Of a stretch of DNA of 64,000 bases, positions 1 through 64,000 are shown piece by piece; position 1 is the first letter of the stretch; each line of letters starts with the position of its first letter. This DNA is from Fibrobacter sp. Lineage in GTDB: Bacteria > Fibrobacterota > Fibrobacteria > Fibrobacterales > Fibrobacteraceae. The position numbers and the translations under genes are program-made. The notes beneath the pieces are model-generated. The model saw only the letters and a list, made by a program, of their open reading frames with translations, did not search any database and was not told the origin of the DNA. The stretch covers positions 62,001 through 126,000 of the forward strand of contig JAKSIC010000005.1 in the NCBI GenBank assembly GCA_024399015.1. The letters run 5' to 3'.

Positions 1-1
1 A

Positions 2-2206
2 ACTTGCAACCAGGGCTATTTTGAAAACGGCAACCTGGACTGCGTCGCTACCTCCAACAGTTTCAAAACCAAGGGTCTCTCCTTCCTGTACCTGTTGGGC
101 ATGCCCTTCCTGGGAACCGACCTTCATTGGATATTCTCCGCAGAACTGTTGATGCTCCCGCTGGCAGTGCTTTTAATGTTCCTCGCGGTGGTCGCCTGGA
201 CAAAGCAACCCCTTTTGGCATTTTTTGCCGCCCTCCTGACCGGCCTACAGCCCACCGTACTTTTCCAGTTCCGTTCCATGTCCGTGGAACCCCTCTATAT
301 TTTCCTCTCCGCCCTCGCATTATTCTCCTTCAAGTGGGCTTATGACCGAAACACAGTCAAGCACTGGGCATTGAGCGCACTGATCCTCGCATTCTTCGCC
401 CAGACTCGCCAGGAAACCGTATTCTGCTTTGCCCCCTTCATTTTGATGGCTCTCCCCAAGTTGCTGGACGAGAAAGGCGCAAAGACACCTGTTTTCTTCG
501 TCATTCTTTCTGTATTCACAGCTCCGGTACTTTTAACCATCAGTTACTTCCAGGGTTTCGGTTTCCAGGGTGGCGAATTTGAAGCCCACGGGCACTTCTT
601 CGAAGACTTCGCCAAGAACTGGGAAGTCATGACTCAGCCTCTCAAGGAAAACGGCGAACTGGCCAACCCCTTCCTCTCCTATTTTAACTACCTGTTTGCA
701 GCCGGCGGTATCTACCTTATCTTCCGTGCCATTTTTGACGCCACCAAGAAAAACTACTTCTACCTGAAAGTCCTCGCATTTGTCGTCCTTTACCACATTC
801 AGACCTATGTAATCCTGGAAAACGTTTCCGGAGACTTCAGCATCGAAATCAACCAGCGTTACAGCTTGGTCATGCTTCCCACCATGGCATTCCTGGGAGC
901 ACTTCCTGTTGCCCACCTAATTGAAGCAACCATGAAGTACTCCGTACCCGAAAAGGCTTTGTTCAAGGGAACCTTCATTGCAGGCGTCATCGTAGCTTTG
1001 TGTTTTGCAGGATGGACCGCCCACTACAAGGAATCCTTCAACAACAACATCATGTACAACCGCAACCATTTGACCATCGAGGAATACGAGATTCTCAGTT
1101 GGCTCAAGGAACAGCCCAAAGCCGAGCGATTGTTCATCTACGGTAGGCCCTGGCATTTTGTAGGTTACGGCATTTCTTCCATCCACTACGAGCGAGCACG
1201 TCAGCTGAACGACGATGACCTGAAGCAGCTCATCAGCAAGTACAATGGAGAAGTCTACTATATCCGCGGTTTGGATTGCTGGGATAGCAAGACCTACCAC
1301 AAGAAGGCTGTGGAACATCGCATTCCCACCACCTGTGATATTTTCGAACGCGAAATGGACATGGACGGCGTGAAAAACATCCTCGTCACCAACAATTACT
1401 GGGTGCAAATCGCCAAGTTCAATGGTCGAAAGAATTTCAACCCCAAGAATATCATTGTCATTGACGAGCCCATTCTCAAAAAGGTCGCTCCCGAAGAAAA
1501 GCTGAACCTGAACGAAATGGAAGAAAACACCGACGTCAACAAAATCGTTGTTGATTCCGTCAAGTTCAACTACAATCTTAAGGAAAATGGCGAGGCTGCA
1601 GACAGCTGGGATTTGCGAATTGTTCTCAACACCAAGAGTATGCAGTTTGGCAAATACGAATTCGGCGAAGGTTCTTTCACCCTCCCTATCGATACTCTTC
1701 CGGCAGGTTACAGCAACATCCGTTTCATCATCACCAACCGAAATTCTGGAAAAACCATCGCCAACATCAACAAGACTTACTTTAATGCTGCAGATGGAGT
1801 TATCAACCTTGCAGACCTGAAGTACGAGAGTCACAGTCAAGATTGGGGCAAGATTGGATTCAACCAGACCATTGAAGGTCACAAGTTCACAGTCAACAGC
1901 ACCACTTACGATAATGGACTTGGCACACACGCAAAGTCCGAGACCGTCTACAACATTGAAGGAAAGTACACAAATTTCCGCACAAGCTACGGTCTGGACG
2001 ATGAATCCATCTGTGGCGAAGGTATTTTCATTGAAGTTTGGGGTGACAGTAATTTGCTGGCCCAGTCTCCGGCAATCCAGAACGGAGTCGTGCAAACGAT
2101 TACCGCCAACGTAAAAGACGTTCAAAAGTTGACCATCAAATCCCTCCCTGTGGCAGGAATCAATTGCAGCCACGTAGACTTTATCCAACCTGTACTTATC
2201 CCGTAG
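2..2206 (+). CDS. Membrane glycosyltransferase with C-terminal NPCBM domain (5' end outside window)
   Basis: The reading frame is open back to the window edge, so the true start is upstream; a TTG at 95 is only an internal candidate. The first ~320 visible residues hold many hydrophobic segments interrupted by short charged loops, as in GT39/ArnT-like polytopic transferases that use lipid-linked sugars. A soluble region follows. The last ~130 residues resemble an NPCBM (novel putative carbohydrate-binding module) domain, including the hallmark GLGTHAKSE. It lies 6 bp before a GtrB/ArnC-like GT2, which would supply a polyprenyl-phosphate sugar donor. The donor and acceptor cannot be read from sequence. 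The transferase family is an inference from topology and neighbours; NPCBM is the firmer call. Confidence 0.7.
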   Translation, partial: TCNQGYFENGNLDCVATSNSFKTKGLSFLYLLGMPFLGTDLHWIFSAELLMLPLAVLLMFLAVVAWTKQPLLAFFAALLTGLQPTVLFQFRSMSVEPLYIFLSALALFSFKWAYDRNTVKHWALSALILAFFAQTRQETVFCFAPFILMALPKLLDEKGAKTPVFFVILSVFTAPVLLTISYFQGFGFQGGEFEAHGHFFEDFAKNWEVMTQPLKENGELANPFLSYFNYLFAAGGIYLIFRAIFDATKKNYFYLKVLAFVVLYHIQTYVILENVSGDFSIEINQRYSLVMLPTMAFLGALPVAHLIEATMKYSVPEKALFKGTFIAGVIVALCFAGWTAHYKESFNNNIMYNRNHLTIEEYEILSWLKEQPKAERLFIYGRPWHFVGYGISSIHYERARQLNDDDLKQLISKYNGEVYYIRGLDCWDSKTYHKKAVEHRIPTTCDIFEREMDMDGVKNILVTNNYWVQIAKFNGRKNFNPKNIIVIDEPILKKVAPEEKLNLNEMEENTDVNKIVVDSVKFNYNLKENGEAADSWDLRIVLNTKSMQFGKYEFGEGSFTLPIDTLPAGYSNIRFIITNRNSGKTIANINKTYFNAADGVINLADLKYESHSQDWGKIGFNQTIEGHKFTVNSTTYDNGLGTHAKSETVYNIEGKYTNFRTSYGLDDESICGEGIFIEVWGDSNLLAQSPAIQNGVVQTITANVKDVQKLTIKSLPVAGINCSHVDFIQPVLIP

Positions 2207-2212
2207 GCAATT

Positions 2213-3130
2213 ATGTTACTCTCTGTAATCGTACCTCTTTATAACGAAGAAGAAATCGTCGCTACCACCTTCAAGGTTCTGGAAGAAGAACTGAAGGATG
2301 TTGAACACGAATTGATTTTCGTAAACGACGGATCCAAGGATAAGACTCGTGAAATTCTGGAAAGTCTTCTCCCCACCACTCCGCACAACAAGCTCGTAAA
2401 CTTCAGCCGAAACTTCGGTCATCAGGCTGCATTCAGCGCAGGCCTGGACAAAGCTACTGGCGATGCCGTGGTCATTATCGACGGCGACCTGCAGGACCCG
2501 CCTAGCCTCATCCACGAAATGCTGGAAAAGTGGCGCGAAGGATACCAGGTTGTTTATGCCCAGCGTAACAAGCGCGCAGGCGAAACCATCTTCAAGCGTT
2601 TCACAGCATTCGCATTCTACCGCATTATCGGCAAGCTCACCAGCATTGACATTCCCCCTGACACCGGCGACTACCGCCTTATGGACCGCTGCGTCGTAGA
2701 CCAGCTGAAGAACTTGCCGGAACGTAGCCGTTTCCTCCGCGGTTTGGTTTGCTGGGTCGGTTTCAAGAAGATTGGCGTCAAGTACGACCGTGCAGAACGC
2801 ACCGCAGGCACATCCAAGTACCCGCTGAAGAAAATGGTCCGCCTCGCCTTGGACGGTATCACCGGTTTCAGTTCCGCACCCCTTAAGATCAGTTTCTACA
2901 TGGGCATCTTTGCGACCATCGTTGGCTTCGGCATTTTCGTATGGTCCATCCTCGAGAAGTTCCTTTCTCCGGCAACAACCGTTCCGGGCTGGGCCTCCCT
3001 CATGACCGCCATCGTTTTCTTCTCCGGCGTTCAGCTGATGACCATCGGTATTCTCGGTGAATATATCGGCCGCATTTACGACGAAGTAAAGCAGCGTCCT
3101 CTGTACATTGAAGACAAGAAACAGGATTAA
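2213..3130 (+). CDS. GT2 polyprenyl-phosphate glycosyltransferase (GtrB/ArnC/DPM-like)
   Basis: The 305-residue protein has an N-terminal GT-A domain opening VIVPLYNEEE, the nucleotide-metal motif DGDLQDPP near residue 90, and two C-terminal membrane helices (about 225-255 and 265-290). This is the layout of enzymes such as GtrB, ArnC and dolichyl-phosphate mannose synthase, which move a sugar from a nucleotide donor to polyprenyl phosphate on the cytoplasmic face. It starts 6 bp after the upstream membrane transferase and stops 2 bp before gmk, so the three genes are probably co-transcribed. A pairing with the upstream protein (donor maker plus periplasmic transferase) is inferred. The sugar is unknown. 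Confidence 0.88.
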   Translation: MLLSVIVPLYNEEEIVATTFKVLEEELKDVEHELIFVNDGSKDKTREILESLLPTTPHNKLVNFSRNFGHQAAFSAGLDKATGDAVVIIDGDLQDPPSLIHEMLEKWREGYQVVYAQRNKRAGETIFKRFTAFAFYRIIGKLTSIDIPPDTGDYRLMDRCVVDQLKNLPERSRFLRGLVCWVGFKKIGVKYDRAERTAGTSKYPLKKMVRLALDGITGFSSAPLKISFYMGIFATIVGFGIFVWSILEKFLSPATTVPGWASLMTAIVFFSGVQLMTIGILGEYIGRIYDEVKQRPLYIEDKKQD

Positions 3131-3132
3131 TT

Positions 3133-3690
3133 ATGAAAAACAAACTATTTGTAATGAGTTCCGCCAGCGGCGCAGGTAAATCCACTTTACAGAAGGAAGT
3201 GCTCCCCGACTTCCCGGATATCAAATATTCTATTTCCGCAACCACCCGTAAGCCCCGAGTCGGCGAAGTAGACGGAGTCCATTATTTTTTCAAGACTCGC
3301 GAAGAATTTGAAGAACTGATCAAGAACGATGGCTTGATTGAATGGAACGAAGTCCACGGTAACTACTATGGCACCCCCAAGAGTTTTGTGGAACAGACTC
3401 TCGCCGAAGGTAACCGCGTGCTGTTTGACCTGGATGTTTTCGGAAAGGTGAACTTCGACAAGGTTTATCCCGACGCAACCGGCATTTTGATTTTGCCGCC
3501 CAGCGACGAAGAACTGGAACGTCGTCTCCGCGGTCGCGGTACTGATTCCGAAGAAGTCATTCAGCTCCGTCTTGCAAACGCTAAGAAGGAAGTGGAATTC
3601 GCCAAGACCAAGGGCAAGTACGAATACGTCATCGTCAACGATGACCTCCAGAAAGCCGCCGACGAACTCCGCGCTATTTTGAAGAAATAA
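3133..3690 (+). CDS. gmk: Guanylate kinase
   Basis: The 185-residue product carries the P-loop SSASGAGKST at residues 9-18 and the guanylate-kinase signature region that follows (ISATTRKPRVGEVDGVHYFF). It phosphorylates GMP to GDP with ATP in the cytoplasm. It starts 2 bp after the GT2 stop. The length is slightly short for the family (about 200), but all core motifs are present. A hairpin at 3695-3713 separates it from the convergent priA gene. Confidence 0.97.
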   Translation: MKNKLFVMSSASGAGKSTLQKEVLPDFPDIKYSISATTRKPRVGEVDGVHYFFKTREEFEELIKNDGLIEWNEVHGNYYGTPKSFVEQTLAEGNRVLFDLDVFGKVNFDKVYPDATGILILPPSDEELERRLRGRGTDSEEVIQLRLANAKKEVEFAKTKGKYEYVIVNDDLQKAADELRAILKK

Positions 3691-3694
3691 AAAA

Positions 3695-3713
3695 CAAGGG
3701 GTCAACCCCCTTG
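3695..3713 (-). terminator. Intrinsic terminator for priA (minus strand)
   Basis: A 7-bp stem CAAGGGG/CCCCTTG with a 5-base loop lies between the convergent gmk and priA genes. Read on the minus strand it is followed by a run of T residues (complement of the A-run at 3686-3694), so it fits priA best. In the plus direction the T-tract is weak. Confidence 0.7.
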
Positions 3714-3720
3714 CATCTTA

Positions 3721-5829
3721 TTAATCTATTTCGACCTTTATGTCGACGCCAGGAACCCAAGGTTTCGCGCAGTTGACAATTGGATTTAATACTCTGCGGA
3801 CTGGATTCAGGTCCGCAGTTTTTATATACAGTTTTACCCAATGAACATTCTGGACCATGGAAATGAAAGCATCCACAGGTCCAAGGACCATCAGGGACTT
3901 TTCAGCACGCAGCATTTGTTCCAGGCGGTTTACTGCATTACGCAAAAGTTTTTCATCACGACTTCCGCAACTGATTTCTACAAGTTTGCAGAACGGCGGA
4001 TAGAACGCGTCGCGCCGATCTCCAATTTCCTTCTGGGCGAATCCTTCAAAGTCATGGGAAATGGCGAACTGCATAACTGGTTCCGAGGGCTTTAGCGTCT
4101 GGATATACACCTGACCCGTGGAGTCTTCTGCACGACCCGCGCGACCTGCGGTCTGACTCAGCAACTGGAACATACGTTCCGTCGCTCTAAAGTCGGGAAT
4201 CCCAAGTCCCGTGTCTGCGCCAACGACCCCCACCAGGCGCACACCTGGGAAGTCATGGCCCTTGGCCACCATTTGCGTCCCGAGGAGTATGTTGTATTCG
4301 CGGTTGCGGAAGGAGTCTAGTATCTTTTCGGTGGCGCCCACGTTCTGAGTTGTGTCACGGTCCATGCGGACGACTTTGGCGCCCGGCACCCATTCCTGGA
4401 TTTCTTCTTCCAGCATTTCAATAGCGCCACCGACAAACTCATAAGTCTCCGCGCCGCAAGCGCTGCAGGGAGAGTTTACCGGGTAAAGCGTTGCGCAATA
4501 ATGACACATAAGGGAGCCGTACTGCTTATGATATACCAGAGGAATATGGCAGTTCTTGCAGTAAAGCGTTTCACCGCATTCCGTGCAAACGCGAATCTTC
4601 GAGTAACCGCGACGGTTCATCAGGACGATAGCCTGATCGCCTGCAGCAACACATTCAGACAACGCCTCGCGAAGTTTCGGCGACAGCAAGATGCCTTTCT
4701 GCTGACGCACCTTTCCCATGTCCACAATGCTTACATCAGGCAACGGAGCCTGAGTTGCACGTTCCTTCAGGTGTAAAACCTTCAGGTGACCCGCAGCCAC
4801 GTTATTGTAGGTTTCAAGACTAGGAGTTGCACTTCCAAGAACCACAAGGGCGCCATGCTTATGGGCCAAATGGAACGCCAGTTCGCGGGTATGGTACCGC
4901 GGGGCGGGATCCTGCTGCTTGAAAGAGGAATCGTGTTCTTCGTCCAGAATCACCAAGTCAAAATCAAAAGGTGCAAGAATAGCGCTTCGGGTTCCCAGCA
5001 CCACCCGGGCAGAGCCATTCATAATGGCCACGTAGCCGTTACGTTTCTTGGGGGCGGAAAGCGCAGAATGCAGCACCACCACAGGCACCTGCAGGAACGA
5101 TTCAAAACGTTCCGCCGTCTGGGGAGTAAGTCCTATTTCAGGAACAAGAATCAAAACCTTCTTGCCCTGCTTCAAAGCCTCGTAGGCCAATTCCTGGTAA
5201 ACTCTGGTCTTGCCCGAACCCGTGACACCATGAAGCAAAGTTCCGCGGAAACCGGTTCCATTCAAATCAGCAACCAAGGATTGCAGAGCGTTACTTTGTT
5301 CCAAAGTCAAGGGAGGCAGGTCCGGTTTCGGCAACATTTTCAGCGCATTCTGTTTCTCAGCGGTACCGGCAGCGTCACCGGAATCATTTTCCGTCAAACT
5401 CTTTTCAAAAGCCAGTGCTTCCAGGAACTTCTCAAAATCCGCAGGCCAAAAGACAAACAAGGCCTTCATGGGCGTGGAGATATAGTACCTCGCCACCCAT
5501 TCCAAATTTTCCATATAACGTTCGCTGAACGCGAAACCCGATTGATGGGGGCAAGCCAGGCGAACATCAAAATTGGGGCGTTCCTGGTGAACCTTGGAAA
5601 CCACAGCCAAGGCAGGCTTTTTTCGGGTAGCGAACTGGACCCAAACTAGGTCACCCCTTTGCAACGTAGCGCCCTGGGGAACCCCGTAGGTATAAACCGC
5701 CGGAGCCAAGGGAATGTACACCTCGCAAAAACTGGTCAACTGAGATGATCTGACCTTGAGATGAACATCCTCGGGAGGGATAATTTTGGGGATTCGCTTT
5801 GCCACGGAGTCAAAGATAGTTAAACCCAT
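3721..5829 (-). CDS. priA: Primosomal protein N' (PriA helicase)
   Basis: The protein of about 702 residues restarts collapsed replication forks. It shows Walker A GVTGSGKT, the Walker B/DEAH-type box LDEEHDSS, a central cysteine cluster of paired CxxC motifs (CTECGETLYCKNC, then CHYC and CSACG) that would bind two zinc ions, and the helicase C-terminal motif QTAGRAGRAE. The ATG at 5829 is preferred over a TTG one codon upstream because AGGGG sits 5 bases before it. The N-terminus carries about 30 residues before the usual start of the DNA-binding domain, so a later non-ATG start is possible. It is divergent from the DUF349 gene. Confidence 0.95.
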   Translation of the reverse strand: MGLTIFDSVAKRIPKIIPPEDVHLKVRSSQLTSFCEVYIPLAPAVYTYGVPQGATLQRGDLVWVQFATRKKPALAVVSKVHQERPNFDVRLACPHQSGFAFSERYMENLEWVARYYISTPMKALFVFWPADFEKFLEALAFEKSLTENDSGDAAGTAEKQNALKMLPKPDLPPLTLEQSNALQSLVADLNGTGFRGTLLHGVTGSGKTRVYQELAYEALKQGKKVLILVPEIGLTPQTAERFESFLQVPVVVLHSALSAPKKRNGYVAIMNGSARVVLGTRSAILAPFDFDLVILDEEHDSSFKQQDPAPRYHTRELAFHLAHKHGALVVLGSATPSLETYNNVAAGHLKVLHLKERATQAPLPDVSIVDMGKVRQQKGILLSPKLREALSECVAAGDQAIVLMNRRGYSKIRVCTECGETLYCKNCHIPLVYHKQYGSLMCHYCATLYPVNSPCSACGAETYEFVGGAIEMLEEEIQEWVPGAKVVRMDRDTTQNVGATEKILDSFRNREYNILLGTQMVAKGHDFPGVRLVGVVGADTGLGIPDFRATERMFQLLSQTAGRAGRAEDSTGQVYIQTLKPSEPVMQFAISHDFEGFAQKEIGDRRDAFYPPFCKLVEISCGSRDEKLLRNAVNRLEQMLRAEKSLMVLGPVDAFISMVQNVHWVKLYIKTADLNPVRRVLNPIVNCAKPWVPGVDIKVEID

Positions 5830-5893
5830 CAAAAACCCCTATTTTTTAGGGAAAATTTTTTTCAAAAAACTTTTTTTATTTAGATTATAACTA

Positions 5894-5914
5894 TAAATCC
5901 GGTATACGGATTTA
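5894..5914. promoter_or_regulatory. Inverted repeat in the leader of the DUF349 gene
   Basis: Perfect 8-bp arms TAAATCCG/CGGATTTA are separated by GTATA. The element lies just after AT-rich TATAA-type sequences (5886-5897) and about 20 bases before the start codon. It could be an operator or an RNA hairpin near the ribosome-binding site. Confidence 0.5.
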
Positions 5915-5935
5915 CCTACCTATTGGAGATATTTT

Positions 5936-8851
5936 ATGAGCTTATTTGATTTTATGAAGGCAAACTGGAAAAAGTCCGACCCCGCTGTACGCGCAGCCGC
6001 TGTGGAAAACGAGGTGGAAGATCAGGATATTATCGAAAGCCTGGCCAGTTCCGACCCTGATGTTAAGGTACGTACTGCAGCAGTCAAGAAGTTGACCGTC
6101 GTTGAAACACTTCAGAAGATTTCCAAATCTGACAGTGACGACAACATCCGCCGCTTGGCAGCCAATCGCTACCTGGACGAAGTGGTTAAGATCCTTAAGA
6201 ATACGACCAATCCTTCCGAAAAGGAATTGGCATTGGCAATCGAGCTCAAAGATACCCATTACGCAGAAGATCTTTTGAAGTCCTCCGTCACCGGCGAAGT
6301 CGTCCGCGCCGAACTGGTGAAGCACTGCAACAAGTCCAGCATCCTGGCCGCCGTGGCAAACAACGACGCCAGCGAAAAAATTGCCTTGGCCGCCGCAGAA
6401 AAGGTGACCTCCGAATCCCTCATGCAGGATCTGACCAAGAAGTCCAAGCACAACTCTGTCCGCAAGTTGATCGCCGACAAGATCCGCGCCAAGAAGGAAG
6501 CAGAAGACGGCGGCAAGAAGGCCGCAGTACTTCTCCAGAGCAAGCGCGAAGCATTGATTGGCCAGGCACACAGCCTCGCCGCAAGCAAGGACCCGCTGAG
6601 CGTCAAGGCTCAGTTCGACGACTTGATGAAGGACGCTGCCGAAATCGGCATGGGCGAATTCCAGCCCACCCTCAACGAAGTTTACGCCAGCTTCAACAAG
6701 TTCTGCGACGAACTCAACGCAGAAAAGTTGGCAGCAGCCAAGGCTGAAGCTGAAAAGCAGGCAAAGATCCAGAGCCTCGCTTCTGAACTTGAAGAATTGG
6801 AACAGATCATTGCAGAAGGCAAGCTTGCCGACAGTGCAGACCGCGTTTCCGCAATCATGAACGACTGGGCCGAAGGCAAGTCCATTATGGACGCTAGCCT
6901 CATCAAGCGTTTCAACAACGCCTACTTCAAGGTCCAGGAATCCAAGAAGGTTGTTGAAGTTGCAGAAGCTACTGCAGAAACCGCAGCAGACGAATCCGCC
7001 CGTCCGGAATTGCTGGAACGTCTCCAGGCACTTTCCGAAACCGACGTGAACGAATCCACCGGCAAGCACCTCCACGCCATCGTCCGCGAATGGGAAAAGC
7101 TTCCGCTCCTTGAAGGCGAAGACCCCGTCCTCCAGTCCTACAACGCCCTTCGCAACAAGCTCTCCGAAAAGATTTCCTCCTTCAACGAAAACGCACAGAA
7201 GGTCGTTGAAGAAAATTCCGCAAAGCTCAAGGCCATCATCGAAAAGGTGAAGGCCCTGGACGAAAACGAAAACTTCACCGAAATCAACAAGAAGGTTCGT
7301 GACTTCTACAACCAGTGGAAGGAAATCGTCGGCGAACAGAAGTTCAAGTACCACGACCTGTGGCAGGAATACAAGGCAGCAACCGCCCGCTTCCAGGAAA
7401 TGCAGCAGTGGGAAAACTGGCACAACGAAAAGGACCGCGATGACCTCCTGACCGAAATGGATGCTCTCACCAACGAAGCTCCCAGCCAGGCTGTTCTCTC
7501 CAAGCTCCGTGAACTTTCCAACCGTTGGAAGGAAATCGGTCGCGTGTCTGCTGACAAGTACCAGGCCATGCAGGAACGTTTCCAGGCTAACTACGAAAAG
7601 ATCAAGACCAATTGCGCATCCTTCATTGAAGAAATGAATGCAGAACGTCTCAAGAACTTGGCCGACAAGGAAGCCCTCTGCCAGAAGATTGAAGAACTTG
7701 TTGCCAACGCAGAAATTTTCTGGAAGGACAAGTTCAAGACCATGCAGGAACTCCAGGAATCCTGGAAGAACATCGGCATGGTGCCGAAGGAAAATGTGGC
7801 AGCTCTCACCGAACGTTTCAAGGCCGCTGTCAATTCCTTCTACGCTCAGCATAAGGAAAATGTCAAGCAGGAAGACGAATCCCGCGAAGCCAACTACGAA
7901 AAGAAGGTAGCTCTCTGCGAAGAAGCCGAAGCTCTTATCGAATCCACCGACTGGAATGCTACTTCCAACAAGTTGAAACAGCTCCAGGATGCATGGAAGG
8001 CCTCCGGCCCGGTACCTAAGAGCAAGTCCGACGAAATCTGGACCCGCTTCCGCACCGCTTGCGATAGCTTCTTCGAAAAGAAGCGCACCCACTTCGAAGA
8101 AATGGATGCAAGCAAGCAGAAGAATCTCGACGCCAAGAACGCCATCTGTGAAAAGATGGAAGCAGGCGAAGCAACTCTTACTCTGGACGAATTGAAGGCT
8201 GCAGAAGCAGAATTCAAGGCTCAGGGCATGGTTCCCAAGGAAGCTATCGAAAAGATCAGCGATCGTTTCAATGCTATCCACAACAAGATCCTCACCCGCC
8301 TCGCCCAGGCAGACGCAACCCTCTCCGCAGCCCTCGACGAAGTCAAGGCCAAGAAGCAGGAAATGATCGAAAAGGTCCGTCAGTTCTGCGAAAGCGCTGG
8401 TTCCAACCAGTTGGCCGACGCCGTTCGCGAAACCCAGAAGGAATGGCGCGAAATCGGTTCTTGCGGTGCCGAAGATCAGAACCTCTACAAGACCTTCCGC
8501 GAAGTCTGCGACGACTTCTTCACTCGTCGTCGTGACCAGCTGGACATTCAGGAACAGGCTCGCCAGAACAACCTTCAGAAGAAGCTGTTGCTCTGCGAAC
8601 AGGCAGAAGACCTGCTTACCGACCTGAGCGAAGCAACTGTTGGCGCATCCATGAACAAGGTCAAGCACCTCCGCCGCCTCTGGAAGGAAGTGGGTGCAGT
8701 TCCCCGCGAACATTCCGAAAAGACATGGAACCGTTTCAACTCTGCTTGCGACAAGGTTTTCGCCTTCGGCCGCAAGGACGAACCGAAGGCTGACGAGGCT
8801 CCGGCTGCAGAAGCAAGCGCAGAAGCTCCCGCAGAAAACAAACAAGCATAA
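5936..8851 (+). CDS. Large DUF349 repeat protein with N-terminal HEAT-like region
   Basis: The 971-residue acidic, Lys/Glu-rich protein starts at an ATG preceded by TTGGAGAT. Residues ~15-190 form short helical HEAT-like repeats of the type SSDPDVKVRTAAVKKL. From ~240 onward the protein is alpha-helical with at least seven DUF349-type units, each marked by a W-K/R-x-I/V/S-G motif (WKEIVGE, WKEIGRV, WKNIGMVPKE, WKASGPVPKS, WREIGSCG, WKEVGAVPRE). The tail is rich in Ala, Glu and Pro. No signal peptide or membrane segment is visible, so it is cytoplasmic. DUF349 proteins have no settled function; a scaffold or nucleic-acid-related role is speculation. It is a single-gene unit with its own terminator. 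Confidence 0.9.
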   Translation: MSLFDFMKANWKKSDPAVRAAAVENEVEDQDIIESLASSDPDVKVRTAAVKKLTVVETLQKISKSDSDDNIRRLAANRYLDEVVKILKNTTNPSEKELALAIELKDTHYAEDLLKSSVTGEVVRAELVKHCNKSSILAAVANNDASEKIALAAAEKVTSESLMQDLTKKSKHNSVRKLIADKIRAKKEAEDGGKKAAVLLQSKREALIGQAHSLAASKDPLSVKAQFDDLMKDAAEIGMGEFQPTLNEVYASFNKFCDELNAEKLAAAKAEAEKQAKIQSLASELEELEQIIAEGKLADSADRVSAIMNDWAEGKSIMDASLIKRFNNAYFKVQESKKVVEVAEATAETAADESARPELLERLQALSETDVNESTGKHLHAIVREWEKLPLLEGEDPVLQSYNALRNKLSEKISSFNENAQKVVEENSAKLKAIIEKVKALDENENFTEINKKVRDFYNQWKEIVGEQKFKYHDLWQEYKAATARFQEMQQWENWHNEKDRDDLLTEMDALTNEAPSQAVLSKLRELSNRWKEIGRVSADKYQAMQERFQANYEKIKTNCASFIEEMNAERLKNLADKEALCQKIEELVANAEIFWKDKFKTMQELQESWKNIGMVPKENVAALTERFKAAVNSFYAQHKENVKQEDESREANYEKKVALCEEAEALIESTDWNATSNKLKQLQDAWKASGPVPKSKSDEIWTRFRTACDSFFEKKRTHFEEMDASKQKNLDAKNAICEKMEAGEATLTLDELKAAEAEFKAQGMVPKEAIEKISDRFNAIHNKILTRLAQADATLSAALDEVKAKKQEMIEKVRQFCESAGSNQLADAVRETQKEWREIGSCGAEDQNLYKTFREVCDDFFTRRRDQLDIQEQARQNNLQKKLLLCEQAEDLLTDLSEATVGASMNKVKHLRRLWKEVGAVPREHSEKTWNRFNSACDKVFAFGRKDEPKADEAPAAEASAEAPAENKQA

Positions 8852-8871
8852 AAGAAATCTTAAAAAAATTG

Positions 8872-8907
8872 AAGAACACCTCTTTTCTAGGAGGTGTTCT
8901 TTTTTTT
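8872..8907 (+). terminator. Intrinsic terminator after the DUF349 gene
   Basis: A perfect 11-bp stem (8872-8882 with 8891-8901) and an 8-base loop are followed by a T-run to 8907, 20 bases after the stop codon. Confidence 0.93.
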
Positions 8908-8988
8908 CCAATTCTTGCGCGGGCCCTCTCCCCGCATGATTAATTTTAAACCTTTTAAAAAAGGACGCAATTTTCTAAATTGCAGTCC

Positions 8989-9963
8989 ATGAAATTTCCT
9001 CCTTGGACATCTGTAGACGAAGCTGCAAAATTGCTGGCCAACGGCCAGGTTGTCGGCATCCCGACCGAAACCGTTTACGGTCTCGCAGGCAACGCCTATG
9101 AACCCAAGGCATTGGCTCAGATTTTCGCCATCAAGGAACGTCCCACCTTCGACCCGCTGATCGTTCATATCTGCGACGTGGCTCAGCTGAAGGACGTGGC
9201 CAAGGACATTCCCGAAGCAGCCTACAAGTTGGCAGAAGCCTACTGGCCCGGCCCCATGACGCTGATCCTTCCCAAGAAGGATTGCATTCCGGACCTTTGC
9301 ACCAGCGCATTGCCCTCTGTTGCCGTACGTTTCCCGTCTCATCCTGTAGCACAGGAAATCATTCGCAAGGCTGGCGTACCTCTGGCAGCCCCTAGCGCAA
9401 ACCTGTTCAAGCACGTAAGTCCCACCACAGCCCAGCACGTAGCAGACCAGCTGGCGGACCGCGGTATCGCCGGTATCGTAGACGGCGGTCCCTGCGAAGT
9501 GGGCGTGGAAAGTTCAATCATTTCTCTCGTCGGCGAAACACCTACGGTGCTACGCCCGGGTGCCATCACCCCTGAGATGGTAGAGAAAGTTCTCGGCAAG
9601 GTGGCCATCAAGGAATCCACGTCTAAGCCGGGCCAGCCCATGGCAGCCCCGGGCCAATGCGACACCCATTACCGTCCGCAGGTTCCGCTGTTCTACGGCG
9701 AAGTGCCTGCAGGCACCAAGTTGCCGGAACACACCGTGCGCATCGCGTTCGGTAAGCAGGCAGGCGTTATTCCCGCCACCCTGAATCTGTCTGAGTCCGG
9801 CGACATGCTGGAAGCAACCGCAAAGCTGTACGCTTTCATGCACGACCTGGATTTGCCCGAATACGATTTGATTCTTGTGGACCCCATTCCTAACGTGGGC
9901 GTGGGCATGGCGCTGAACGACCGCCTCAAACGCGCCAGCATCAAGGTCCTTCCCGGAGCTTAA
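8989..9963 (+). CDS. Threonylcarbamoyl-AMP synthase, Sua5 type
   Basis: The protein of about 324 residues makes threonylcarbamoyl-AMP, the first intermediate of the tRNA t6A37 modification. The YrdC/TsaC core (about residues 1-205) shows GIPTETVYGLAGNA and a KERP motif. A C-terminal Sua5 domain ends in the typical GMALNDRLKRAS motif. This two-domain form is longer than the TsaC-only enzymes (about 190 residues). The ATG at 8989 gives a natural N-terminus; a TTG at 8980 is better spaced from AAGGAC (8961) and cannot be excluded. It is monocistronic, with terminators on both sides. Confidence 0.93.
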   Translation: MKFPPWTSVDEAAKLLANGQVVGIPTETVYGLAGNAYEPKALAQIFAIKERPTFDPLIVHICDVAQLKDVAKDIPEAAYKLAEAYWPGPMTLILPKKDCIPDLCTSALPSVAVRFPSHPVAQEIIRKAGVPLAAPSANLFKHVSPTTAQHVADQLADRGIAGIVDGGPCEVGVESSIISLVGETPTVLRPGAITPEMVEKVLGKVAIKESTSKPGQPMAAPGQCDTHYRPQVPLFYGEVPAGTKLPEHTVRIAFGKQAGVIPATLNLSESGDMLEATAKLYAFMHDLDLPEYDLILVDPIPNVGVGMALNDRLKRASIKVLPGA

Positions 9964-9985
9964 ACTTTTTAGCAAATAAAATTTT

Positions 9986-10011
9986 AGCCGTCCTTTACTG
10001 GGCGGCTTTTT
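9986..10011 (+). terminator. Intrinsic terminator after the Sua5-type gene
   Basis: An 8-bp stem AGCCGTCC/GGGCGGCT (one G-U pair) with a 6-base loop is followed by TTTTT. It lies between convergent genes. Confidence 0.85.
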
Positions 10012-10019
10012 CATTGAAA

Positions 10020-10772
10020 TTAAATTTCGAACTTCGTAAAGTTCTCGTAGGTATATTCGCGGGTGTATGCATTGAAATGCCACCACTCGCTATTCAGCGG
10101 CACCCAGCCCGCTTTCTTCATAATGGCACGGAGCTTATTGCGGTTATCAATCTGTTCCTGCGTAAGGCGGCCGCTCTTCAAAGCATCAGCCTCCCCTACC
10201 AAGCCCGCGCAACGTTCAAAGGAATCAAAATCCGTTCCCATATCCAGCAAGTTTCCTTCAGCATCAGTAATGCTCAAGTCAAGAGCCAAACCGAAGTTGT
10301 GAAGTCCACCCTTCACCGGCGAAGAAACGTAATGGGAATAAGGAGTTCCCGCCACCATCCTCTTTAACGCGGCCTGGGCATATATGGGTCGAGCCGCGTC
10401 AAAAATCACCAGCTTGGAGCCAAGCATATCCTTCTCCATGATGGCGATGGTCCTCTTCAGCTTGACATAAGCATCCTTACGAACAAAGGCTCGCTGCACA
10501 CCACAATACAAATCATGACCCGTCACGTTATTGAAAGTCCCGTAACGCAGGTCCATCTGCACACCCTTCAGGCGGGTGATTTCCACAAGGCTGGTATCCG
10601 CCTCGGCATAAGCGATCCACTGTTTCACCGAAGAACAGTAACGCAGCGGTTTCTCAGGCTTCGCAGGTTCAAACTTCACATCCGTGGCATAAACAGGATC
10701 AGCAAAGGAAACCGCGCTCATCATTCCGAGAGCGCAAGCCACCTTAATCATTGTAGTGAGAAATCTTTTCAT
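10020..10772 (-). CDS. Secreted VanX/DdpX-like D-alanyl-D-alanine dipeptidase (M15D)
   Basis: The 250-residue protein opens with a signal peptide (MKRFLTTMIKVACALGMMSAVSFA). The M15 zinc-peptidase pattern is visible: DAARP near residue 135, the first metal-binding segment GGLHNFGLALDLS (His and Asp ligands), and the catalytic/metal segment SEWWHF near the C-terminus. Enzymes of this family cleave D-Ala-D-Ala dipeptide, so a role in cell-wall turnover or dipeptide salvage is likely; it need not concern glycopeptide resistance. It begins 32 bp after the TonB-dependent receptor stop on the same strand, so the two may be co-transcribed. Confidence 0.87.
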   Translation of the reverse strand: MKRFLTTMIKVACALGMMSAVSFADPVYATDVKFEPAKPEKPLRYCSSVKQWIAYAEADTSLVEITRLKGVQMDLRYGTFNNVTGHDLYCGVQRAFVRKDAYVKLKRTIAIMEKDMLGSKLVIFDAARPIYAQAALKRMVAGTPYSHYVSSPVKGGLHNFGLALDLSITDAEGNLLDMGTDFDSFERCAGLVGEADALKSGRLTQEQIDNRNKLRAIMKKAGWVPLNSEWWHFNAYTREYTYENFTKFEI

Positions 10773-10804
10773 ATTCGAAGCCTTAGCCGCGAACTCAAAT
10801 CCTG

Positions 10805-13159
10805 CTATAATCCAAGATCAACTTCTACACCGAATTGAACGAACAAGCCCATGCCCTTGGCCATGTAGGGTACCAGTTCGTAGCCATTATCGATCTTGCT
10901 GTCGTTATCGCGAGTAACCCAGGAGCGTTCGCGGGCATTTTCACCGCCCAAGAAGCGCAGGGCTCCTACGTCAAGATTTGCAAAGAGGTTGTCCACTTCA
11001 AGATAGAAGCGGGCGCCATTAAGCAGGAACTTCTTCTTGGTAAGATCAATGTTCACGCGAACATCGGTGCGGAACATATCGGTGAACTTATTCAAGTCCT
11101 TCAATTCACGGGTTCCAACTTCACCATCCTTGGACGGAGTAATCTTATAGTAGTACAACGGGCGATGCAATGCAGCGTGGTGAGTCAAGATAATGGAGAC
11201 AATGGAATCCTTACGAGGATAGTAGCGGAAGTGGGAAACGATATCCAAGCGAGAATTTGCTTCCCAAGGCAAGGAACCATCGCCTTCCAATTCGTATTCA
11301 CCGTAAACTGAGCTTACGTTTGCTGCCATGGAGAAATGATGGGACGTCTTGTATTCCACAGAACCGCTTGCACCCAAGACCCACGCGTAATCAATCGGCG
11401 TGACATCGTTATAGTGGGCATAGGCCTTCGGCAGAGGAAGCAGAGGATTGTGGTAATAGCGACCAAAGGCAGATGCCTGTGCTACGAGATACTTGGAGTT
11501 ATATCCACCACCAATCTTTGCAGAGGTTCCAGATTCCAAACGACCAACCAGGTCACCATTGTCATAATAAGGTTTCCAGTCACCGCGGAATGCCGCGTTA
11601 CCAAAGACGCGCCAATATGCGGTATCTGTCTTGGAAAGATTCTGCTGGTAGTCAAAGGAAGCCGTTGGCAATGCATCGTGGCCAGACCAGTCGGCAACAG
11701 CGCCTACAGACAAAATCTTCTGTGAGAAGTCTTCCTTCCAGTTCAAACGTGCGGCACCGGAAATAACGCCGGTCATATAGTCATCAGACTGAATGGAACC
11801 AAAGTCAGGATAACTGCGATCCAAGATCTGATGCTCATAAAGCAAAGCACCGCTCAGTTCAGAACCAAGGAACGTTCCAAAGTTCTTGTCGGCGCCAGCA
11901 GTAATGGTGCTATGCGTATATTCGTAGCTGTCGATAAATGTTCTAGTAATATCCACCGGCTTAGAGGGATCCTTTGCCGGACGGAAACCAATTGTATCGC
12001 GCAAGGTATCGCCAAGATGTTCCTGGACAAAGCCAGCATGGAAACTGGTTCCAAAGCGGGATGCGTATTCAGCACCAATGACCAGGTATTCCTGAACACC
12101 TTCAATAATATCGATGGTATTGGAAACTTCGTAAGTACGGGAAGTATCCTGATGAATGCTGTAGTCATCGGAGCTATACAAGGCTCTCAAAGCCCAGGTG
12201 TTGCCATTGCTATCAGAGCCGTTCAGCTGGGTATAGAAATCCATTGCGTTGAGATCAAAGGGATCGGAATTCTTCACCTTGCAATCCTTGCAATCGTCAG
12301 TACGCTTGCGGAATTCGGAGAAGAACTTTTCGCCCAGGTTCTGCAACATGTCGCCATCCAGCATACGGAACGCAAAACGGAAACTGTCCCAGAAAAGCCA
12401 CGGAGCATCCACCACGACTTCGCGCATGGTAATGCCAGCAGAGCCCTTCAAACCCCAGTCGCCCTTGGTCTGTTCAGGAATATACTGTACGGAAGTAGCC
12501 AACCCCTGACCAATAGGACCTTCACCATAGTTGTCGTGGATTTCAATACCGCTCAGGACATGGGGATTCACAATGGACAAATTGCCCGGGAAGCCAACAT
12601 CCAAATGACGCATGTTGGGAATCCGCAGACGTCCCAAATGGTAAGCCACATCGCCAGCACGGGAGCCATCATAGTACAGGGCGTTGCTAAAATCCTTCTG
12701 ACCGGAAATGCCCGGCATCTGGCTCAAATGTTCTGTAAGGTCGAAACGCATACCTGCGGCATCTTCCAACTTGTCCAGGTTAACCTTACGTTCAACATTC
12801 CACTGGACCTTTTCTTCGCCACCACCGATAATGGTACTTGCACCAAGGTTACGAACATTGGTAGAAAGGGTCACCACCATATCCAGCAAATCGGCATAGT
12901 CCTGAAGTTCAACTTCAACACTATCAAAGCCATCCTTCTTGAAAATCAAGGAAGCATTCTTGGAATCCACGGTATACTCGAAACGACCATCGGAATTGGT
13001 TTCGCCCACCTTTTTACCAGACTTGTAGGCAATCACCACATCCTTAATAGGGAGATCAGTTTCTGCTTCCAAAGCCACACCCATAATCAGGGTCTTGGTG
13101 GCAGCAAAAGTATAGGTCACCGCAAGAGCAATCAGCAACAAAAGAGAACGGACTTTCAT
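10805..13159 (-). CDS. TonB-dependent receptor-like outer membrane protein
   Basis: The ATG at 13159 begins a clear signal peptide (MKVRSLLLLIALAVTYTFAA). A carboxypeptidase-regulatory-like beta-sandwich follows (about 25-100, with the motif SDGRFEYTVDSKNASL). Next comes a plug-type domain (about 125-245), then a long region of alternating aromatic/polar strands typical of a beta-barrel up to the C-terminus. About 784 residues in all, in the receptor size range. I see no clear TonB box, so energy coupling is not proven. The substrate is unknown. The gene upstream of a VanX-like dipeptidase hints at cell-wall fragment uptake, but this is conjecture. Confidence 0.82.
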   Translation of the reverse strand: MKVRSLLLLIALAVTYTFAATKTLIMGVALEAETDLPIKDVVIAYKSGKKVGETNSDGRFEYTVDSKNASLIFKKDGFDSVEVELQDYADLLDMVVTLSTNVRNLGASTIIGGGEEKVQWNVERKVNLDKLEDAAGMRFDLTEHLSQMPGISGQKDFSNALYYDGSRAGDVAYHLGRLRIPNMRHLDVGFPGNLSIVNPHVLSGIEIHDNYGEGPIGQGLATSVQYIPEQTKGDWGLKGSAGITMREVVVDAPWLFWDSFRFAFRMLDGDMLQNLGEKFFSEFRKRTDDCKDCKVKNSDPFDLNAMDFYTQLNGSDSNGNTWALRALYSSDDYSIHQDTSRTYEVSNTIDIIEGVQEYLVIGAEYASRFGTSFHAGFVQEHLGDTLRDTIGFRPAKDPSKPVDITRTFIDSYEYTHSTITAGADKNFGTFLGSELSGALLYEHQILDRSYPDFGSIQSDDYMTGVISGAARLNWKEDFSQKILSVGAVADWSGHDALPTASFDYQQNLSKTDTAYWRVFGNAAFRGDWKPYYDNGDLVGRLESGTSAKIGGGYNSKYLVAQASAFGRYYHNPLLPLPKAYAHYNDVTPIDYAWVLGASGSVEYKTSHHFSMAANVSSVYGEYELEGDGSLPWEANSRLDIVSHFRYYPRKDSIVSIILTHHAALHRPLYYYKITPSKDGEVGTRELKDLNKFTDMFRTDVRVNIDLTKKKFLLNGARFYLEVDNLFANLDVGALRFLGGENARERSWVTRDNDSKIDNGYELVPYMAKGMGLFVQFGVEVDLGL

Positions 13160-13191
13160 ATTGAACAAATTAGAATAAATTTTTTATCTTG

Positions 13192-13977
13192 ATGTCTATG
13201 TTAGATGTATTCTTGGTACAAATGGATTGTGGAAACTTTGACAAGGTGCGAAAGCTCCTGGCCAAGGCTAATCTACAAAAAAACGGTCTCATAATTCTAC
13301 CCGAAATGTTCGCCACAGGATACATTCCCAAGAATCCCGCAGACTACGCCGAAGACTTTAGTTGCGCAGCCGCAGGAAACACCGCGCATTTTCTAAGTGA
13401 ACTGGCAAACGAAACCGGTTGCACCGTCATGGGCGCAGGCATTGGCAAAGGCGCAGACGGCAAACTCACAAATCACAGCAGTGCTTACCAGCCTGGCCAA
13501 ACCAGCGAATTTGCAAGCTACAACAAGGTTCACCCCTTCTTCCCTGAACTAGGAGAATTCGAATCCGGCGCAGACGTTAGTTTGTTTGAAATTAACGAAT
13601 GGAACGTTTCCAGCGTCATTTGCTACGATTTACGCTTTCCGGAATTGTTTCGAAGCGCAGTCAAGAAAGGCGCCCAGCTGATCACTGTTCAAGCCGCCTG
13701 GCCCAAGGTCAGAATTGAACATTGGGAAACTTTGCTGAAGGCCCGCGCCATCGAAAATCAAGTCTACATTGCAGCAGTCAATGCGGTTTCCGCAGGCGAA
13801 AATAGCAACGTCGACGAAAAGAATCGACTGGGCGGAACCTCCATGATTATCACCCCACAAGGCGAAGTGATTTCCCGCGGAAGTTGCAATTGTGAAGAGG
13901 TTGTTCATAACTCGTTGGACATCTCGTCATTAATTAGTTACCGAAAGGCTTTTCCCGTCCTGAATGGAATAGTCTAA
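13192..13977 (+). CDS. Nitrilase-superfamily carbon-nitrogen hydrolase (omega-amidase-like)
   Basis: The product is about 261 residues and covers a whole CN-hydrolase domain. The catalytic triad is visible: Glu in ILPEMF, Lys in YNKVHPFF and Cys in VICYDLRFPE. The FPE after the cysteine and the compact length match the YafV/Nit2 branch, which hydrolyses alpha-keto acid amides. Starts at TTG 13189, ATG 13192 and ATG 13198 are all possible; none has a clear ribosome-binding site. It is divergent from the receptor gene with only ~30 bp between them. Confidence 0.88.
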   Translation: MSMLDVFLVQMDCGNFDKVRKLLAKANLQKNGLIILPEMFATGYIPKNPADYAEDFSCAAAGNTAHFLSELANETGCTVMGAGIGKGADGKLTNHSSAYQPGQTSEFASYNKVHPFFPELGEFESGADVSLFEINEWNVSSVICYDLRFPELFRSAVKKGAQLITVQAAWPKVRIEHWETLLKARAIENQVYIAAVNAVSAGENSNVDEKNRLGGTSMIITPQGEVISRGSCNCEEVVHNSLDISSLISYRKAFPVLNGIV

Positions 13978-14095
13978 AACGGAATGATTTAAATCACACT
14001 AATTTATCTGTAATTCAAACGCGTTAACACGTTGATATTCAACGTTTTGTTAGAAAACAGTGTGATGCAGATTTCTTTGGAATTTTACGTCCTCA

Positions 14096-14128
14096 TTTTT
14101 GACATTGAAATGTCAAAAAAAATATGTA
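14096..14128 (+). promoter_or_regulatory. Palindromic operator overlapping a consensus -35 box
   Basis: Perfect 11-bp arms TTTTTGACATT and AATGTCAAAAA (14096-14106, 14109-14119) flank a 2-base centre. A perfect TTGACA (14099-14104) lies in the left arm, with a weak TATGTA at 14123 after an 18-bp spacer. The 2-base loop makes an RNA hairpin unlikely, so this looks like a protein-binding site on a promoter for the small gene at 14177. Confidence 0.55.
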
Positions 14129-14176
14129 AGTTTGATAGTGTAATTTAAGGCTAACCACAGACGTGCGAGGTTCACC

Positions 14177-14305
14177 ATGTCCCCCAATAGAATCCAGTAT
14201 GCAAAGGCATTGATCAAGGCCGGCGTTACCCGCGATTTGGTCTTGCGCATCACTGCCATTTCTAGCTATCAGTACGTCCAGATTCAGCGCGAACTTGCCG
14301 CCTAG
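14177..14305 (+). CDS. 42-residue helix-turn-helix-like protein
   Basis: The ORF runs from ATG 14177 to TAG 14305, with GCGAGG 8 bases before the start. The sequence reads like one isolated resolvase/Hin-type helix-turn-helix: a helix AKALIKAGVTRD, a turn, then a recognition-like helix near ISSYQYVQIQREL. It has no other domain. A palindromic operator lies just upstream and a strong hairpin follows at 14341. It may be a mini DNA-binding regulator or the remnant of a recombinase. Too short for most gene finders. Confidence 0.5.
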   Translation: MSPNRIQYAKALIKAGVTRDLVLRITAISSYQYVQIQRELAA

Positions 14306-14315
14306 TAGGCTCACG

Positions 14316-14681
14316 TTGAAGCTTATCCTAGTCATTCCTCCACAGCCTGCCACTCAGAACGAAGAGCGGCAGGCTGTGCTTTTTTCTTGCTACAGGGATG
14401 GATCCCTGCTGCTGGAAGGTAAGGACGGAAAGAAGCCCGCACGTTTCTTTTTAACACCCCAGGATCAATTTCCCTGGACCGAATTTATTCAGAAAATGAT
14501 GGTGGCATGGCAGCTGGGCGACTACTCCGAACTGCCTCAGGAATTCCACCCGAAAAAAAGAATCCCGCCCTTCGTTACCGACGGATTGCTGAACGAGACC
14601 ATTCCCAACCAAATGAAGATCCTCGCCACCCTAAGGCAGCAGGGATACTTCTGCGCCCTTCAGGCTAGAAAAGAAAAATGA
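14316..14681 (+). CDS. Hypothetical protein, about 120 residues
   Basis: I do not recognise this family. The frame is open from TTG 14295, but TTG 14316 is preferred because AGTAGG lies 6 bases upstream and the product then starts MKLILVIPPQP. The C-terminal two thirds look like a genuine soluble domain (FFLTPQDQFPWTEFIQKMMVAWQ and later). Oddly, a perfect terminator-like hairpin (14341-14378) lies inside the first 21 codons. A GTG at 14376, inside the hairpin's 3' arm, is an alternative start. The stop codon itself lies within a second hairpin. Confidence 0.5.
   Translation: MKLILVIPPQPATQNEERQAVLFSCYRDGSLLLEGKDGKKPARFFLTPQDQFPWTEFIQKMMVAWQLGDYSELPQEFHPKKRIPPFVTDGLLNETIPNQMKILATLRQQGYFCALQARKEK
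14341..14384 (+). terminator. Terminator or attenuator hairpin
   Basis: A perfect 11-bp stem CACAGCCTGCC/GGCAGGCTGTG (14341-14351, 14368-14378) with a 16-base loop is followed by CTTTTTTC. It lies 35 bases after the stop of the 42-residue HTH gene but inside the frame of the next ORF, so it could end the first transcript or attenuate the second. Confidence 0.75.
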
Positions 14682-14702
14682 ACTCCGAAGAGTTCATTTT
14701 TC
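14673..14702. terminator. Bidirectional terminator
   Basis: Perfect 13-bp arms (14673-14685, 14690-14702) around the tetraloop CGAA give an A-run on one side and a T-run on the other. The stop codon of the hypothetical gene (14679-14681) is part of the stem. Confidence 0.88.
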
Positions 14703-14708
14703 TTTTCA

Positions 14709-14792
14709 ATTATGAATTATGAAGTACGAAGTATGAGATGAATAATCGCGCCTCCGGCGCCATATCAAATCTCGTAATTCGTAATTCATAAT
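14709..14792. repeat. Inverted heptamer-repeat hairpin
   Basis: Four 7-base units (ATTATGA, ATTATGA, AGTACGA, AGTATGA; 14709-14736) face three complementary units (TCGTAAT, TCGTAAT, TCATAAT; 14772-14792). Between them sits a GCGCC-TCC-GGCGC mini-hairpin (14748-14760). The whole can fold into one long stem. Confidence 0.75.
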
Positions 14793-14793
14793 T

Positions 14794-14914
14794 GATAACT
14801 AAAGTTATCGTTAATGTTGCGCCTCGGTCATGTCAAAAACTTCGTTTTTGCCGCGACTCTCGGCTTAGACATTAATTGTTAATACTCTACCGCATTTCAT
14901 GCGTTAGAGTATTA
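14794..14914. repeat. Hairpin-rich spacer before the queA 3' end
   Basis: It contains GATAAC-TAAA-GTTATC (14794-14809), an AAAAAC/GTTTTT hairpin near 14836-14850, and a 16-bp imperfect stem (14880-14914) that includes the queA stop codon. The last could terminate queA on the minus strand, although no T-tract follows it. Confidence 0.5.
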
Positions 14915-15956
14915 ACATTCCATCGCCGTAGCTAAACAGTTTCAGCTTATTTTCCACAGCCATCTTGTAGGCGGCCAACGTATTTTCACGGCCATAGAAA
15001 GCAGACACCAGAAGAATCAAGGAACTCTTGGGCCAGTGGAAATTGGTCAGCAGGCCGTCAATGACCTTATAGCGGTAGCCAGGATAGAAGAAGGCGTGGG
15101 TCACGCCGGTCTGGGCGCAGACGGTACCGTCGTCAGCAGCGATAGTTTCCACCACGCGGGTGCTGGTGGTGCCTACGGAAACAATACGGCCGCCAGCGGC
15201 CTTCGCCTTGTTGATGATGTCGGCGTTTTCCTGAGTCATCTCGTAGTGTTCGCCGTGCATCTTATGCTGGGTGAAATCTTCCACGGAAATATTCTGGAAG
15301 GTACCGGGACCTACGTGAAGAGTAACTTCGGCAACATGCACGCCTTTGGCTTTCAACGCGTCCAGCATTTCTTCGCTGAAATGTAGGCTGGCGGTAGGAG
15401 CGGCTACGGCACCGGAGTACTTTGCAAAAATCGTCTGGTAGGCCTTCTTGTCTTCTTCATCGTCAGGGCGGTCAATGTAGGGCGGAAGCGGAACATGGCC
15501 CTGAGCATTCATCACGGCTTCCAGTTCCACCGGAGTCACTGCAAAACGCAGCACGCGGGAACCGTCCTCGTTCACAGATTCCACCGTAGTCTTGACGCCA
15601 GCGATAATCAATTCGCGCCCTACCTTGAAAGCCTTACCTGGGCGAACCTGCGCTTCGTAGCGGGCGGAGCCATCTTCTGCGGGAATCATAGCCTGCACCA
15701 GCAAGGTTTCCACCTGGCCGCCATGCAGCGTTTCACCGTACAAGCGGGCAGGAATCACCTTGGTATTGTTCACCACCAGGCAGTCCCCGGCCTTGAACAA
15801 GTCCACGATTTCGCAGGCCTTCATAATGTGGCGTTCGCCGCCATCCCTGGGGCAATGGAGAATGCGGGTCTTGCCCTTACCAGCCGTACGACTAGCAATC
15901 AGTTCCGGAGGAAACTCAAAGGTATAATCAGAAAGATTATGTTCCATCTTACGCAT
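14904..15956 (-). CDS. queA: S-adenosylmethionine:tRNA ribosyltransferase-isomerase
   Basis: The 350-residue protein opens LSDYTFEFPPELIASR, the canonical QueA N-terminus, and contains the conserved blocks LHVGPGTFQ and TNFHWPKSSLILLVSAF. It transfers the ribosyl part of SAM to preQ1 in tRNA to form epoxyqueuosine. The start codon overlaps the last codons of the WYL regulator by 8 bp, so translation is probably coupled. An ATG three codons later is an alternative start. Confidence 0.97.
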   Translation of the reverse strand: MRKMEHNLSDYTFEFPPELIASRTAGKGKTRILHCPRDGGERHIMKACEIVDLFKAGDCLVVNNTKVIPARLYGETLHGGQVETLLVQAMIPAEDGSARYEAQVRPGKAFKVGRELIIAGVKTTVESVNEDGSRVLRFAVTPVELEAVMNAQGHVPLPPYIDRPDDEEDKKAYQTIFAKYSGAVAAPTASLHFSEEMLDALKAKGVHVAEVTLHVGPGTFQNISVEDFTQHKMHGEHYEMTQENADIINKAKAAGGRIVSVGTTSTRVVETIAADDGTVCAQTGVTHAFFYPGYRYKVIDGLLTNFHWPKSSLILLVSAFYGRENTLAAYKMAVENKLKLFSYGDGMLIL

Positions 15957-16929
15957 CCATTTCAGCCAAGGCTTTCTGCAAATTATTCTTGATGGTTTCC
16001 TTCAAATGTGCCGGCTTCAAAATACGGACTTCAGTAGATACACCCAAAAGCCAGATATAAAAATCAGGGGTAAGTCGAACCTTCAAATCCACAATCGTGG
16101 TTCCGTTTTTACCGGAACGTATTTGTGCTTCCGGATTAAAATGAGACTTTTTAAACTGAGTCACAAGCCACTGTTCCTTGATTTCCAAGGAAACTTCTTC
16201 GGGCTTCATCTTGGCATCCGTATACTTGGCAAAGGTATACTTATAGTGAAGATCCGGATCAAAGGGAATTTTTGCCACAGGAGTGTTTGTGACAACCACA
16301 TTGGTAATGAGGCCGAAAACAAAATTCTTGAAAGTCTGCGACTCTTCAAACTTGTCATCGGCAGCGATCAAGTACAGCGTATCCATACGCATAATCACCT
16401 TCACCGGAGTCACTTCGCTTGTATAAGTGTCATCAGAAGTGGTAGAACGATGATAAGTAATCTTGATCTTGAAACCATCATGAATGGCCTTCAAGACCTT
16501 GTTCACCATGGTGTCCTTAACATTGTTATCGCTAAAAGGACCGTGGTCAACAATGTAGTCCGGGTCCAAGGTAATGGCTTCCGGCTTAAAGTCCATGGGA
16601 TTTGTCTTTTGCAATTCTCCAATAACGGAGTCCAAAAGCTTGATGCTCTTAAGGTCGCTTGCATCAGAGCCTGACAAGCTCTTCTTGACTTTTTCAAGTT
16701 GCTTTACAACGCTTTGATTAAAGTTCGTTTCTTCTTCAGTCTGGATAACGTAATAAGTTTCGTTACCACGTTTAAAGCTGCGAAGACCGCAATGTTCTTC
16801 ATCGATAACATTCAAGTGACGGAAAACAGTACGGGTTCCGCAACCCAAAGATGCGGCCAATTGCTTGACGGTCATCTGGGTTTTGAGTTTAGCTTTCAAG
16901 TCATTTATTTTTTGATAACTGGTAGCCAT
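15949..16929 (-). CDS. WYL-domain transcriptional regulator (YafY-like)
   Basis: The N-terminus holds a winged-HTH segment (MTVKQLAASLGCGTRTVFRHL, about residues 19-39). The middle of the 326-residue protein has the WYL-type core (FKIKITYHRS ... LYLIAADD) and a C-terminal WCX-like extension. Such proteins bind DNA and sense a ligand through the WYL pocket; the ligand is unknown. AGGGAG lies 8 bases before the ATG. The gene follows the BON protein by 16 bp and overlaps queA, so these three form an operon. Confidence 0.88.
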   Translation of the reverse strand: MATSYQKINDLKAKLKTQMTVKQLAASLGCGTRTVFRHLNVIDEEHCGLRSFKRGNETYYVIQTEEETNFNQSVVKQLEKVKKSLSGSDASDLKSIKLLDSVIGELQKTNPMDFKPEAITLDPDYIVDHGPFSDNNVKDTMVNKVLKAIHDGFKIKITYHRSTTSDDTYTSEVTPVKVIMRMDTLYLIAADDKFEESQTFKNFVFGLITNVVVTNTPVAKIPFDPDLHYKYTFAKYTDAKMKPEEVSLEIKEQWLVTQFKKSHFNPEAQIRSGKNGTTIVDLKVRLTPDFYIWLLGVSTEVRILKPAHLKETIKNNLQKALAEMDA

Positions 16930-16945
16930 AAAAAGCTCCCTTAAA

Positions 16946-18190
16946 TTATTGCAGCCTCAAACGGTTTTCCACCGCTGTGGTTTTAGCATTTTTAACAACA
17001 GACAAGAAAGCCACCTGTTTCTGAATTACAGAAACTACATAGCCTTCCAATACAAACTTCTTTCGAACGTAGGACACTCGGATATGAGCCCCCTGCAACA
17101 TGGAATGCAGGGCAAGATCCGTTTCCATTTCCTTGCACAACTGAAGATTTTCCACAGAGTCATCCGGGATCACCGTAATGTTGCAGTTCAAGTCAAGGAT
17201 ACCGGGAACTTCTCCCACGCGGTTTTCAAAATCCTTGGTAAAATCAGATTCCAGGCAACTTGCCGTAATTTCTGCCCGACCAAAGGTAACCTTCACCGAG
17301 TAATCAAACATACGGCTATTTGATGATTCCAGAATGGACAGAATGGAACGTTCCATCTGAGAATCTGTCACAAAGGAATCCGACTGGATACGAGTAAAGT
17401 CAACGCATCCACGAACCTTAGGCAGTCCATCAACGCAAGCCTTCATGGCTCGCTTCATGGAGAGGTTCTTGACATGGCCATGCAGGAACACAATGCCCTG
17501 TCCCACCTGGAGAGTAATCTTCTTTACATCTTCCGGGAATACCTGTGTCAGTTTGTTTCGGACAACAGTCTGCAACTTATCATTAGCAGCATTCTGTGCA
17601 TTTTCCGGCATGGTGATAAAGACCAAAGTCTTGTCTTCCAAAAGAACAGCCAACTTATCTTTTTCACCATCATTCACGAGCCCCACGCAAACACCAAACT
17701 GATCTCGAATGGCGTGATAGACATGATCGCCCATCAGGGTTACGGAACTTTGGGACGGCAAAAGACGATATCCATCGGGAGCCTTCTCTTCTTCCACCAC
17801 AATCTTTTCACATTCAATTTTTCGAGCTGGTCCACCATCATAACTGATGTTGATGATTTCCTTTTCAGGACCTTGGAAAACGCTTTTCACAATTCCAGGT
17901 TTGGGCTGACCTTTGAAGTAAAGCCAGTTGCCCGGATTGATACGGTTGTGGCCGTAGATCTTTGCATAGTCCTTGTTGATTTTGTCAGACCTGCAGAACG
18001 TGAATTCGTGTGAAAAGGCTACAAAAAGCGTCTGGCACTTTTCGCAGCTACACAATAGCGGAATATGGGAATCCATTCCCCCGTAGGTGGAATAGTTTTC
18101 ACGAGCATAGATGCCATGCTCCCGCACCTTCTGGCACCGGCGGCAGAACAACTGCTGTGAAAACAACCTATGAGGAAATAAAGGACGCAT
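16946..18190 (-). CDS. Zinc-ribbon and BON-like domain protein of unknown function
   Basis: The 414-residue protein has paired cysteines near the N-terminus (FCRRCQ at 15-20 and CSCEKC at about 48-53), suggesting one zinc ribbon. A middle region with SH3-like character follows (NPGNWLYFKGQPKPGIVKSVF). The C-terminal half has BON-like segments such as ITLQVGQGIVFLHGHVKNLSMK and VRKKFVLEGYV. No signal peptide is visible. The ATG at 18190 has no ribosome-binding site: the bases upstream are a heptamer repeat that fills the gap to gltX. An internal start is therefore possible. Function unknown. Confidence 0.6.
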   Translation of the reverse strand: MRPLFPHRLFSQQLFCRRCQKVREHGIYARENYSTYGGMDSHIPLLCSCEKCQTLFVAFSHEFTFCRSDKINKDYAKIYGHNRINPGNWLYFKGQPKPGIVKSVFQGPEKEIINISYDGGPARKIECEKIVVEEEKAPDGYRLLPSQSSVTLMGDHVYHAIRDQFGVCVGLVNDGEKDKLAVLLEDKTLVFITMPENAQNAANDKLQTVVRNKLTQVFPEDVKKITLQVGQGIVFLHGHVKNLSMKRAMKACVDGLPKVRGCVDFTRIQSDSFVTDSQMERSILSILESSNSRMFDYSVKVTFGRAEITASCLESDFTKDFENRVGEVPGILDLNCNITVIPDDSVENLQLCKEMETDLALHSMLQGAHIRVSYVRKKFVLEGYVVSVIQKQVAFLSVVKNAKTTAVENRLRLQ

Positions 18191-18267
18191 TGATTGAGTG
18201 GTTAGTGGTTAGTGATTAGTGGTCAGTTGTTACTGTTTACTAACCACTGTTTACTAAGCACTATTTG
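18191..18267. repeat. Eleven-unit degenerate heptamer array between gltX and the BON gene
   Basis: The 77 bases divide into eleven consecutive 7-base units on the plus strand, such as GTGGTTA (twice), GTGATTA, GTGGTCA, CTGTTTA (twice), CTAACCA and CTAAGCA. The right half is roughly the inverse complement of the left. The array runs exactly from the BON start codon to the gltX stop codon. Confidence 0.85.
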
Positions 18268-19740
18268 TTATCCCATAAGTGGAAGTGCTACATCAATTCT
18301 ACGGAGGGTTTCTTCCTTACCGAGGAGTTCGAAAAGTTCCCACAGGCCAGGACCAGCGGTAACACCAGAAACAGCCAGACGGGGAGCACCCACCAGTTCG
18401 CCAACCTTGTGGCCGATACGTTCTGCGAGAGCGTAGAATTCCTTTTCGATGACCGGGGTCTTGAAATCTTCGATGGAAGCCAGCATGTTGCGGACTTCGG
18501 TAGCAAGGGCGCGAGAGCCTTCGCCGAAGTGCTTCTTGGCACCCTTTTCGTCGTAGGTTTCCGGAGCCTTGAAGAAGTAGGTGGACATTTCAGCCAGGTC
18601 CTGCACGAAGTGGGCGCGGGGCTTCAGCTGCTTCACAATTTCCAGGAGACGAGCTTCCGGTTCGGCGCTCAGGTCGAAGCCCTTGGCAGCCAGACCTTCC
18701 TTCATGATGGAGAGGAGCATAGCGTCGTCGCACATGTGAATGTGCTGACCGTTCATCCACTGCAACTTCTTTTCGTCGAAGGAAGCGGGCTTCGGGTTGA
18801 TGCGTTCCAGAGTGAAGCAGTCGATCATTTCCTTGATGGTCATGACTTCACGATCGTCACCCGGATTCCAGCCGAGAAGTGCAAGGTAGTTCACAAGAGT
18901 TTCCGGCAGGTAGCCCAGGTCGCGGAAGTCGCCCACAGAGGCAGCACCCTTACGCTTGGAAAGCTTACCGCCGTTCTTGTCGAGAATCACCGGCAGGTGG
19001 CACCATACGGGAGGTTCCCAGCCGAAGGCCTTGTACAGCAATTCGTGCTTGGGAGTAGAAGAAATCCATTCGTCACCGCGGAGCACGTGGGAAGTACCCA
19101 TCAGGTGGTCATCGCAAACACTTGCGAAATGATAAGTGGGGTAACCGTCGCGCTTGATCAAAACCAAGTCGTCCAGAAGTTCGTTCTGGTACACGATGTG
19201 GCCACGGATCATATCGTCGAATTCGGTGACGCCAGTTTCCGGAACCTTGAAGCGGATCACAGCCTTTTCGCCAGCAGCAATGCGGGCTTCAGCTTCTTCG
19301 CGAGGAATGTTGCGGCAGTGACGGTCATAACCGGTCACAGAAACGCCAGCCTTTTCCTGTTCGGCACGAACTTCCTGAAGGCGTTCTTCGGTGCAGAAGC
19401 AGTAGTAAGCGTCGCCAGAGTCAAGGAGCTTCTTGATCTGTTCGTTATAGATGTGGAGGCGTTCGCTCTGGAAGTAAGGACCGCAATCCTTTTCGCAACC
19501 CGGACCTTCGTCCCACTGGAGGCCAAGCCACTTGAGGTCACGCATCAAATCGTGCAAAGCGGTTTCGTTATAGCGCTTACGGTCGGTATCTTCGATACGC
19601 AGGTAGAAAACGCCACCCATGGCCTTTGCAAAGAAGTAGTTGTAAATAGCAGTACGGGCACCGCCAACGTGGAGGTAGCCTGTGGGGCTAGGTGCAAAAC
19701 GCACACGGACGGGACGCTTATTATTGCAGCAATCGCACAT
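18268..19740 (-). CDS. gltX: Glutamate--tRNA ligase
   Basis: The 490-residue class I synthetase charges tRNA-Glu. It has the HIGH-type motif in FAPSPTGYLHVGGARTA (about residues 15-31) and the KMSKS-type motif KLSKRKG. The C-terminal anticodon-binding helical domain is complete. The ATG at 19740 is preceded by AAGGAATAAACT. The first residues MCDCCNNK form an unusual cysteine-rich N-terminal tag before the catalytic core. The gene stops exactly where the heptamer array begins. Confidence 0.97.
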   Translation of the reverse strand: MCDCCNNKRPVRVRFAPSPTGYLHVGGARTAIYNYFFAKAMGGVFYLRIEDTDRKRYNETALHDLMRDLKWLGLQWDEGPGCEKDCGPYFQSERLHIYNEQIKKLLDSGDAYYCFCTEERLQEVRAEQEKAGVSVTGYDRHCRNIPREEAEARIAAGEKAVIRFKVPETGVTEFDDMIRGHIVYQNELLDDLVLIKRDGYPTYHFASVCDDHLMGTSHVLRGDEWISSTPKHELLYKAFGWEPPVWCHLPVILDKNGGKLSKRKGAASVGDFRDLGYLPETLVNYLALLGWNPGDDREVMTIKEMIDCFTLERINPKPASFDEKKLQWMNGQHIHMCDDAMLLSIMKEGLAAKGFDLSAEPEARLLEIVKQLKPRAHFVQDLAEMSTYFFKAPETYDEKGAKKHFGEGSRALATEVRNMLASIEDFKTPVIEKEFYALAERIGHKVGELVGAPRLAVSGVTAGPGLWELFELLGKEETLRRIDVALPLMG

Positions 19741-20186
19741 AGTTTATTCCTTTTTTTTCGCGGCAATTCCCTTTGCCGATTTTCGTCACAAAGGTTCGTC
19801 GCGAGATTCCGCGCAGATTACGCGGGGTTAAATTTTTCTATGTCAAAAAATAGCAAAACTTTTTCCTGCAGGCGTAGAGGGGGTAGCGGAAAACTCGCCA
19901 CGTTGGGGTAAGCTTTTCGGCCCGCTGTAACGCGGCGAGGTTGCAGCGACCTTTGGACACTTGGCCTTTAGGCCTTAGTGTACATGGCCACCTTTAGGTG
20001 GTGGGGAGGCCTCCCCCACCTATTGAAAAAAGAGACTTTCCCGTTGGAAATCCACTGTGTTTCCCCTTGGTTTTCGCGATGTTTTTCGCTTTTTACCGCA
20101 TATTCCTCCGCCAATCAGCAACAACGTAACCCGTTATCCTTCAACGCTTTACTATATTTCTGCCGTATTTTTAGCATAAAGCGGGC
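19741..20186. other. 446-bp intergenic region with clustered palindromes
   Basis: No convincing gene is seen. A possible imperfect stem (CTCGCC near 19894 with GGCGAG near 19935) is followed by three short palindromes in a row: GGCC-TTTA-GGCC (19963-19974), CCACC-TTTA-GGTGG (19988-20001) and GGGGAGGCCTCCCC (20003-20016). The upstream signals for gltX (minus) and the AgcS gene (plus) must also lie here. It may hold a structured RNA or a REP-like repeat. Confidence 0.45.
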
Positions 20187-21656
20187 ATGTGTCCGCGTAG
20201 CCAAAGGATCGATACGGAAGCTTTTACCGCTTTTCTTGATACCATCGATGGCTATGTTTGGGGAGTTCCCCTCATTGTCGTCATTCTGTTTGTAGGCCTG
20301 CTCCTCACAGTCCGCTTGGGCTGCTTGCAGGTGGTGAACCTCCCCAACGCCCTGCGTTACATGCTCCACAACGAAAAGGGCGGCCAGGGCGAAGTCTCTA
20401 GCTTCGGCGCACTTTGCACCGCTCTTGCAGCCACCATCGGCACGGGTAACATCGTGGGTGTGGCAACTGCTATCGGCACCGGCGGACCCGGCGCTCTTTT
20501 CTGGATGGAAATGGCAGCCTTCTTCGGCATGGCAACCAAGTACGCCGAAGGCGTTCTGGCCGTGAAGTACCGCAAGATGGATTCCGACGGTAAGGTTCTG
20601 GGCGGCCCCTTCTACTATATCGAAACAGGCCTTAAGGAACGTTTCGGTTGGAACATGAAGTGGCTTGCAGTGCTCTTCGCCATCTTCGGCGTCTGCGCAG
20701 GCGTCATGGGCATCGGCACCATCACCCAGGTGAACGGCATTACCAGCGCCATGGCTCGTCTCACTCCTAACGCAGCAGAATTCGTGAACATCGGCGGTAA
20801 CTCCGTCAGCGTTACCACCGCTATCGCAGGTGTGCTGGTCACAGCATTCTCCGCATTTGTGATTATCGGCGGTCTGAAGCGTATCGCCAAGGTTTCTACC
20901 TACGTCGTTCCGGTGATGGCAATCCTCTACATTCTCGCATGCTTGCTGTTGCTCATGATGAACTTCGCTGCAATTCCCGAAGCCATCCAGACCATCGTCC
21001 GCGCCGCATTCAATCCCAGCGCAGTGACCGGCGGTGTGGTGGGCACCATCTTCATCGCCATGCAGAAGGGTATCGCCCGCGGTATCTTCAGTAACGAAGC
21101 AGGCCTCGGTTCCGCTCCGATTGCAGCAGCTGCAGCAAAGACCAACGAACCTGTCCGTCAGGGTCTGGTTTGCATGACCGGTACTTTCTTCGACACCATC
21201 ATCATTTGTACCATGACCGGCCTTGCCATTGTGGTTTCCGGCGCTTGGGATCCGAAGCTGGGCCTGGAAGGCGTGAACATCACCATGGAAGCGTTCTCCC
21301 GCGGTCTCGCATTCTTCCCCGGTGGCGCAACCATCGCTCCATATTTCTTGGCAATCGCCCTGGTGTTCTTCGCATTCACCACCATTCTGGGCTGGGCTTA
21401 CTATTCTGAAAAGTGCCTGCAGTACCTGATTGGCGGCAAGAAGAAGAAGGCAATCCTTGCCTACCGCTGGGTTTACGTTGCTGCAATCTTCATCGGCCCC
21501 TACCTCACCGTAAGCGCCGTGTGGACCTGCGCAGACATTTTCAACGGTCTCATGGCATTCCCCAACTTGATTGCCCTGATTCTGTTGAGCGGTATTGTCG
21601 CTCTGGAAACCAAGGACTTCCTGGATCGCTTGCACAGCGGCCAGGTGGGCGAATAA
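20187..21656 (+). CDS. Alanine/glycine:cation symporter (AgcS family)
   Basis: The 489-residue protein has about 11 hydrophobic segments and the family signatures GNIVGVATAIGTGGPGALFW and SNEAGLGSAPIAAA. Members import alanine or glycine with Na+ or H+ across the inner membrane. The ATG at 20187 has no strong ribosome-binding site; the text aligns with family N-termini from about residue 12 (FTAFLDTIDGYVWG), so a non-ATG start just downstream is possible. A terminator follows at 21728. Confidence 0.93.
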   Translation: MCPRSQRIDTEAFTAFLDTIDGYVWGVPLIVVILFVGLLLTVRLGCLQVVNLPNALRYMLHNEKGGQGEVSSFGALCTALAATIGTGNIVGVATAIGTGGPGALFWMEMAAFFGMATKYAEGVLAVKYRKMDSDGKVLGGPFYYIETGLKERFGWNMKWLAVLFAIFGVCAGVMGIGTITQVNGITSAMARLTPNAAEFVNIGGNSVSVTTAIAGVLVTAFSAFVIIGGLKRIAKVSTYVVPVMAILYILACLLLLMMNFAAIPEAIQTIVRAAFNPSAVTGGVVGTIFIAMQKGIARGIFSNEAGLGSAPIAAAAAKTNEPVRQGLVCMTGTFFDTIIICTMTGLAIVVSGAWDPKLGLEGVNITMEAFSRGLAFFPGGATIAPYFLAIALVFFAFTTILGWAYYSEKCLQYLIGGKKKKAILAYRWVYVAAIFIGPYLTVSAVWTCADIFNGLMAFPNLIALILLSGIVALETKDFLDRLHSGQVGE

Positions 21657-21727
21657 TCATCGCAGAATTCGCGCAGGCTGATTCCGCGCAAAATCGCTGA
21701 TTAGTTTCGCGAAGATTCGCAAAAGAA

Positions 21728-21756
21728 AACAGATGGTGACGAACCATCTGTTTTTT
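21728..21756 (+). terminator. Intrinsic terminator after the AgcS gene
   Basis: A perfect 10-bp stem AACAGATGGT/ACCATCTGTT with a 5-base loop is followed by a T-run. Confidence 0.9.
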
Positions 21757-21840
21757 GTTTTATCAGAAAAAGTCATCGCGTTTGTCATCTTTTGACATCG
21801 GCAAAAATGTATTTTAAAAAAGTCTAAAAAGAGGGTGAAA

Positions 21841-21999
21841 ATGATTACCACATTTTTGATTGTTCTAGGGGTTCTTGCCCTACTGGGAGGAGGCAGCGCC
21901 GATGTAGGAGACGCCTGCCTAATCACCCTTCTATTGAAGATTTTGCCCTTGCTTTTGATTTTTGGCGGAATTTTAACCCTTGTCATGTGTAGTCACTGA
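21841..21999 (+). CDS. 52-residue small membrane protein
   Basis: ATG 21841 is preceded by AGAGGGTGAAA and the frame closes at TGA 21999. The product has two hydrophobic stretches (FLIVLGVLALLGGG and LLLKILPLLLIFGGILTLVM) split by a short acidic, glycine-containing turn, which suggests a helical hairpin in the membrane. I recognise no family. Coding is supported by the ribosome-binding site and the hydrophobic pattern only. Confidence 0.55.
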   Translation: MITTFLIVLGVLALLGGGSADVGDACLITLLLKILPLLLIFGGILTLVMCSH

Positions 22000-22073
22000 C
22001 AACTTAAAGGTGATCTGATTAATTTCCTCAAAAAGAACAAAAACTATATTTGCCCCCGTAACAAGGATTGATT

Positions 22074-22634
22074 ATGGCAAAAGAATTTCAGATGCAAATG
22101 AACCTGGCTTCCCGCCTGGACAAGTATTCCCTGAAGCTGCAGCAGCTCATGGTGAAGTCTAAGTTTACCCTCAAGGCCATGGAATATGGCGCAACCCACG
22201 TGATGCTCCGCGACCTTATGAAGTACGGCGTGGAACTTGACGGCGTGTTCAACAGTGTTGGCGATTTCTGCTTCTCCAAGACCACCCTTCCCCTGGAAGA
22301 ATACGCCCTGGATATGGAAGTCCAGTTTGACGCAGTGACCTTGGAAGCTCGCCTTATGAGCATCAGCATTTCCAGCAAGCGCGTAAAGGACGGCAACACC
22401 GAAACCGAATATTCCTTCAACTTCGAAAAGGACGCCGACAAGGAAGACTTCGACATGGTGATTCCCTACTTCAAGGTGAAGGAGCCGGACGAAGAACAGG
22501 ACGACCCCAACAAGGTTGACATGGGCGGCCTTCAGGATGCGCTTTCCGAACTGGAAGGCGGTGGCAAGGGCAAGTTCAAGCGCAAGAAGAAGCGCCCCTT
22601 CATCTACTACGATACATACTTCACCATCAAGTAA
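22074..22634 (+). CDS. Hypothetical cytoplasmic protein
   Basis: The ATG at 22074 is preceded by AAGGATTGATT. The product of 186 residues has no signal peptide or membrane segment. It has a mixed alpha/beta look, an acidic stretch near residues 140-155, and a very basic segment KGKFKRKKKRPF near the C-terminus that could bind nucleic acid. I do not recognise the family. It precedes ispD on the same strand by 59 bp. Confidence 0.75.
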   Translation: MAKEFQMQMNLASRLDKYSLKLQQLMVKSKFTLKAMEYGATHVMLRDLMKYGVELDGVFNSVGDFCFSKTTLPLEEYALDMEVQFDAVTLEARLMSISISSKRVKDGNTETEYSFNFEKDADKEDFDMVIPYFKVKEPDEEQDDPNKVDMGGLQDALSELEGGGKGKFKRKKKRPFIYYDTYFTIK

Positions 22635-22693
22635 TCAACCTGCGCGGACAACGCAAAAAGTCGACACAAAGCCTTCACCAACCAGATACTTTT

Positions 22694-23428
22694 ATGGATA
22701 AAAAATTTGCAGTGGTTCTCCCGGCAGGCGGCCTGGGCAAACGTATGGGCGGAAACATTCCCAAGCAATTGATGCTTTTGGGAGGCAAGCCCGTTTACCG
22801 TTACTGTCTTGAGACATTCTTGCAAATGGATGAAATTGTCGAAGTGGTGATGGCCGTGCCTGCCGACTGGAAAAGTCATTTCGAAAACGAACTTTTCGCC
22901 AAAGAATCAGAACGCTGCGATGCAGTCAAGAACTGTGAAAGCCTCACTCCGGAAATGCGGGCCAAGCTGAAAATTGTCGTGGGCGGCGCGGAACGTTGGC
23001 AGTCCGTGGAAAATGGCGTAAACGCCCTGACTAGTGGTGCCGAATACGTGCTGGTTCACGACGTGGCCCGCCCCTTCGTCAGCAAGGAAATCATTCTGGA
23101 TGTTTGCAACACGCTGGTAACGAAGGGCGCATGCCTTGTAGCAAAGCCTGCCGTAGACACCATCAAGATTGCAGCCGACGGACGTGTTGAAAAGACCATC
23201 GACCGCAACACCGTTTGGATGGCGCAAACGCCCCAGGCAGCACGCATTGACCTGCTCAAGAAATTGTACGCGAGAATCGCCGCAGAACCGCTGAACTTTG
23301 TACCCACCGACGAAGCCAGCATCCTGGAATTCTTTGGCGAGCCGGTCTATATCGTGAAGGGAGCCGCAGCCAACGACAAGCTGACCACTCCCGAGGATTT
23401 CGAAATCTTCGCAAATCGTGCGAAATAA
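22694..23428 (+). CDS. ispD: 2-C-methyl-D-erythritol 4-phosphate cytidylyltransferase
   Basis: The 244-residue enzyme makes CDP-methylerythritol in the MEP isoprenoid pathway. The nucleotide-binding motif LPAGGLGKRMGGNIPKQ is at residues 9-25, and the later blocks VLVHDVARPFVS and AQTPQAARIDLL match the family. No strong ribosome-binding site precedes the ATG. It is not beside other MEP genes in this window. Confidence 0.94.
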   Translation: MDKKFAVVLPAGGLGKRMGGNIPKQLMLLGGKPVYRYCLETFLQMDEIVEVVMAVPADWKSHFENELFAKESERCDAVKNCESLTPEMRAKLKIVVGGAERWQSVENGVNALTSGAEYVLVHDVARPFVSKEIILDVCNTLVTKGACLVAKPAVDTIKIAADGRVEKTIDRNTVWMAQTPQAARIDLLKKLYARIAAEPLNFVPTDEASILEFFGEPVYIVKGAAANDKLTTPEDFEIFANRAK

Positions 23429-23464
23429 TTCCCATCGTTTCGACGCGGAATAATTTTCGCAATT

Positions 23465-24439
23465 TTAAGACAGCATAAACATTCCTGCAAGGAACACCAC
23501 AAGGCCTCCTGCAAAGGAAGCCACAATGTGGATGTAGGCCGCCAGCCATCCGGTTTTGGCGGCTCCTTTGTCTATGCCCTTTTTCAGGGCGATGGCAGCA
23601 ATTCCAAACAACATATTGGTGACGGTCATGCCCACACAAACTGCTCCTGCGGAAGCAAGGGCCAACGCCACCATGGAATTCAAGAGACAGAACAGAACAA
23701 TCAAGGCCACAGCTGGGCACGGCACAATTCCCGTTACGGCAGCCACCCCAATCAGTTCCTTCCAGGAAGTATTTTTTGAAACAGCAACTTCGCCGGCTTT
23801 ATTTTCGCCGATGCGACGGTTTCTCAAAAGTTTCACCAAATCATGGATGGCAATTCCTATGAGCAAAAGTCCAGTGAAGCAAACCAGTCCGTAGCTCACT
23901 TTTTCTATTCCCTGACGCCCCAATTCAAAGGAAGGGAACACGGCTGCTTTCAAAATTCCGTACAAAACAAAAAGTAAAATCACGGCGCTCAAGGTGTGAG
24001 TAAAAGTAATTCCCGCGCCAAGGGCAATACCATGTTTCCACTTTCCCTTTCGCGCAAGGAAATACCCCACCACAATGGATTTTCCGTGGCCAGGCCCTAG
24101 AGCGTGAAGCATTCCGTACAAAAAGCAAATCAGAAGAAAGGTCCAGATAATGCCGGATTCACCATTCTTCATGGCAGTGATTTTCGCGGCAATATTTTCA
24201 CGAAGTTTCTTCTGCTGGTCTGCAAAATTTTCCGTTAGGCAAAAAACATGAGTGTCATGAATACTTACAACAGACTGATTGTCTTGAGCTACAGTATCGG
24301 GGAACGGCGTCGATTCAACAGTTTCAGTAGATGCCGTCGAACCATCCATCGAAAACTTTTTCTTTGTAACGGCAGAAAAAGAGAACTGTGCACAAAGCAG
24401 CAACAAGGCAACAAACAATGTGGCTACAGACGATCTCAT
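23465..24439 (-). CDS. NicO-family nickel/cobalt transporter
   Basis: The 324-residue membrane protein begins with a signal-like segment and a ~100-residue extracytoplasmic region. Several transmembrane helices follow, with the signature HALGPGHGKS, a second motif TFTHTLSA, and VTGIVPCPAV. NicO/RcnA-type proteins move Ni2+ or Co2+. The gene overlaps the DUF1007 gene by 4 bp (ATGA), so the pair is translationally coupled. The direction of transport and the metal are not decided by the sequence. Confidence 0.88.
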   Translation of the reverse strand: MRSSVATLFVALLLLCAQFSFSAVTKKKFSMDGSTASTETVESTPFPDTVAQDNQSVVSIHDTHVFCLTENFADQQKKLRENIAAKITAMKNGESGIIWTFLLICFLYGMLHALGPGHGKSIVVGYFLARKGKWKHGIALGAGITFTHTLSAVILLFVLYGILKAAVFPSFELGRQGIEKVSYGLVCFTGLLLIGIAIHDLVKLLRNRRIGENKAGEVAVSKNTSWKELIGVAAVTGIVPCPAVALIVLFCLLNSMVALALASAGAVCVGMTVTNMLFGIAAIALKKGIDKGAAKTGWLAAYIHIVASFAGGLVVFLAGMFMLS

Positions 24440-25014
24440 TTCTTGAACCTCACATAAAGGCCCTCCACATAGGATCTAAAGTCCTGCATCAAGGTCAGGC
24501 CTTCAAGACTATCGTCATAATAATCCACTTCTAACGCATCAGGAGCTTTGGCGTCAGAATTACCCATGTCAGAAGTGACCTGAATATAATTCGACGGATC
24601 AGCAACAACTATAACCAGGAACTTGTATTCATTTGAAACAGGAACGGAAAAACGAATCAGGTAATCCAAGACCAGTTTCCCATTTTTTTTCCTCGCCTGG
24701 AAATTTTCAACATTCAGCGCAGGCAAAAATTTCGTTCCACTCAAAACGTAGTTGTAATAGTTCTGCTTGGCAAGAGGATCCAAAACGGCGATTTTCAACG
24801 ATTCCAATTCTTTTTTTGAAAGCGAGCCATCATCATTTGCGTCGGCAGCAGCGAACATGGAAGTACCATAAATCTCGTCATATTCCCAATGGTTCTGAAC
24901 ACCGATAAACCCAGTCTCGTCAAACACAGCCTGAACAGTCACATCCGCAAACACATGCGGGTGCGCCCAGGACATGGCGCTGAGCAAAACCAGAAATAAG
25001 AAAAAAAGTCTCAT
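24436..25014 (-). CDS. DUF1007 periplasmic metal-binding-type protein
   Basis: The 192-residue protein has a signal peptide (MRLFFLFLVLLSAMSWA) followed at once by HPHVFADV, the metal-ligand-like start typical of DUF1007. A complete 12-residue EF-hand loop, DANDDGSLSKKE, lies near residue 60. DUF1007 genes commonly pair with NicO/HupE-type transporters, as here. A role as periplasmic metal chaperone for the adjacent transporter is inferred. Confidence 0.85.
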   Translation of the reverse strand: MRLFFLFLVLLSAMSWAHPHVFADVTVQAVFDETGFIGVQNHWEYDEIYGTSMFAAADANDDGSLSKKELESLKIAVLDPLAKQNYYNYVLSGTKFLPALNVENFQARKKNGKLVLDYLIRFSVPVSNEYKFLVIVVADPSNYIQVTSDMGNSDAKAPDALEVDYYDDSLEGLTLMQDFRSYVEGLYVRFKK

Positions 25015-25132
25015 TACAAATCAATATATAAAATATTGACATTCTGCAAAAAAGTAGCACTTTTTTTTGCCCACCCTATTTACACAAATGTTAGCTTTAA
25101 CTAATTTTAATTTAGCAATTTGGGAGTTATAA

Positions 25133-25738
25133 ATGTCCTGCTTATCACAGTATCACGACTTGATTTTATGCATCGTATCCGCATTGGAAGCAAGAGATTC
25201 CTATACCAGTTTTCATTCGTCCCGCGTGGCAGAAATGGTGGAAGCCCTATGCAGGTTTATGGGCATCACCGGAGATCAGGAAGAGCTTTTTCACATTGCA
25301 GCGCATCTGCACGACGTGGGTAAAATCGGGATTCGTGACGACGTTCTTTTGAAAGCAGGACGCCTTAACGACGAAGAATGGGAGATTATGAAATCCCACT
25401 CCATGCAAGGTTACGAAATTTTGCGGAAAGCAAAACTCTTTGAAGATGTAGCAGTCATTGTCCGCGGTCACCATGAACGCTGGGACGGCAAGGGCTATCC
25501 CGACGGATTGGCAGGCAACAATATTCCCTTGGGATCAAGACTGATTGCCATCGCCGACTCCATCGACGCCATGATTTCAGACCGTCCGTACCGCAAGGGA
25601 TTGGACGTTTCCATCTGCAAGGAAGAAATAAAAAAGAACGCCGGAATCATGTACGATCCCGACGTAGTTAAAGCCGCAATGGACAACTGGGAAGAACTGA
25701 TTAAGGCAGGCACCGATATCTGCGTTATGCAGAAGTAG
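25133..25738 (+). CDS. Stand-alone HD-GYP phosphodiesterase
   Basis: The 201-residue protein is almost entirely an HD-GYP domain. Metal-binding segments are HSSRVAEM, AAHLHDVGKIG and HHERWDGKGYPDGL, the last containing the GYP signature. Such domains hydrolyse cyclic di-GMP or related dinucleotides. There is no receiver, PAS or membrane domain, so input must come from a partner. GGGAGTTATAA precedes the ATG. It converges with the DUF1302 gene with 5 bp between the stop codons. Confidence 0.92.
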   Translation: MSCLSQYHDLILCIVSALEARDSYTSFHSSRVAEMVEALCRFMGITGDQEELFHIAAHLHDVGKIGIRDDVLLKAGRLNDEEWEIMKSHSMQGYEILRKAKLFEDVAVIVRGHHERWDGKGYPDGLAGNNIPLGSRLIAIADSIDAMISDRPYRKGLDVSICKEEIKKNAGIMYDPDVVKAAMDNWEELIKAGTDICVMQK

Positions 25739-25743
25739 GCTGC

Positions 25744-26940
25744 CTAGAAAAAGAACTTTCCCTTGGCCCAGAATTCGGAATTGTGTTTATACATTCCGAA
25801 GAATCCTTCATCGCCAAAGACATGGTCATAGCCTCCGTACAATGTAATCTGATCATTCAGAGCATATTGTACAGCAAACCTGCCGAAGAATCCTGATTCG
25901 CTAAAATCATATTCTCCAGAAAGAGCCACTTCCATGGTACTTTGCAAAAGGGATTTTGAAATCTGGAAGCTTGCCGAAGACAAATGGTCACCATTGTACT
26001 TGTAGGCATACTGAGCCATCAAAGTCCATTCATGAGGAGCATTCCAGTCCACCCCTACAACACCGTTGAAAGTATTCTTATGGGTATAACCCATGCCATC
26101 CTTGTTGGCAACAGCTTCATCCAAGTATTCCGCAGCTTCCATACGAATCACGAAGGCATCTACAGGAATGGATACATCACCGCCAAGAACCGTCATGGGT
26201 TCATAAACGCCCTTCAAAATCGGGCCCTTTTCAGGATCCATTTCAACATAGGTGACAGGAGTCTTATTGAAAGTATGGAGAGCCGTCAAGGAGAAATCCA
26301 GATATTCCAGGAAGAATCGTAAACGAGTTCCGTATTCACAGTTCTTGATTCGTGCTTCCGGAGTTTCCAATTCCAGATTCAACTCTTCAGGAATTCTCAC
26401 ATGCCACGGGTTTGCAGGATCCGTAGGCAACTTGTCGAAACTAGCCACCGGCACAAAGATGAATTCTCCATTAAAGAAATCACCAAGGACCTTCAAATCA
26501 ACCGCATTCACCGCCATACGAATGTCGTCGTAATCGTTGGCGATAAATTCCGTATAATCCAAGGGAGAAATCAAATCTGTCACGCGAGACTCATCAGCCA
26601 CGCCCCAGACCACAATCTGCTTACCCACCTTGACTTCAATCCAATCGTTGGCGTAATCCAAGTAGGCTTCATTCAAGCTGAAACCAGTTTCTGATTCAAC
26701 GATTTTATTGTAGATGGCATTGGCGCTTACAAAGAAGGACGCATTGTCGTAAGAGCCCTTCAATTCCCCACGAACTCGCGTCCGAGAAGAAATCCAATCA
26801 TGAGGATATTCCCGCTGTAAAGCGTGGTAACTATCCACAAATCCGCTGAACTGAAGAGGAGATTCTTCCTGGGCCATAGCCCAGGAAAAACCGCCCAACA
26901 GCAGGGCGAATAAGGTCCTATCCAAAAATTTTGACAACAT
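25744..26940 (-). CDS. DUF1302-like outer membrane beta-barrel protein
   Basis: The 398-residue protein has a signal peptide ending at AMAQ, then alternating strands with aromatic girdles and a C-terminal strand ending in Phe (FWAKGKFFF), as in outer-membrane barrels. Motifs such as WIEVKVGKQIVVWG and the early SGFVDSYHA match the DUF1302 family, whose genes often sit with RND transporters. Its start overlaps the LolA-like stop by 1 bp (TAATG). It is the last gene of a five-gene operon that starts at 31178. Confidence 0.8.
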   Translation of the reverse strand: MLSKFLDRTLFALLLGGFSWAMAQEESPLQFSGFVDSYHALQREYPHDWISSRTRVRGELKGSYDNASFFVSANAIYNKIVESETGFSLNEAYLDYANDWIEVKVGKQIVVWGVADESRVTDLISPLDYTEFIANDYDDIRMAVNAVDLKVLGDFFNGEFIFVPVASFDKLPTDPANPWHVRIPEELNLELETPEARIKNCEYGTRLRFFLEYLDFSLTALHTFNKTPVTYVEMDPEKGPILKGVYEPMTVLGGDVSIPVDAFVIRMEAAEYLDEAVANKDGMGYTHKNTFNGVVGVDWNAPHEWTLMAQYAYKYNGDHLSSASFQISKSLLQSTMEVALSGEYDFSESGFFGRFAVQYALNDQITLYGGYDHVFGDEGFFGMYKHNSEFWAKGKFFF

Positions 26941-27713
26941 TATAAGCCTCGTTCCAGCTTATTCACCGTAAAGGTCTTAGGATCAATCTTGATATTGTAC
27001 TTCACATTGTTGAAGTACAATTCTGTGGCGTGATTAGACTGAACATTGTCAATACGCATCTTGCCGATGGTCCAGAAACCGTCAATCTGCTTGATGTCGC
27101 CAGTCTTGAATTTGCGCTGCAAGGATCCCATCTTGTCGAAGTAATCTACAGCCACCACCTTCAAGATATCCTTACGAATCCACATGATCTTCTTGGAGAA
27201 AACTTCATCAGCAGGATTCTTGGGAGTAGATTCCACCACATAGCAGTCAAAGCCATCCACCTTTTCGTCACGAAGGTACTTGTGGTTGTCTTCATCCACG
27301 TTGCGTTCGCCGATATCGTCATAAGTGAAATCAGAGCCCATGAAGTAATCGGTCTTGGAGCTGCTTCCGCTAATGCGGCGAGTCTTCTTCATGGCAGGGA
27401 GATAAAGCCACTGGTCATCAGACTTTCCCACTTCATCGTAATCCACCGTCAAGAAGCCTGTTCCCTTCACATCCTTCGGATAGGTAAAGAACATCACCTG
27501 CTTTGTGATCTTGCCTTCTTCCATGGCGAAGGAGGTAATCTTACGTTCACGAACACTGCCATTCTTGCTGATCAATTTCATATCCATTTCAGAAGAACGG
27601 GTATCTCCTTCAGGAACGTCGGACACCTTGACCATAATATCACGACCAGTCAGTTCGCCAGCAAAAAGTACAGAGGAAAGTGCCAATACGGTTGTTGCGA
27701 TAAACTTTTTCAT
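26940..27713 (-). CDS. LolA-like outer membrane lipoprotein-sorting family protein
   Basis: The 257-residue protein has a signal peptide ([18 protein letters not shown]) and a half-barrel pattern of strands typical of the LolA-like family (COG2834), with the motif [18 protein letters not shown]. Such periplasmic proteins can carry lipids or lipid-linked cargo between membranes. AAGGAGAATAAAA precedes the ATG. It lies 15 bp after the RND gene and overlaps the DUF1302 gene. This arrangement suggests it is the periplasmic shuttle of an export system, not the housekeeping LolA. Confidence 0.85.
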
Positions 27714-27728
27714 TTTTATTCTCCTTAT

Positions 27729-30098
27729 TTATTTTTTCTTCTTGTTAAAGGGGCGGACAATATAGATGAGGGCGGGAGTCAAAGTGTAGTCCGCAATCAA
27801 GGCCGCAAGTAAGCCTGCAATAGAAAGAATTCCGATTCTAGAGAGGGCATTCATTGGGCTGAATACAAAGATAAAGAACATGACGCACAAAATGATGGTG
27901 GTCATGGCCAAGGTCTTACCAATGCTCTGGAAAGTAGCCTTAATGGCCATCTTGTAGCTTTCACGATCATTGTTACCAACACGTTCCAGCTCATACTTGA
28001 TGTGGTTTGTCATGTGGATGGTATCGTCCACGGCGATACCCAAAATCATAGGCATCACAATCATGGTGATCATATCCAGAGGCATACCGAAGTAACCCAT
28101 GATACCGCCAATCAAGCAGACCGGAGCAATATTGGGAAGCATACCAATCAAACCTGCGCTAACACTACCGAAGGCAAGAATCATCAGGATAGCAATCATG
28201 ACAAAAGATCCAGCGAAGGAACGAAGCAAGCCCTTCACAAGCCTTCCGTTCATGGTGGCGTAATTCATCACTTCACCAACCACAGAAACCTTGGCGTTAG
28301 GCAAGAACTTCGTTGCGGCAACCTTGATGGAATCCAGATTTTTCACAATTTCATTGGCATCATAATTTGCCATTTCCACATGGATGTACGCAGTCTTGTA
28401 ATCTTCATCGATCTTGTCAAACAGAGCTTCCCCATCAGAGATTTCGTAGAGGAACAATAGCTGGGTCAGCATATCGGCTTCGTCAGGAGTCTTGTAGTAT
28501 TCCAAGGAGTCCCCGTTCAAAGTACGGTTCATTTCCTTCACCATCTGGGTGATGGAAGTAACACGAGGTTTTTCCCCCGAAATCTTCGTCAAGCTCAAGC
28601 CACCCAAGGATTCTTCCAACTGTTCAATGGACTTCATGTTGGCCGGTTCCTTCAAGGCATCCCCTTCCGGGAATTCAATCATGACTTCATAACTGTAAAG
28701 GCTACCCAACTTGCCATCAAGCATATCCAGCAATCTTGCCACATAGGGAATCTTTACCCCCATGGTCTTGGTATAGTCCATATTCACATCAATCTTTGTG
28801 GCACCAGGAATCTGCAGCAACATCACAACGCCAACTATAATAGCCACAGGAACAGCCTTTGTACAAACCTTCAAGGCCAGCTTTCCAAAATTCATATCCA
28901 TTTTGGTAGCACCCTGGGAAAGGGCGAAACTGGGATCAGGCTTTCCATCCTTGCCAAAGCTCATGAGAATAGGAATCAAGACCATCACATAGACAAACAC
29001 CATAAAGACGATGGCAGCCGAAATACCACCAGTCCAACGAATAGGCTTGATACCAGCAAACAAGAAGGAAAGGAGGGATGCCATAGTGGTGACCACGGTA
29101 AAGAAGATGGGCCAACCCGTTTCTTCCACAGCTTGAATTGCGGATTCCTTGCGGTTTCCCGACACGCGGAACTTCTGACGGAAGGCATTGATGTAATGCA
29201 CCGAGTAACCCACAGACAAGGCCATGCCCAAAATCACCGGAAGGGCGATAATGTTCTGATCACCCACAAGGCCAATCCAGCCGTTAATACCCAAAGCAGA
29301 GGCAATGGCAAAGACCGTGGAAATGGCAGGAACCACCACACCGCGAAGAGAGCGGACAAAGAAAATCAAGCAAAGGATGGAGATGATAAAGCCAAGGCCC
29401 ACACGAATGGCGCATTCGCTGCCGGCCACTTCACCTTCTTCCATTTCGGTATAGCTCATACCCGCAGGCAGAAACTTGTACTTGTCGCTTTTAAATTCAT
29501 CGGCAAAAATTACGTCACGAATTTTCGGGGTGATGTTATTTACGGCAAAGTCAATACCACCATCAAAAGGCAAGTAAGAAAGAACCAGCCAGCATTCCTT
29601 ACGGTCATCAGAAACAATGTTGTTGACCAGAGAAGTGCGGCTCATAATCAAGTCAACCTTAGCTTTCAAAGAATCCAGATTTTCCGGAATACCCTTTTCA
29701 AAAGGATCAATGATTTCAAAACCTTCATCATTTGCCACCGGAATAGAAAGGCGGCTAGTCAAGGATACCACCTTGTCAGCATAAGGAATTTCTGCTTCAA
29801 GGCGCTTGCCCACACGATCAATGGCCTTGAGAACTTCGGGAGTCATCACATCGTTGGCCCGCACCATCAAGGAGAAGTAGTCGTCGTTGCCGAAAATCTC
29901 CTTGAAATGATCTGTATCCTTTTTTATAGAATCCCAGTTGTCAAACCAGTTTTCTTCGTTGGAAGACAATTTCAACTGGCCCAGGCCAATGCATGAAATT
30001 ACAGTGAATAGAAAAATGGCCAACAGTATTGGCCACCGATACTTGATTTGCTTTCGGCCCAACTTACCGAAGAATTTATTGATGTCTGAAACAACCAT
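27729..30098 (-). CDS. RND-superfamily (MMPL) transporter
   Basis: The ATG at 30098 is chosen because GAGGAGGGAAAT sits right before it; the frame is open further upstream but that part is out of character. The product of about 789 residues has one N-terminal helix, a large periplasmic loop, a block of about five helices (around residues 230-400), a second periplasmic loop and a second helix block ending near the C-terminus. The MMPL/SSD-type repeat motifs ALPVILGMALSVGYSVHYINAF and MPMILGIAVDDTIHMTNH are clear, including the Asp pair in VDDT. Members export lipids and hydrophobic molecules using the proton gradient. The cargo is unknown. Confidence 0.9.
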   Translation of the reverse strand: MVVSDINKFFGKLGRKQIKYRWPILLAIFLFTVISCIGLGQLKLSSNEENWFDNWDSIKKDTDHFKEIFGNDDYFSLMVRANDVMTPEVLKAIDRVGKRLEAEIPYADKVVSLTSRLSIPVANDEGFEIIDPFEKGIPENLDSLKAKVDLIMSRTSLVNNIVSDDRKECWLVLSYLPFDGGIDFAVNNITPKIRDVIFADEFKSDKYKFLPAGMSYTEMEEGEVAGSECAIRVGLGFIISILCLIFFVRSLRGVVVPAISTVFAIASALGINGWIGLVGDQNIIALPVILGMALSVGYSVHYINAFRQKFRVSGNRKESAIQAVEETGWPIFFTVVTTMASLLSFLFAGIKPIRWTGGISAAIVFMVFVYVMVLIPILMSFGKDGKPDPSFALSQGATKMDMNFGKLALKVCTKAVPVAIIVGVVMLLQIPGATKIDVNMDYTKTMGVKIPYVARLLDMLDGKLGSLYSYEVMIEFPEGDALKEPANMKSIEQLEESLGGLSLTKISGEKPRVTSITQMVKEMNRTLNGDSLEYYKTPDEADMLTQLLFLYEISDGEALFDKIDEDYKTAYIHVEMANYDANEIVKNLDSIKVAATKFLPNAKVSVVGEVMNYATMNGRLVKGLLRSFAGSFVMIAILMILAFGSVSAGLIGMLPNIAPVCLIGGIMGYFGMPLDMITMIVMPMILGIAVDDTIHMTNHIKYELERVGNNDRESYKMAIKATFQSIGKTLAMTTIILCVMFFIFVFSPMNALSRIGILSIAGLLAALIADYTLTPALIYIVRPFNKKKK

Positions 30099-30106
30099 AT
30101 TTCCCT

Positions 30107-30129
30107 CCTCAAATCGTTTCCGATCGAGG
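30107..30129 (-). promoter_or_regulatory. GNRA-capped hairpin overlapping the RND ribosome-binding site
   Basis: On the minus strand CCTC-G-ATCG, loop GAAA, CGAT-TT-GAGG can pair. The 3' GAGG overlaps the GGAGG of the RND start, so translation could be modulated. Confidence 0.4.
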
Positions 30130-30156
30130 TTCGCTATAGCATTTTTCTTTTTTTTA

Positions 30157-30585
30157 TCACGCCAAAGCCAAAACCTTGCCCAGTTCCTGGCACTTGGATT
30201 TGCCATCATCATCGGGGGCATTTTCAATAGCCAGAGGATCGTCCACCAAAACAAGACCTGCAGAGGCAGCATCATTTTTCCAGGTATTCATGTATTCGCC
30301 ACCGCCCCAGCCGTAAGATCCGAACAGAACTACCTTCTTTCCAGAAAGAGCAGGTTTAATCTGTTCATACAAGGGCTGAAATTCGGAATCTTCAAGTTCC
30401 TCAGCACCCATAGCAGGGCAACCCAAGGCAAACTTATCAAAGACAGTAGCCGCATCAGCAGAGAAATCAGAAGTAGCGAAAACAGAGGCATCGCCACCAG
30501 CAGCCTGCACGCCAGCAGCAACTTCCTTAGCCATCATTTCCGTGTTTCCGGTACCAGACCAGTATACAATTGCAATTTTGCTCAT
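30157..30585 (-). CDS. Flavodoxin
   Basis: The 142-residue protein has the FMN phosphate-binding loop WSGTGNTEMM (residues 9-18) and the later flavin-contact loop FGSYGWGGGEYMNTW. Flavodoxins replace ferredoxin as electron carriers when iron is scarce, which fits its position downstream of a DtxR-type box and next to a DUF3793 gene. It begins 32 bp after the DUF3793 stop and lies 58 bp before the RND start. Confidence 0.95.
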   Translation of the reverse strand: MSKIAIVYWSGTGNTEMMAKEVAAGVQAAGGDASVFATSDFSADAATVFDKFALGCPAMGAEELEDSEFQPLYEQIKPALSGKKVVLFGSYGWGGGEYMNTWKNDAASAGLVLVDDPLAIENAPDDDGKSKCQELGKVLALA

Positions 30586-30617
30586 TTTTTGTTCCTTATA
30601 TTAATTTTAGATTCCTG

Positions 30618-31178
30618 TCAACTTGCGACCGTCAAACGATCCAAGGAAATACCCTGTTCAAACTGATTCCAAAGAACTTCCTTGCATTTTTTAAATACTT
30701 CAAAGATATGCATGGAATTTTGCACATCGTTATAGACCTTCCAACAGCCAATCTGTTTGTAATTACGGCCACCATAGGCAATAAAGTCCCGAACATCATC
30801 CAAGGGGTAACCCAAAAAGATTCCCACTTCATGTGGAAAACAAACGGACTTTTTCATTCGATTCTGAAACACTCTTAAAAGAGATTCCAAATCAAAGGCC
30901 GAATAGCCGAAACCCTTCAGAAAATTCTGAATATCACAGGAAAGGGAAAGTTTTTCCAGATCGCAACCTCTATAGACATAGATGTAGTAGCGACCTCTTT
31001 TTTCGGCAATCACCCGTGCGAAAACGCCCTTGGGATTCAAACTTCGATTCCATCGTGCAATAATTTCGCACAGCAGAACACCATCTGCTATTTCCAAGCA
31101 GAAAAGGTTTCCAACTTTCACACCCGCAAGAGTGGGTGCGCACTGTCGCACCAAACAAGAATCGAACATTCTAGCCAT
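30618..31178 (-). CDS. DUF3793 family protein
   Basis: The 186-residue protein matches DUF3793 through the block HEVGIFLGYPLDDVRDFI near residue 135 and the closing WKVYND region. Function is not established. Members are often found with flavodoxins, as here. Two ATGs (31178 and 31169) are candidate starts; neither has a normal ribosome-binding site because the promoter ends only a few bases upstream. It is the first gene of the flavodoxin-RND-LolA-DUF1302 operon. Confidence 0.85.
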   Translation of the reverse strand: MARMFDSCLVRQCAPTLAGVKVGNLFCLEIADGVLLCEIIARWNRSLNPKGVFARVIAEKRGRYYIYVYRGCDLEKLSLSCDIQNFLKGFGYSAFDLESLLRVFQNRMKKSVCFPHEVGIFLGYPLDDVRDFIAYGGRNYKQIGCWKVYNDVQNSMHIFEVFKKCKEVLWNQFEQGISLDRLTVAS

Positions 31179-31180
31179 AA

Positions 31181-31211
31181 TTAGATTAAGCTAACTTTTA
31201 AAAAAGGTCAA
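31181..31211 (-). promoter_or_regulatory. Promoter with DtxR-type box on the -10
   Basis: On the minus strand there is a -35 TTGACC (31206-31211), a 17-bp spacer and a -10 TAATCT (31183-31188). The box TTAGATTAAGCTAA (31181-31194) covers the -10. The predicted transcript would start at or within a few bases of the DUF3793 start codon. Confidence 0.7.
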
Positions 31212-31212
31212 A

Positions 31213-31290
31213 TATTTCCCGCCCACGGCGCACACCGGGGCGGGTAACCCTTCCAGCTCTATGAGGTAACGAACTTCGAGCTGGGCGGAG
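31213..31290. other. Structured intergenic region downstream of the porin
   Basis: Stems CCCGCCC/GGGCGGG (31218-31224, 31238-31244) and CCAGCTC/GAGCTGG (31253-31259, 31278-31284) can form. CCGCCCA (31219-31225) can alternatively pair with TGGGCGG (31282-31288). It may be the porin terminator or a small structured RNA. Confidence 0.4.
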
Positions 31291-31321
31291 GTTTTATGGC
31301 AACTTAACTATCCGCTCGCAA

Positions 31322-32452
31322 TTAGAATGCGAATACGGTTTCCAAACCGAGGTTCAGACCAACACCATCAACATCGGAATCATCACCGATACCAACATTA
31401 ACCATGGCAAAACCTGTAATTTCCAAGCCTTCCACCGGAGTAAAGTAGGCGCGAACACCCAAATCCAAGGTAGACTTGTCTTCATTCACATCGGTAGTGC
31501 GAGAATGATATTCAACAGGAACACCCAAGGTCAGGAAGTCGAGAACACCAAAGCTGGGTTCTACATAACCAAAGAAATATTCAGGAATTTCATCGCCATG
31601 ATCAATTGGAGCCTTGTCATCAAAGAGAGCATAGAACAAAGAACCCTTCACATTGACTGCGCCCAATTCCAAGGACGGTTCCACCAAGAGGGCATGGGTT
31701 GCACCCGGTTCATCTTCTCCAAGGTTGTCCATATGGAGACCATAGACCGCATGGAGGCCTACAACGCCGAACTTCAAATTCGCATCGATACCGGCATGAA
31801 GTTCATTATGCTTAGGTTCCTGATAGGACTTATAATCCACATAGGGGCGGATTGTTTGTTCACCAAGGCCCAATTCGTAGGCTACATGCGCGTCATAAGC
31901 AACGCCTACGCACGATTCTTCACCATCTTCAACAACGCAAACTTGATTGTCGTTGTCACCGCGACCAAAGCCAAGGCCAAAAACAAAGCCATTATAGTCA
32001 ACTTCAACTCCTCGGATGTCGTGTTCTGCCATACCGGCGGCATTATCTGCCGGGTCATCATATTCATAGTAGTTCTGGAAAGCGCCTTCAGAGAACGTCA
32101 GGTCACCAGCCTTAATCACAAAGTTTTCGCTCTTGGTATACTGAACGAAAGCACCGTTATAGATTGCCGCAGGATCGGCCGTTTCACCATCAGCTTCCAG
32201 CTGGACTTCCGCAGACCACTGATCATTGAACTTTACTGCAAAATTCAGATCAAAGGTGGTTGCATATTCATGGTTCACCTTGTCGTCATTGATAAGGTCG
32301 CCAGTGTAAGCGTCAAATTCCACTTCACCAGAAATTGCGACTTCAGGACCCTTGGATTCTGCAGCGGATTCAGCGGAAGCGGCTTCTTCCGCAAAAGCGT
32401 TTGCAGCAAGGAGAGAAGCCGACATTAAACCAAATGCGATATTGTATTTCAT
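31322..32452 (-). CDS. Outer membrane porin-like protein
   Basis: The 376-residue protein has a signal peptide (MKYNIAFGLMSASLLAANAFA), a short Ala/Glu/Ser-rich linker, then many alternating beta strands and a C-terminal Phe (LGLETVFAF), as in trimeric porins. I cannot tell the substrate. The mature protein is acidic. Its leader carries the same 14-bp DtxR-type box as the DUF3793 operon, which suggests metal-controlled expression. AAAAAAGGATAAATA precedes the ATG. Confidence 0.8.
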   Translation of the reverse strand: MKYNIAFGLMSASLLAANAFAEEAASAESAAESKGPEVAISGEVEFDAYTGDLINDDKVNHEYATTFDLNFAVKFNDQWSAEVQLEADGETADPAAIYNGAFVQYTKSENFVIKAGDLTFSEGAFQNYYEYDDPADNAAGMAEHDIRGVEVDYNGFVFGLGFGRGDNDNQVCVVEDGEESCVGVAYDAHVAYELGLGEQTIRPYVDYKSYQEPKHNELHAGIDANLKFGVVGLHAVYGLHMDNLGEDEPGATHALLVEPSLELGAVNVKGSLFYALFDDKAPIDHGDEIPEYFFGYVEPSFGVLDFLTLGVPVEYHSRTTDVNEDKSTLDLGVRAYFTPVEGLEITGFAMVNVGIGDDSDVDGVGLNLGLETVFAF

Positions 32453-32542
32453 TATTTATCCTTTTTTCTTTTTGTTATAAACTTTAGGGGCTGTGTCGGG
32501 CATTGCCATCATCTAAAGGATGATTGCCACGCTATTTTTTAG

Positions 32543-32571
32543 CTTATACAAACTTTGTTAGATTAAGCTAA
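32543..32571 (-). promoter_or_regulatory. Porin promoter with DtxR-type box
   Basis: On the minus strand there is a weak -35 TTAGCT (32566-32571), a 17-bp spacer and a good -10 TATAAG (32543-32548). The box TTAGATTAAGCTAA at 32558-32571 overlaps the -35 and is identical to the box before DUF3793. A ~90-base leader with a small ATCATC/GATGAT hairpin follows. Confidence 0.6.
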
Positions 32572-32589
32572 TTAAGAGTTTGTAAATTA

Positions 32590-32621
32590 GGGCCGTTGGA
32601 GGAGACACGTTCCAACGGCCC
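32590..32621 (-). terminator. Strong hairpin after feoB
   Basis: A perfect 11-bp stem GGGCCGTTGGA/TCCAACGGCCC with a 10-base loop is extended by an outer GTAAAT/ATTTAC pairing. It lacks a good T-tract, so it could be a terminator or an mRNA 3' stabiliser between feoB and the porin promoter. Confidence 0.65.
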
Positions 32622-32646
32622 CGATTTACGTTGTTACAAAAGGTTA

Positions 32647-35331
32647 TTAGTCTTCGAATCTCTTCTGCTTGTTAGCCTTGATGCCGAAGAGCTTCAGGAA
32701 GATACCAGTACCGATCAGCACTATGACTGCAGTCACGATCCAGCCGGTGCTACCGCCCACAGGAATCTGGTAGAGAAGCACGGCAATGGCCCAAGCAAGG
32801 ATCGTCTGAACAGTCGCCATCAGCACGCCAAGACCCAGGCCGATTTCGCGAACCACAACGCCCATGGCAGCCAAGCAAGGCACGTACAGCAGGATGAATA
32901 CCAGGAAGGCAAACACCTGCCAGTTGAACCCGTCGTGACCGCCGTTATGGAAGTAGGAGCGAAGGTTAGCGTAGATGTCGGCAGTTTCGCTAAGGTCGCC
33001 TTCTTCAAGAGCGCCCATGGCGTCTTCGTCAAGTTCAATGCCGGCTGCAGCAAGCTTTGCAAAGACTTCTTCGCGGGTCTTTTCATCACCTTCTTCTTCG
33101 CCGAAGGTTTCGATAGCGGCGTATTCCTCGCAAGTCAAAACCTTTGCTTCCTGAATTTTATCCAAGGTTTCCTTCTTCAGTTCTGCAGCGCTTTGGGCTT
33201 CAAGTTCGCCAGAGGTTCCCAGGATGTCCGTAAGAGAGCCAAAGACTTCGCTGAGGTTTGCAGGGATAGAAGAGACTGCTTCAATGAATGCAGCCTTGAG
33301 ATCAGGAGCACCATCTTCCTCTTCTTCTGCAGGGCATTCGTCAACACCTGCGATGAGAGGCTTTTCTTCTTCGGCGGGAACTTCTGCTGCGGTGCTATCG
33401 GCGGCAGCCACAGTTTCTCCTTCTGGTGCCGGGGCGGTTTCAACAGCCGGGGCTTCCTCAGCGACAATTTCTGCGGCTTCAGAAGGTGCAGCGGGTTCAG
33501 CCTGAGGGCCTTCCACCGCTTCACTCTTCGGAGCCATGGAGTACAGAGAGTTCATAGTGCCGATGACAGCTTCCTTAGCCAGCAATCCGGTAAAGAGGGA
33601 AACGGATGCAGGCCAGTTGTCTTCTTCGACACCAAAGGGTTCGAACACCGGAGTAATGGTCTTGCCTACGGAGGAGAGCAGGCTGTTTTCAGAGTCTGCG
33701 TTGCCAGCAGTAAACTTGCCGTCCACATAGCCGAAAGCGTTGAGGAAGCCAAGGACAGCCACAGCAATGGTAATCACCTTACCGGCGCGAAGCACATAGT
33801 CCTTCAGCTTCAGCCAGGAGTGAATCAGCAGGGACTTCAACTTGGGCAAGTGATAGTTAGGCAATTCCATCACAAAGTTGCTGGATTGTCCCATAAAGAG
33901 GGACTTCTTCAGGAACAAGCCATAAATGATGGCGAATAGAATACCAACCAGGTAGAGGGCGAACACGATGGTTCCCGCCTGTTTTCCAAAGAAGGCTGCT
34001 GCGAACAATGCGTACACCGGAAGGCGAGCGCCACAACTCATGAAAGGCACCAGGAAAATAGTGAGGAAACGTTCGCGCTTGCTTTCGAGAACGCGAGAGC
34101 CCATAATGCCCGGAACGCCGCAACCAAAGCCCACCATCATGGGGACAAAGGCACGACCCGGCAAGCCCAGGAATCGCATAAAGCGGTCTGCCACAAAGGC
34201 AGCGCGAGCCATGTAGCCAGAGTCTTCCAGGAAGGTCAGGCACAGGAACATAAAGAAGATGACCGGAATGAAGGTAGACACGGTCTGGATACCGGCGCCA
34301 ACACCATTTGCAAGAATTGCAGTAACCCAAGCCGGTGCACCGATAACGTCGGAGAGCAAGTAGCCGAGACCATCTACAAAAACAGCACCGAAGAGCACAT
34401 CGAAGAAATCGATGAAAGCACTACCGATAGTCACTGCAACCCAGAACACCAGGTACATGACCACCAGGAAGATGGGCAGAGAAAGCCAGCGATTCAAGAG
34501 AATAGAATCCAGCTTGTCAGAGAAAGTCTTCTTGGAGCGATTGCCGACAATTACTTCGGAAGCGATTTCGTGAGCCATGCTGTAGCGGGCATCGGCCATG
34601 ACGAATTCAGATTCCTCACCCAGCTTTGCAGTAATTTCCTCGCGATTCAACTTGACTCCGGCAGCAGCAAACTTGTCTGCATAGCTGTTGCTATTGCCCA
34701 GGTACATGAGGGAAACCCAACGGGGGTCCGCATCCAGCATCTTTGCAACAGGAGCTACCTGAGGTTCCAATTCCTTCACCACAGTTTCAATCTTGTCGCC
34801 GTAGGTGAATTCAGTCGGGATGGCAATTTGGCTCGAGATAACATGGGCCATCTGGCTGATGAAATTGGTAATACTCTTTTCGCTCACTGCAGAAAGAGGG
34901 ATTGCGGGCACCCCGAAACGCTTAGAAAGAGCCTCAAGGTCAATATGGAGGCCACGCTTTTCGGCAATGTCCATCATGTTCACGGCAATGACCATGGGCT
35001 GCTGCATATCCACCAACTGTGAAGTCAGGAACATGTTGCGTTCCACATTGGTGGCGTCCATGATATTCACAATCAAGTCGGCTTCGCGTGTCAGCAAGAA
35101 ATCGACGGCGGCACGCTCATCTTCGGAATTAGCGAAGATGGCGTAAGTACCCGGAAGGTCCACCACGCGAATGTGGCGGGCGCCCAGATCAAAATAACCT
35201 TCCTTCTTTTCGACAGTAACGCCAGGCCAGTTGCCCACGCTTTGGCGGGAACCGGTGAGGGCGTTAAATAACGCGGTCTTACCGCAGTTGGGGTTACCTG
35301 CAATAGCAATAGTAAACGGTTTCGGTGCCAT
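32647..35331 (-). CDS. feoB: Ferrous iron transport protein B
   Basis: The 894-residue protein has an N-terminal G domain with G1 GNPNCGKTALFN, G3 DLPGTYA and G4 NMMD, then a polytopic membrane domain with Gate motifs (GCGVPGIMGSR, MSCGARLPVYALF). It imports Fe2+ across the inner membrane. It is longer than the E. coli protein (773 residues). The extra length is an Ala/Pro/Glu-rich acidic stretch (about 598-672) plus a soluble helical segment before the last helices. It follows feoA by 2 bp and is under the four DtxR-type boxes upstream of dtxR. Confidence 0.96.
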   Translation of the reverse strand: MAPKPFTIAIAGNPNCGKTALFNALTGSRQSVGNWPGVTVEKKEGYFDLGARHIRVVDLPGTYAIFANSEDERAAVDFLLTREADLIVNIMDATNVERNMFLTSQLVDMQQPMVIAVNMMDIAEKRGLHIDLEALSKRFGVPAIPLSAVSEKSITNFISQMAHVISSQIAIPTEFTYGDKIETVVKELEPQVAPVAKMLDADPRWVSLMYLGNSNSYADKFAAAGVKLNREEITAKLGEESEFVMADARYSMAHEIASEVIVGNRSKKTFSDKLDSILLNRWLSLPIFLVVMYLVFWVAVTIGSAFIDFFDVLFGAVFVDGLGYLLSDVIGAPAWVTAILANGVGAGIQTVSTFIPVIFFMFLCLTFLEDSGYMARAAFVADRFMRFLGLPGRAFVPMMVGFGCGVPGIMGSRVLESKRERFLTIFLVPFMSCGARLPVYALFAAAFFGKQAGTIVFALYLVGILFAIIYGLFLKKSLFMGQSSNFVMELPNYHLPKLKSLLIHSWLKLKDYVLRAGKVITIAVAVLGFLNAFGYVDGKFTAGNADSENSLLSSVGKTITPVFEPFGVEEDNWPASVSLFTGLLAKEAVIGTMNSLYSMAPKSEAVEGPQAEPAAPSEAAEIVAEEAPAVETAPAPEGETVAAADSTAAEVPAEEEKPLIAGVDECPAEEEEDGAPDLKAAFIEAVSSIPANLSEVFGSLTDILGTSGELEAQSAAELKKETLDKIQEAKVLTCEEYAAIETFGEEEGDEKTREEVFAKLAAAGIELDEDAMGALEEGDLSETADIYANLRSYFHNGGHDGFNWQVFAFLVFILLYVPCLAAMGVVVREIGLGLGVLMATVQTILAWAIAVLLYQIPVGGSTGWIVTAVIVLIGTGIFLKLFGIKANKQKRFED

Positions 35332-35333
35332 TG

Positions 35334-35618
35334 TTACACTCTCTTCAAATTCAATACGTTGCCTTCTTCCCTACGCAAGGAAAGGCGGTAGCTTAAGACA
35401 CTCACTTCGATGGGATCGCCCAAGGGAGCAATCTGCATCACTTCCAGAGTCACACCGCGCACAAGGCCCATGGAGAGCAACTTGGACTTGTATCGGGCAT
35501 CGCCATCGTTGTAGCCAACGATTTCGACCTTGTCACCCTTCTTCAGTTCAGAAAATTTCGGTTCGGCATTCCACTTCTTGGTGGACTTGGGAGAACCGCA
35601 GCCGCAATTACAGCTCAT
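35334..35618 (-). CDS. feoA: FeoA-domain protein
   Basis: The 94-residue protein ends in a complete SH3-like FeoA domain (LKKGDKVEIVGYNDGD, LLSMGLVRGVTLEVMQIAPLGDPIEV, LSLRREEGNVL). It begins with MSCNCGCG, a cysteine-rich tip that could bind iron or zinc. FeoA supports FeoB function. Its start overlaps the dtxR stop by 1 bp (TAATG) and its stop is 2 bp from the feoB start. Confidence 0.95.
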   Translation of the reverse strand: MSCNCGCGSPKSTKKWNAEPKFSELKKGDKVEIVGYNDGDARYKSKLLSMGLVRGVTLEVMQIAPLGDPIEVSVLSYRLSLRREEGNVLNLKRV

Positions 35619-36049
35619 TACTTACTCCTTGCAACCTTGGGCTTTTTAAGGCTTGCAGTTACAGTGATATTGGAAGGCTTCATGAAGTCTTCAATTTTCG
35701 ACAAAGTCTCAGCGGACAGAATATGCTCCATGCAGCAAGCGTCCTTATCGGCAATGGCTTCGGAAACACCGAGACGAATTAAGAATCCTTTCAGTAGGAT
35801 GTGACGGTTCAGGACATCAGCTGCAGCCTTCTCCCCCGCTTCCGTCAGTTCCACACCACTATAGGGCTCCTGTGTGACCAGGCCCAGCTTTTTCAATTCC
35901 AGGATGGCCTTTGCCACAGAAGGCATTTTCACGGAAAGAGCAGCGGCGATATCCTTGACACGGGCGATACCGTGGGCCATACGTAGCATATGAACCATTT
36001 CCAGATAGTCCTCTAGGCTCTGCGTGAGTTTGGTGTGTTCGTTTTCCAT
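35618..36049 (-). CDS. DtxR-family metal-dependent repressor
   Basis: The 143-residue protein has an N-terminal winged helix (KDIAAALSVKMPSVAKAILEL) and a dimerisation domain, but no SH3 domain, so it has MntR-like size. Metal-ligand-type residues are visible: Asp14/Glu17 (EDYLEM), His83 (RHILLKGF) and C105-x-x-E108-H109 (CCMEH). The cysteine matches the DtxR/IdeR iron-sensor pattern where MntR has Glu, so Fe2+ is the likelier co-repressor; Mn2+ is possible. GAGGTAACA precedes the ATG. It heads the feoA-feoB operon and is probably autoregulated. Confidence 0.92.
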   Translation of the reverse strand: MENEHTKLTQSLEDYLEMVHMLRMAHGIARVKDIAAALSVKMPSVAKAILELKKLGLVTQEPYSGVELTEAGEKAAADVLNRHILLKGFLIRLGVSEAIADKDACCMEHILSAETLSKIEDFMKPSNITVTASLKKPKVARSK

Positions 36050-36067
36050 TGTTACCTCTTTTTTGTT

Positions 36068-36139
36068 AGCCGAGACTAAAAATAGTTAACCTAGACTAAT
36101 TAGTCAAGGCTAATTTCAATATTTTTTAGTTATGACTAA
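36068..36139 (-). promoter_or_regulatory. dtxR-feoA-feoB promoter with four tandem DtxR-type boxes
   Basis: A minus-strand promoter has -35 TTGACT (36104-36109), a 17-bp spacer and -10 TATTTT (36081-36086). Four 14-bp boxes of form TTAR-N6-CTAA lie at 36068-36081, 36088-36101, 36102-36115 and 36126-36139. They cover the start-site side of the -10, the spacer, the -35 and the upstream flank. Confidence 0.8.
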
Positions 36140-36270
36140 CTTTTTCTTTTTCAACATTCATTTTTCGTTTGTTTTTCAGTACTTAGCGGGCGATAGCTGC
36201 GATGATCAAAGGTATTTATGCTATTTTATTGTTATAAATGAGGCAGAAGAAGGACCTCACTGGAGTTAGA

Positions 36271-36993
36271 ATGAAGAAGATTTTCGCAACATTGGTAGGT
36301 CTGGTTTTGGCCACCGGCATCTCGTTTGCAGAGGATTCCGCTAAAAACGATTCCCGTTTTGGTGCAGGCGTCAAGGCTGCCTTTGATTACGGCATGATGT
36401 ACGGATTTGAAGAAGATATTGACGGAACCGACGGAAACCCCTCCGGTTTTGGTTTCGACGCCGGCTTGATGTTCCGTTTGAACCTGGCCAAGGGTCTCTA
36501 CTTCGCTCCCGAAGTGAACTTCGCCTACACAAGCACCAGCCACAAGTTTCTAAAAAAAGAACGTTCCTACACGTCCATGGACTTGGAAATTCCATTGATG
36601 TTCCGTGCTTCTTTCGCTTTCTTGGAGAAACTCTATATTACTGCCGGTCCTCAAATCGTATTGAACCTGAGCAACGAATCTGACATTCCTCCCATGGCTG
36701 ATGGTAGCACCTTATTGGGCGGAATGGCAAATGGTGCTATGTCCGCTCTCGGCTATACCGAACACACCGAACAAGGTTTCTTTAACTTCGGCATCGCAGC
36801 AGGCCTTGGCTACAATATCGTCGGCGGCCTCAACATTGACGCAAGATTCTACATGGGCTTCATGGAACTGTTCCCCGACACAAAAGCTATTGGATATGAC
36901 GACGTTGAACCTGGAGACGCCTTTACATACATCAATATGCACGGCGCAAAGATGACGAAGTTCAAGGTGGGCGTTAGTTACTGGTTCATGTAA
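36271..36993 (+). CDS. Small outer membrane beta-barrel protein
   Basis: The ATG at 36271 is chosen because TGGAGTTAGA precedes it and a signal peptide follows (MKKIFATLVGLVLATGISFA). The mature part (~220 residues) alternates strands with Gly/aromatic pattern, contains LYFAPEVNFAYTST and YITAGPQIVLNLS, and ends in VGVSYWFM, as in the PorT/OmpA-like beta-barrel families. Its role is unknown. Its stop overlaps the start of the next gene (TAATG). Confidence 0.82.
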   Translation: MKKIFATLVGLVLATGISFAEDSAKNDSRFGAGVKAAFDYGMMYGFEEDIDGTDGNPSGFGFDAGLMFRLNLAKGLYFAPEVNFAYTSTSHKFLKKERSYTSMDLEIPLMFRASFAFLEKLYITAGPQIVLNLSNESDIPPMADGSTLLGGMANGAMSALGYTEHTEQGFFNFGIAAGLGYNIVGGLNIDARFYMGFMELFPDTKAIGYDDVEPGDAFTYINMHGAKMTKFKVGVSYWFM

Positions 36994-38606
36994 TGATTTT
37001 TCGGGGGTGCACGCCAATTATTTCAGCCGCAGCAATGCGGAGTCTTGATAACGAGACCAAGTTGTTCAACACAAGGAACAACGGTTTTGGAAGCTATGGC
37101 GAGGGTTCAGAAGCCGGGGCCATGACCGCCATCGAAGCGGGCTACGTGCTGATGAAAGAAGCCGGCGCCGCACTCTTTGAACGAGTCAAGGAAATTCTTG
37201 GCGGGCGCCGCGACGTTATAGAGGCGAACCATTCCCACGTGGCTGTTTTCGTTGGTGGAGGCAATAACGGCGGCGACGGCCTGGTTCTTGCCACAAGGCT
37301 TATTGAAGAAGGCATTCCCTGTACCGTTTATTCTCTTGCAAAGCCTGAAACTTTCAAGAACGAAGCTCGCATGGCCTTCGAGGATTTCAAGGCAAACCGC
37401 GGCAAACTGATTTACGTAAACGGCAACTTGCCCAAGGCACCCCACTTCGACCTCGTTGTTGATTGCATGCTAGGCAACGGCACCTCCGGCGAGCTTCGCC
37501 CTGCTTTTGCTCAAGTGGTCGAAGCAATCAACAGCTGGGGCATTCCCGTGTTGGCTGCGGACGCGCCCACAGGTTTTGATTCGCTGGAACATCACCGCGG
37601 AGAGGTTTGCATCAAGGCTTCCGAAACCATGCTTTTCGGTTTGCCTCGCCTTGACGCCTTCACCAGCGAAGGATCCGAGGTTTTCGGAAAGGTGAAGGTG
37701 GCCCAACTCCACTACCCGCTGGAACTGATACAGAAGTTTGACGAAAATCTCTACCTGGCAGACGAAAGTTTTATTCCAGAACTGCTTCCGTTGCGAAACG
37801 AAAGCGGAGAAAAACGTTCCCAGGGTACCGCCATGATTATCGCAGGTTCCGGCAACATGACCGGGGCCGCATTCCTTTGCACAAAGGCGGCCTTGCGCAG
37901 CGGCGCAGGCCTTATAACGTTGGCAACACCAAAAGCAATTTTGCCTATTCTGCAATCCAAACTTGTGGAACCTGTTTTCTGCGGTTTAGGAGACAAGAAT
38001 TGCGACATAATTTCTGTATCCCACATATTGCAGTTGCAAGAAAGGGCAAAGCACCAAAGCGCGATAGCCATAGGTCCAGGCCTTGGAACGGATCCCGAAA
38101 CCCAGGACGCAATCCGCGTATTCCTAACTGGTTTGAACGTTCCCGTAGTAATCGACGCCGACGCCATCAACGCCTGTGGTTCAGCATTCTTCTGCATCCA
38201 AGGCGGGCCAACGCAAGCCATCATCACGCCTCACAAGCGCGAATGGGAAAGAAACTTCGGCCCCTTGCCCACAAACGAAAATTTCTATCCGGAATACCTC
38301 CGGAATTTCGCAAAGCAGTTTAACATCGTCATTTTGCTGAAAGGTTCCCCCACCTACGTGGCTCTTCCCGACGGAAAGGTCTTTGTCATTCCTGCCAGAA
38401 ATTCTGGAATGGCCAAGGGCGGAAGCGGCGACGTTCTCACAGGCATTATCGCATCACTTTTGGCGCAAGGCCTTACCACTGGCGACGCCGCAGTACTAGG
38501 CGCATTACTCCACCAAAAGGCCGGCCGCCTGACTCGAAAAGATTTGGGCGCCTACTCCATGCTGCCCAGCGATGTCATTGACCATTTGCATCTTGCATTC
38601 GGTTAA
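36993..38606 (+). CDS. Bifunctional NAD(P)HX epimerase / ADP-dependent NAD(P)HX dehydratase
   Basis: The 537-residue protein repairs hydrated NAD(P)H. The N-terminal YjeF_N epimerase domain (about 1-230) shows VFVGGGNNGGDGLVLATRL. The C-terminal dehydratase domain (about 255-537) shows the nucleotide motif GPGLGTDPETQ and the catalytic block GMAKGGSGDVLTGIIASLLAQG. The fusion is the usual bacterial form (Nnr). The ATG at 36993 overlaps the upstream stop, implying coupled translation with an outer-membrane protein gene, a functionally odd pairing. Confidence 0.95.
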   Translation: MIFRGCTPIISAAAMRSLDNETKLFNTRNNGFGSYGEGSEAGAMTAIEAGYVLMKEAGAALFERVKEILGGRRDVIEANHSHVAVFVGGGNNGGDGLVLATRLIEEGIPCTVYSLAKPETFKNEARMAFEDFKANRGKLIYVNGNLPKAPHFDLVVDCMLGNGTSGELRPAFAQVVEAINSWGIPVLAADAPTGFDSLEHHRGEVCIKASETMLFGLPRLDAFTSEGSEVFGKVKVAQLHYPLELIQKFDENLYLADESFIPELLPLRNESGEKRSQGTAMIIAGSGNMTGAAFLCTKAALRSGAGLITLATPKAILPILQSKLVEPVFCGLGDKNCDIISVSHILQLQERAKHQSAIAIGPGLGTDPETQDAIRVFLTGLNVPVVIDADAINACGSAFFCIQGGPTQAIITPHKREWERNFGPLPTNENFYPEYLRNFAKQFNIVILLKGSPTYVALPDGKVFVIPARNSGMAKGGSGDVLTGIIASLLAQGLTTGDAAVLGALLHQKAGRLTRKDLGAYSMLPSDVIDHLHLAFG

Positions 38607-38651
38607 CAAAAACTCTGCCGACCTTCACATTATTTTTTCTACATTCAAAGT

Positions 38652-41507
38652 ATGGCCGAAAAGACTTTACTACTTCTTGATTCCTACGCTCTTGCGTTCC
38701 GCATGTTCTACGCTTACAGCCAGAACCCGCTGAAAAACAGCAAGGACGAAGACGTATCCATGATGCATGGCTACTGGGGTGCAGTGTTGCGCATTCTTGC
38801 AAAGCACAAACCGACACACTTTGCCATTGCCCGAGATGTAGCACACACCAAGACTTTCCGCCACGAACTTTACCCCGACTACAAGGCCAATCGCGGCCCC
38901 ATGCCCGAAGAAATGGCAGCCCAGATGCCGTTGCTTGGCGAAAGCCTTGCCGCCAGCGGAATTCCTCTTTTGTCTGAGCCCGGCTACGAAGCCGACGACG
39001 TAATGGCAAGTACCGCCGTAGCTGCCGCAGAGGCGGGATTTGACCGAATCCTTATCATCAGTAAGGATAAGGACATGAGCCAAATCGTAAACGACAAGAT
39101 TCACTTGTTCCATTTGGAAAAAGGCGCCGACGGCATCGATTTCGGCCCGGAACAAGTCGTTGAAAAGTACGGTTTACCTCCTGAAAAAATTCGTGATTAC
39201 CTGGCATTGATGGGCGACGCCAGCGATAACGTACCCGGCGTCCCGAAGGTTGGCCCCAAAACCGCCATTACCCTTCTTGAAGAATACGGCGACATGGACA
39301 ACATTTACGCCAACATCGATAACATCAAGAAGAAAGGTTTGCACGACAACTTGGCAAACAACCGCGAACAGGCTTTCCTGAGCCGCGAACTTGTAACCTT
39401 GCAGACCAAGCGAGCTTTCAGTGGAAACCTGGACGCACTGGAATACAACGGCATTCACGTAGACACCTTGGCAGAAATGTTCAAGGAGCACGAAATCAAC
39501 AGCCTGTTGCGTTTGCTGGAGAACATCCCCAGCAAGACAGGGTTTGTGAAGAGCGAGGGTTCCGATTCCGCAAGCGCCGTAGACGGAGCTGCCGCAGAAG
39601 TTGTCAGCGCAGACTTTGACCTACCGAAAGATGTTCCGCCCACCTACATTTGCGTAGATTCCAATGAAATCTTCGAACAGATGAAGGCTGAATTTGCGGC
39701 ATCCAACTTGATTGGCGTTGATACGGAAACCGACGGCCTTGACCCCATGCAATGCAACATCGTGGGCTTGTGCCTAGCTGCTGTTGACCCCACCGAGGAT
39801 TCGGCTGAGAATAGCGCGGCCACCGTAAGCAAGGGTTACTACATTCCCTTGAATCACACCGATGAAATCGGGTTCCCGCTCCCCGCGGGCAAGAACGGAA
39901 ACTTCGACGTAAACCTGGTCAAGGACTGGTTCGTTGAATTCTGGGACGAGAAACATACCTTCGTTTTCCATAATGCAAAATTTGACCTTCATGTTTTGGC
40001 ACGAGCATTCGGCTTGTCCATCGCTCAAATTGAAAAGGCAAACATTGTAGACACCCTGATCGCCGCCTGGATGCTTTCTCCGGGCGCCACAGGACTTGGC
40101 CTTGACAACATGGTGATGCAGAAGCTGCAGCACGAAATGATTCCCATCGAGAATCTCATTGGCCGCGGCAAGAACCAAATTACCTTCAACCGCACCCGCG
40201 TTCCCGAGGCCACCGAATACGGCGCCGAAGACGCGGTTTACACCTTGCGTTTGTGGGCGCCCCTCCAGAAGGAACTTCAGAAACTGGACTACGAAAAGTA
40301 TTTCTTCAACCAGGAAATGCCTTTGCTGAAAGTTCTTTTCCAGATGGAATCTGAGGGCATCGCCATCGACGTTCCTACCCTAAAGCGTTTGGAACAGGAA
40401 CTGCAACGCCGCATTGAAAATCTTGAAAAAGAAATCTGCGACATGGCCGGTTGCGAATTCAACATCGGAAGCCCCAAGCAGTTGGGCGAAGTTCTTTTCG
40501 ACACCCTGGGCCTGCCCGAAATCAAGAAGCGCAGTACCGACGCCGCCGTTCTGGAGGAACTGAGTTTCAAGACCGCCCACCCCATCGTTTTCTCCATCAT
40601 CGAGTACCGCGAACTGAAGAAAATGCAAAGCACCTACATCTCGGTGCTTCCCACCCTAGTGAACCCCGAGACCAAGCGCATTCACACCAGCTTTATCCAG
40701 TGGGGTACAGCAACGGGCCGCTTGAGCAGTCGCGATCCCAACCTGCAGAACATTCCAGTTCGTAGCGACTTGGGCAAAAAGATCCGCGCCGCATTTGTCC
40801 CGCAGAATCCAGACAACGTCATTCTCGCTGTGGACTACTCCCAGATTGAATTGCGCATGCTGGCACACTTAAGTGGAGACCAGGCCCTCATCGATTCCTA
40901 CAAGAACGACATCGACATTCACGCCCGCACCGCGGCGGCGATTTACGGCGTACCTCTGGAAAACGTCACCAGCGACATGCGCCGCGACGCCAAGGTGGTG
41001 AACTTCGGCGTACTTTACGGCATGACCGCCTTCCGCCTCAGCCGCGACCTGAAAATTCCCATGGGCCAGGCCAAGGACTTTATTACCGGCTACTTCGACA
41101 TGTATCAGGGCGTTCAAGACTTTATCGAAAGCACCAAGGCAACAGCCCACCGCGACGGTTACGTAGAAACCCTTACAGGCCGCCGCCGCTACATCGCAGG
41201 CATCGACAGTTCCGACCGTATGGAATCCCAGATGGCAGAACGTATGGCAGTGAACACCCCCGTGCAGGGCAGTGCCGCTGACCTCATCAAGATCGCCATG
41301 ATCCGCATCCAGAAACGCATCAACGACGAACAACTCCCCCTCCGCATGATGCTGCAGGTTCACGACGAACTTGTATTTGAATGCCCCAAGGACCGCGTCG
41401 AGGAACTGAGCGCCATGGTAAAATCCGAAATGGAAAATGCCATGCAGCTCCAGGTACCGTTAGTCGCCAGCGTCGGTTTCGGCGAAAACTGGCTTATTGC
41501 ACATTAA
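38652..41507 (+). CDS. polA: DNA polymerase I
   Basis: The 951-residue enzyme has all three domains. The 5'-3' exonuclease (about 1-290) opens LLLDSYALAFRMFYAY. The 3'-5' exonuclease (about 325-530) appears active: DTETDGLD, FHNAKFDLHVLAR and EDAVYTLRLW keep the acidic residues. The polymerase domain has motif A DYSQIELRMLAHLSGD, the O-helix segment RRDAKVVNFGVLYGM and motif C VHDEL. It fills gaps in repair and Okazaki-fragment processing. It starts 45 bp after the NAD(P)HX enzyme. Confidence 0.97.
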   Translation: MAEKTLLLLDSYALAFRMFYAYSQNPLKNSKDEDVSMMHGYWGAVLRILAKHKPTHFAIARDVAHTKTFRHELYPDYKANRGPMPEEMAAQMPLLGESLAASGIPLLSEPGYEADDVMASTAVAAAEAGFDRILIISKDKDMSQIVNDKIHLFHLEKGADGIDFGPEQVVEKYGLPPEKIRDYLALMGDASDNVPGVPKVGPKTAITLLEEYGDMDNIYANIDNIKKKGLHDNLANNREQAFLSRELVTLQTKRAFSGNLDALEYNGIHVDTLAEMFKEHEINSLLRLLENIPSKTGFVKSEGSDSASAVDGAAAEVVSADFDLPKDVPPTYICVDSNEIFEQMKAEFAASNLIGVDTETDGLDPMQCNIVGLCLAAVDPTEDSAENSAATVSKGYYIPLNHTDEIGFPLPAGKNGNFDVNLVKDWFVEFWDEKHTFVFHNAKFDLHVLARAFGLSIAQIEKANIVDTLIAAWMLSPGATGLGLDNMVMQKLQHEMIPIENLIGRGKNQITFNRTRVPEATEYGAEDAVYTLRLWAPLQKELQKLDYEKYFFNQEMPLLKVLFQMESEGIAIDVPTLKRLEQELQRRIENLEKEICDMAGCEFNIGSPKQLGEVLFDTLGLPEIKKRSTDAAVLEELSFKTAHPIVFSIIEYRELKKMQSTYISVLPTLVNPETKRIHTSFIQWGTATGRLSSRDPNLQNIPVRSDLGKKIRAAFVPQNPDNVILAVDYSQIELRMLAHLSGDQALIDSYKNDIDIHARTAAAIYGVPLENVTSDMRRDAKVVNFGVLYGMTAFRLSRDLKIPMGQAKDFITGYFDMYQGVQDFIESTKATAHRDGYVETLTGRRRYIAGIDSSDRMESQMAERMAVNTPVQGSAADLIKIAMIRIQKRINDEQLPLRMMLQVHDELVFECPKDRVEELSAMVKSEMENAMQLQVPLVASVGFGENWLIAH

Positions 41508-41550
41508 CCCATTGAACCGAGCCCAAGCGCCCACACCAAAAGAGGAAAAT

Positions 41551-41664
41551 ATGGCAAACGAACCCAAGAAGAAAATGTCCACCAAGACCGCCATCCTTTT
41601 GATCATCGGATTGCTGGTGGTCTGCAATGCCATCGTGATTATTGGCAGCCAGATGGCTCACTAA
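41551..41664 (+). CDS. 37-residue single-pass membrane peptide
   Basis: The ATG at 41551 is preceded by AGAGGAAAAT. The product has a lysine-rich N-terminus (MANEPKKKMSTK) and one hydrophobic helix (TAILLIIGLLVVCNAIVIIG) before a short tail, suggesting an N-in membrane peptide. No family is recognised. It lies 43 bp after polA and before a terminator. Coding is supported by the ribosome-binding site and topology. Confidence 0.6.
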   Translation: MANEPKKKMSTKTAILLIIGLLVVCNAIVIIGSQMAH

Positions 41665-41710
41665 ACTTCGCGAAGTCAAATTCAAGAACCATTTTGCGCA
41701 ACTATAACAC

Positions 41711-41737
41711 GGCTCCGTCTACCAAGACGGGGCTATT
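41711..41737 (+). terminator. Intrinsic terminator before the GH5 cluster
   Basis: GGCTCCGTCT/AGACGGGGCT (two G-U pairs) with an ACCA loop is followed by ATTTTC. It closes the polA/small-peptide unit. Confidence 0.75.
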
Positions 41738-41841
41738 TTCACGCCAAATAATAACACACTTATCATAGTTTTGAGCTTTTTATTGATTTTTTATCAACGA
41801 TTTTTGCAAAAAACTATTAATGAACAACATCTTTCAAAACT

Positions 41842-41859
41842 TATATTACGGTCGGTGTT
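41842..41859 (+). promoter_or_regulatory. Promoter-like element shared with the second GH5 gene
   Basis: TATATTACGGTCGGTGTT lies 33 bases before the GH5-1 start. The matching TATATTATAGCCGGTGTT is at 44017-44034. The TATATTA part may be the -10. Confidence 0.45.
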
Positions 41860-41874
41860 AAAAAGGGAGTTGTG

Positions 41875-43869
41875 ATGTATTCATTTAAACACTGGACCAA
41901 AACGTCCAAATTTTTAGCAGTCCTTTCCGCAGCAACCATGTCTTCTGCCTTCGCTGCAGACCTGCCTACCGCCCAGCAAATTTTTGAAAAAATGGGTTTG
42001 GGAATCAATATCGGGAACACAATGGAAGTCCCCGGGAATCCCACCCTCTGGGGAAACAAGTTCCCAACAGAGGCTTATATCAAGGGCGTTAAGGCCGCTG
42101 GCTTTAACACCATCCGCATTCCCTGCGCCTGGGATTCCCACGCCACAAACAGCGTCATTAACGAAAGCTGGATGGACTCTGTCCAGACCGTTGTAGACTA
42201 TTGCGTCAAGGCTGGCCTCTACACCGTTTTGAACATTCATTGGGACGGCGGTTGGCTGGAAGAAAACCTGAAAGACGACAAGAAGACCGAAGTCAACGCC
42301 AAGCAGAAAGCCTACTGGACCCAGATTGCAAAGCGTTTCAAGGACTACGACGAAAAGCTTCTTTTCGCAAGTGCCAACGAACCCGCCACTACAGACGAAA
42401 ACTACAAGAATGAATCCAAGATTCTTCAAGGTTACCACCAGACATTCGTAGATGCAGTGCGTGCCACCGGCGGCAACAACGCAAGCCGCACCTTGATCAT
42501 CCAGGGTCCCTCCACCAGCATCGACCGCTCCGTGGAAGCCTACCCCGCAAGCATGATGCCTAACGACGTTATCGCAAACCGTATGATGTTCGAAGTGCAT
42601 TACTACGACCCGTCCCCCTACACCATCGTAGGCGAGCCTGTCAACTGGGGCGCCATCGTGGAACCGCAATACTACTGGGGCGAGGAAAACTACGCCACCG
42701 GCGCAGACATCGTCCACAACTGCGGCTACAATCCGTGGGGAAACGCCATGGGCACCCCCTGTAGCGCAAACGACATGCAGGTGGCTTTCAAGAAAATGAA
42801 GACCAACTATGTGGACAAGGGTATTCCGGTCATCATCGGTGAATTCGGTGCCAACGACCGACTGGGCATTCTGAAAGGCGATGACTACAATCGCCACCGC
42901 AAAGGACGTATCGGCTGGTACAAGGCCGTAGCCCAGGCCGCCTTCGACAACAAGGTGGTCCCCATCGCCTGGGATACCGGTCACGAAGGCGAGAACCACA
43001 TGACCATCATCCGCCGTCAGTCAGATCCCGACGGATCCGTCTTTGACCCGGAAGTCATGAACGCCATGCGAAATGTCTATGGCATGCCAAACCTTGACGG
43101 AAGCAGCAATCCGGTCATCAGCACCGATACAGACAAGTCCATCAAGGCAGAATTCACCATCGCAGACAGCACATACGGTCAAATCGAATTTTCCAGCGTT
43201 CCCAAGGACTGGAGCAAAATTTCCAGCGTCTCTATTCGGGCATTCTTTGACGGAACCATTTCCAAGGTAGGTGACGACTACGGCTTTATCGCTCCCAACC
43301 TGGTTACCATGGACGGAACCGACTGGAACTGGCAGGAAGCAGGCCTCGGTGAAGTTGAGCTGGGCACCTGGAACACCTACGAGGTCAAGGTCGCTACCAC
43401 AGGAGAAAGCGGCAGCAACCTGATGGTTCCGGGTAATCCCACAAACATTGTATTCATGGGACTGCAGATATACACTCTGGGCTACACCGGCAATGTCTAT
43501 GTGGACTGGATCATCTTCAAGAATACCGACGGCACCGCAGACACTTTGGACTTTAACCTGGTCGGAGCCAAGAACGTTGGCGGAGGCATCACCGCAAAGT
43601 CCTTGGTAGCAACCGAAAGCGTCAAGGCAACTACGACTGCAATCAAGGCTATCGCAAAGAAGCAAGGGCAGCAAAGCCTCACACGCCAAGGCAACATGCT
43701 GGTGGCTCAGGGTACACGAGCCTCTATCCGACTGTTCGACCTGAACGGCAACCTGATTCGAGAAGTTCGCGGCCACTCTGGCTCCGCCACCATGGATTTG
43801 GCCGGAATTCGAGCGGGCAGCTACATCGCCAAGAGCGGCAACAACACTCTTCGCACAAATTTGAAATAA
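41875..43869 (+). CDS. Secreted GH5 glycoside hydrolase with CBM-like domain and sorting tail (GH5-1)
   Basis: AAAGGGAGTTGTG precedes the ATG at 41875. After a signal peptide (cleavage near residue 28, AFAAD) comes a GH5 (beta/alpha)8 domain: GLGINIGNTMEVPG, FNTIRIPCAWDSH, acid/base Glu169 in ASANEP, HYYDP, nucleophile Glu323 in IIGEFG and the substrate Trp in IAWDTG. The N-terminal pattern resembles subfamily GH5_4, so beta-1,4-glucan or xyloglucan cleavage is likely. Residues ~425-560 form a CBM11-like beta-sandwich (VYVDWIIFK). The last ~75 residues (IRLFDLNGNLIREVRG ... SYIAKSGNNTLRTNLK) resemble type IX secretion sorting domains. Confidence 0.9.
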   Translation: MYSFKHWTKTSKFLAVLSAATMSSAFAADLPTAQQIFEKMGLGINIGNTMEVPGNPTLWGNKFPTEAYIKGVKAAGFNTIRIPCAWDSHATNSVINESWMDSVQTVVDYCVKAGLYTVLNIHWDGGWLEENLKDDKKTEVNAKQKAYWTQIAKRFKDYDEKLLFASANEPATTDENYKNESKILQGYHQTFVDAVRATGGNNASRTLIIQGPSTSIDRSVEAYPASMMPNDVIANRMMFEVHYYDPSPYTIVGEPVNWGAIVEPQYYWGEENYATGADIVHNCGYNPWGNAMGTPCSANDMQVAFKKMKTNYVDKGIPVIIGEFGANDRLGILKGDDYNRHRKGRIGWYKAVAQAAFDNKVVPIAWDTGHEGENHMTIIRRQSDPDGSVFDPEVMNAMRNVYGMPNLDGSSNPVISTDTDKSIKAEFTIADSTYGQIEFSSVPKDWSKISSVSIRAFFDGTISKVGDDYGFIAPNLVTMDGTDWNWQEAGLGEVELGTWNTYEVKVATTGESGSNLMVPGNPTNIVFMGLQIYTLGYTGNVYVDWIIFKNTDGTADTLDFNLVGAKNVGGGITAKSLVATESVKATTTAIKAIAKKQGQQSLTRQGNMLVAQGTRASIRLFDLNGNLIREVRGHSGSATMDLAGIRAGSYIAKSGNNTLRTNLK

Positions 43870-43888
43870 CCTCCCACCAACCAAGAAG

Positions 43889-43913
43889 CCGGCAAGCAAT
43901 TGCCGGTTTTTTT
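43889..43913 (+). terminator. Intrinsic terminator after GH5-1
   Basis: The perfect stem CCGGCAA/TTGCCGG with a GCAA loop is followed by seven T residues. Confidence 0.93.
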
Positions 43914-44016
43914 GATTTTTCGCGGTTTGGTAACGTGCTGATTACGTTCGTTGAAAAAAACACAACTGCTTTTCTCCGCCGCGGCAATTATTTTCGACTG
44001 TCGTTTTCTTTCGGTA

Positions 44017-44034
44017 TATATTATAGCCGGTGTT
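44017..44034 (+). promoter_or_regulatory. Promoter-like element of GH5-2
   Basis: TATATTATAGCCGGTGTT lies 43 bases before the start and matches the GH5-1 element at 15 of 18 positions. Confidence 0.45.
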
Positions 44035-44059
44035 TTGGATCTTTACGTAAAGGATCGCT

Positions 44060-45766
44060 ATGAAAAAGATGATGTTTGGGTTGATGTTCGCAGGTGCCAT
44101 GGTAACTGCTGCATTTGCAGATTTACCGACAGCCGCTCAAGTTCAGAAGAACATGGGCATGGGTTACAATATCGGAAACTCCATGGAAGTGCCCAATGAT
44201 CCCACCGGATGGGGCAACCCCTATCCCACCCAGGCATTGCTGGACTCCATCAAGGCAGCCGGTTTCAACACAGTCCGCATCCCCTGCGCTTGGGATTCCC
44301 ATACCCAGAACGGCAAGATTACCGAAACCTGGCTGGATTCCGTAAAGACCGTGGTGGATTACGCCCTACGTAACGAACTGTACGTGGTGCTTAACATCCA
44401 TCACGAAGGTGAAGGCGGCTGGTTCCAGACCAAGATGGCAACCTACAAAGACAACACCGTCGATACCAAGATGAAGAACTACTGGACCCAGATTGCCAAC
44501 AAGTTCAAGAACTACGACGAACATCTTCTTTTTGCAGGCGCCAACGAACCGGGCGAAGGCCAGCAGGGTCTCTCCTGGACAAGCCAGCACGCCCAGGTTC
44601 TCATGGGCTATTACCAGACCTTTATTGACGCAGTCCGCGCCACCGGCGGCAATAACGCCACCCGTACCTTGATTATTCAGGGCTTACAGACCGACATCGA
44701 CAAGTCCGTAGAATTTGCCCCCACAAGCATCTTCCCCAAGGACAAGGTTTCTGGCCGTCTCATGTTCGAAGTCCACTTCTACGGTCCCTACCAGTATGTG
44801 CTTATGACCAGCTCCCAGAACTGGAACTGTCCTAACGGCGATATCCAGGTGCAGTACTACTATGGCGACTACCAAAAGCCCAGCGAGCCCACACGAAATG
44901 CAGGTTTCAACTGCTGGGCAAATTCCGTCGACAAGGACCAGGCTGGCATCGGATTCCCCAACGCCCAGTTCGCCAAGATGAAGTCCAACTATGTTGACAA
45001 GGGCTACCCCGTCATTATCGGTGAATTCGGCTCCCTGTACCGTTCTCCGGAACTCTCCGGTTCCGACCTGGAACTGCACCGCAAGGGCCGTATCCAGTGG
45101 CACAAGGACGTTGTAACCGCAGCAAAGAACTACGGCCTTACTCCCATCGTCTGGGACATGGGCAACGAAGGTGCCAGCTACGACAACATGGCCTACATCC
45201 GTCGTCAAACCAACAAGTTCGGCGGCCCCATGGGCAAGGTGGTGGAACCGGAAATCATCAACGCCATGCGCGGCGTTTACGGTCTAGGAAACTACGAGAA
45301 CAAGGGCGTCACCCACACGGAAAGATTGATTCCGGGCAGCACTCCCATCGGCAACTCAAGCAGTTCCACAGCAAGTTCCTCCAGTGTACAGCCGGTTCAA
45401 TCCAGCAGCTCCGTGGCAAGCTCCAGCTCCGTGAAACCATGGCAGCCCCAGTCAAGTTCCAGCAACAAACCTGCGGCAAGCTCCAGTTCCAGCGTTTGGC
45501 AGCCAAATCTCAGTTCCAGCAGCGCTTACGTGCCTGGCATGGGCTTTAACGAAACGCAAGTCGCAAAGGCAACCCTCTCTCGCCAGGGCAACATGCTTAT
45601 GGCCCAGGGCGACCGTGCAACCATCCAGTTGTTCGACATGAATGGCAACATGATTCGCGAAGTCCGCGCCATTTCCTCCCAGGCAACCATGAGCCTCGCA
45701 GGTCTTCGTCAGGGAACATACATTGCCAAGAGCGGCCTTAAGACCCTCCGAGTAAGCATCAAGTAA
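44060..45766 (+). CDS. Secreted GH5 glycoside hydrolase with serine linker (GH5-2)
   Basis: AAAGGATCGCT precedes the ATG. The signal peptide is short (cleavage near residue 20, AAFAD). The catalytic domain has NIGNSMEVP, FNTVRIPCAWDSH, acid/base Glu163 in AGANEP and nucleophile Glu322 in IIGEFG. In place of the CBM-like module of its neighbours it has a Ser-rich linker (about 430-495). A C-terminal sorting-type domain follows (IQLFDMNGNMIREVRA ... TYIAKSGLKTLRVSIK), nearly matching that of GH5-1. It has its own terminator, so each GH5 gene may be transcribed separately. Confidence 0.9.
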   Translation: MKKMMFGLMFAGAMVTAAFADLPTAAQVQKNMGMGYNIGNSMEVPNDPTGWGNPYPTQALLDSIKAAGFNTVRIPCAWDSHTQNGKITETWLDSVKTVVDYALRNELYVVLNIHHEGEGGWFQTKMATYKDNTVDTKMKNYWTQIANKFKNYDEHLLFAGANEPGEGQQGLSWTSQHAQVLMGYYQTFIDAVRATGGNNATRTLIIQGLQTDIDKSVEFAPTSIFPKDKVSGRLMFEVHFYGPYQYVLMTSSQNWNCPNGDIQVQYYYGDYQKPSEPTRNAGFNCWANSVDKDQAGIGFPNAQFAKMKSNYVDKGYPVIIGEFGSLYRSPELSGSDLELHRKGRIQWHKDVVTAAKNYGLTPIVWDMGNEGASYDNMAYIRRQTNKFGGPMGKVVEPEIINAMRGVYGLGNYENKGVTHTERLIPGSTPIGNSSSSTASSSSVQPVQSSSSVASSSSVKPWQPQSSSSNKPAASSSSSVWQPNLSSSSAYVPGMGFNETQVAKATLSRQGNMLMAQGDRATIQLFDMNGNMIREVRAISSQATMSLAGLRQGTYIAKSGLKTLRVSIK

Positions 45767-45796
45767 AACTTCGTTCTATTCCATTTTGGAACCACG

Positions 45797-45824
45797 AAAA
45801 GGGCCCTTTTAGGGTCCTTTTTAT
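45797..45824 (+). terminator. Intrinsic terminator after GH5-2
   Basis: The stem AAAAGGGCCCT/AGGGTCCTTTT (one G-U pair) with a TTT loop runs into TTTATT. Confidence 0.8.
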
Positions 45825-46018
45825 TATGATTTTTATTGTGATTTTTTCAACACTTGAACAAAAAACGACGTTTTTAGCAAAATTTCGCCACTTACAGGCG
45901 TTGTGAATTTTTCATCACATTTTCATTGGCTTTTTAAATATTTAAGTACAGAGAGCCATTTTCAAAGTAGTTTATAGATGAGTAATTACGGATTAGGTAA
46001 ACAAAAGGAGTCCTCCTA

Positions 46019-48088
46019 ATGAATTTTAAGCATCTTTTTGGCCTCACCTGCGGCTTCGGCCTCTTGGCTGTGACCAGCGCTTTCGCAGCTCTTCCGAAAG
46101 CTACCGAAATCTATCCGAAAATGGGTCTTGGTTACAACATCGGCAACACCATGGAAGTTCCGAAAAACCAAGGTGGTGCAACCGGTTGGGGCAACCCGTT
46201 CCCCGACGCATCCTACGTCAAGGCAATTAAGGCAGCAGGTTTCAACACTGTTCGTATTCCCTGCGCTTGGGACACTTATGCAACCAACGGCGTCATTGAC
46301 GAAGCATGGCTGGCTGATGTAAAAAAGGTGGTTGACCTTGTCGTCAACGAAGGCATGTATGCTATTTTGAACAGTCACTGGGACGGCGGTTGGTTGGAAG
46401 ACCACGTCTTTGATGGCGCAGGTTTCGACAAGTCTGGCGCAGTAACTAGCGCCGCTGCTGACGTTGCCGCACTCCAGACCAAGTACTGGACCCAGATTGC
46501 CAACTACTTCAAGAGCTATGACGAGCACCTGATCTTCGCTTCCGCCAATGAACCCGGCGTCAACGACCCGTGGAATGGTGGTGCCGATAACGGTCAGTGG
46601 GCATTTGACGCAACCCGTATGAAGGTTCTTAAGACTTTCCACGAAGCTTGCATTAACGCTGTTCGTGCAACCGGCGGCAACAATGAAACCCGCACTATCG
46701 TGGTTCAGGCTCCTCGTACCGAAATTGAAAAGGCACCCCTCCTTGCAGCCGACTATCCGAGCGACCCGGCAGGCACAGGCTACACCATGGCCGAAGTCCA
46801 TTTCTACCCCTACCAGTTCTCCCTCATGACCGGAGGCGACGAAGACTGGGGCAAGATGTTCTATTACTGGGAAGACAAGACTCCGGGTACAGACGCTGCT
46901 CACACTTGCAAAAACGGCGCTCTCGGTTCCAAGACCTCTATCGATGAACTTTTCGGCGGTCTCAACACCCAGTTCGCAAGCAAGGGTATCCCTGTTGTGA
47001 TCGGTGAAATGGGTGCCGTCAAGCGCCTCGATGTTCTTTCCGGCGCAAACCTCAAGTCTCATTTGGAAGCTCGAGCTGCATGGTATGGTTATACCGCAGC
47101 ATCTGCAAAGAAGAACGGCCTTATTCCCTGCGTTTGGGATACCGGTGACGAAGGCAACGGCAACTTTACCATCGTCCGTCGCCAGACCAAGAAGTTCGGC
47201 GGTAACGTCGGCGACATTACCGACTACGAAACCCTGAACGCCATGCGTGCCGCATACGGCATGACCGCTATCGAAGGAAACTCCATCGACGCTCTCGTAA
47301 ATGCAAGCCTCGATGAAAGCAACAAGATGCTCGAAGTTACCTACAACACAGTCACCAGCGACTCCAGTGAAGTGGGAACACTCCGTTTCAATGTCAGCAG
47401 CAAGAACTGGTCCAACTACACTGCAATTTCCTTCCAGGCAAAGATCGATGTAGAAGCAACCGGTCCGTCTGCTGACAAGGACGTCACCTGGATGACTTTG
47501 AGCCTGTTCGCCATGAGCGGCAATGATTGGGCTTGGAACGACTACAACTTCGAGGCATCCGACCTTGACGCCGGCTGGGCAACTTATACGGTTCCTCTCA
47601 ACGAAGAAGGTCTCGACATCGAAAACAAGGCTGCTGTCAACGCATTCGGTTTCAACCTCTACGGAACTCAGCTCAAGGGTAAGATTGACTTCGACAACAT
47701 CCGTTTGATCAAGGCTGATGGTTCCGCCGTTGTTCTTGCAGACTTCGACAAGAAGCTGGGCGCAGAAACCGATGGTATCGCAAGCGCAACCCGAGTCACC
47801 TCCACCGCTCCGGAAATGACATTGGCCATCAAGCCGATTGTTGCCACCACAAGCAAGATGTTCGTGAACGTTCAGCAGGGCTTTGTAAACGCAACCTTCA
47901 CCGCAACCGAAGCAGTCTCTGCCACCGCAAAGCTTGTTAACGGTCTCGGCCAGGTCATCGCAGGCCAGAACTTCACCACCCGCAAGGGAAGCAACACCGT
48001 TCAGCTGAAGGCAGCATACCGCGGCCCCGCAATGCTCGTCATCAAGAGCGGCAGCCAGATGCAGACCCAGAAGGTTATCCTGAAGTAA
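46019..48088 (+). CDS. Secreted GH5 glycoside hydrolase with CBM-like domain (GH5-3)
   Basis: AAAAGGAGTCCTCCTA precedes the ATG. Signal peptide to about residue 24. The GH5 domain has GLGYNIGNTMEVP, acid/base Glu178 in ASANEP and nucleophile Glu330 in VIGEMG, where Met replaces the Phe seen in its neighbours. Residues ~430-580 form a CBM11-like module (KNWSNYTAISFQAKIDV ... GKIDFDNIRLIK). The C-terminal ~90 residues form a different sorting-type domain from GH5-1/2 (FVNVQQGFVNATFTATE ... SGSQMQTQKVILK). GH5-4 is its closest relative by architecture. Confidence 0.9.
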   Translation: MNFKHLFGLTCGFGLLAVTSAFAALPKATEIYPKMGLGYNIGNTMEVPKNQGGATGWGNPFPDASYVKAIKAAGFNTVRIPCAWDTYATNGVIDEAWLADVKKVVDLVVNEGMYAILNSHWDGGWLEDHVFDGAGFDKSGAVTSAAADVAALQTKYWTQIANYFKSYDEHLIFASANEPGVNDPWNGGADNGQWAFDATRMKVLKTFHEACINAVRATGGNNETRTIVVQAPRTEIEKAPLLAADYPSDPAGTGYTMAEVHFYPYQFSLMTGGDEDWGKMFYYWEDKTPGTDAAHTCKNGALGSKTSIDELFGGLNTQFASKGIPVVIGEMGAVKRLDVLSGANLKSHLEARAAWYGYTAASAKKNGLIPCVWDTGDEGNGNFTIVRRQTKKFGGNVGDITDYETLNAMRAAYGMTAIEGNSIDALVNASLDESNKMLEVTYNTVTSDSSEVGTLRFNVSSKNWSNYTAISFQAKIDVEATGPSADKDVTWMTLSLFAMSGNDWAWNDYNFEASDLDAGWATYTVPLNEEGLDIENKAAVNAFGFNLYGTQLKGKIDFDNIRLIKADGSAVVLADFDKKLGAETDGIASATRVTSTAPEMTLAIKPIVATTSKMFVNVQQGFVNATFTATEAVSATAKLVNGLGQVIAGQNFTTRKGSNTVQLKAAYRGPAMLVIKSGSQMQTQKVILK

Positions 48089-48146
48089 AATTTGGTGTAG
48101 GACCCGCGCTATCTCTGCGGGAATAACAGGGCCGAGTGTTCCTGTC

Positions 48147-48182
48147 AAAAAAAGCCCCCGGCACAATGCCGGGGACTTTTTT
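48147..48182. terminator. Bidirectional terminator after GH5-3
   Basis: CCCCGGC/GCCGGGG (48156-48162, 48168-48174) is flanked by A and T runs that extend the stem. Confidence 0.9.
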
Positions 48183-48285
48183 GTTGCGAAAAAAACATCG
48201 AAATACATTGCTCTTTGAAATTTTCCAAAAGTTTTTTCTTTTTTTAGAATAGTTTATGGAAAGACAAAAAACAAAGGATCTTCCG

Positions 48286-50172
48286 ATGAATTTCAAAAGA
48301 ATTTTCAGCATTCCCTGCTGCATTGGTCTACTATTTAGTTCAGCCAATGCACTTCCCACAGCAAAAGAAGTCTTCGCGAAAATGGGAATGGGTTACAACA
48401 TCGGAAACACGCTGGAAGTTCCCATGAACCCATCCGCCTGGGGAAACGATTTTCCCACCCAGGAGCTGATCGATTCCGTCAAGGCCGCAGGTTTCAACAC
48501 GGTCCGCATTCCCTGCGCCTGGTACAGCCATTCCAACGCCATCGCCGTAGACTCCAACTGGACACTTTATACTCCTGACGGTGACGAGAACACCATTAAT
48601 GCCGCCTGGCTGGATTCCGTAAAGACCGTGGTAGATTACGTAGTCAAGCGAGACATGTATGCCATCCTCAACATCCACTGGGATAACGGCTGGCTGGAAG
48701 ACCACATCGGCACTTCCGTAGACGAAAAAATCAATGCCCGCCAAAAGGCCTACTGGGAACAGATTGCAGCCAAGTTCAAGGACTACGATGAACACCTGCT
48801 GTTCGCCAGCACCAACGAGCCCGGCGAAAGCGGCGACGGATTGAAGCAGGACAATGCAAATACGCTGAAGGCCTATCACGAAACCATGATCAAGGCAGTC
48901 CGCAGTTCCGGTGGCAACAACGCCACACGCACCATCATCGTGCAGGCACCCGACACCGACGAAAACAAGGCTCACAATTACTTGAAGGGAAACTTCCCTG
49001 CTGACCCTGCCGGCACCGACTACATGATGGGAGAATTCCATTTCTATCCCTATACGTTCGCCTTGATGGAACAGGATGCTGACTGGGGCAACACCGTGCG
49101 TTACTGGGGCGAAGGCAACTACTCCACCACAGATGCCGCACACAATGTTAAGAAAGGAGCCTACGCCAGCCCCGAATACGTGGATTCCGTCTTCGCCATG
49201 CTAGGAGAAGACTTCAAGGACATTCCTATGGTCATCGGTGAATTCGGCGTCATCAAGCGTCTTGAATTGAAAGGCGAAGACCTTCGATTGCATCTGAAGT
49301 CTCGCGCCGACTACTACGGCAGAATTGCGGAACTTTCCAAGAAGTACGGATTTGTCCCTTGCATCTGGGATACCGGTGACGAAGGCAACGGCAACATGAC
49401 CATCATCCGCAGAAACAAGAACCGCGGCATCCTGGATTACGAAAGTCTGAACGCCATGCGTGCCGCTTATGGCCTGCCCAAGTTCGAAGGCAACTCCATC
49501 GACGCCCTTGTAGAAAAGAGCTTGGATAATAGCGATCGTGAAATGAAGGTGATTTACAAAGCCCAGAGCGACACCGCAGAAACAGGAACTCTTAGCTACG
49601 GCTTTGCCGCCCAGGACTGGAGCCAATATACAGCCATGTCCTTTGACATCAAGTTCAAGGGATCCAGCAGTTCATGGTCTGGAGTAACCCTGTTCAACAT
49701 GTCCGCAGATTGGAAATGGAACCAGGTGAGCCTTGGGGACTTTAATGACTTTACAGGCGAATGGCAGAATATCAAAATCGCCTTTGATGGCTCCTCGGAA
49801 CCGGGCATGGATTTTGAAGACATTTCCAAGGTAGTAGCCATCGGCATCAATGTTCAAGGCGTAGATGTGGATGCCTCCCTGGAATTGGACAACATTATCC
49901 TGTGGAAGAAGGACGGTACCAAGGTAACGTTCTTGGACTTCAATGACAACAAGGAAATGAAGTGCGAAGGCATTGCCGTAGGTGGCCTTGCTCCTTCTAC
50001 AGCAAACGCAAACACTGAAGCAATCACGCCAAGAGCAACAGCATCCGGAAAAACAACTTCCAGACTCATCGTCAACATCCACCGTGGTTCCGGTGTTTTC
50101 TTTAAGGAATCAACACCTCGAAACAGATCTCCCAGACTAATCAACCCCCTCGGTCAAGCCATCCGCAAATAA
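48286..50172 (+). CDS. Secreted GH5 glycoside hydrolase with shortened C-terminus (GH5-4)
   Basis: The ATG at 48286 (AAAGGATCTTCCG upstream) begins a signal peptide. The GH5 domain has GMGYNIGNTLEVP, a ~15-residue loop insertion near 85-105 (TLYTPDGDENTIN), acid/base Glu178 in ASTNEP and nucleophile Glu319 in VIGEFG. A CBM11-like module spans ~430-570. The tail aligns with GH5-3 only up to LINPLGQAIRK and then stops, about 45 residues early. No continuation is visible in the next bases, so the sorting domain is truncated. The protein may be periplasmic or secreted differently. Confidence 0.88.
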   Translation: MNFKRIFSIPCCIGLLFSSANALPTAKEVFAKMGMGYNIGNTLEVPMNPSAWGNDFPTQELIDSVKAAGFNTVRIPCAWYSHSNAIAVDSNWTLYTPDGDENTINAAWLDSVKTVVDYVVKRDMYAILNIHWDNGWLEDHIGTSVDEKINARQKAYWEQIAAKFKDYDEHLLFASTNEPGESGDGLKQDNANTLKAYHETMIKAVRSSGGNNATRTIIVQAPDTDENKAHNYLKGNFPADPAGTDYMMGEFHFYPYTFALMEQDADWGNTVRYWGEGNYSTTDAAHNVKKGAYASPEYVDSVFAMLGEDFKDIPMVIGEFGVIKRLELKGEDLRLHLKSRADYYGRIAELSKKYGFVPCIWDTGDEGNGNMTIIRRNKNRGILDYESLNAMRAAYGLPKFEGNSIDALVEKSLDNSDREMKVIYKAQSDTAETGTLSYGFAAQDWSQYTAMSFDIKFKGSSSSWSGVTLFNMSADWKWNQVSLGDFNDFTGEWQNIKIAFDGSSEPGMDFEDISKVVAIGINVQGVDVDASLELDNIILWKKDGTKVTFLDFNDNKEMKCEGIAVGGLAPSTANANTEAITPRATASGKTTSRLIVNIHRGSGVFFKESTPRNRSPRLINPLGQAIRK

Positions 50173-50185
50173 GCAGTATATCAAA

Positions 50186-50215
50186 AAGAGCTGCACCTTC
50201 TGAGGTACAGCCCTT
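50186..50215. terminator. Imperfect terminator hairpin after GH5-4
   Basis: GAGCTG-c-ACCT, loop TCTG, AGGT-a-CAGCCC is followed by TTCATGTTTTTT. It lies between convergent genes. Confidence 0.65.
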
Positions 50216-50280
50216 CATGTTTTTTGGTTCACTTGCAGCTCAAGCCTGCGATATACAAAATCGCAGACGAGCCACACCAG

Positions 50281-52581
50281 TTACTTAACCGGACGAGCCT
50301 TATCAATACGTTCCTGCACGATAGCGTCGATGACGGCAGCCACAGTCAGGTTGAAGATGTCGTGGACAGAAGCTTCGGAATCGGTGAAGTGAATCGGCTT
50401 CTTCAAGCCCATCTGTACAGGACCGATGGATTCGCCAACGCCCATTTCCAGGAGCATTCTGTAGGTGGTGTTTGCAGAAGAGAGGCACGGGAAGATGAGT
50501 GTGTTCACGTCCTGGCCCTTGATGGTATTGAAGGGGAACTTCTTGTCGCGAAGGTCCTTGTTCAATGCCACGTTCACCTGCATTTCGCCATCAACAGCGT
50601 AGTCGGGATACTGTTCGTGAAGAATCTTCACTGCATCGCGGACGCTGCCGGCGGTACCCAGCTTGGAATTCTTGTCGGCGCCGAAGTTGCCGTAGCTAAG
50701 CATAGCCATCACCGGTTCGTGGGCGAAGAACTTCACGGCGTCGTGAGTGAGCTTTGCGATGTCAACGAGAGTTTCGGTATCCGGGTCGCGGTTCACCAAG
50801 GTATCTGCCAAGAAGAAGGTGCCCTTCTTGGTAGAGAGAATGTGGAGGGCGCCGAAGTGCTTGTAGTCTTCGCGGATGCCGATCATCTTCTTGGCGAGTC
50901 CGATATTGGTAGCAAAGCTGCTGTTGGAACCAGAAATCAAGGCATCGGCGTCGCCGGTCTTCACCATCATCATACCGAAGTGGTTGTGTTCCGGCATTTC
51001 GTAGGCGGCCTTTTCGAAGGTTTCGCCGTTACGACCGTTTTCAGCAGCATACATTTCAGCGTACTTCATGCGGCGCTGGTATTCTTCCGGAGAACGGGGG
51101 TTCACAATTTCGATACCGGAAACATCCAGCTTTTCGGTAGCGGCAAGTTCCTTGATGCGGTCCGGGTTGCCCAGGAGGATCGGGAATGCAATACCTTCGT
51201 CCTTAGCCTGGATGGCAGCCTTGATCATGTTCACGCTGAGGCCTTCGGTGAACACCACACGCTTCGGGTTGCTGCGAGCCATGTTTTCGTATTCACGGAT
51301 CAGCTTGTTGTCGTAGCCCATCATATCGCGGAGGCTATCTGCGTAAGCGTCCCAGTCCTTGATTTCCTTGCGGGCAACGCCACTTTCGATAGCAGCCTTG
51401 GCAACAGCGATAGAAACGTCGGTCAACAGGCGCGGATCCAGCGGCTTGGGGATGATGTACTTACGGCCGAAGCTGAAGCGTTCAGAGTTGTAGGCGATAT
51501 TCACCACATCGGGCACCGGCTTGCGGGCGAGGGCTGCAATAGCGCGAACTGCAGCATGCTTCATGTGTTCGTTAATAGCAGTAGCGCGAACGTCCAGGGC
51601 ACCGCGGAAAATGTAGGGGAAGCCGATCACGTTGTTCACCTGGTTAGGATAGTCGGAGCGGCCAGTTGCAAAGATAACGTCTTCACGTGCGGAAGTTGCA
51701 ACGTCGTAGGAAACTTCCGGAGTGGGGTTTGCCAAGGCGAACACGATGGGGTTCTTTGCCATGGACTGGATCATTTCCTTAGTAAGGATGTTGGGCTTGG
51801 AAAGGCCCAAGAACATGTCAGCACCCTTGATGGCTTCTTCCAGAGTCTTCACGTCGTCACGGTCGGTAGCGAAGAATTCCTTTTCCGGAGTGAGCTTGCC
51901 GCGGCCCTTGTAGATGACGCCCTTGGAGTCCAGCATCACCACGTTTTCCTTCTTGACACCCAGGGAGAGGTACAGCTTAGTGCAAGCCACGGCAGCAGCG
52001 CCGGCGCCGTTCACCACCAGCTTGATCTTGTCGATGTCCTTGCCGGCGATATCCAGAGCGTTGATCAAGGCAGCACTGGAAATAATTGCGGTACCGTGCT
52101 GGTCATCGTGCATCACGGGGATGTCCAGTTCCTTCTTCAGGGTTTCTTCGATTTCGAAGCATTCCGGAGCCTTGATGTCTTCCAGGTTGATGCCGCCGAA
52201 GGTCGGGGCGATGCCCTTCACGATTTCAATAAACTTCTTCGGATCCTTTTCGTTGACTTCGATATCGAAAACGTCCACACCTGCGTAAATCTTGAACAGA
52301 AGGCCCTTACCTTCCATCACAGGCTTGCCGCTGACAGCGCCAATGTCGCCAAGGCCCAGAACTGCGGTACCGTTGGAGATCACAGCAACCAGGTTGCCCT
52401 TGCCGGTGTAGTCGTAAGCGGCTTCCGGATTCTTTTCGATTTCCAGGCAGGGAACAGCAACGCCCGGGGTGTAAGCCAGGCCAAGGTCGGTCTGGGTGCT
52501 GTACGGCTTGGTGGGTACAACTTCAATCTTACCCGGCTTGCCGTTGGCGTGGTATGCGAGAGCCTTTTCTTCAAAAGTCAT
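50281..52581 (-). CDS. maeB: NADP-type malic enzyme with phosphotransacetylase domain
   Basis: The ATG at 52581 follows AAGGAGAAAATC. The product of 766 residues has a malic N-terminal domain ([12 protein letters not shown]; catalytic Lys in [22 protein letters not shown] metal site; MHDDQHGTA), an NAD(P)-binding domain ([12 protein letters not shown]) and a C-terminal phosphotransacetylase-like domain from about residue 430. It decarboxylates malate to pyruvate. The PTA part usually lacks catalysis and serves regulation. It fits a rumen organism that balances succinate and pyruvate flow. Confidence 0.95.
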
Positions 52582-52690
52582 GATTTTCTCCTTGTGTGTT
52601 TCCGTTGCGGGCAAATTCAGCAAACCCGCCTAGGGAACGTTTTTTCGCGCCCAAAGATAGTAATTTATGCAGGTAATGTAAAGATTTTAA

Positions 52691-52715
52691 AAAACCGACA
52701 GTTAGCCATCGGTTT
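52691..52715 (-). terminator. Orphan terminator of the sorting-domain remnant
   Basis: AAACCGA/TCGGTTT arms with a 10-base loop are followed on the minus strand by TTTAAAA. No intact gene ends at it, so it probably belonged to the lost gene. Confidence 0.65.
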
Positions 52716-52760
52716 CCTCAATAATCAACATTGCATTCAGATTTTCTACTGTTCAACCCA

Positions 52761-52836
52761 TCAGTTCAGCGTCATCTTACGAACAAGTGAACTGCCATCG
52801 GCAAATCCAGCACGAACAACATAAATACCCTTGGTC
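52761..52836 (-). pseudogene. Remnant of a secreted protein: C-terminal sorting-domain tail
   Basis: The minus-strand frame reads TKGIYVVRAGFADGSSLVRK MTLN then stop. This matches the last ~25 residues of type IX-like sorting domains (G-I/V-Y-x-V/A-x-A/S-G ... V). Nothing upstream belongs to it: the frame runs straight into the ilvE terminator. It looks like the 3' scar of a deleted gene. Confidence 0.5.
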
Positions 52837-52841
52837 CGGAA

Positions 52842-52872
52842 AAAAAAGCCCGCGACATTCATCGCGAGCTCT
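52842..52872 (-). terminator. Intrinsic terminator after ilvE
   Basis: On the minus strand AGCTCGCGA/TCGCGGGCT (one G-U pair) with a 6-base loop is followed by eight T residues. Confidence 0.85.
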
Positions 52873-52884
52873 CTTTCAAAAGAA

Positions 52885-53919
52885 TTACAGGTCAACCACT
52901 TCAGTCCAGCCGAACGGGTCTTCAGCTTCGCCGAACTGGATAGCGGTGTACTTGGTGAAGAGTTCGGTGCAGACAGGGCCCGGATTCTTGCCATCGCCGT
53001 AGGTGAATTCCTTGCCGGCAACGGGGTCCACGATCTTCTTGATCGGGGTGATCACAGCTGCGGTACCGCATTCTGCAGTTTCAGAGAATTCAGCCAGTTC
53101 TTCGAAAGCCACCGGACGCTTTTCAACAGTGTAGCCCAGGTATTCGGCCAGCTGCTGCAAGCTCTTGTTGGTGATAGACGGCAAGATGGATTCGGACTTC
53201 GGGGTAATGTAGGACTTGCCCTTGATACCGAAGAAGTTTGCCGGACCGCATTCGTCGATGTACTTCTTTTCCTTGGCATCCAGATAGATGGTGCTGGAGT
53301 AGCCCAGCTTCTTGGCTTCGGCAAGAGACTGGAGGGATGCAGCATAGTTACCGCCAACCTTCACAGTACCGGTACCCTGAGGAGCGGCGCGGTCGTAGTT
53401 ACGGCTGATCATCATGTCAACGGGCTTGAAGCCGTCCTTGAAGTAGGGGCCAACCGGGCAGACGAACATCATGAACAGGTATTCGTCAGAAGGCTTCACG
53501 CCAACTTCTGCGCCAGTACCGATGAGGAGCGGGCGGATGTAAAGGGTTGCGCCATGGCCATAAGGCGGAACGAAGCGAGCGTTCAGCTTGGTCACCAGGT
53601 GAGCCATTTCGCGGAAGAGTTCAATGGGCGGAACAGCCATGAGGACGCGGTTTGCAGTGCTCTGCATGCGCTTTGCGTTTTCGTCCACGCGGAACAGACG
53701 GACCTTGCCATCCTTGCCGGTGTAAGCCTTCAGGCCTTCGAAACCTTCCTGACCGTAGTGGAGGCAGGTAGCGGCCATGTGAATGCTGATGTTCTTGTCG
53801 GAGGAGACTTCAATCTTGCCCCACTGACCATTGCGGTAGTAGCAACGAACGTTGTAATCGGTATCAGAGTAGCCGAAAGGAAGAGTCTTCCAATCCACGT
53901 TATTCAAATCAATCTGCAT
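52885..53919 (-). CDS. ilvE: Branched-chain amino acid aminotransferase
   Basis: The 344-residue fold-type IV PLP enzyme has the catalytic Lys in GTVKVGGNYAASL, the family signature around YIDECGPANFFGIKGKSYITPK and the substrate-loop region LYIRPLLIGTGAEVGV. It interconverts Leu, Ile and Val with their keto acids. The length suits the eukaryote-like BCAT II subgroup (about 340-360). It has its own terminator. Confidence 0.95.
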   Translation of the reverse strand: MQIDLNNVDWKTLPFGYSDTDYNVRCYYRNGQWGKIEVSSDKNISIHMAATCLHYGQEGFEGLKAYTGKDGKVRLFRVDENAKRMQSTANRVLMAVPPIELFREMAHLVTKLNARFVPPYGHGATLYIRPLLIGTGAEVGVKPSDEYLFMMFVCPVGPYFKDGFKPVDMMISRNYDRAAPQGTGTVKVGGNYAASLQSLAEAKKLGYSSTIYLDAKEKKYIDECGPANFFGIKGKSYITPKSESILPSITNKSLQQLAEYLGYTVEKRPVAFEELAEFSETAECGTAAVITPIKKIVDPVAGKEFTYGDGKNPGPVCTELFTKYTAIQFGEAEDPFGWTEVVDL

Positions 53920-54046
53920 ATTGCGACCTTTTATAAGGCGTCACAAGGCGCCAGAGTTAAAAATTTCTGCTAGAAAGATATAAAAGTATGGAGAAAAAGA
54001 GCCCGAGTTTTGAAAAAAGTGGGACGAAAAGCAGCCTTCTTGATGT

Positions 54047-54066
54047 TTTAGCATAATTATGCTAAA
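54047..54066. promoter_or_regulatory. Palindromic operator of the toxin-antitoxin pair
   Basis: A perfect 20-bp palindrome, TTTAGCATAATTATGCTAAA, lies 29 bases before the antitoxin start and overlaps an AT-rich -10-like stretch. This suits autorepression by the antitoxin or the complex. Confidence 0.75.
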
Positions 54067-54095
54067 TTAAGTACATCCATTCAAAGGAGGCCCTC

Positions 54096-54356
54096 ATGAA
54101 AAACATTCGCCCTGTTTCCGATTTGCGTAACAATTTCGCCGAAATTTCGCGTCAAGTTCACGAATCAGACGAACCCGTGATCCTTACAAAAAATGGCTAC
54201 GGCGACATGGTCGTGCTCAGCATGGAGGCCTTTGAAAACCTGGCTTTCCAGTGCGAAATTTTGAATAAACTACAGGAAGCAGAACGGGAGGCGGAAATAA
54301 CCAAGAAGCGCTACTCCACAAAAAGCGTCCTTAACGAAATCAAGGCCATGTTCTAG
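54096..54356 (+). CDS. Phd/YefM-family antitoxin
   Basis: The 86-residue protein opens with the Phd/YefM DNA-binding pattern (RPVSDLRNNFAEISRQVHESDEPVILTKNGYGDMVVLSMEAF split across residues 5-46). The C-terminal half is charged and probably disordered until it binds the toxin. AAAGGAGG precedes the ATG by 5 bases. It lies 7 bp before the toxin gene. Confidence 0.92.
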   Translation: MKNIRPVSDLRNNFAEISRQVHESDEPVILTKNGYGDMVVLSMEAFENLAFQCEILNKLQEAEREAEITKKRYSTKSVLNEIKAMF

Positions 54357-54363
54357 GAATACC

Positions 54364-54699
54364 ATGTACTCCATTGAATACTTACCCCTGGCCCTAAACG
54401 ACCTGAAGGAAATCGCAAGGTACATCGCAGAAGTTTTCGGCAGTCCGCAAACGGCAATAAAGGTCGTTACGGAAACAACCGACAACCTGGAAAAAGTTCG
54501 AGAATTTCCATATTCTGCAACATTGTTTACACCGTTAAAACCACTTACTCACGAATATCGTCAATTGGTGGTAAGCAGCTATTCCGTCTTTTACTGGGTT
54601 ACTGACGCGACCCAGACAATCACAGTCGCACGAGCCCTTCACAACAGAAGAGATTCAAGCGATCACCTAAGCGACAACAAGGCAAAGGAATACCGTTAG
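54364..54699 (+). CDS. ParE/RelE-family toxin
   Basis: The 111-residue protein has the ParE/RelE fold pattern: YSIEYLPLALNDLKEIARYIAE at the start, then LREFP-type and YRQLVVSSYSVFYWV and a closing TITVARALHNRRD strand. ParE members poison gyrase; RelE members cut mRNA on the ribosome. The YIAEVFGSPQTA helix favours ParE. A hydrophilic tail of about 18 residues after HNRRD is longer than usual. Confidence 0.9.
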   Translation: MYSIEYLPLALNDLKEIARYIAEVFGSPQTAIKVVTETTDNLEKVREFPYSATLFTPLKPLTHEYRQLVVSSYSVFYWVTDATQTITVARALHNRRDSSDHLSDNKAKEYR

Positions 54700-54724
54700 A
54701 AAACGAAAGTTGTTCAATCAACCA

Positions 54725-54756
54725 AAAAACTCCGGTTCAAAGCCCGGAGTTTTTGT
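54725..54756. terminator. Bidirectional terminator between toxin and FISUMP genes
   Basis: The perfect 11-bp stem AAAAACTCCGG/CCGGAGTTTTT (54725-54735, 54744-54754) has an 8-base loop and serves both convergent genes. Confidence 0.92.
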
Positions 54757-54777
54757 ATAACGCCATTGAAAGCAGGG

Positions 54778-55527
54778 TTAGTTGTCCTTGAGACAACGAA
54801 CAGATATCAAGCTATTCTTGCTATCGCTGCTCAAATCCGCGTCCTCTTTGTAGTAGAACAAGGACATGGCATAAGCGCCGCCGATATCTTTCTCTGTACT
54901 AGACCAAAAATGAGCATTATAGCCCATAGCATAGAAACCTGGTTCCATGTAGTTACTGTAGAAGCCGGCAGGCAATGCAGTAAATCCATAGGAATTTGTG
55001 CCGTTTTTGCGCCATCCCCTGGCGGCCTTCAAGTTTGTACAGGCAGTACTCCCCCCCCCAACAGCATCAAACAGAGTTTGCCATTCTTTTTCACTAGGCA
55101 AATGCCAGCCTTCGGGACATACACCACGTACCGGTTCACTAGCACTGCATTCTGCTTCGTGGCCGCAATCCTTCCCTCCCTCACTGAATACAGCGGCAGA
55201 ATCCATGGCTGCAGACCAGGTGTACAGGCGACCATTCAGCTTACAATTTTCAGGATTATTGTCATAACACCAAGACTTGGCAGTTCCATTGTTGTAATCA
55301 TATTTCAAGTTCTCGGCCATCCATTCCTGTTCACCAATTTTCACGGATTTGTAAACCAGACCATCACGTTCATCCGTTATTTCACCATAGCTGATATTCG
55401 GATTCATATAATCCCGAGCTTCTTTCTTTACACTGGAGCTTGATGCACCGCAGGCAACAAGCATGGACACTGCCATGGACACCACGGCAAAATTCTTTAC
55501 GACTTTCGGGAAAAGCGCATTTTTCAT
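54778..55527 (-). CDS. FISUMP-domain lipoprotein
   Basis: The ATG at 55527 follows TTAGGAGAATAT. A lipoprotein signal ends in the lipobox LVAC-G (about residue 26). A Ser-rich tether leads to the Fibrobacter succinogenes major paralogous domain (TIGR02145): DGLVYKSVKIGEQEWMAENL, YTWSAAM, GVCPEGWHLPSEKEW, GFTALPAGF, FWSSTE and the closing ISVRCLKDN. Function is unknown; it is a surface or periplasmic lipoprotein. Paired cysteines may form disulfides. This domain is the strongest taxonomic marker in the window. Confidence 0.95.
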   Translation of the reverse strand: MKNALFPKVVKNFAVVSMAVSMLVACGASSSSVKKEARDYMNPNISYGEITDERDGLVYKSVKIGEQEWMAENLKYDYNNGTAKSWCYDNNPENCKLNGRLYTWSAAMDSAAVFSEGGKDCGHEAECSASEPVRGVCPEGWHLPSEKEWQTLFDAVGGGSTACTNLKAARGWRKNGTNSYGFTALPAGFYSNYMEPGFYAMGYNAHFWSSTEKDIGGAYAMSLFYYKEDADLSSDSKNSLISVRCLKDN

Positions 55528-55949
55528 ATATTCTCCTAATTTATTTCCAACCTTCACAAAAATATAGTAAGAAAGGGAACTCTAAAAATTAAAACACTAT
55601 CCGTACGGTTGCAGATTTTTAACCGTGGACGCCTACATAAACGCGGTTCCTTTTTACAAAAAAAACGGATTTTGCATGCTAGGGTCAGGAAGAGACGACA
55701 ATCCCTATACTCGTCTAATGTTCTACGATCTAAATGAAATTGTGGCGTAGCTTACCCCGCCCTAAAATCACATTTTTCTTACAATCAAATATTGTAATAC
55801 AAATTGTGAAAGAACCGCACATTTTTTGCTCGTTCTGGGGACATTTTCTGGGCTTTTAGGGTTTACGAAACCGGCCCGTACCTTGCGAGTGGGGTCAAAA
55901 AAAACTAAATTGCCCCCGGTTAAACTAATTTTTCAACAGGAAACGAAAA
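55528..55949. other. 422-bp intergenic region with a gene remnant
   Basis: It holds a GNAT C-terminal remnant (55595-55750) and a small palindrome TTGTAATACAA (55792-55802), possibly a regulator site of the aminotransferase gene. Nothing else coding is seen. Confidence 0.6.
55595..55750 (+). pseudogene. Remnant of a GNAT N-acetyltransferase (C-terminal third)
   Basis: The frame reads YGCRFLTVDAYINAVPFYKK, then NGF and later TRLMFYDL before TAG 55750. This is the typical GNAT motif B segment (DAY-x-x-A-x-PFY-x-KNGF) plus the closing TRLM-FDL strand. An in-frame stop lies just upstream (55583-55585) and the N-terminal acetyl-CoA-binding part is missing, so the gene is dead. There is no start codon with a ribosome-binding site. 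Confidence 0.65.
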
Positions 55950-57245
55950 ATGAACTACAATCCTCTCGCAGTTGCCTTGAACGCCGAACTTTCCGCAAAC
56001 GGCTGCAAGGTCCTCGATATGCTCTCTGAACAGGGCAAGGCCATTTTCTTCCCCCGCAAGGGTATTCTTGGCCAGGGTGCCGAAGCCAAGGGCTCCGACA
56101 TCAACGCTACCATCGGTACCGCTCTCGAAGACGACGGTTCTCCGCTGGTTCTGGATTGCGTTCTCAAGTCCCTGAACCTCCCCAAGAACTCCTTCCTCTA
56201 CGCTCCCAGCTTCGGTAATCCGGACCTGCGTAAGGCATGGAAGGAACAGGTCATCAAGAAGAACCCCACCCTCGCTTCCAAGCAGTTCAGCAACCCGGTG
56301 GTCACCTGTGCTCTGACCCACGCTATCAGCTGCGCCGGCTACATGTTCCTGGACGCTGGTGACGAAGTCATCATTCCGGACCTGTACTGGGACAACTACG
56401 AACTGGTTTTTGAAAACGCCCGCGGCGCAAAGATCAAGACTTTCAACACCTTCAAGAACGGTGGTTTCGACACCGAAGCTCTCAAGGCTGCCCTCGCTGC
56501 AGGCAAGAGCGACAAGAAGGTCGTGCTCCTGAACTTCCCCAACAACCCCACCGGCTATACCGCTACCGAAACCGAAGCTGTTGAAATCGCAAAGATCCTT
56601 ACCGAATGCGCAGCTGCCGGCAACAAGGTCGTGGCCCTCATGGACGACGCTTACTTCGGCCTGGTTTACGAAGATGGTGTAACCCGCGAATCCCTCTTTA
56701 CAAAAATTGTCGACGCACACGAAAACCTGCTGGCCGTAAAGCTGGACGGTCCCACCAAGGAAGACTACGTCTGGGGCTTCCGCGTCGGTTTCATGAGCTT
56801 TGGCTTCAAGGGTGCAACTGACGCCCAGCTGAAGGCTCTGGAAGACAAGGCCGCCGGTACCGTCCGTGGCAACATCTCTAACGGCCCGTCCATTTCCCAG
56901 AAGATTCTTCTCGCCGCCTACCAGTCTGCCGAATACGCCGACCAGAAGGCTGAAAAGTACGCTACCCTCAAGAAGCGCTACGACATCATCAAGGAAGTCC
57001 TCGCTTCCCATCCGGAATACGTAGAAGCCTTCGACGCAATGCCGTTCAACAGCGGTTACTTCATGTGCGTCAAGCCGAAGGGCGTCGATGCAGAAGAACT
57101 CCGCCAGAAGCTCATCAAGGATTACAGCACCGGCACCATCATGCTGTCCGGCCTTATCCGCCTGGCATTCTCTGCCGTTCCGACTGAAAAGCTCGGCAAG
57201 CTCTTCGACAACATCTACAAGGCTGTGAAGGACCTGCAGAAATAG
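55950..57245 (+). CDS. PLP-dependent class I/II aminotransferase
   Basis: The 431-residue enzyme has the fold-type I pattern: YAPSFGNPDLRKAW near 70, NFPNNPTGYTATETE near 195, a DDAYFGLVYEDG segment holding the cofactor-binding Asp/Tyr, a probable Schiff-base Lys in VKLDGPTKEDYVWG and the Arg-containing RVGFMSFG. The substrate cannot be fixed; amino acids with aromatic or aliphatic side chains are likely. AACAGGAAACGAAAA precedes the ATG. A heptamer array starts immediately after its stop codon. Confidence 0.9.
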   Translation: MNYNPLAVALNAELSANGCKVLDMLSEQGKAIFFPRKGILGQGAEAKGSDINATIGTALEDDGSPLVLDCVLKSLNLPKNSFLYAPSFGNPDLRKAWKEQVIKKNPTLASKQFSNPVVTCALTHAISCAGYMFLDAGDEVIIPDLYWDNYELVFENARGAKIKTFNTFKNGGFDTEALKAALAAGKSDKKVVLLNFPNNPTGYTATETEAVEIAKILTECAAAGNKVVALMDDAYFGLVYEDGVTRESLFTKIVDAHENLLAVKLDGPTKEDYVWGFRVGFMSFGFKGATDAQLKALEDKAAGTVRGNISNGPSISQKILLAAYQSAEYADQKAEKYATLKKRYDIIKEVLASHPEYVEAFDAMPFNSGYFMCVKPKGVDAEELRQKLIKDYSTGTIMLSGLIRLAFSAVPTEKLGKLFDNIYKAVKDLQK

Positions 57246-57273
57246 GCTCGAGGCTCGAGGTTCGAGGCGCGAG
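57246..57273. repeat. Four-unit heptamer array after the aminotransferase gene
   Basis: GCTCGAG, GCTCGAG, GTTCGAG and GCGCGAG follow one another with a 7-base period, beginning on the base after the stop codon. Confidence 0.85.
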
Positions 57274-57275
57274 AA

Positions 57276-57305
57276 TTGTGCTAAAATTTTACTTCTTAGT
57301 ATAAT
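57276..57305 (+). promoter_or_regulatory. Predicted gltA promoter
   Basis: TTGTGC (57276-57281), an 18-bp spacer and a perfect TATAAT (57300-57305) lie right after the heptamer array. The predicted leader is about 90 bases and ends in a second array. Confidence 0.7.
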
Positions 57306-57358
57306 GGCATAAGTTTTGCTTAATAAATTTGAGCAAGAAATCAAACAACGGTTTCAAT

Positions 57359-57400
57359 CCTGGGACCTGGAACCTGGGACCTGAAGCCTGAAACTGGAGG
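57359..57400 (+). repeat. Heptamer array forming the gltA leader end
   Basis: CCTGGGA, CCTGGAA, CCTGGGA, CCTGAAG, CCTGAAA and the degenerate CTGGAGG follow with period 7. The last unit contains the GGAGG ribosome-binding site, 4 bases before ATG 57405. Confidence 0.85.
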
Positions 57401-57404
57401 ATCA

Positions 57405-58694
57405 ATGTCCGATAACGCAATACTGAACTACGGCGGAAAGAGTTTCGAGCTCCCCGTCTGTGAAGGTACTGAGAACGAACACGGCCTCGACATTTCCAAG
57501 CTCCGCAAGGAATCTGGACTTGTTACGCTGGATTACGGCTACCTGAACACCGGTAGCACCAAGAGCTCCATCACCTACGTGAATGGTGAACAGGGCATCT
57601 TGCGCTATCGCGGTTACGCCATCGAAGACCTGGCCGAAAAGGCCACCTTCCCCGAAACCGCATGGCTCCTGATTTATGGTGAACTGCCGAACCAGCAGCA
57701 ACTGACTCACTTCCGCACGTTGCTTACCGAAAACGCACTCCTCCACGAGAACCTGCTCCACTTCTTCCGTCAGATGCCGCCCAATGCTCATCCGATGGGT
57801 ATTTTGAGTTCCATCGTGAACGCCGTGGGCTTGTTCACCCCTCGTTTCTACGACGACGAAAACATCGCCAGCGCCTTTGAACTGACCACTGCAGGTTTGA
57901 TTTCCAAGATTCGTACCATCGCAGCATTCGCTTACAAGGCAAGCATCGGTGAACCGTTTGTGTATCCGGAAGCAGAACGCAGCTACTGCAGTAACTTCCT
58001 GAACATGATGTTCAGCAGTAAGGCCCGTCCTTACCACCCCGATCCGATTATGGAAAAGGCCCTGAACACTTTGCTCATCGTTCACGCCGACCACGAACAG
58101 AACTGCTCCACTTCTACCGTGCGTATGGTGGGCAGCTCCCAGGCAAACCTTTACGCATCAATCTGCGCAGGCATTTGCGCCCTGTGGGGCCCGCTCCATG
58201 GTGGTGCAAACCAGGCTGTGCTGGAAACCCTGCTCCGCATCCAGCAGAGCGGCATGACCATCGATCAGGTCATGGCAAAGGCAAAGGACAAGAACGACCC
58301 GTTCCGTCTCTCTGGTTTCGGTCATCGCGTCTACAAGAGCTACGACCCCCGCGCCAAGGTGCTGAAAAAGCTCATGTACCAGGTCTTCGAACGCGAACAC
58401 GTTCACGACCCGCTGTTGGACATCGCTCTTAAGCTGGAAGAAGCCGCCCTGAAGGACGAATACTTCATCGAACGTAAGCTCTACCCCAACGTGGACTTCT
58501 ACTCTGGCATCCTCTACCGCGCCATGGGCATTCCCACCGAAATGCTTACCGTGATGTTCGCTATCGGCCGTCTGCCGGGCTGGATTGCACACTGGAAGGA
58601 AATGCACGACGATCCCAACTCCAAGATCAACCGTCCTCGCCAGATCTACACCGGCGAAAACCTCAGACCCTGGGTGGATAGGGATAAGAGATAA
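57405..58694 (+). CDS. gltA: Citrate synthase
   Basis: The 429-residue enzyme condenses oxaloacetate and acetyl-CoA. Catalytic segments are visible: the substrate His in HADHEQNCSTSTVRMVGSS, LWGPLHGGANQAVLE with the second His, GFGHRVYKSYDPRAK with the third His and Arg, and the closing Asp region VDFYSGILYRAMG. Its length matches the hexameric type II enzymes of Gram-negative bacteria. Expression probably runs from the promoter at 57276. A terminator follows at 58700. Confidence 0.97.
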   Translation: MSDNAILNYGGKSFELPVCEGTENEHGLDISKLRKESGLVTLDYGYLNTGSTKSSITYVNGEQGILRYRGYAIEDLAEKATFPETAWLLIYGELPNQQQLTHFRTLLTENALLHENLLHFFRQMPPNAHPMGILSSIVNAVGLFTPRFYDDENIASAFELTTAGLISKIRTIAAFAYKASIGEPFVYPEAERSYCSNFLNMMFSSKARPYHPDPIMEKALNTLLIVHADHEQNCSTSTVRMVGSSQANLYASICAGICALWGPLHGGANQAVLETLLRIQQSGMTIDQVMAKAKDKNDPFRLSGFGHRVYKSYDPRAKVLKKLMYQVFEREHVHDPLLDIALKLEEAALKDEYFIERKLYPNVDFYSGILYRAMGIPTEMLTVMFAIGRLPGWIAHWKEMHDDPNSKINRPRQIYTGENLRPWVDRDKR

Positions 58695-58699
58695 CATTG

Positions 58700-58730
58700 A
58701 AAAAGCCCCGCGATTGCGGGGCTTTTTCTT
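58700..58730. terminator. Bidirectional terminator after gltA
   Basis: The perfect 12-bp stem AAAAAGCCCCGC/GCGGGGCTTTTT with a GATT loop is followed by CTTTTTG. It also suits the convergent EAL gene. Confidence 0.93.
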
Positions 58731-58775
58731 TTTGAAATTTTGAGCGGTTAACTGCGCGGAACCTCGCTCCAACTT

Positions 58776-60641
58776 TTACTGAATCAGGCTGTTTTTCTTT
58801 TCCACGAACTGCAGGAATTCGTCCATGGGAATAGCCTTGGAGAAGTAGAATCCCTGGATATAGTCGATTCCGATTGCCTTGAGAGCGTCAGCCTCGGCAG
58901 CAGTTTCCACGCCTTCGGAAACAACGTGGAGGCCCATTTCGTGAGCCATCTGAACCACTGTACGAACAACGTGCTTTGCCTTTTCCACTTCGAAGAAAGC
59001 CTTTGTCAAATCGTAGTCCATCTTCACGATGCAAACAGGCATTTCCACGATGTACATCAGGTTGGATTCACCCTTGCCGAAATCATCCAGGGAGAAGGAG
59101 CAGCCAAGGTCCATCAAGGTACCCATGTTGCTGAGCAAGTTCTTCTTCACGTTCAGCGTTGCTGTTTCAGTGATTTCAAGATTGAAGGCGGAAGAGGGAA
59201 CCTGGTATTCTTCCATGATGGCGTGCAAGCGGTTTGCCAAGTCCACCTGTTCGCATTGCAACACAGAGAGGTTCACTTCAATGTACTTGACGCCAGCCTT
59301 CTGCATTCTGCCAGTTGCGATAAATTCGCAAGTCTTCACAAAGACGCGTTCGCCCAAAGCCAAAATGCTACCGGATTCTTCAGCCACCGGAATAAAGTCG
59401 TTGGGGTAAATCAAGCCACCGTCTCTGCGGCGGATACGGACCAGAGCTTCGGCAGATTCAAACTTGCCACTGTGAACGCTGAAAATGGGCTGCAGGAACA
59501 CTTCCACACGATCTTCAGTCAAAGCCAGGTTGATTTCTTCCTGCATGTTTTCGTGCAGAAGGAAGTCGTCAATCATGTCCTTGGAAATTTCGATTCCAGT
59601 ATCAGGAACCTGACCATTGAACTTGTTGAAGAAGTACTTGAACACCTTGGTCAATCTTGCAGATTCCACCACGTCCAAGCCGTTTTCCATACCCAGGCCC
59701 TGGATGTTCTTAAAGTAATCAGAAGAACGCTGCTGTTCGTTATGGATCCAACGAATCAAGCGGTTGTAGCGACGACGGTCCTCAGTAATCATCATAAATT
59801 CGGGACCGAGAAGCTTAAAGAACAAAACACCGTCACGCACATTGGAACGGTGCATCAAGCGGTAAATATATTCGGAGGTTTCCGGGGAAATATCGTCCAT
59901 GGAGAACTGAATCACATGGAACTTTTTCTTCAGGTTGAAACGCTGCTTGAGGTAAGCTTCCAAGGCGTAGCCGTTAAAGCATCCCAATTCGCGGTTCAAG
60001 TTCACTTCCGGGTTTTCCAAGGCGGCATAAAGAATCATCATGCCCAAGGAAGTGGCAAAGCCCACTAGCAACTTTTCCGGATCAAAGAACTGCCAAATGG
60101 CGGCACCAATCCAAAGCAACATCCAAATGACGATTGCAGACCAACGAAGCTTGGGAATTCTCTTCTTTTCGGAGAAAGCCACCACCATAATGGCAATAAA
60201 GTTCACGGCACAGCATCCGTAGGCGAAAATTGCGCCGGGGCCATAGGTGTACATGATTCTTCCGCTGGAATAAATATTCAGCGGCAGCAGGAACATGGCC
60301 AAGCATTCTACACCAATGACACCAAAAAGGATCTTTGTGGCCTTCCAATGGCGTTTTTCATCCACCACGTCGTGCAACAAATAAAGCAGAGCTGACCAAC
60401 ATTCAATAACAAGGGTTGCGATGTACAATTTGCAGATACCCATCACCACCATAGGGTCCCAAGTATCCTGATGCGCAATGCCAACGAGAGAAAGAATATC
60501 CAGGACCAAAAGGATAATGGTCACAATCAGCATATTCTTGAAGATTTTTTCACCATAAAGGCCGAGCTGTTTTCTTCCGGAATACAGCACCAGCAGCAAT
60601 ATGCTGACGACAAGACCACAACATTGACATTCAATATTCAT
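58776..60641 (-). CDS. Membrane EAL-domain cyclic di-GMP phosphodiesterase
   Basis: Starting at ATG 60641 the protein has 621 residues; a TTG at 60662 would add seven. Neither has a clear ribosome-binding site. About seven N-terminal helices (to ~residue 220) form a sensor-like membrane domain. A GGDEF-shaped region follows (~225-370) without the GGDEF motif. The EAL domain (~385-615) keeps EALVRI, the Glu/Asn set EVNLSVLQCE and NLEITET, the Asp pair LDDFGKGESN (Lys where Thr is usual) and SEGVET. It should hydrolyse c-di-GMP. An HD-GYP protein is also in the window. Confidence 0.9.
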   Translation of the reverse strand: MNIECQCCGLVVSILLLVLYSGRKQLGLYGEKIFKNMLIVTIILLVLDILSLVGIAHQDTWDPMVVMGICKLYIATLVIECWSALLYLLHDVVDEKRHWKATKILFGVIGVECLAMFLLPLNIYSSGRIMYTYGPGAIFAYGCCAVNFIAIMVVAFSEKKRIPKLRWSAIVIWMLLWIGAAIWQFFDPEKLLVGFATSLGMMILYAALENPEVNLNRELGCFNGYALEAYLKQRFNLKKKFHVIQFSMDDISPETSEYIYRLMHRSNVRDGVLFFKLLGPEFMMITEDRRRYNRLIRWIHNEQQRSSDYFKNIQGLGMENGLDVVESARLTKVFKYFFNKFNGQVPDTGIEISKDMIDDFLLHENMQEEINLALTEDRVEVFLQPIFSVHSGKFESAEALVRIRRRDGGLIYPNDFIPVAEESGSILALGERVFVKTCEFIATGRMQKAGVKYIEVNLSVLQCEQVDLANRLHAIMEEYQVPSSAFNLEITETATLNVKKNLLSNMGTLMDLGCSFSLDDFGKGESNLMYIVEMPVCIVKMDYDLTKAFFEVEKAKHVVRTVVQMAHEMGLHVVSEGVETAAEADALKAIGIDYIQGFYFSKAIPMDEFLQFVEKKNSLIQ

Positions 60642-60686
60642 ACACAACCAAAACTTTTGCAAATATATAATAGTTTATTCAAAGAA

Positions 60687-60717
60687 ACCCTGTCAACGAT
60701 GGATTCGTTAACAGGGT
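60687..60717 (-). terminator. Terminator after the clan GH-A hydrolase
   Basis: ACCCTGT-c-AACGA, loop TGGAT-type, TCGTT-a-ACAGGGT gives a 12-bp stem with one mismatch, followed on the minus strand by TTCTTTG. Confidence 0.65.
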
Positions 60718-60761
60718 CTATTTGTATGCCTAATAAAGAGATATGTGATTTATCTCAACTT

Positions 60762-63700
60762 TTAGCGGAGGCGGCGCAGGCCCTTGGGCATGGGCACTTC
60801 GGTTCCATCTTCCTGCAGGAGGTAGATGTTGTCCAGGCTGATGTAGCCAACGCCGCTATGACGGGCGCGGAAATTAATGGTCTTGATCTTTGTAGGATCC
60901 AGCTGGGGAATGGTCTTGCCCCAACCTTCCTGGCTCATGTTTTCCCAAATGAGGGTGTCACGAACCCAGCTGCCGTGAGTATTGCGAAGGCGAACCATGA
61001 ACTCGTCGTAGTCCTTCACCTGATCGCTCTGCACCTGAACTTCGATGTAGCCATCGGGATTGTTGTGGTTGGTGGCGTAATCAAACACCACACCTACAGA
61101 CTGTTTGATTTCCTGGGGAACAACGTAGTAGGCGCCAGAGTAGTTGGGCCAGCCAAGAGTAGGCGGCTGCTCAATGTGGAAATCATGACGGATAAAGCCA
61201 CCATGGGGCGGATTTCCGTTGAAGACCTTGGCACCCATTTCTGTATTGCCTTCGCCCACCACCGAGAACCAATCCACGGCATCGACGCCGTTATCAAAGT
61301 TCTGCAGAATGCTTGTGGTACGATAGGCGCCACGCACGCGGAACGGAATCTTCTGCACAGTCTTTTTGCCGCCAAGGCCCGCAACCGTCAATTCAATTTC
61401 AGTACCCTTGGCACCGGTACCCTGCACCACCACAGGCGTCGTCTTTGCATGTTCGGGCACGGGAACCTTCACATGGAAACTTTCGATGGAGGCGTCCCAC
61501 TTGCCGTCATCAGGCGTAACGTTCACAGTCATGGCGCTGCCGTTCTTTCCAAAGCCAGGAATCTTGAGGGTAGCGCCCGTCAGCTGACCATTCTGCTGAG
61601 TCACGGTGCCAAACAAGTCCAGTGTATCGCCACGCATCATGACCTTCTTTTCAAGGGCTGCTGCAAGCACCACGGGAGTTGCGGCATTCTTTGCAGAAGC
61701 CTTATCACCACCAACAATGCGGGGGTTAATCTGGGCAACCGCAAGGCCAAAGGCCGGAATGGTAATATCACGAAACTTGGTGGGATCCAGGCGACGACCA
61801 CTGGGACCCATCTTCGGATAGGGATAGGCGTTCTTCTGGTCGCCAATCCACTTGAACTGATCTTCGCCAAAAACGTTCACTTCGGTACGGACATTTTCGG
61901 CCTTGCTGTCGGCACTAGCGGAAGCGCGATCAATTTGAACAACCTGGGGAGTATCAGACAAATTCACCATCAGCACTCGAGCAGAATCCGCGCCATTAGC
62001 GCCCTTCTTCGCCAGGGCATAAGCCACAACTTCAGAATTGGAACTTTCCACAGGAACCACAGCAAAGCCGTCTTCCAGGAACTGCTTGAAAGTCATATAC
62101 ACGCCGTAGTATTCCGCGGTAGGCTCCAGAGATTTCCACTTGTTCCAGGAACCTTCCTTCAGAAGGGCGGTCATACTGATGGTGCCCCAAGTATCGTCCG
62201 GGCTCTTGAAGAGGTTTCCGAAAGCGTCCCAAGGCAGCACCTGCAAGCGGTCACCAAAACGCACCGCATGCTGCGCAAAAATCATAGCCATGGCCGTTGC
62301 CTGGGGGTAATCCATCAACAGGCTGTAACCCTGAACGTTGGTGCTGAATTCCGAAAGGAATACGCGGCGCTTTTCTTCGCCAGAAGCAGAAGGAACCTTG
62401 TCCACGCCAGGCAAGTGACGCTTCATCCAGACATCCAGCGTATCCATATTGGGGCCCACATCCAGCATCGCCTTCAGCATGTCCTTGGCGTTGGCGCCAT
62501 TGGGAGTCCAGTACGGGTAATTATGCAAGTCCACTGCATCCAGGTAGCGCTTGCCATCGGCAATTTCCGCCTCCCCCACAATGCGGAGGAATTCTTCCAT
62601 CCAGTACTTTCCATCCAGAATGCCGGCGCCCTTCTGCATCATCTTGTGAGTACTGAGCAGCGGTCCATGCAAAATGATCGTGGGGTCCACCGCCTTCATG
62701 GCGCGGGCGTATTCCAAATAACGGGCCGCATAATGGCGTGCAGAAATAGGGCCAGATTCTTCCCATTCGCCGTCCAGTTCGTTACCGATTTCCCACTGCT
62801 TAATATTGTAGCCCTTAACCTTGTTTGCGTACTTCACCCAGGCAGCAGCTTCCTTAGAAGTACCGGTACCGGCGTTCACGCAAATCACAGCCTGGGCAGG
62901 CTTGCCGTCAGCAGACTTGGGCAGGCCATTAATGTAGGTCATGAATTCTTCGAAATGCCAGGGAATGTTGGTCCAGTCGGTGCGAGCCTTGTCGCCATTG
63001 CGGGTGGACATGGCATACATCTTGTATTCATTACCGGCCAGCAAATCCGTGCCATCGCTGAACATCTTCATCTCGCGAATCTGCACGCCCTTACCCGGCA
63101 AGTCCTGCAACTTAAAGCGGATGGCCACATAACGAGTGCGCACAGACTTGCCCTTGTACAAAGTTTCCGGGCCAGTCACCTTCACGTTGGCTTCCAGCTT
63201 CAAGTCGTTGGTCAGGGCCTGATGCACACCCGGATATTCCGCATAATCCGTAGTCCAGTATTCATACCGGAATGCCTTGGGGCGCAAATCACCCCAGCTA
63301 ATCTGCAGGGAATCAATGTTTTTCTTTTCGGGGAATTCCACCACAACCCAAGGCGGATCGTTGGGGTCTAGAATCTCGCCCCACCACATGGTTTCCATCT
63401 TGCCATCGGCCAAATGACTGCGACGCACAAAACCGTAATTGTCCTTGGTGGTGCCGCGGTAAATAGTTTCACCCAAGAAACCCGGAGCATACTTGCCCTC
63501 TTCTTCCGTAGTGATCCAAAGGCCCGTGCTATCGTACTTGCCAATACCATTCCAGTGGTAGTCATTACTCAAGCTGCCGTTGGGGAAACGGAACAAAGTA
63601 TATCCACCGTCCACCAAGGCATCCGTCATATCGTAATAACGGCTAGGCGGATTCCAGATGGCCAAATCCGCAGACATCATATTATTCTTGTTAATCACCA

Positions 63701-63809
63701 CACCCGGCTTGGTATCATCCACCTTAATCACCGTCTGTGCCGCTTGGGCGGTACCCGCCAAACCAAGAGCAGCAATCATCGCCGCCGACAAAACAAATTT
63801 CTTTTTCAT
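60762..63809 (-). CDS. Large secreted clan GH-A hydrolase (GH44/GH51-like) with discoidin-like insertion
   Basis: The 1015-residue protein has a signal peptide (MKKKFVLSAAMIAALGLAGTAQAA). The catalytic barrel begins LFRFPNGSLSNDYHWNG (about 72-88). It is interrupted by an F5/8-type-C-like domain (about 95-255, with RYVAIRF and REMKMFSDG) and resumes with acid/base Glu344 in WEIGNELDGEW and nucleophile Glu487 in FLSEFS. A beta domain, an Ig-like region and a C-terminal CBM11-like module (about 855-1005) follow. It lacks the sorting tail of the GH5 enzymes, ending PKGLRRLR. The substrate is unknown; arabinan, xylan or glucan are candidates. Confidence 0.8.
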   Translation of the reverse strand: MKKKFVLSAAMIAALGLAGTAQAAQTVIKVDDTKPGVVINKNNMMSADLAIWNPPSRYYDMTDALVDGGYTLFRFPNGSLSNDYHWNGIGKYDSTGLWITTEEEGKYAPGFLGETIYRGTTKDNYGFVRRSHLADGKMETMWWGEILDPNDPPWVVVEFPEKKNIDSLQISWGDLRPKAFRYEYWTTDYAEYPGVHQALTNDLKLEANVKVTGPETLYKGKSVRTRYVAIRFKLQDLPGKGVQIREMKMFSDGTDLLAGNEYKMYAMSTRNGDKARTDWTNIPWHFEEFMTYINGLPKSADGKPAQAVICVNAGTGTSKEAAAWVKYANKVKGYNIKQWEIGNELDGEWEESGPISARHYAARYLEYARAMKAVDPTIILHGPLLSTHKMMQKGAGILDGKYWMEEFLRIVGEAEIADGKRYLDAVDLHNYPYWTPNGANAKDMLKAMLDVGPNMDTLDVWMKRHLPGVDKVPSASGEEKRRVFLSEFSTNVQGYSLLMDYPQATAMAMIFAQHAVRFGDRLQVLPWDAFGNLFKSPDDTWGTISMTALLKEGSWNKWKSLEPTAEYYGVYMTFKQFLEDGFAVVPVESSNSEVVAYALAKKGANGADSARVLMVNLSDTPQVVQIDRASASADSKAENVRTEVNVFGEDQFKWIGDQKNAYPYPKMGPSGRRLDPTKFRDITIPAFGLAVAQINPRIVGGDKASAKNAATPVVLAAALEKKVMMRGDTLDLFGTVTQQNGQLTGATLKIPGFGKNGSAMTVNVTPDDGKWDASIESFHVKVPVPEHAKTTPVVVQGTGAKGTEIELTVAGLGGKKTVQKIPFRVRGAYRTTSILQNFDNGVDAVDWFSVVGEGNTEMGAKVFNGNPPHGGFIRHDFHIEQPPTLGWPNYSGAYYVVPQEIKQSVGVVFDYATNHNNPDGYIEVQVQSDQVKDYDEFMVRLRNTHGSWVRDTLIWENMSQEGWGKTIPQLDPTKIKTINFRARHSGVGYISLDNIYLLQEDGTEVPMPKGLRRLR

Positions 63810-64000
63810 AAAACTTTTTCGAATTTTAAATTTTCAGATTTTATAGTATCAATCTAAAAATAAATTCTTTAATAAAATCCGAGCAGCCTATCATATCAGC
63901 CAATACCGCCCGTACTATGACCATTTAGAATGTAACGAGAGGCCAGTTGCAAAAATACGAACCTTTGGGACGCTTGATATTCAAGGGGCTTTATCAGAAC
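63810..64000. other. Upstream region of the clan GH-A gene; possible gene end at the window edge
   Basis: AT-rich promoter-like sequence occupies 63810-63880. On the minus strand a frame is open from 64000 to TGA 63896-63898 (34 codons), which might be the C-terminus of a gene lying outside. I recognise nothing in it. Confidence 0.2.

Follow-up and report, generated by a model that had tools for sequence, protein, structure and literature searches.

The 64,000-nucleotide stretch of Fibrobacter DNA analysed here (the window) carries what we hold, with slightly better than even confidence, to be an iron-starvation locus of DtxR-boxed units, in which an exporter trio (RND permease, LolA-like carrier and DUF1302 barrel) is under iron control and handles a cargo that is likely an amphiphilic iron-acquisition molecule. 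An earlier note on this DNA had described five minus-strand genes in a row, for DUF3793, flavodoxin and the trio, and both the genes and their spacing are confirmed (gaps of 32, 58 and 15 bp, then a 1-bp overlap), with all five products matching their Pfam families above cut-off. This run is part of a larger cluster that comprises dtxR-feoA-feoB, a porin gene, the five-gene run and DUF1007-nicO (Table 1), and that makes the locus a compact, testable regulon. The earlier note contained neither the local dtxR gene nor a terminator-ended structured RNA at 31211-31303, and among the boxes it lacked those at the porin gene, dtxR-feoAB and DUF1007-nicO. The 376-aa product of the porin gene had no Pfam or NCBIfam match, and it is the signal-peptide-like N-terminus and the character of the sequence that suggest a porin. 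Fibrobacter is among the main degraders of cellulose in the rumen, and an open-access literature search for the genus together with DtxR and FeoB found no paper.

Table 1. Features of the locus, in window positions
Feature	Position	Strand	Basis or remark
Boxes TTAG-N6-CTAA, three	36066..36139	-	upstream of dtxR-feoA-feoB; conserved in relatives
Box TTAGTCATAACTAA	36126-36139	-	upstream of dtxR-feoA-feoB
Box TTAGCCTTGACTAA	36100-36113	-	upstream of dtxR-feoA-feoB
Box TTAGTCTCGGCTAA	36066-36079	-	upstream of dtxR-feoA-feoB
DtxR/MntR-family metalloregulator, 143 aa	35618..36049	-	NCBIfam MntR models (below cut-off), PDB alignment to MntR
FeoA	35334..35618	-	ORF and conserved order; named by position and sequence
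FeoB ferrous iron transporter	32647..35331	-	Pfam FeoB_N, Gate, FeoB_C
DtxR-type box TTAGCTTAATCTAA	32558..32571	-	upstream of porin gene
Porin-like predicted outer-membrane protein, 376 aa	31322..32452	-	conserved beside FeoB in genus
Conserved structured RNA	31211..31303	-	model R1; porin 3' end, just upstream of the 31181-31194 box
DtxR-type box TTAGCTTAATCTAA	31181..31194	-	just 5' of DUF3793 ATG
DUF3793 protein, 186 aa	30618..31178	-	Pfam PF12672 E=4e-52; alignments; AlphaFold2
Short-chain flavodoxin, 142 aa	30157..30585	-	Pfam Flavodoxin_1; TIGR01753 above cut-off
RND/MMPL permease (RNDa), 789 aa, nearest HAE3 subfamily	27729..30098	-	Pfam MMPL 96 bits
LolA-like periplasmic carrier, 257 aa, with DUF1329 similarity	26940..27713	-	Pfam, PDB
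DUF1302 outer-membrane beta-barrel, 398 aa	25744..26940	-	Pfam DUF1302 51.7 bits
DtxR-type box TTAGTTAAAGCTAA	25091..25104	-	between HD gene and DUF1007-nicO
DUF1007 protein, overlaps nicO	24436..25014	-	family scan
NicO/RcnA-type metal transporter	23465..24439	-	family scan

The boxes are strongly clustered, as six TTAG-N6-CTAA sites lie within 11.2 kb where 0.22 would be expected (P about 1e-7). The box that the earlier note had seen before DUF3793 is indeed present, at 31181-31194, and its exact word TTAGCTTAATCTAA has only one further copy in the whole genome, at 32558-32571, while the word TTAGTTAAAGCTAA recurs in two loci of relatives (L048 and L055). Of 31 relatives, 25 have a box no more than 300 bp before DUF3793 (shuffles expect 0.19), which supports a control of DUF3793-flavodoxin by DtxR boxes, and in one relative (G044) six of the seven box positions genome-wide are at the feo/DUF3793 cluster or at an AraC gene adjoining an exporter-TonB operon. 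With ample Fe(II), the DtxR protein encoded here would bind the boxes and keep four transcription units off, namely dtxR-feoA-feoB, the porin gene, DUF3793-flavodoxin with or without RND-LolA-DUF1302, and DUF1007-nicO, and falling iron would turn all of them on. The earlier assumption of a response to metal starvation is reasonable, but the choice of iron over manganese is drawn from FeoAB and flavodoxin, since the ligand set of the DtxR protein is mixed. The protein clearly belongs to the DtxR/MntR family, and in an alignment with PDB chains it has the MntR-type Asp14 and Glu17 together with a Cys at the position of MntR Glu99 and DtxR Cys102. That the regulator is an MntR and the regulon responds to manganese or another divalent metal is distinctly unlikely: among models and PDB chains, MntR comes nearest (though the NCBIfam subtype models stay below cut-off), the Asp and Glu ligands are kept, NicO is encoded nearby, and relatives have a P1B ATPase with a DUF1490-like small protein, but the Cys is that of DtxR/IdeR, the operon is shared with FeoAB, flavodoxin is a classical iron-sparing protein, and the TTAG-N6-CTAA box equals the DtxR/IdeR core. 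The repressor of the cluster is most likely iron-sensing.

A sigma-70 promoter had been proposed before DUF3793, with its -10 on the box, but it does not appear in a scan at 9 of 12 matches, the hits of which are at chance level anyway (12 versus 12.9 expected). If a -10 inside the box (31188-31183) is real, the first transcribed base would be close to the ATG (31178), and the mRNA would be leaderless. A terminator scan found no intrinsic terminator in the gap between flavodoxin and RND; the terminators scored near it are inside coding sequence, and their total is near chance (12 versus 8.7 +/- 2.7). The five genes may share one transcript, and as the trio is attached downstream of flavodoxin, it would be placed under iron control. 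Conservation of the five-gene order, which the earlier note had proposed to look for in relatives, holds in three close species, one of which has a P1B-ATPase module inserted, but in none of the others examined. Behind flavodoxin, the gene order is reshuffled even among close species, with the P1B-ATPase module before, after or not found, and a low-power search of the window's own genome gave no P1B-ATPase match.

The DUF3793 protein (profile PF12672, 177 bits at a cut-off of 25.1) has been proposed to be a dedicated part of the exporter. Flavodoxin adjoins DUF3793 in all 31 Fibrobacter loci. Outside Fibrobacter it does so in 49 of 55 loci, mostly of Clostridia, in which no RND gene turned up close to DUF3793, and the role as an exporter component is not supported. 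FeoAB and a P1B ATPase are frequent neighbours of these non-Fibrobacter loci. DUF3793 and flavodoxin may well be one ancient iron-sparing pair, in which DUF3793 acts on, or with, flavodoxin. In an alignment of 80 sequences, C13, C113, H116 and C165 are conserved in 96-100%, and DUF3793 is likely a Cys3-His metal or Fe-S protein. An AlphaFold2 model is poor with 12 sequences (pLDDT 66) and confident with 54 (pLDDT 96), and a comparison of the model with the PDB gave no convincing fold match. A full-text literature search on DUF3793 returned nothing relevant. The family gains here a partner, a putative metal site and a confidently predicted structure that has no PDB match.

The trio would be a module of its own, separate from DUF3793-flavodoxin, with an inner-membrane pump of the HAE3 type, a periplasmic carrier and an outer-membrane barrel, which together could bridge the cell envelope. 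The best model of the permease is TIGR00921 (HAE3) with 192.6 bits, which is below the cut-off of 351.9, whereas Pfam MMPL is above its cut-off, and in the PDB HpnN and MmpL3 were matched weakly. The carrier exceeds the cut-offs of Pfam LolA_like (215 bits) and DUF1329 (65.1 bits) and matches PDB entry 9tp6 with E=2e-87; the barrel scores 51.7 bits at a DUF1302 cut-off of 23.2. Judged from these families, the three genes are best read as an AmeABD-like envelope exporter tied to iron starvation. The two other main Fibrobacter lineages (clades A and B) have a homologous trio beside TonB genes in 19 of 19 loci, with a different RND pump that is about 32% identical to the one of the window. In clade B it is accompanied by TonB-ExbB-ExbD (11/11 loci) and in clade A by TonB (8/8), with ExbB/D present where the sequence stretch reaches; in clade A RNDa, too, follows flavodoxin, either immediately or after inserts. 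One lineage has, with its exporter-TonB operon, an adjoining DtxR-boxed AraC gene and a siderophore-type receptor, the best model of which is the MxcH siderophore receptor, below its cut-off. This linkage of the pump type to siderophore-type uptake genes suggests a job in iron acquisition, and it is the reason why the cargo is likely an amphiphilic molecule of that kind, for example a siderophore of neighbouring cells that would be stripped of its iron, which goes to FeoB, and then be returned to the outside. The association of the exporter with iron is upheld by the several arrangements within the genus and by published low-iron induction in Bacteroidetes (PMC10434189), and it is by these arrangements that an orphan exporter class becomes linked to iron.

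It is rather unlikely that the trio is instead a generic pump for lipids or hydrophobes in membrane homeostasis that a rearrangement brought behind flavodoxin, with incidental iron control. The trio is widespread in Fibrobacterota without iron neighbours, and outside the genus it is often beside TetR-like genes (recognized by eye), so that iron need not have been its original task; the reshuffling behind flavodoxin fits as well, and relatives act on monoterpenes (PMC6394551) or on Tween 20, with a possibly lipid-related role (PMC10866462). Against this stand the facts that every main Fibrobacter lineage examined has a homologous trio with TonB-ExbBD or DtxR-boxed genes, and that low iron strongly induces the MMPL/LolA-like operons of Bacteroidetes. 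Secretion of the cell's own metallophore, as considered before, is very improbable. Control by DtxR boxes would suit it, and mycobactin is exported by MMPL pumps according to PMC12803245, but no biosynthesis genes adjoin the trio, and no NRPS condensation domain was found in the window's genome or in G055, G035 and G044, which speaks against a siderophore of its own as far as NRPS routes are concerned.

The structured RNA consists of a helix P1, a covarying stem P2 with the apical loop CGUUACCUCA and a terminator-like hairpin. Each of 23 Fibrobacter genomes has a single full-length match to the model R1, with compensatory change in 14 of 23 pairs. The element has no match in Rfam, and the locus thereby adds a structured RNA to those catalogued there. 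A riboswitch for DUF3793 was rejected as the leading idea, since genomes that lack DUF3793 still have the RNA at the porin 3' end. It has the same position in the window clade, where only the porin promoter carries a box upstream of it; in clade A none was detected. It is quite possible, falling just short of an even chance, that the RNA has no role in trans and serves the porin mRNA passively, as its terminator or as a processing element, as its constant position and the hairpin at its end would suggest. An invariant 5' motif and the 10-nt apical loop would not be needed for termination, however, and in clade B the RNA follows the porin's own terminator and has a separate DtxR-boxed upstream region. 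The RNA is a candidate for an iron-responsive sRNA. In the own genome, GAGGTAAC occurs at the starts of aconitase, ilvD, nuoB/H/I/N and dtxR as predicted pairing sites, but a test of co-inheritance failed, as the aconitase and nuoB/H/I sites persist in clade A, and such sites without the element also speak for the passive role. These targets are therefore a hypothesis only, and duplex energies are circular because the targets were picked by their seed. Small RNAs of the RyhB/PrrF type are iron-sparing, and like them the candidate has an iron-regulated locus, a compact fold that ends in a terminator hairpin, and an exposed, C-rich loop that could mask Shine-Dalgarno regions; unlike them it is of unrelated sequence, lies at a porin 3' end, and has pairing that is predicted and not co-inherited. 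A far-reaching proposal would be that TonB-ExbBD uptake and RND-LolA-DUF1302 release form a siderophore import-and-return cycle, and that at the same time 31211-31303 is the founding member of a new family of iron-responsive sRNAs, the loop of which blocks ribosome binding on iron-sulfur mRNAs; that both hold together is quite unlikely. To our knowledge, such a cycle is in no description of the RND-LolA-DUF1302 exporter family.

Among known systems, the mycobacterial MmpL4/5-MmpS4/5 pumps are siderophore exporters under IdeR control, and the run resembles them in having an MMPL-type pump under DtxR-family control. It differs in that the LolA-like carrier and the DUF1302 barrel take the place of MmpS, which is not among the run neighbours (LolA_like, DUF1302, flavodoxin), and in that there is no known siderophore; MmpL4/5 are a precedent for siderophore export by MMPL proteins (PMC12803245). 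The precedent for the set of RND, DUF1302 and DUF1329/LolA proteins is AmeABCD of Castellaniella defragrans, where an HAE3-like RND, a periplasmic DUF1329/LolA-superfamily protein and a DUF1302 protein are encoded in one cluster (PMC6394551). Unlike AmeABCD, the run is in an iron regulon and not on a monoterpene island, its RND scores below the HAE3 cut-off, and the second periplasmic protein AmeC (COG4447) is absent from the run and the adjoining genes. In Pseudomonas putida, growth on Tween 20 requires PP_0765, PP_0766, PP_2018 and PP_2019, and like in the trio, DUF1302 and DUF1329 proteins are functionally linked to an efflux transporter, but there they are distributed over two loci, the phenotype is Tween 20 growth, and the available part of the source reports no iron link (PMC10866462). 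The Bacteroidetes operons of the type TetR-ABC-ABC-MMPL-"outer membrane lipoprotein-sorting protein", such as PG1175-PG1181, have TetR and not DtxR or AraC, no reported DUF1302 partner and no flavodoxin (PMC10434189). They share with the run an iron-controlled MMPL and LolA-like pair, whose expression in Porphyromonas and Prevotella rises 13- to 223-fold when iron is low (PMC10434189), and in Fibrobacter clade A an ABC gene is likewise found upstream of DUF3793-flavodoxin.

The window is taken from contig C39 of a Fibrobacter genome (G000:C39:62001-126000), the genus being judged from the closest relatives. The five genes are arranged as the earlier note had described them, the first four separated by 32, 58 and 15 bp and the last two overlapping by 1 bp, and each scores above its Pfam cut-off. 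The DtxR-type box before DUF3793 (TTAGCTTAATCTAA, with the DtxR/IdeR core TTAG-N6-CTAA) is also present, and this exact word occurs only twice in the genome, the other copy preceding the porin-like gene. With N6 left free, the core is found six times within 25000-36200 and not once in the remaining 52.8 kb of the window, the expectation for 25000-36200 being 0.22 sites as derived from 249 kb elsewhere in the genome (P about 1e-7). The sites precede dtxR-feoA-feoB (three sites), the porin, DUF3793 and DUF1007-nicO, and the five-gene operon very likely belongs, as one of several units, to a compact regulon that includes its own dtxR gene. In the relative G044, six of the seven box positions genome-wide lie at the feo/DUF3793 and exporter-TonB iron clusters.

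The closest structures to the DtxR protein are those of MntR, as are the closest profile models (scores below cut-off), and it retains both the Asp/Glu pair of MntR and the His/Glu/His ligands, with a Cys at the MntR Glu99 position, like DtxR and IdeR. Because of FeoAB and flavodoxin, the likeliest signal, judged from gene content, would be iron. In two lineages, a core site also lies ~115-125 bp ahead of nuoB, and complex I may possibly be under direct DtxR control; the relative G008 has tandem dtxR paralogues, and in G005 and G029 another dtxR-feoA-feoB cluster, likewise boxed, lies about 13 kb away from the first one.

Coordinates of the features (window positions unless a contig or a stretch is named)
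Feature	Location	Strand
HD-domain gene	25133-25738	+
Five-gene run	25744-31178	minus
Box before DUF3793	31181-31194
Structured RNA, between porin and box	31211-31303	minus
Porin-like gene	31322-32452	minus
Box before porin-like gene	32558-32571
dtxR	35618-36049
GAGGTAAC sites	36047-36058; G000:C22 6059-18905 (L274); C12:120600 (L273); C4:32094 (L270)
Core upstream of nuoB	G000:C22:19030 (L176:9031); G003:C1:775838
Tandem dtxR, G008	L041:35-1047; L170:12068-13044
Second feo cluster, G005 and G029	L173:18687-20000; L174:18122-19000
AraC and ABC genes, clade A	e.g. L041:9738-14160
P1B ATPase with DUF1490-like gene	L052:4568-6911; also L048, L055
ATPase and RND remnants	L168:4165-4242; L174:4095-4642
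HD relatives, Clostridia	L226:8751-9215; L259:11219-11767

A consensus promoter scan gave matches at chance level only and did not recover the promoter proposed before DUF3793; with the box over the -10, the transcription start would coincide with the DUF3793 ATG. The box is found in 25 of 31 loci at clade-specific distances, and thus is kept while its position varies: its end adjoins the ATG in the window clade, it starts about 45 nt upstream in clade A, right behind a TTGACA-18-TATATT promoter, and it lies 150-215 nt upstream in clade B. In the other six loci, an ABC gene is immediately ahead of DUF3793. In clade A, an AraC gene and an ABC exporter-type gene can be found directly ahead of DUF3793-flavodoxin.

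DUF3793 had been regarded as a dedicated exporter part, which is not supported by its neighbours outside Fibrobacter (mostly Clostridia), where flavodoxin flanks it in 49 of 55 loci (FeoB in 13, P1B ATPase in 17) and an RND match in none, so that DUF3793 is a flavodoxin partner. Flavodoxin also directly follows DUF3793 in 31/31 relatives. Clade B has dtxR-feoA-feoB-porin-DUF3793-flavodoxin-DUF1490-like-P1B ATPase with the exporter encoded elsewhere, clade A has ABC-box-DUF3793-flavodoxin-(TilS and others)-RNDa with an RNDb-LolA-DUF1302 trio some 10 kb on (RNDa being the pump of the window), and in the window clade G000 (the genome of the window) and G035 have flavodoxin-RNDa-LolA-DUF1302, while G055 has a P1B-ATPase module inserted after flavodoxin. 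These orders indicate that the five-gene order is young, being limited to three species, and that the DUF3793-flavodoxin pairing is old. In an alignment of 80 sequences, C13 (97%), C113 (96%), H116 (100%) and C165 (100%) are conserved, which suggests a putative metal or Fe-S site; the AlphaFold2 model (54 sequences, pLDDT 96) gave nothing convincing against the PDB (best match E 5e-3, TM 0.28).

The P1B heavy-metal ATPase and its DUF1490-like (PacL1-type) small protein shift within or near the DUF3793 operon, including clade B, and the ATPase is likewise near DUF3793 in Clostridia; it was not found in G000. In genomes without DUF3793, short pieces of ATPase and RND genes remain close to the iron cluster, which suggests that the module was lost rather than primarily absent. 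Relatives of the HD-domain gene beside the module adjoin the P1B ATPase in Clostridia, a hint that a larger block was transferred together.

Behind the porin, whose FeoB association is conserved and which has no Pfam or NCBIfam match, lies a conserved, covarying structured RNA without an Rfam match, composed of GCCAUARAA, helix P1, stem P2 with the loop CGUUACCUCA, and a terminator-like hairpin. By the covariance model, 23 Fibrobacter genomes each have a single full-length copy, and clade B has an extra short match at the porin terminator. Changes on both sides occur in 14 of 23 pairs, and 93.6% of cells pair vs 82.5% in shuffles, in an alignment that had been fitted to the structure. In four genomes without DUF3793 the RNA stays 3' of the porin, ahead of DUF1007-nicO, and in clade B a porin terminator and a DtxR box stand between porin and RNA. 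The RNA is therefore more likely a porin 3' element or an sRNA than a DUF3793 riboswitch, and it is a candidate iron-responsive sRNA. GAGGUAAC, to which the loop is complementary, occurs in the start regions of aconitase, ilvD, nuoB, nuoH, nuoI, nuoN and dtxR (about 12 genuine genes in total, named by eye from sequence), and the word GAGGTAAC, likewise the complement of the loop, is common to the same starts. Pairing with these starts is a hypothesis only: the loop differs in G008/G030, and clade A genomes without detected RNA have the same sites at aconitase and nuo genes. The predicted target set resembles that of RyhB.

On the proposed metal-starvation export system, the observations had been largely right and the interpretation partly right. 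The pump is MMPL/HAE3-like, the carrier LolA_like (close solved relative 9tp6) and the barrel DUF1302. In clade B, TonB-ExbB-ExbD-RNDb-LolA-DUF1302 are on a single strand in 11/11 loci, with ExbD-RNDb nearly contiguous and an AraC gene with 1-3 DtxR boxes at its start after the trio, and L063 and L081 also encode a TonB-dependent receptor (best model myxochelin receptor, below cut-off); in clade A, RNDb-LolA-DUF1302-TonB(-ExbB-ExbD) are on a single strand in 8/8 loci, one stretch ending before ExbB/D. Other genera of the Fibrobacterota commonly have the trio, but without iron genes (some barrels miss the DUF1302 cut-off), which points to an ancestral module that was wired to iron within Fibrobacter. 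The exporter is thus probably linked to iron, and independent support comes from Porphyromonas and Prevotella, where MMPL plus LolA-like operons are up 13- to 223-fold at low iron (PMC10434189). As cargo, a returned siderophore-like carrier is tentatively favoured because of the TonB/receptor linkage and because a search of the window's genome and three relatives found no NRPS condensation domain. Among systems with a known function, AmeABCD (PMC6394551) and the P. putida Tween-20 genes (PMC10866462) come nearest.
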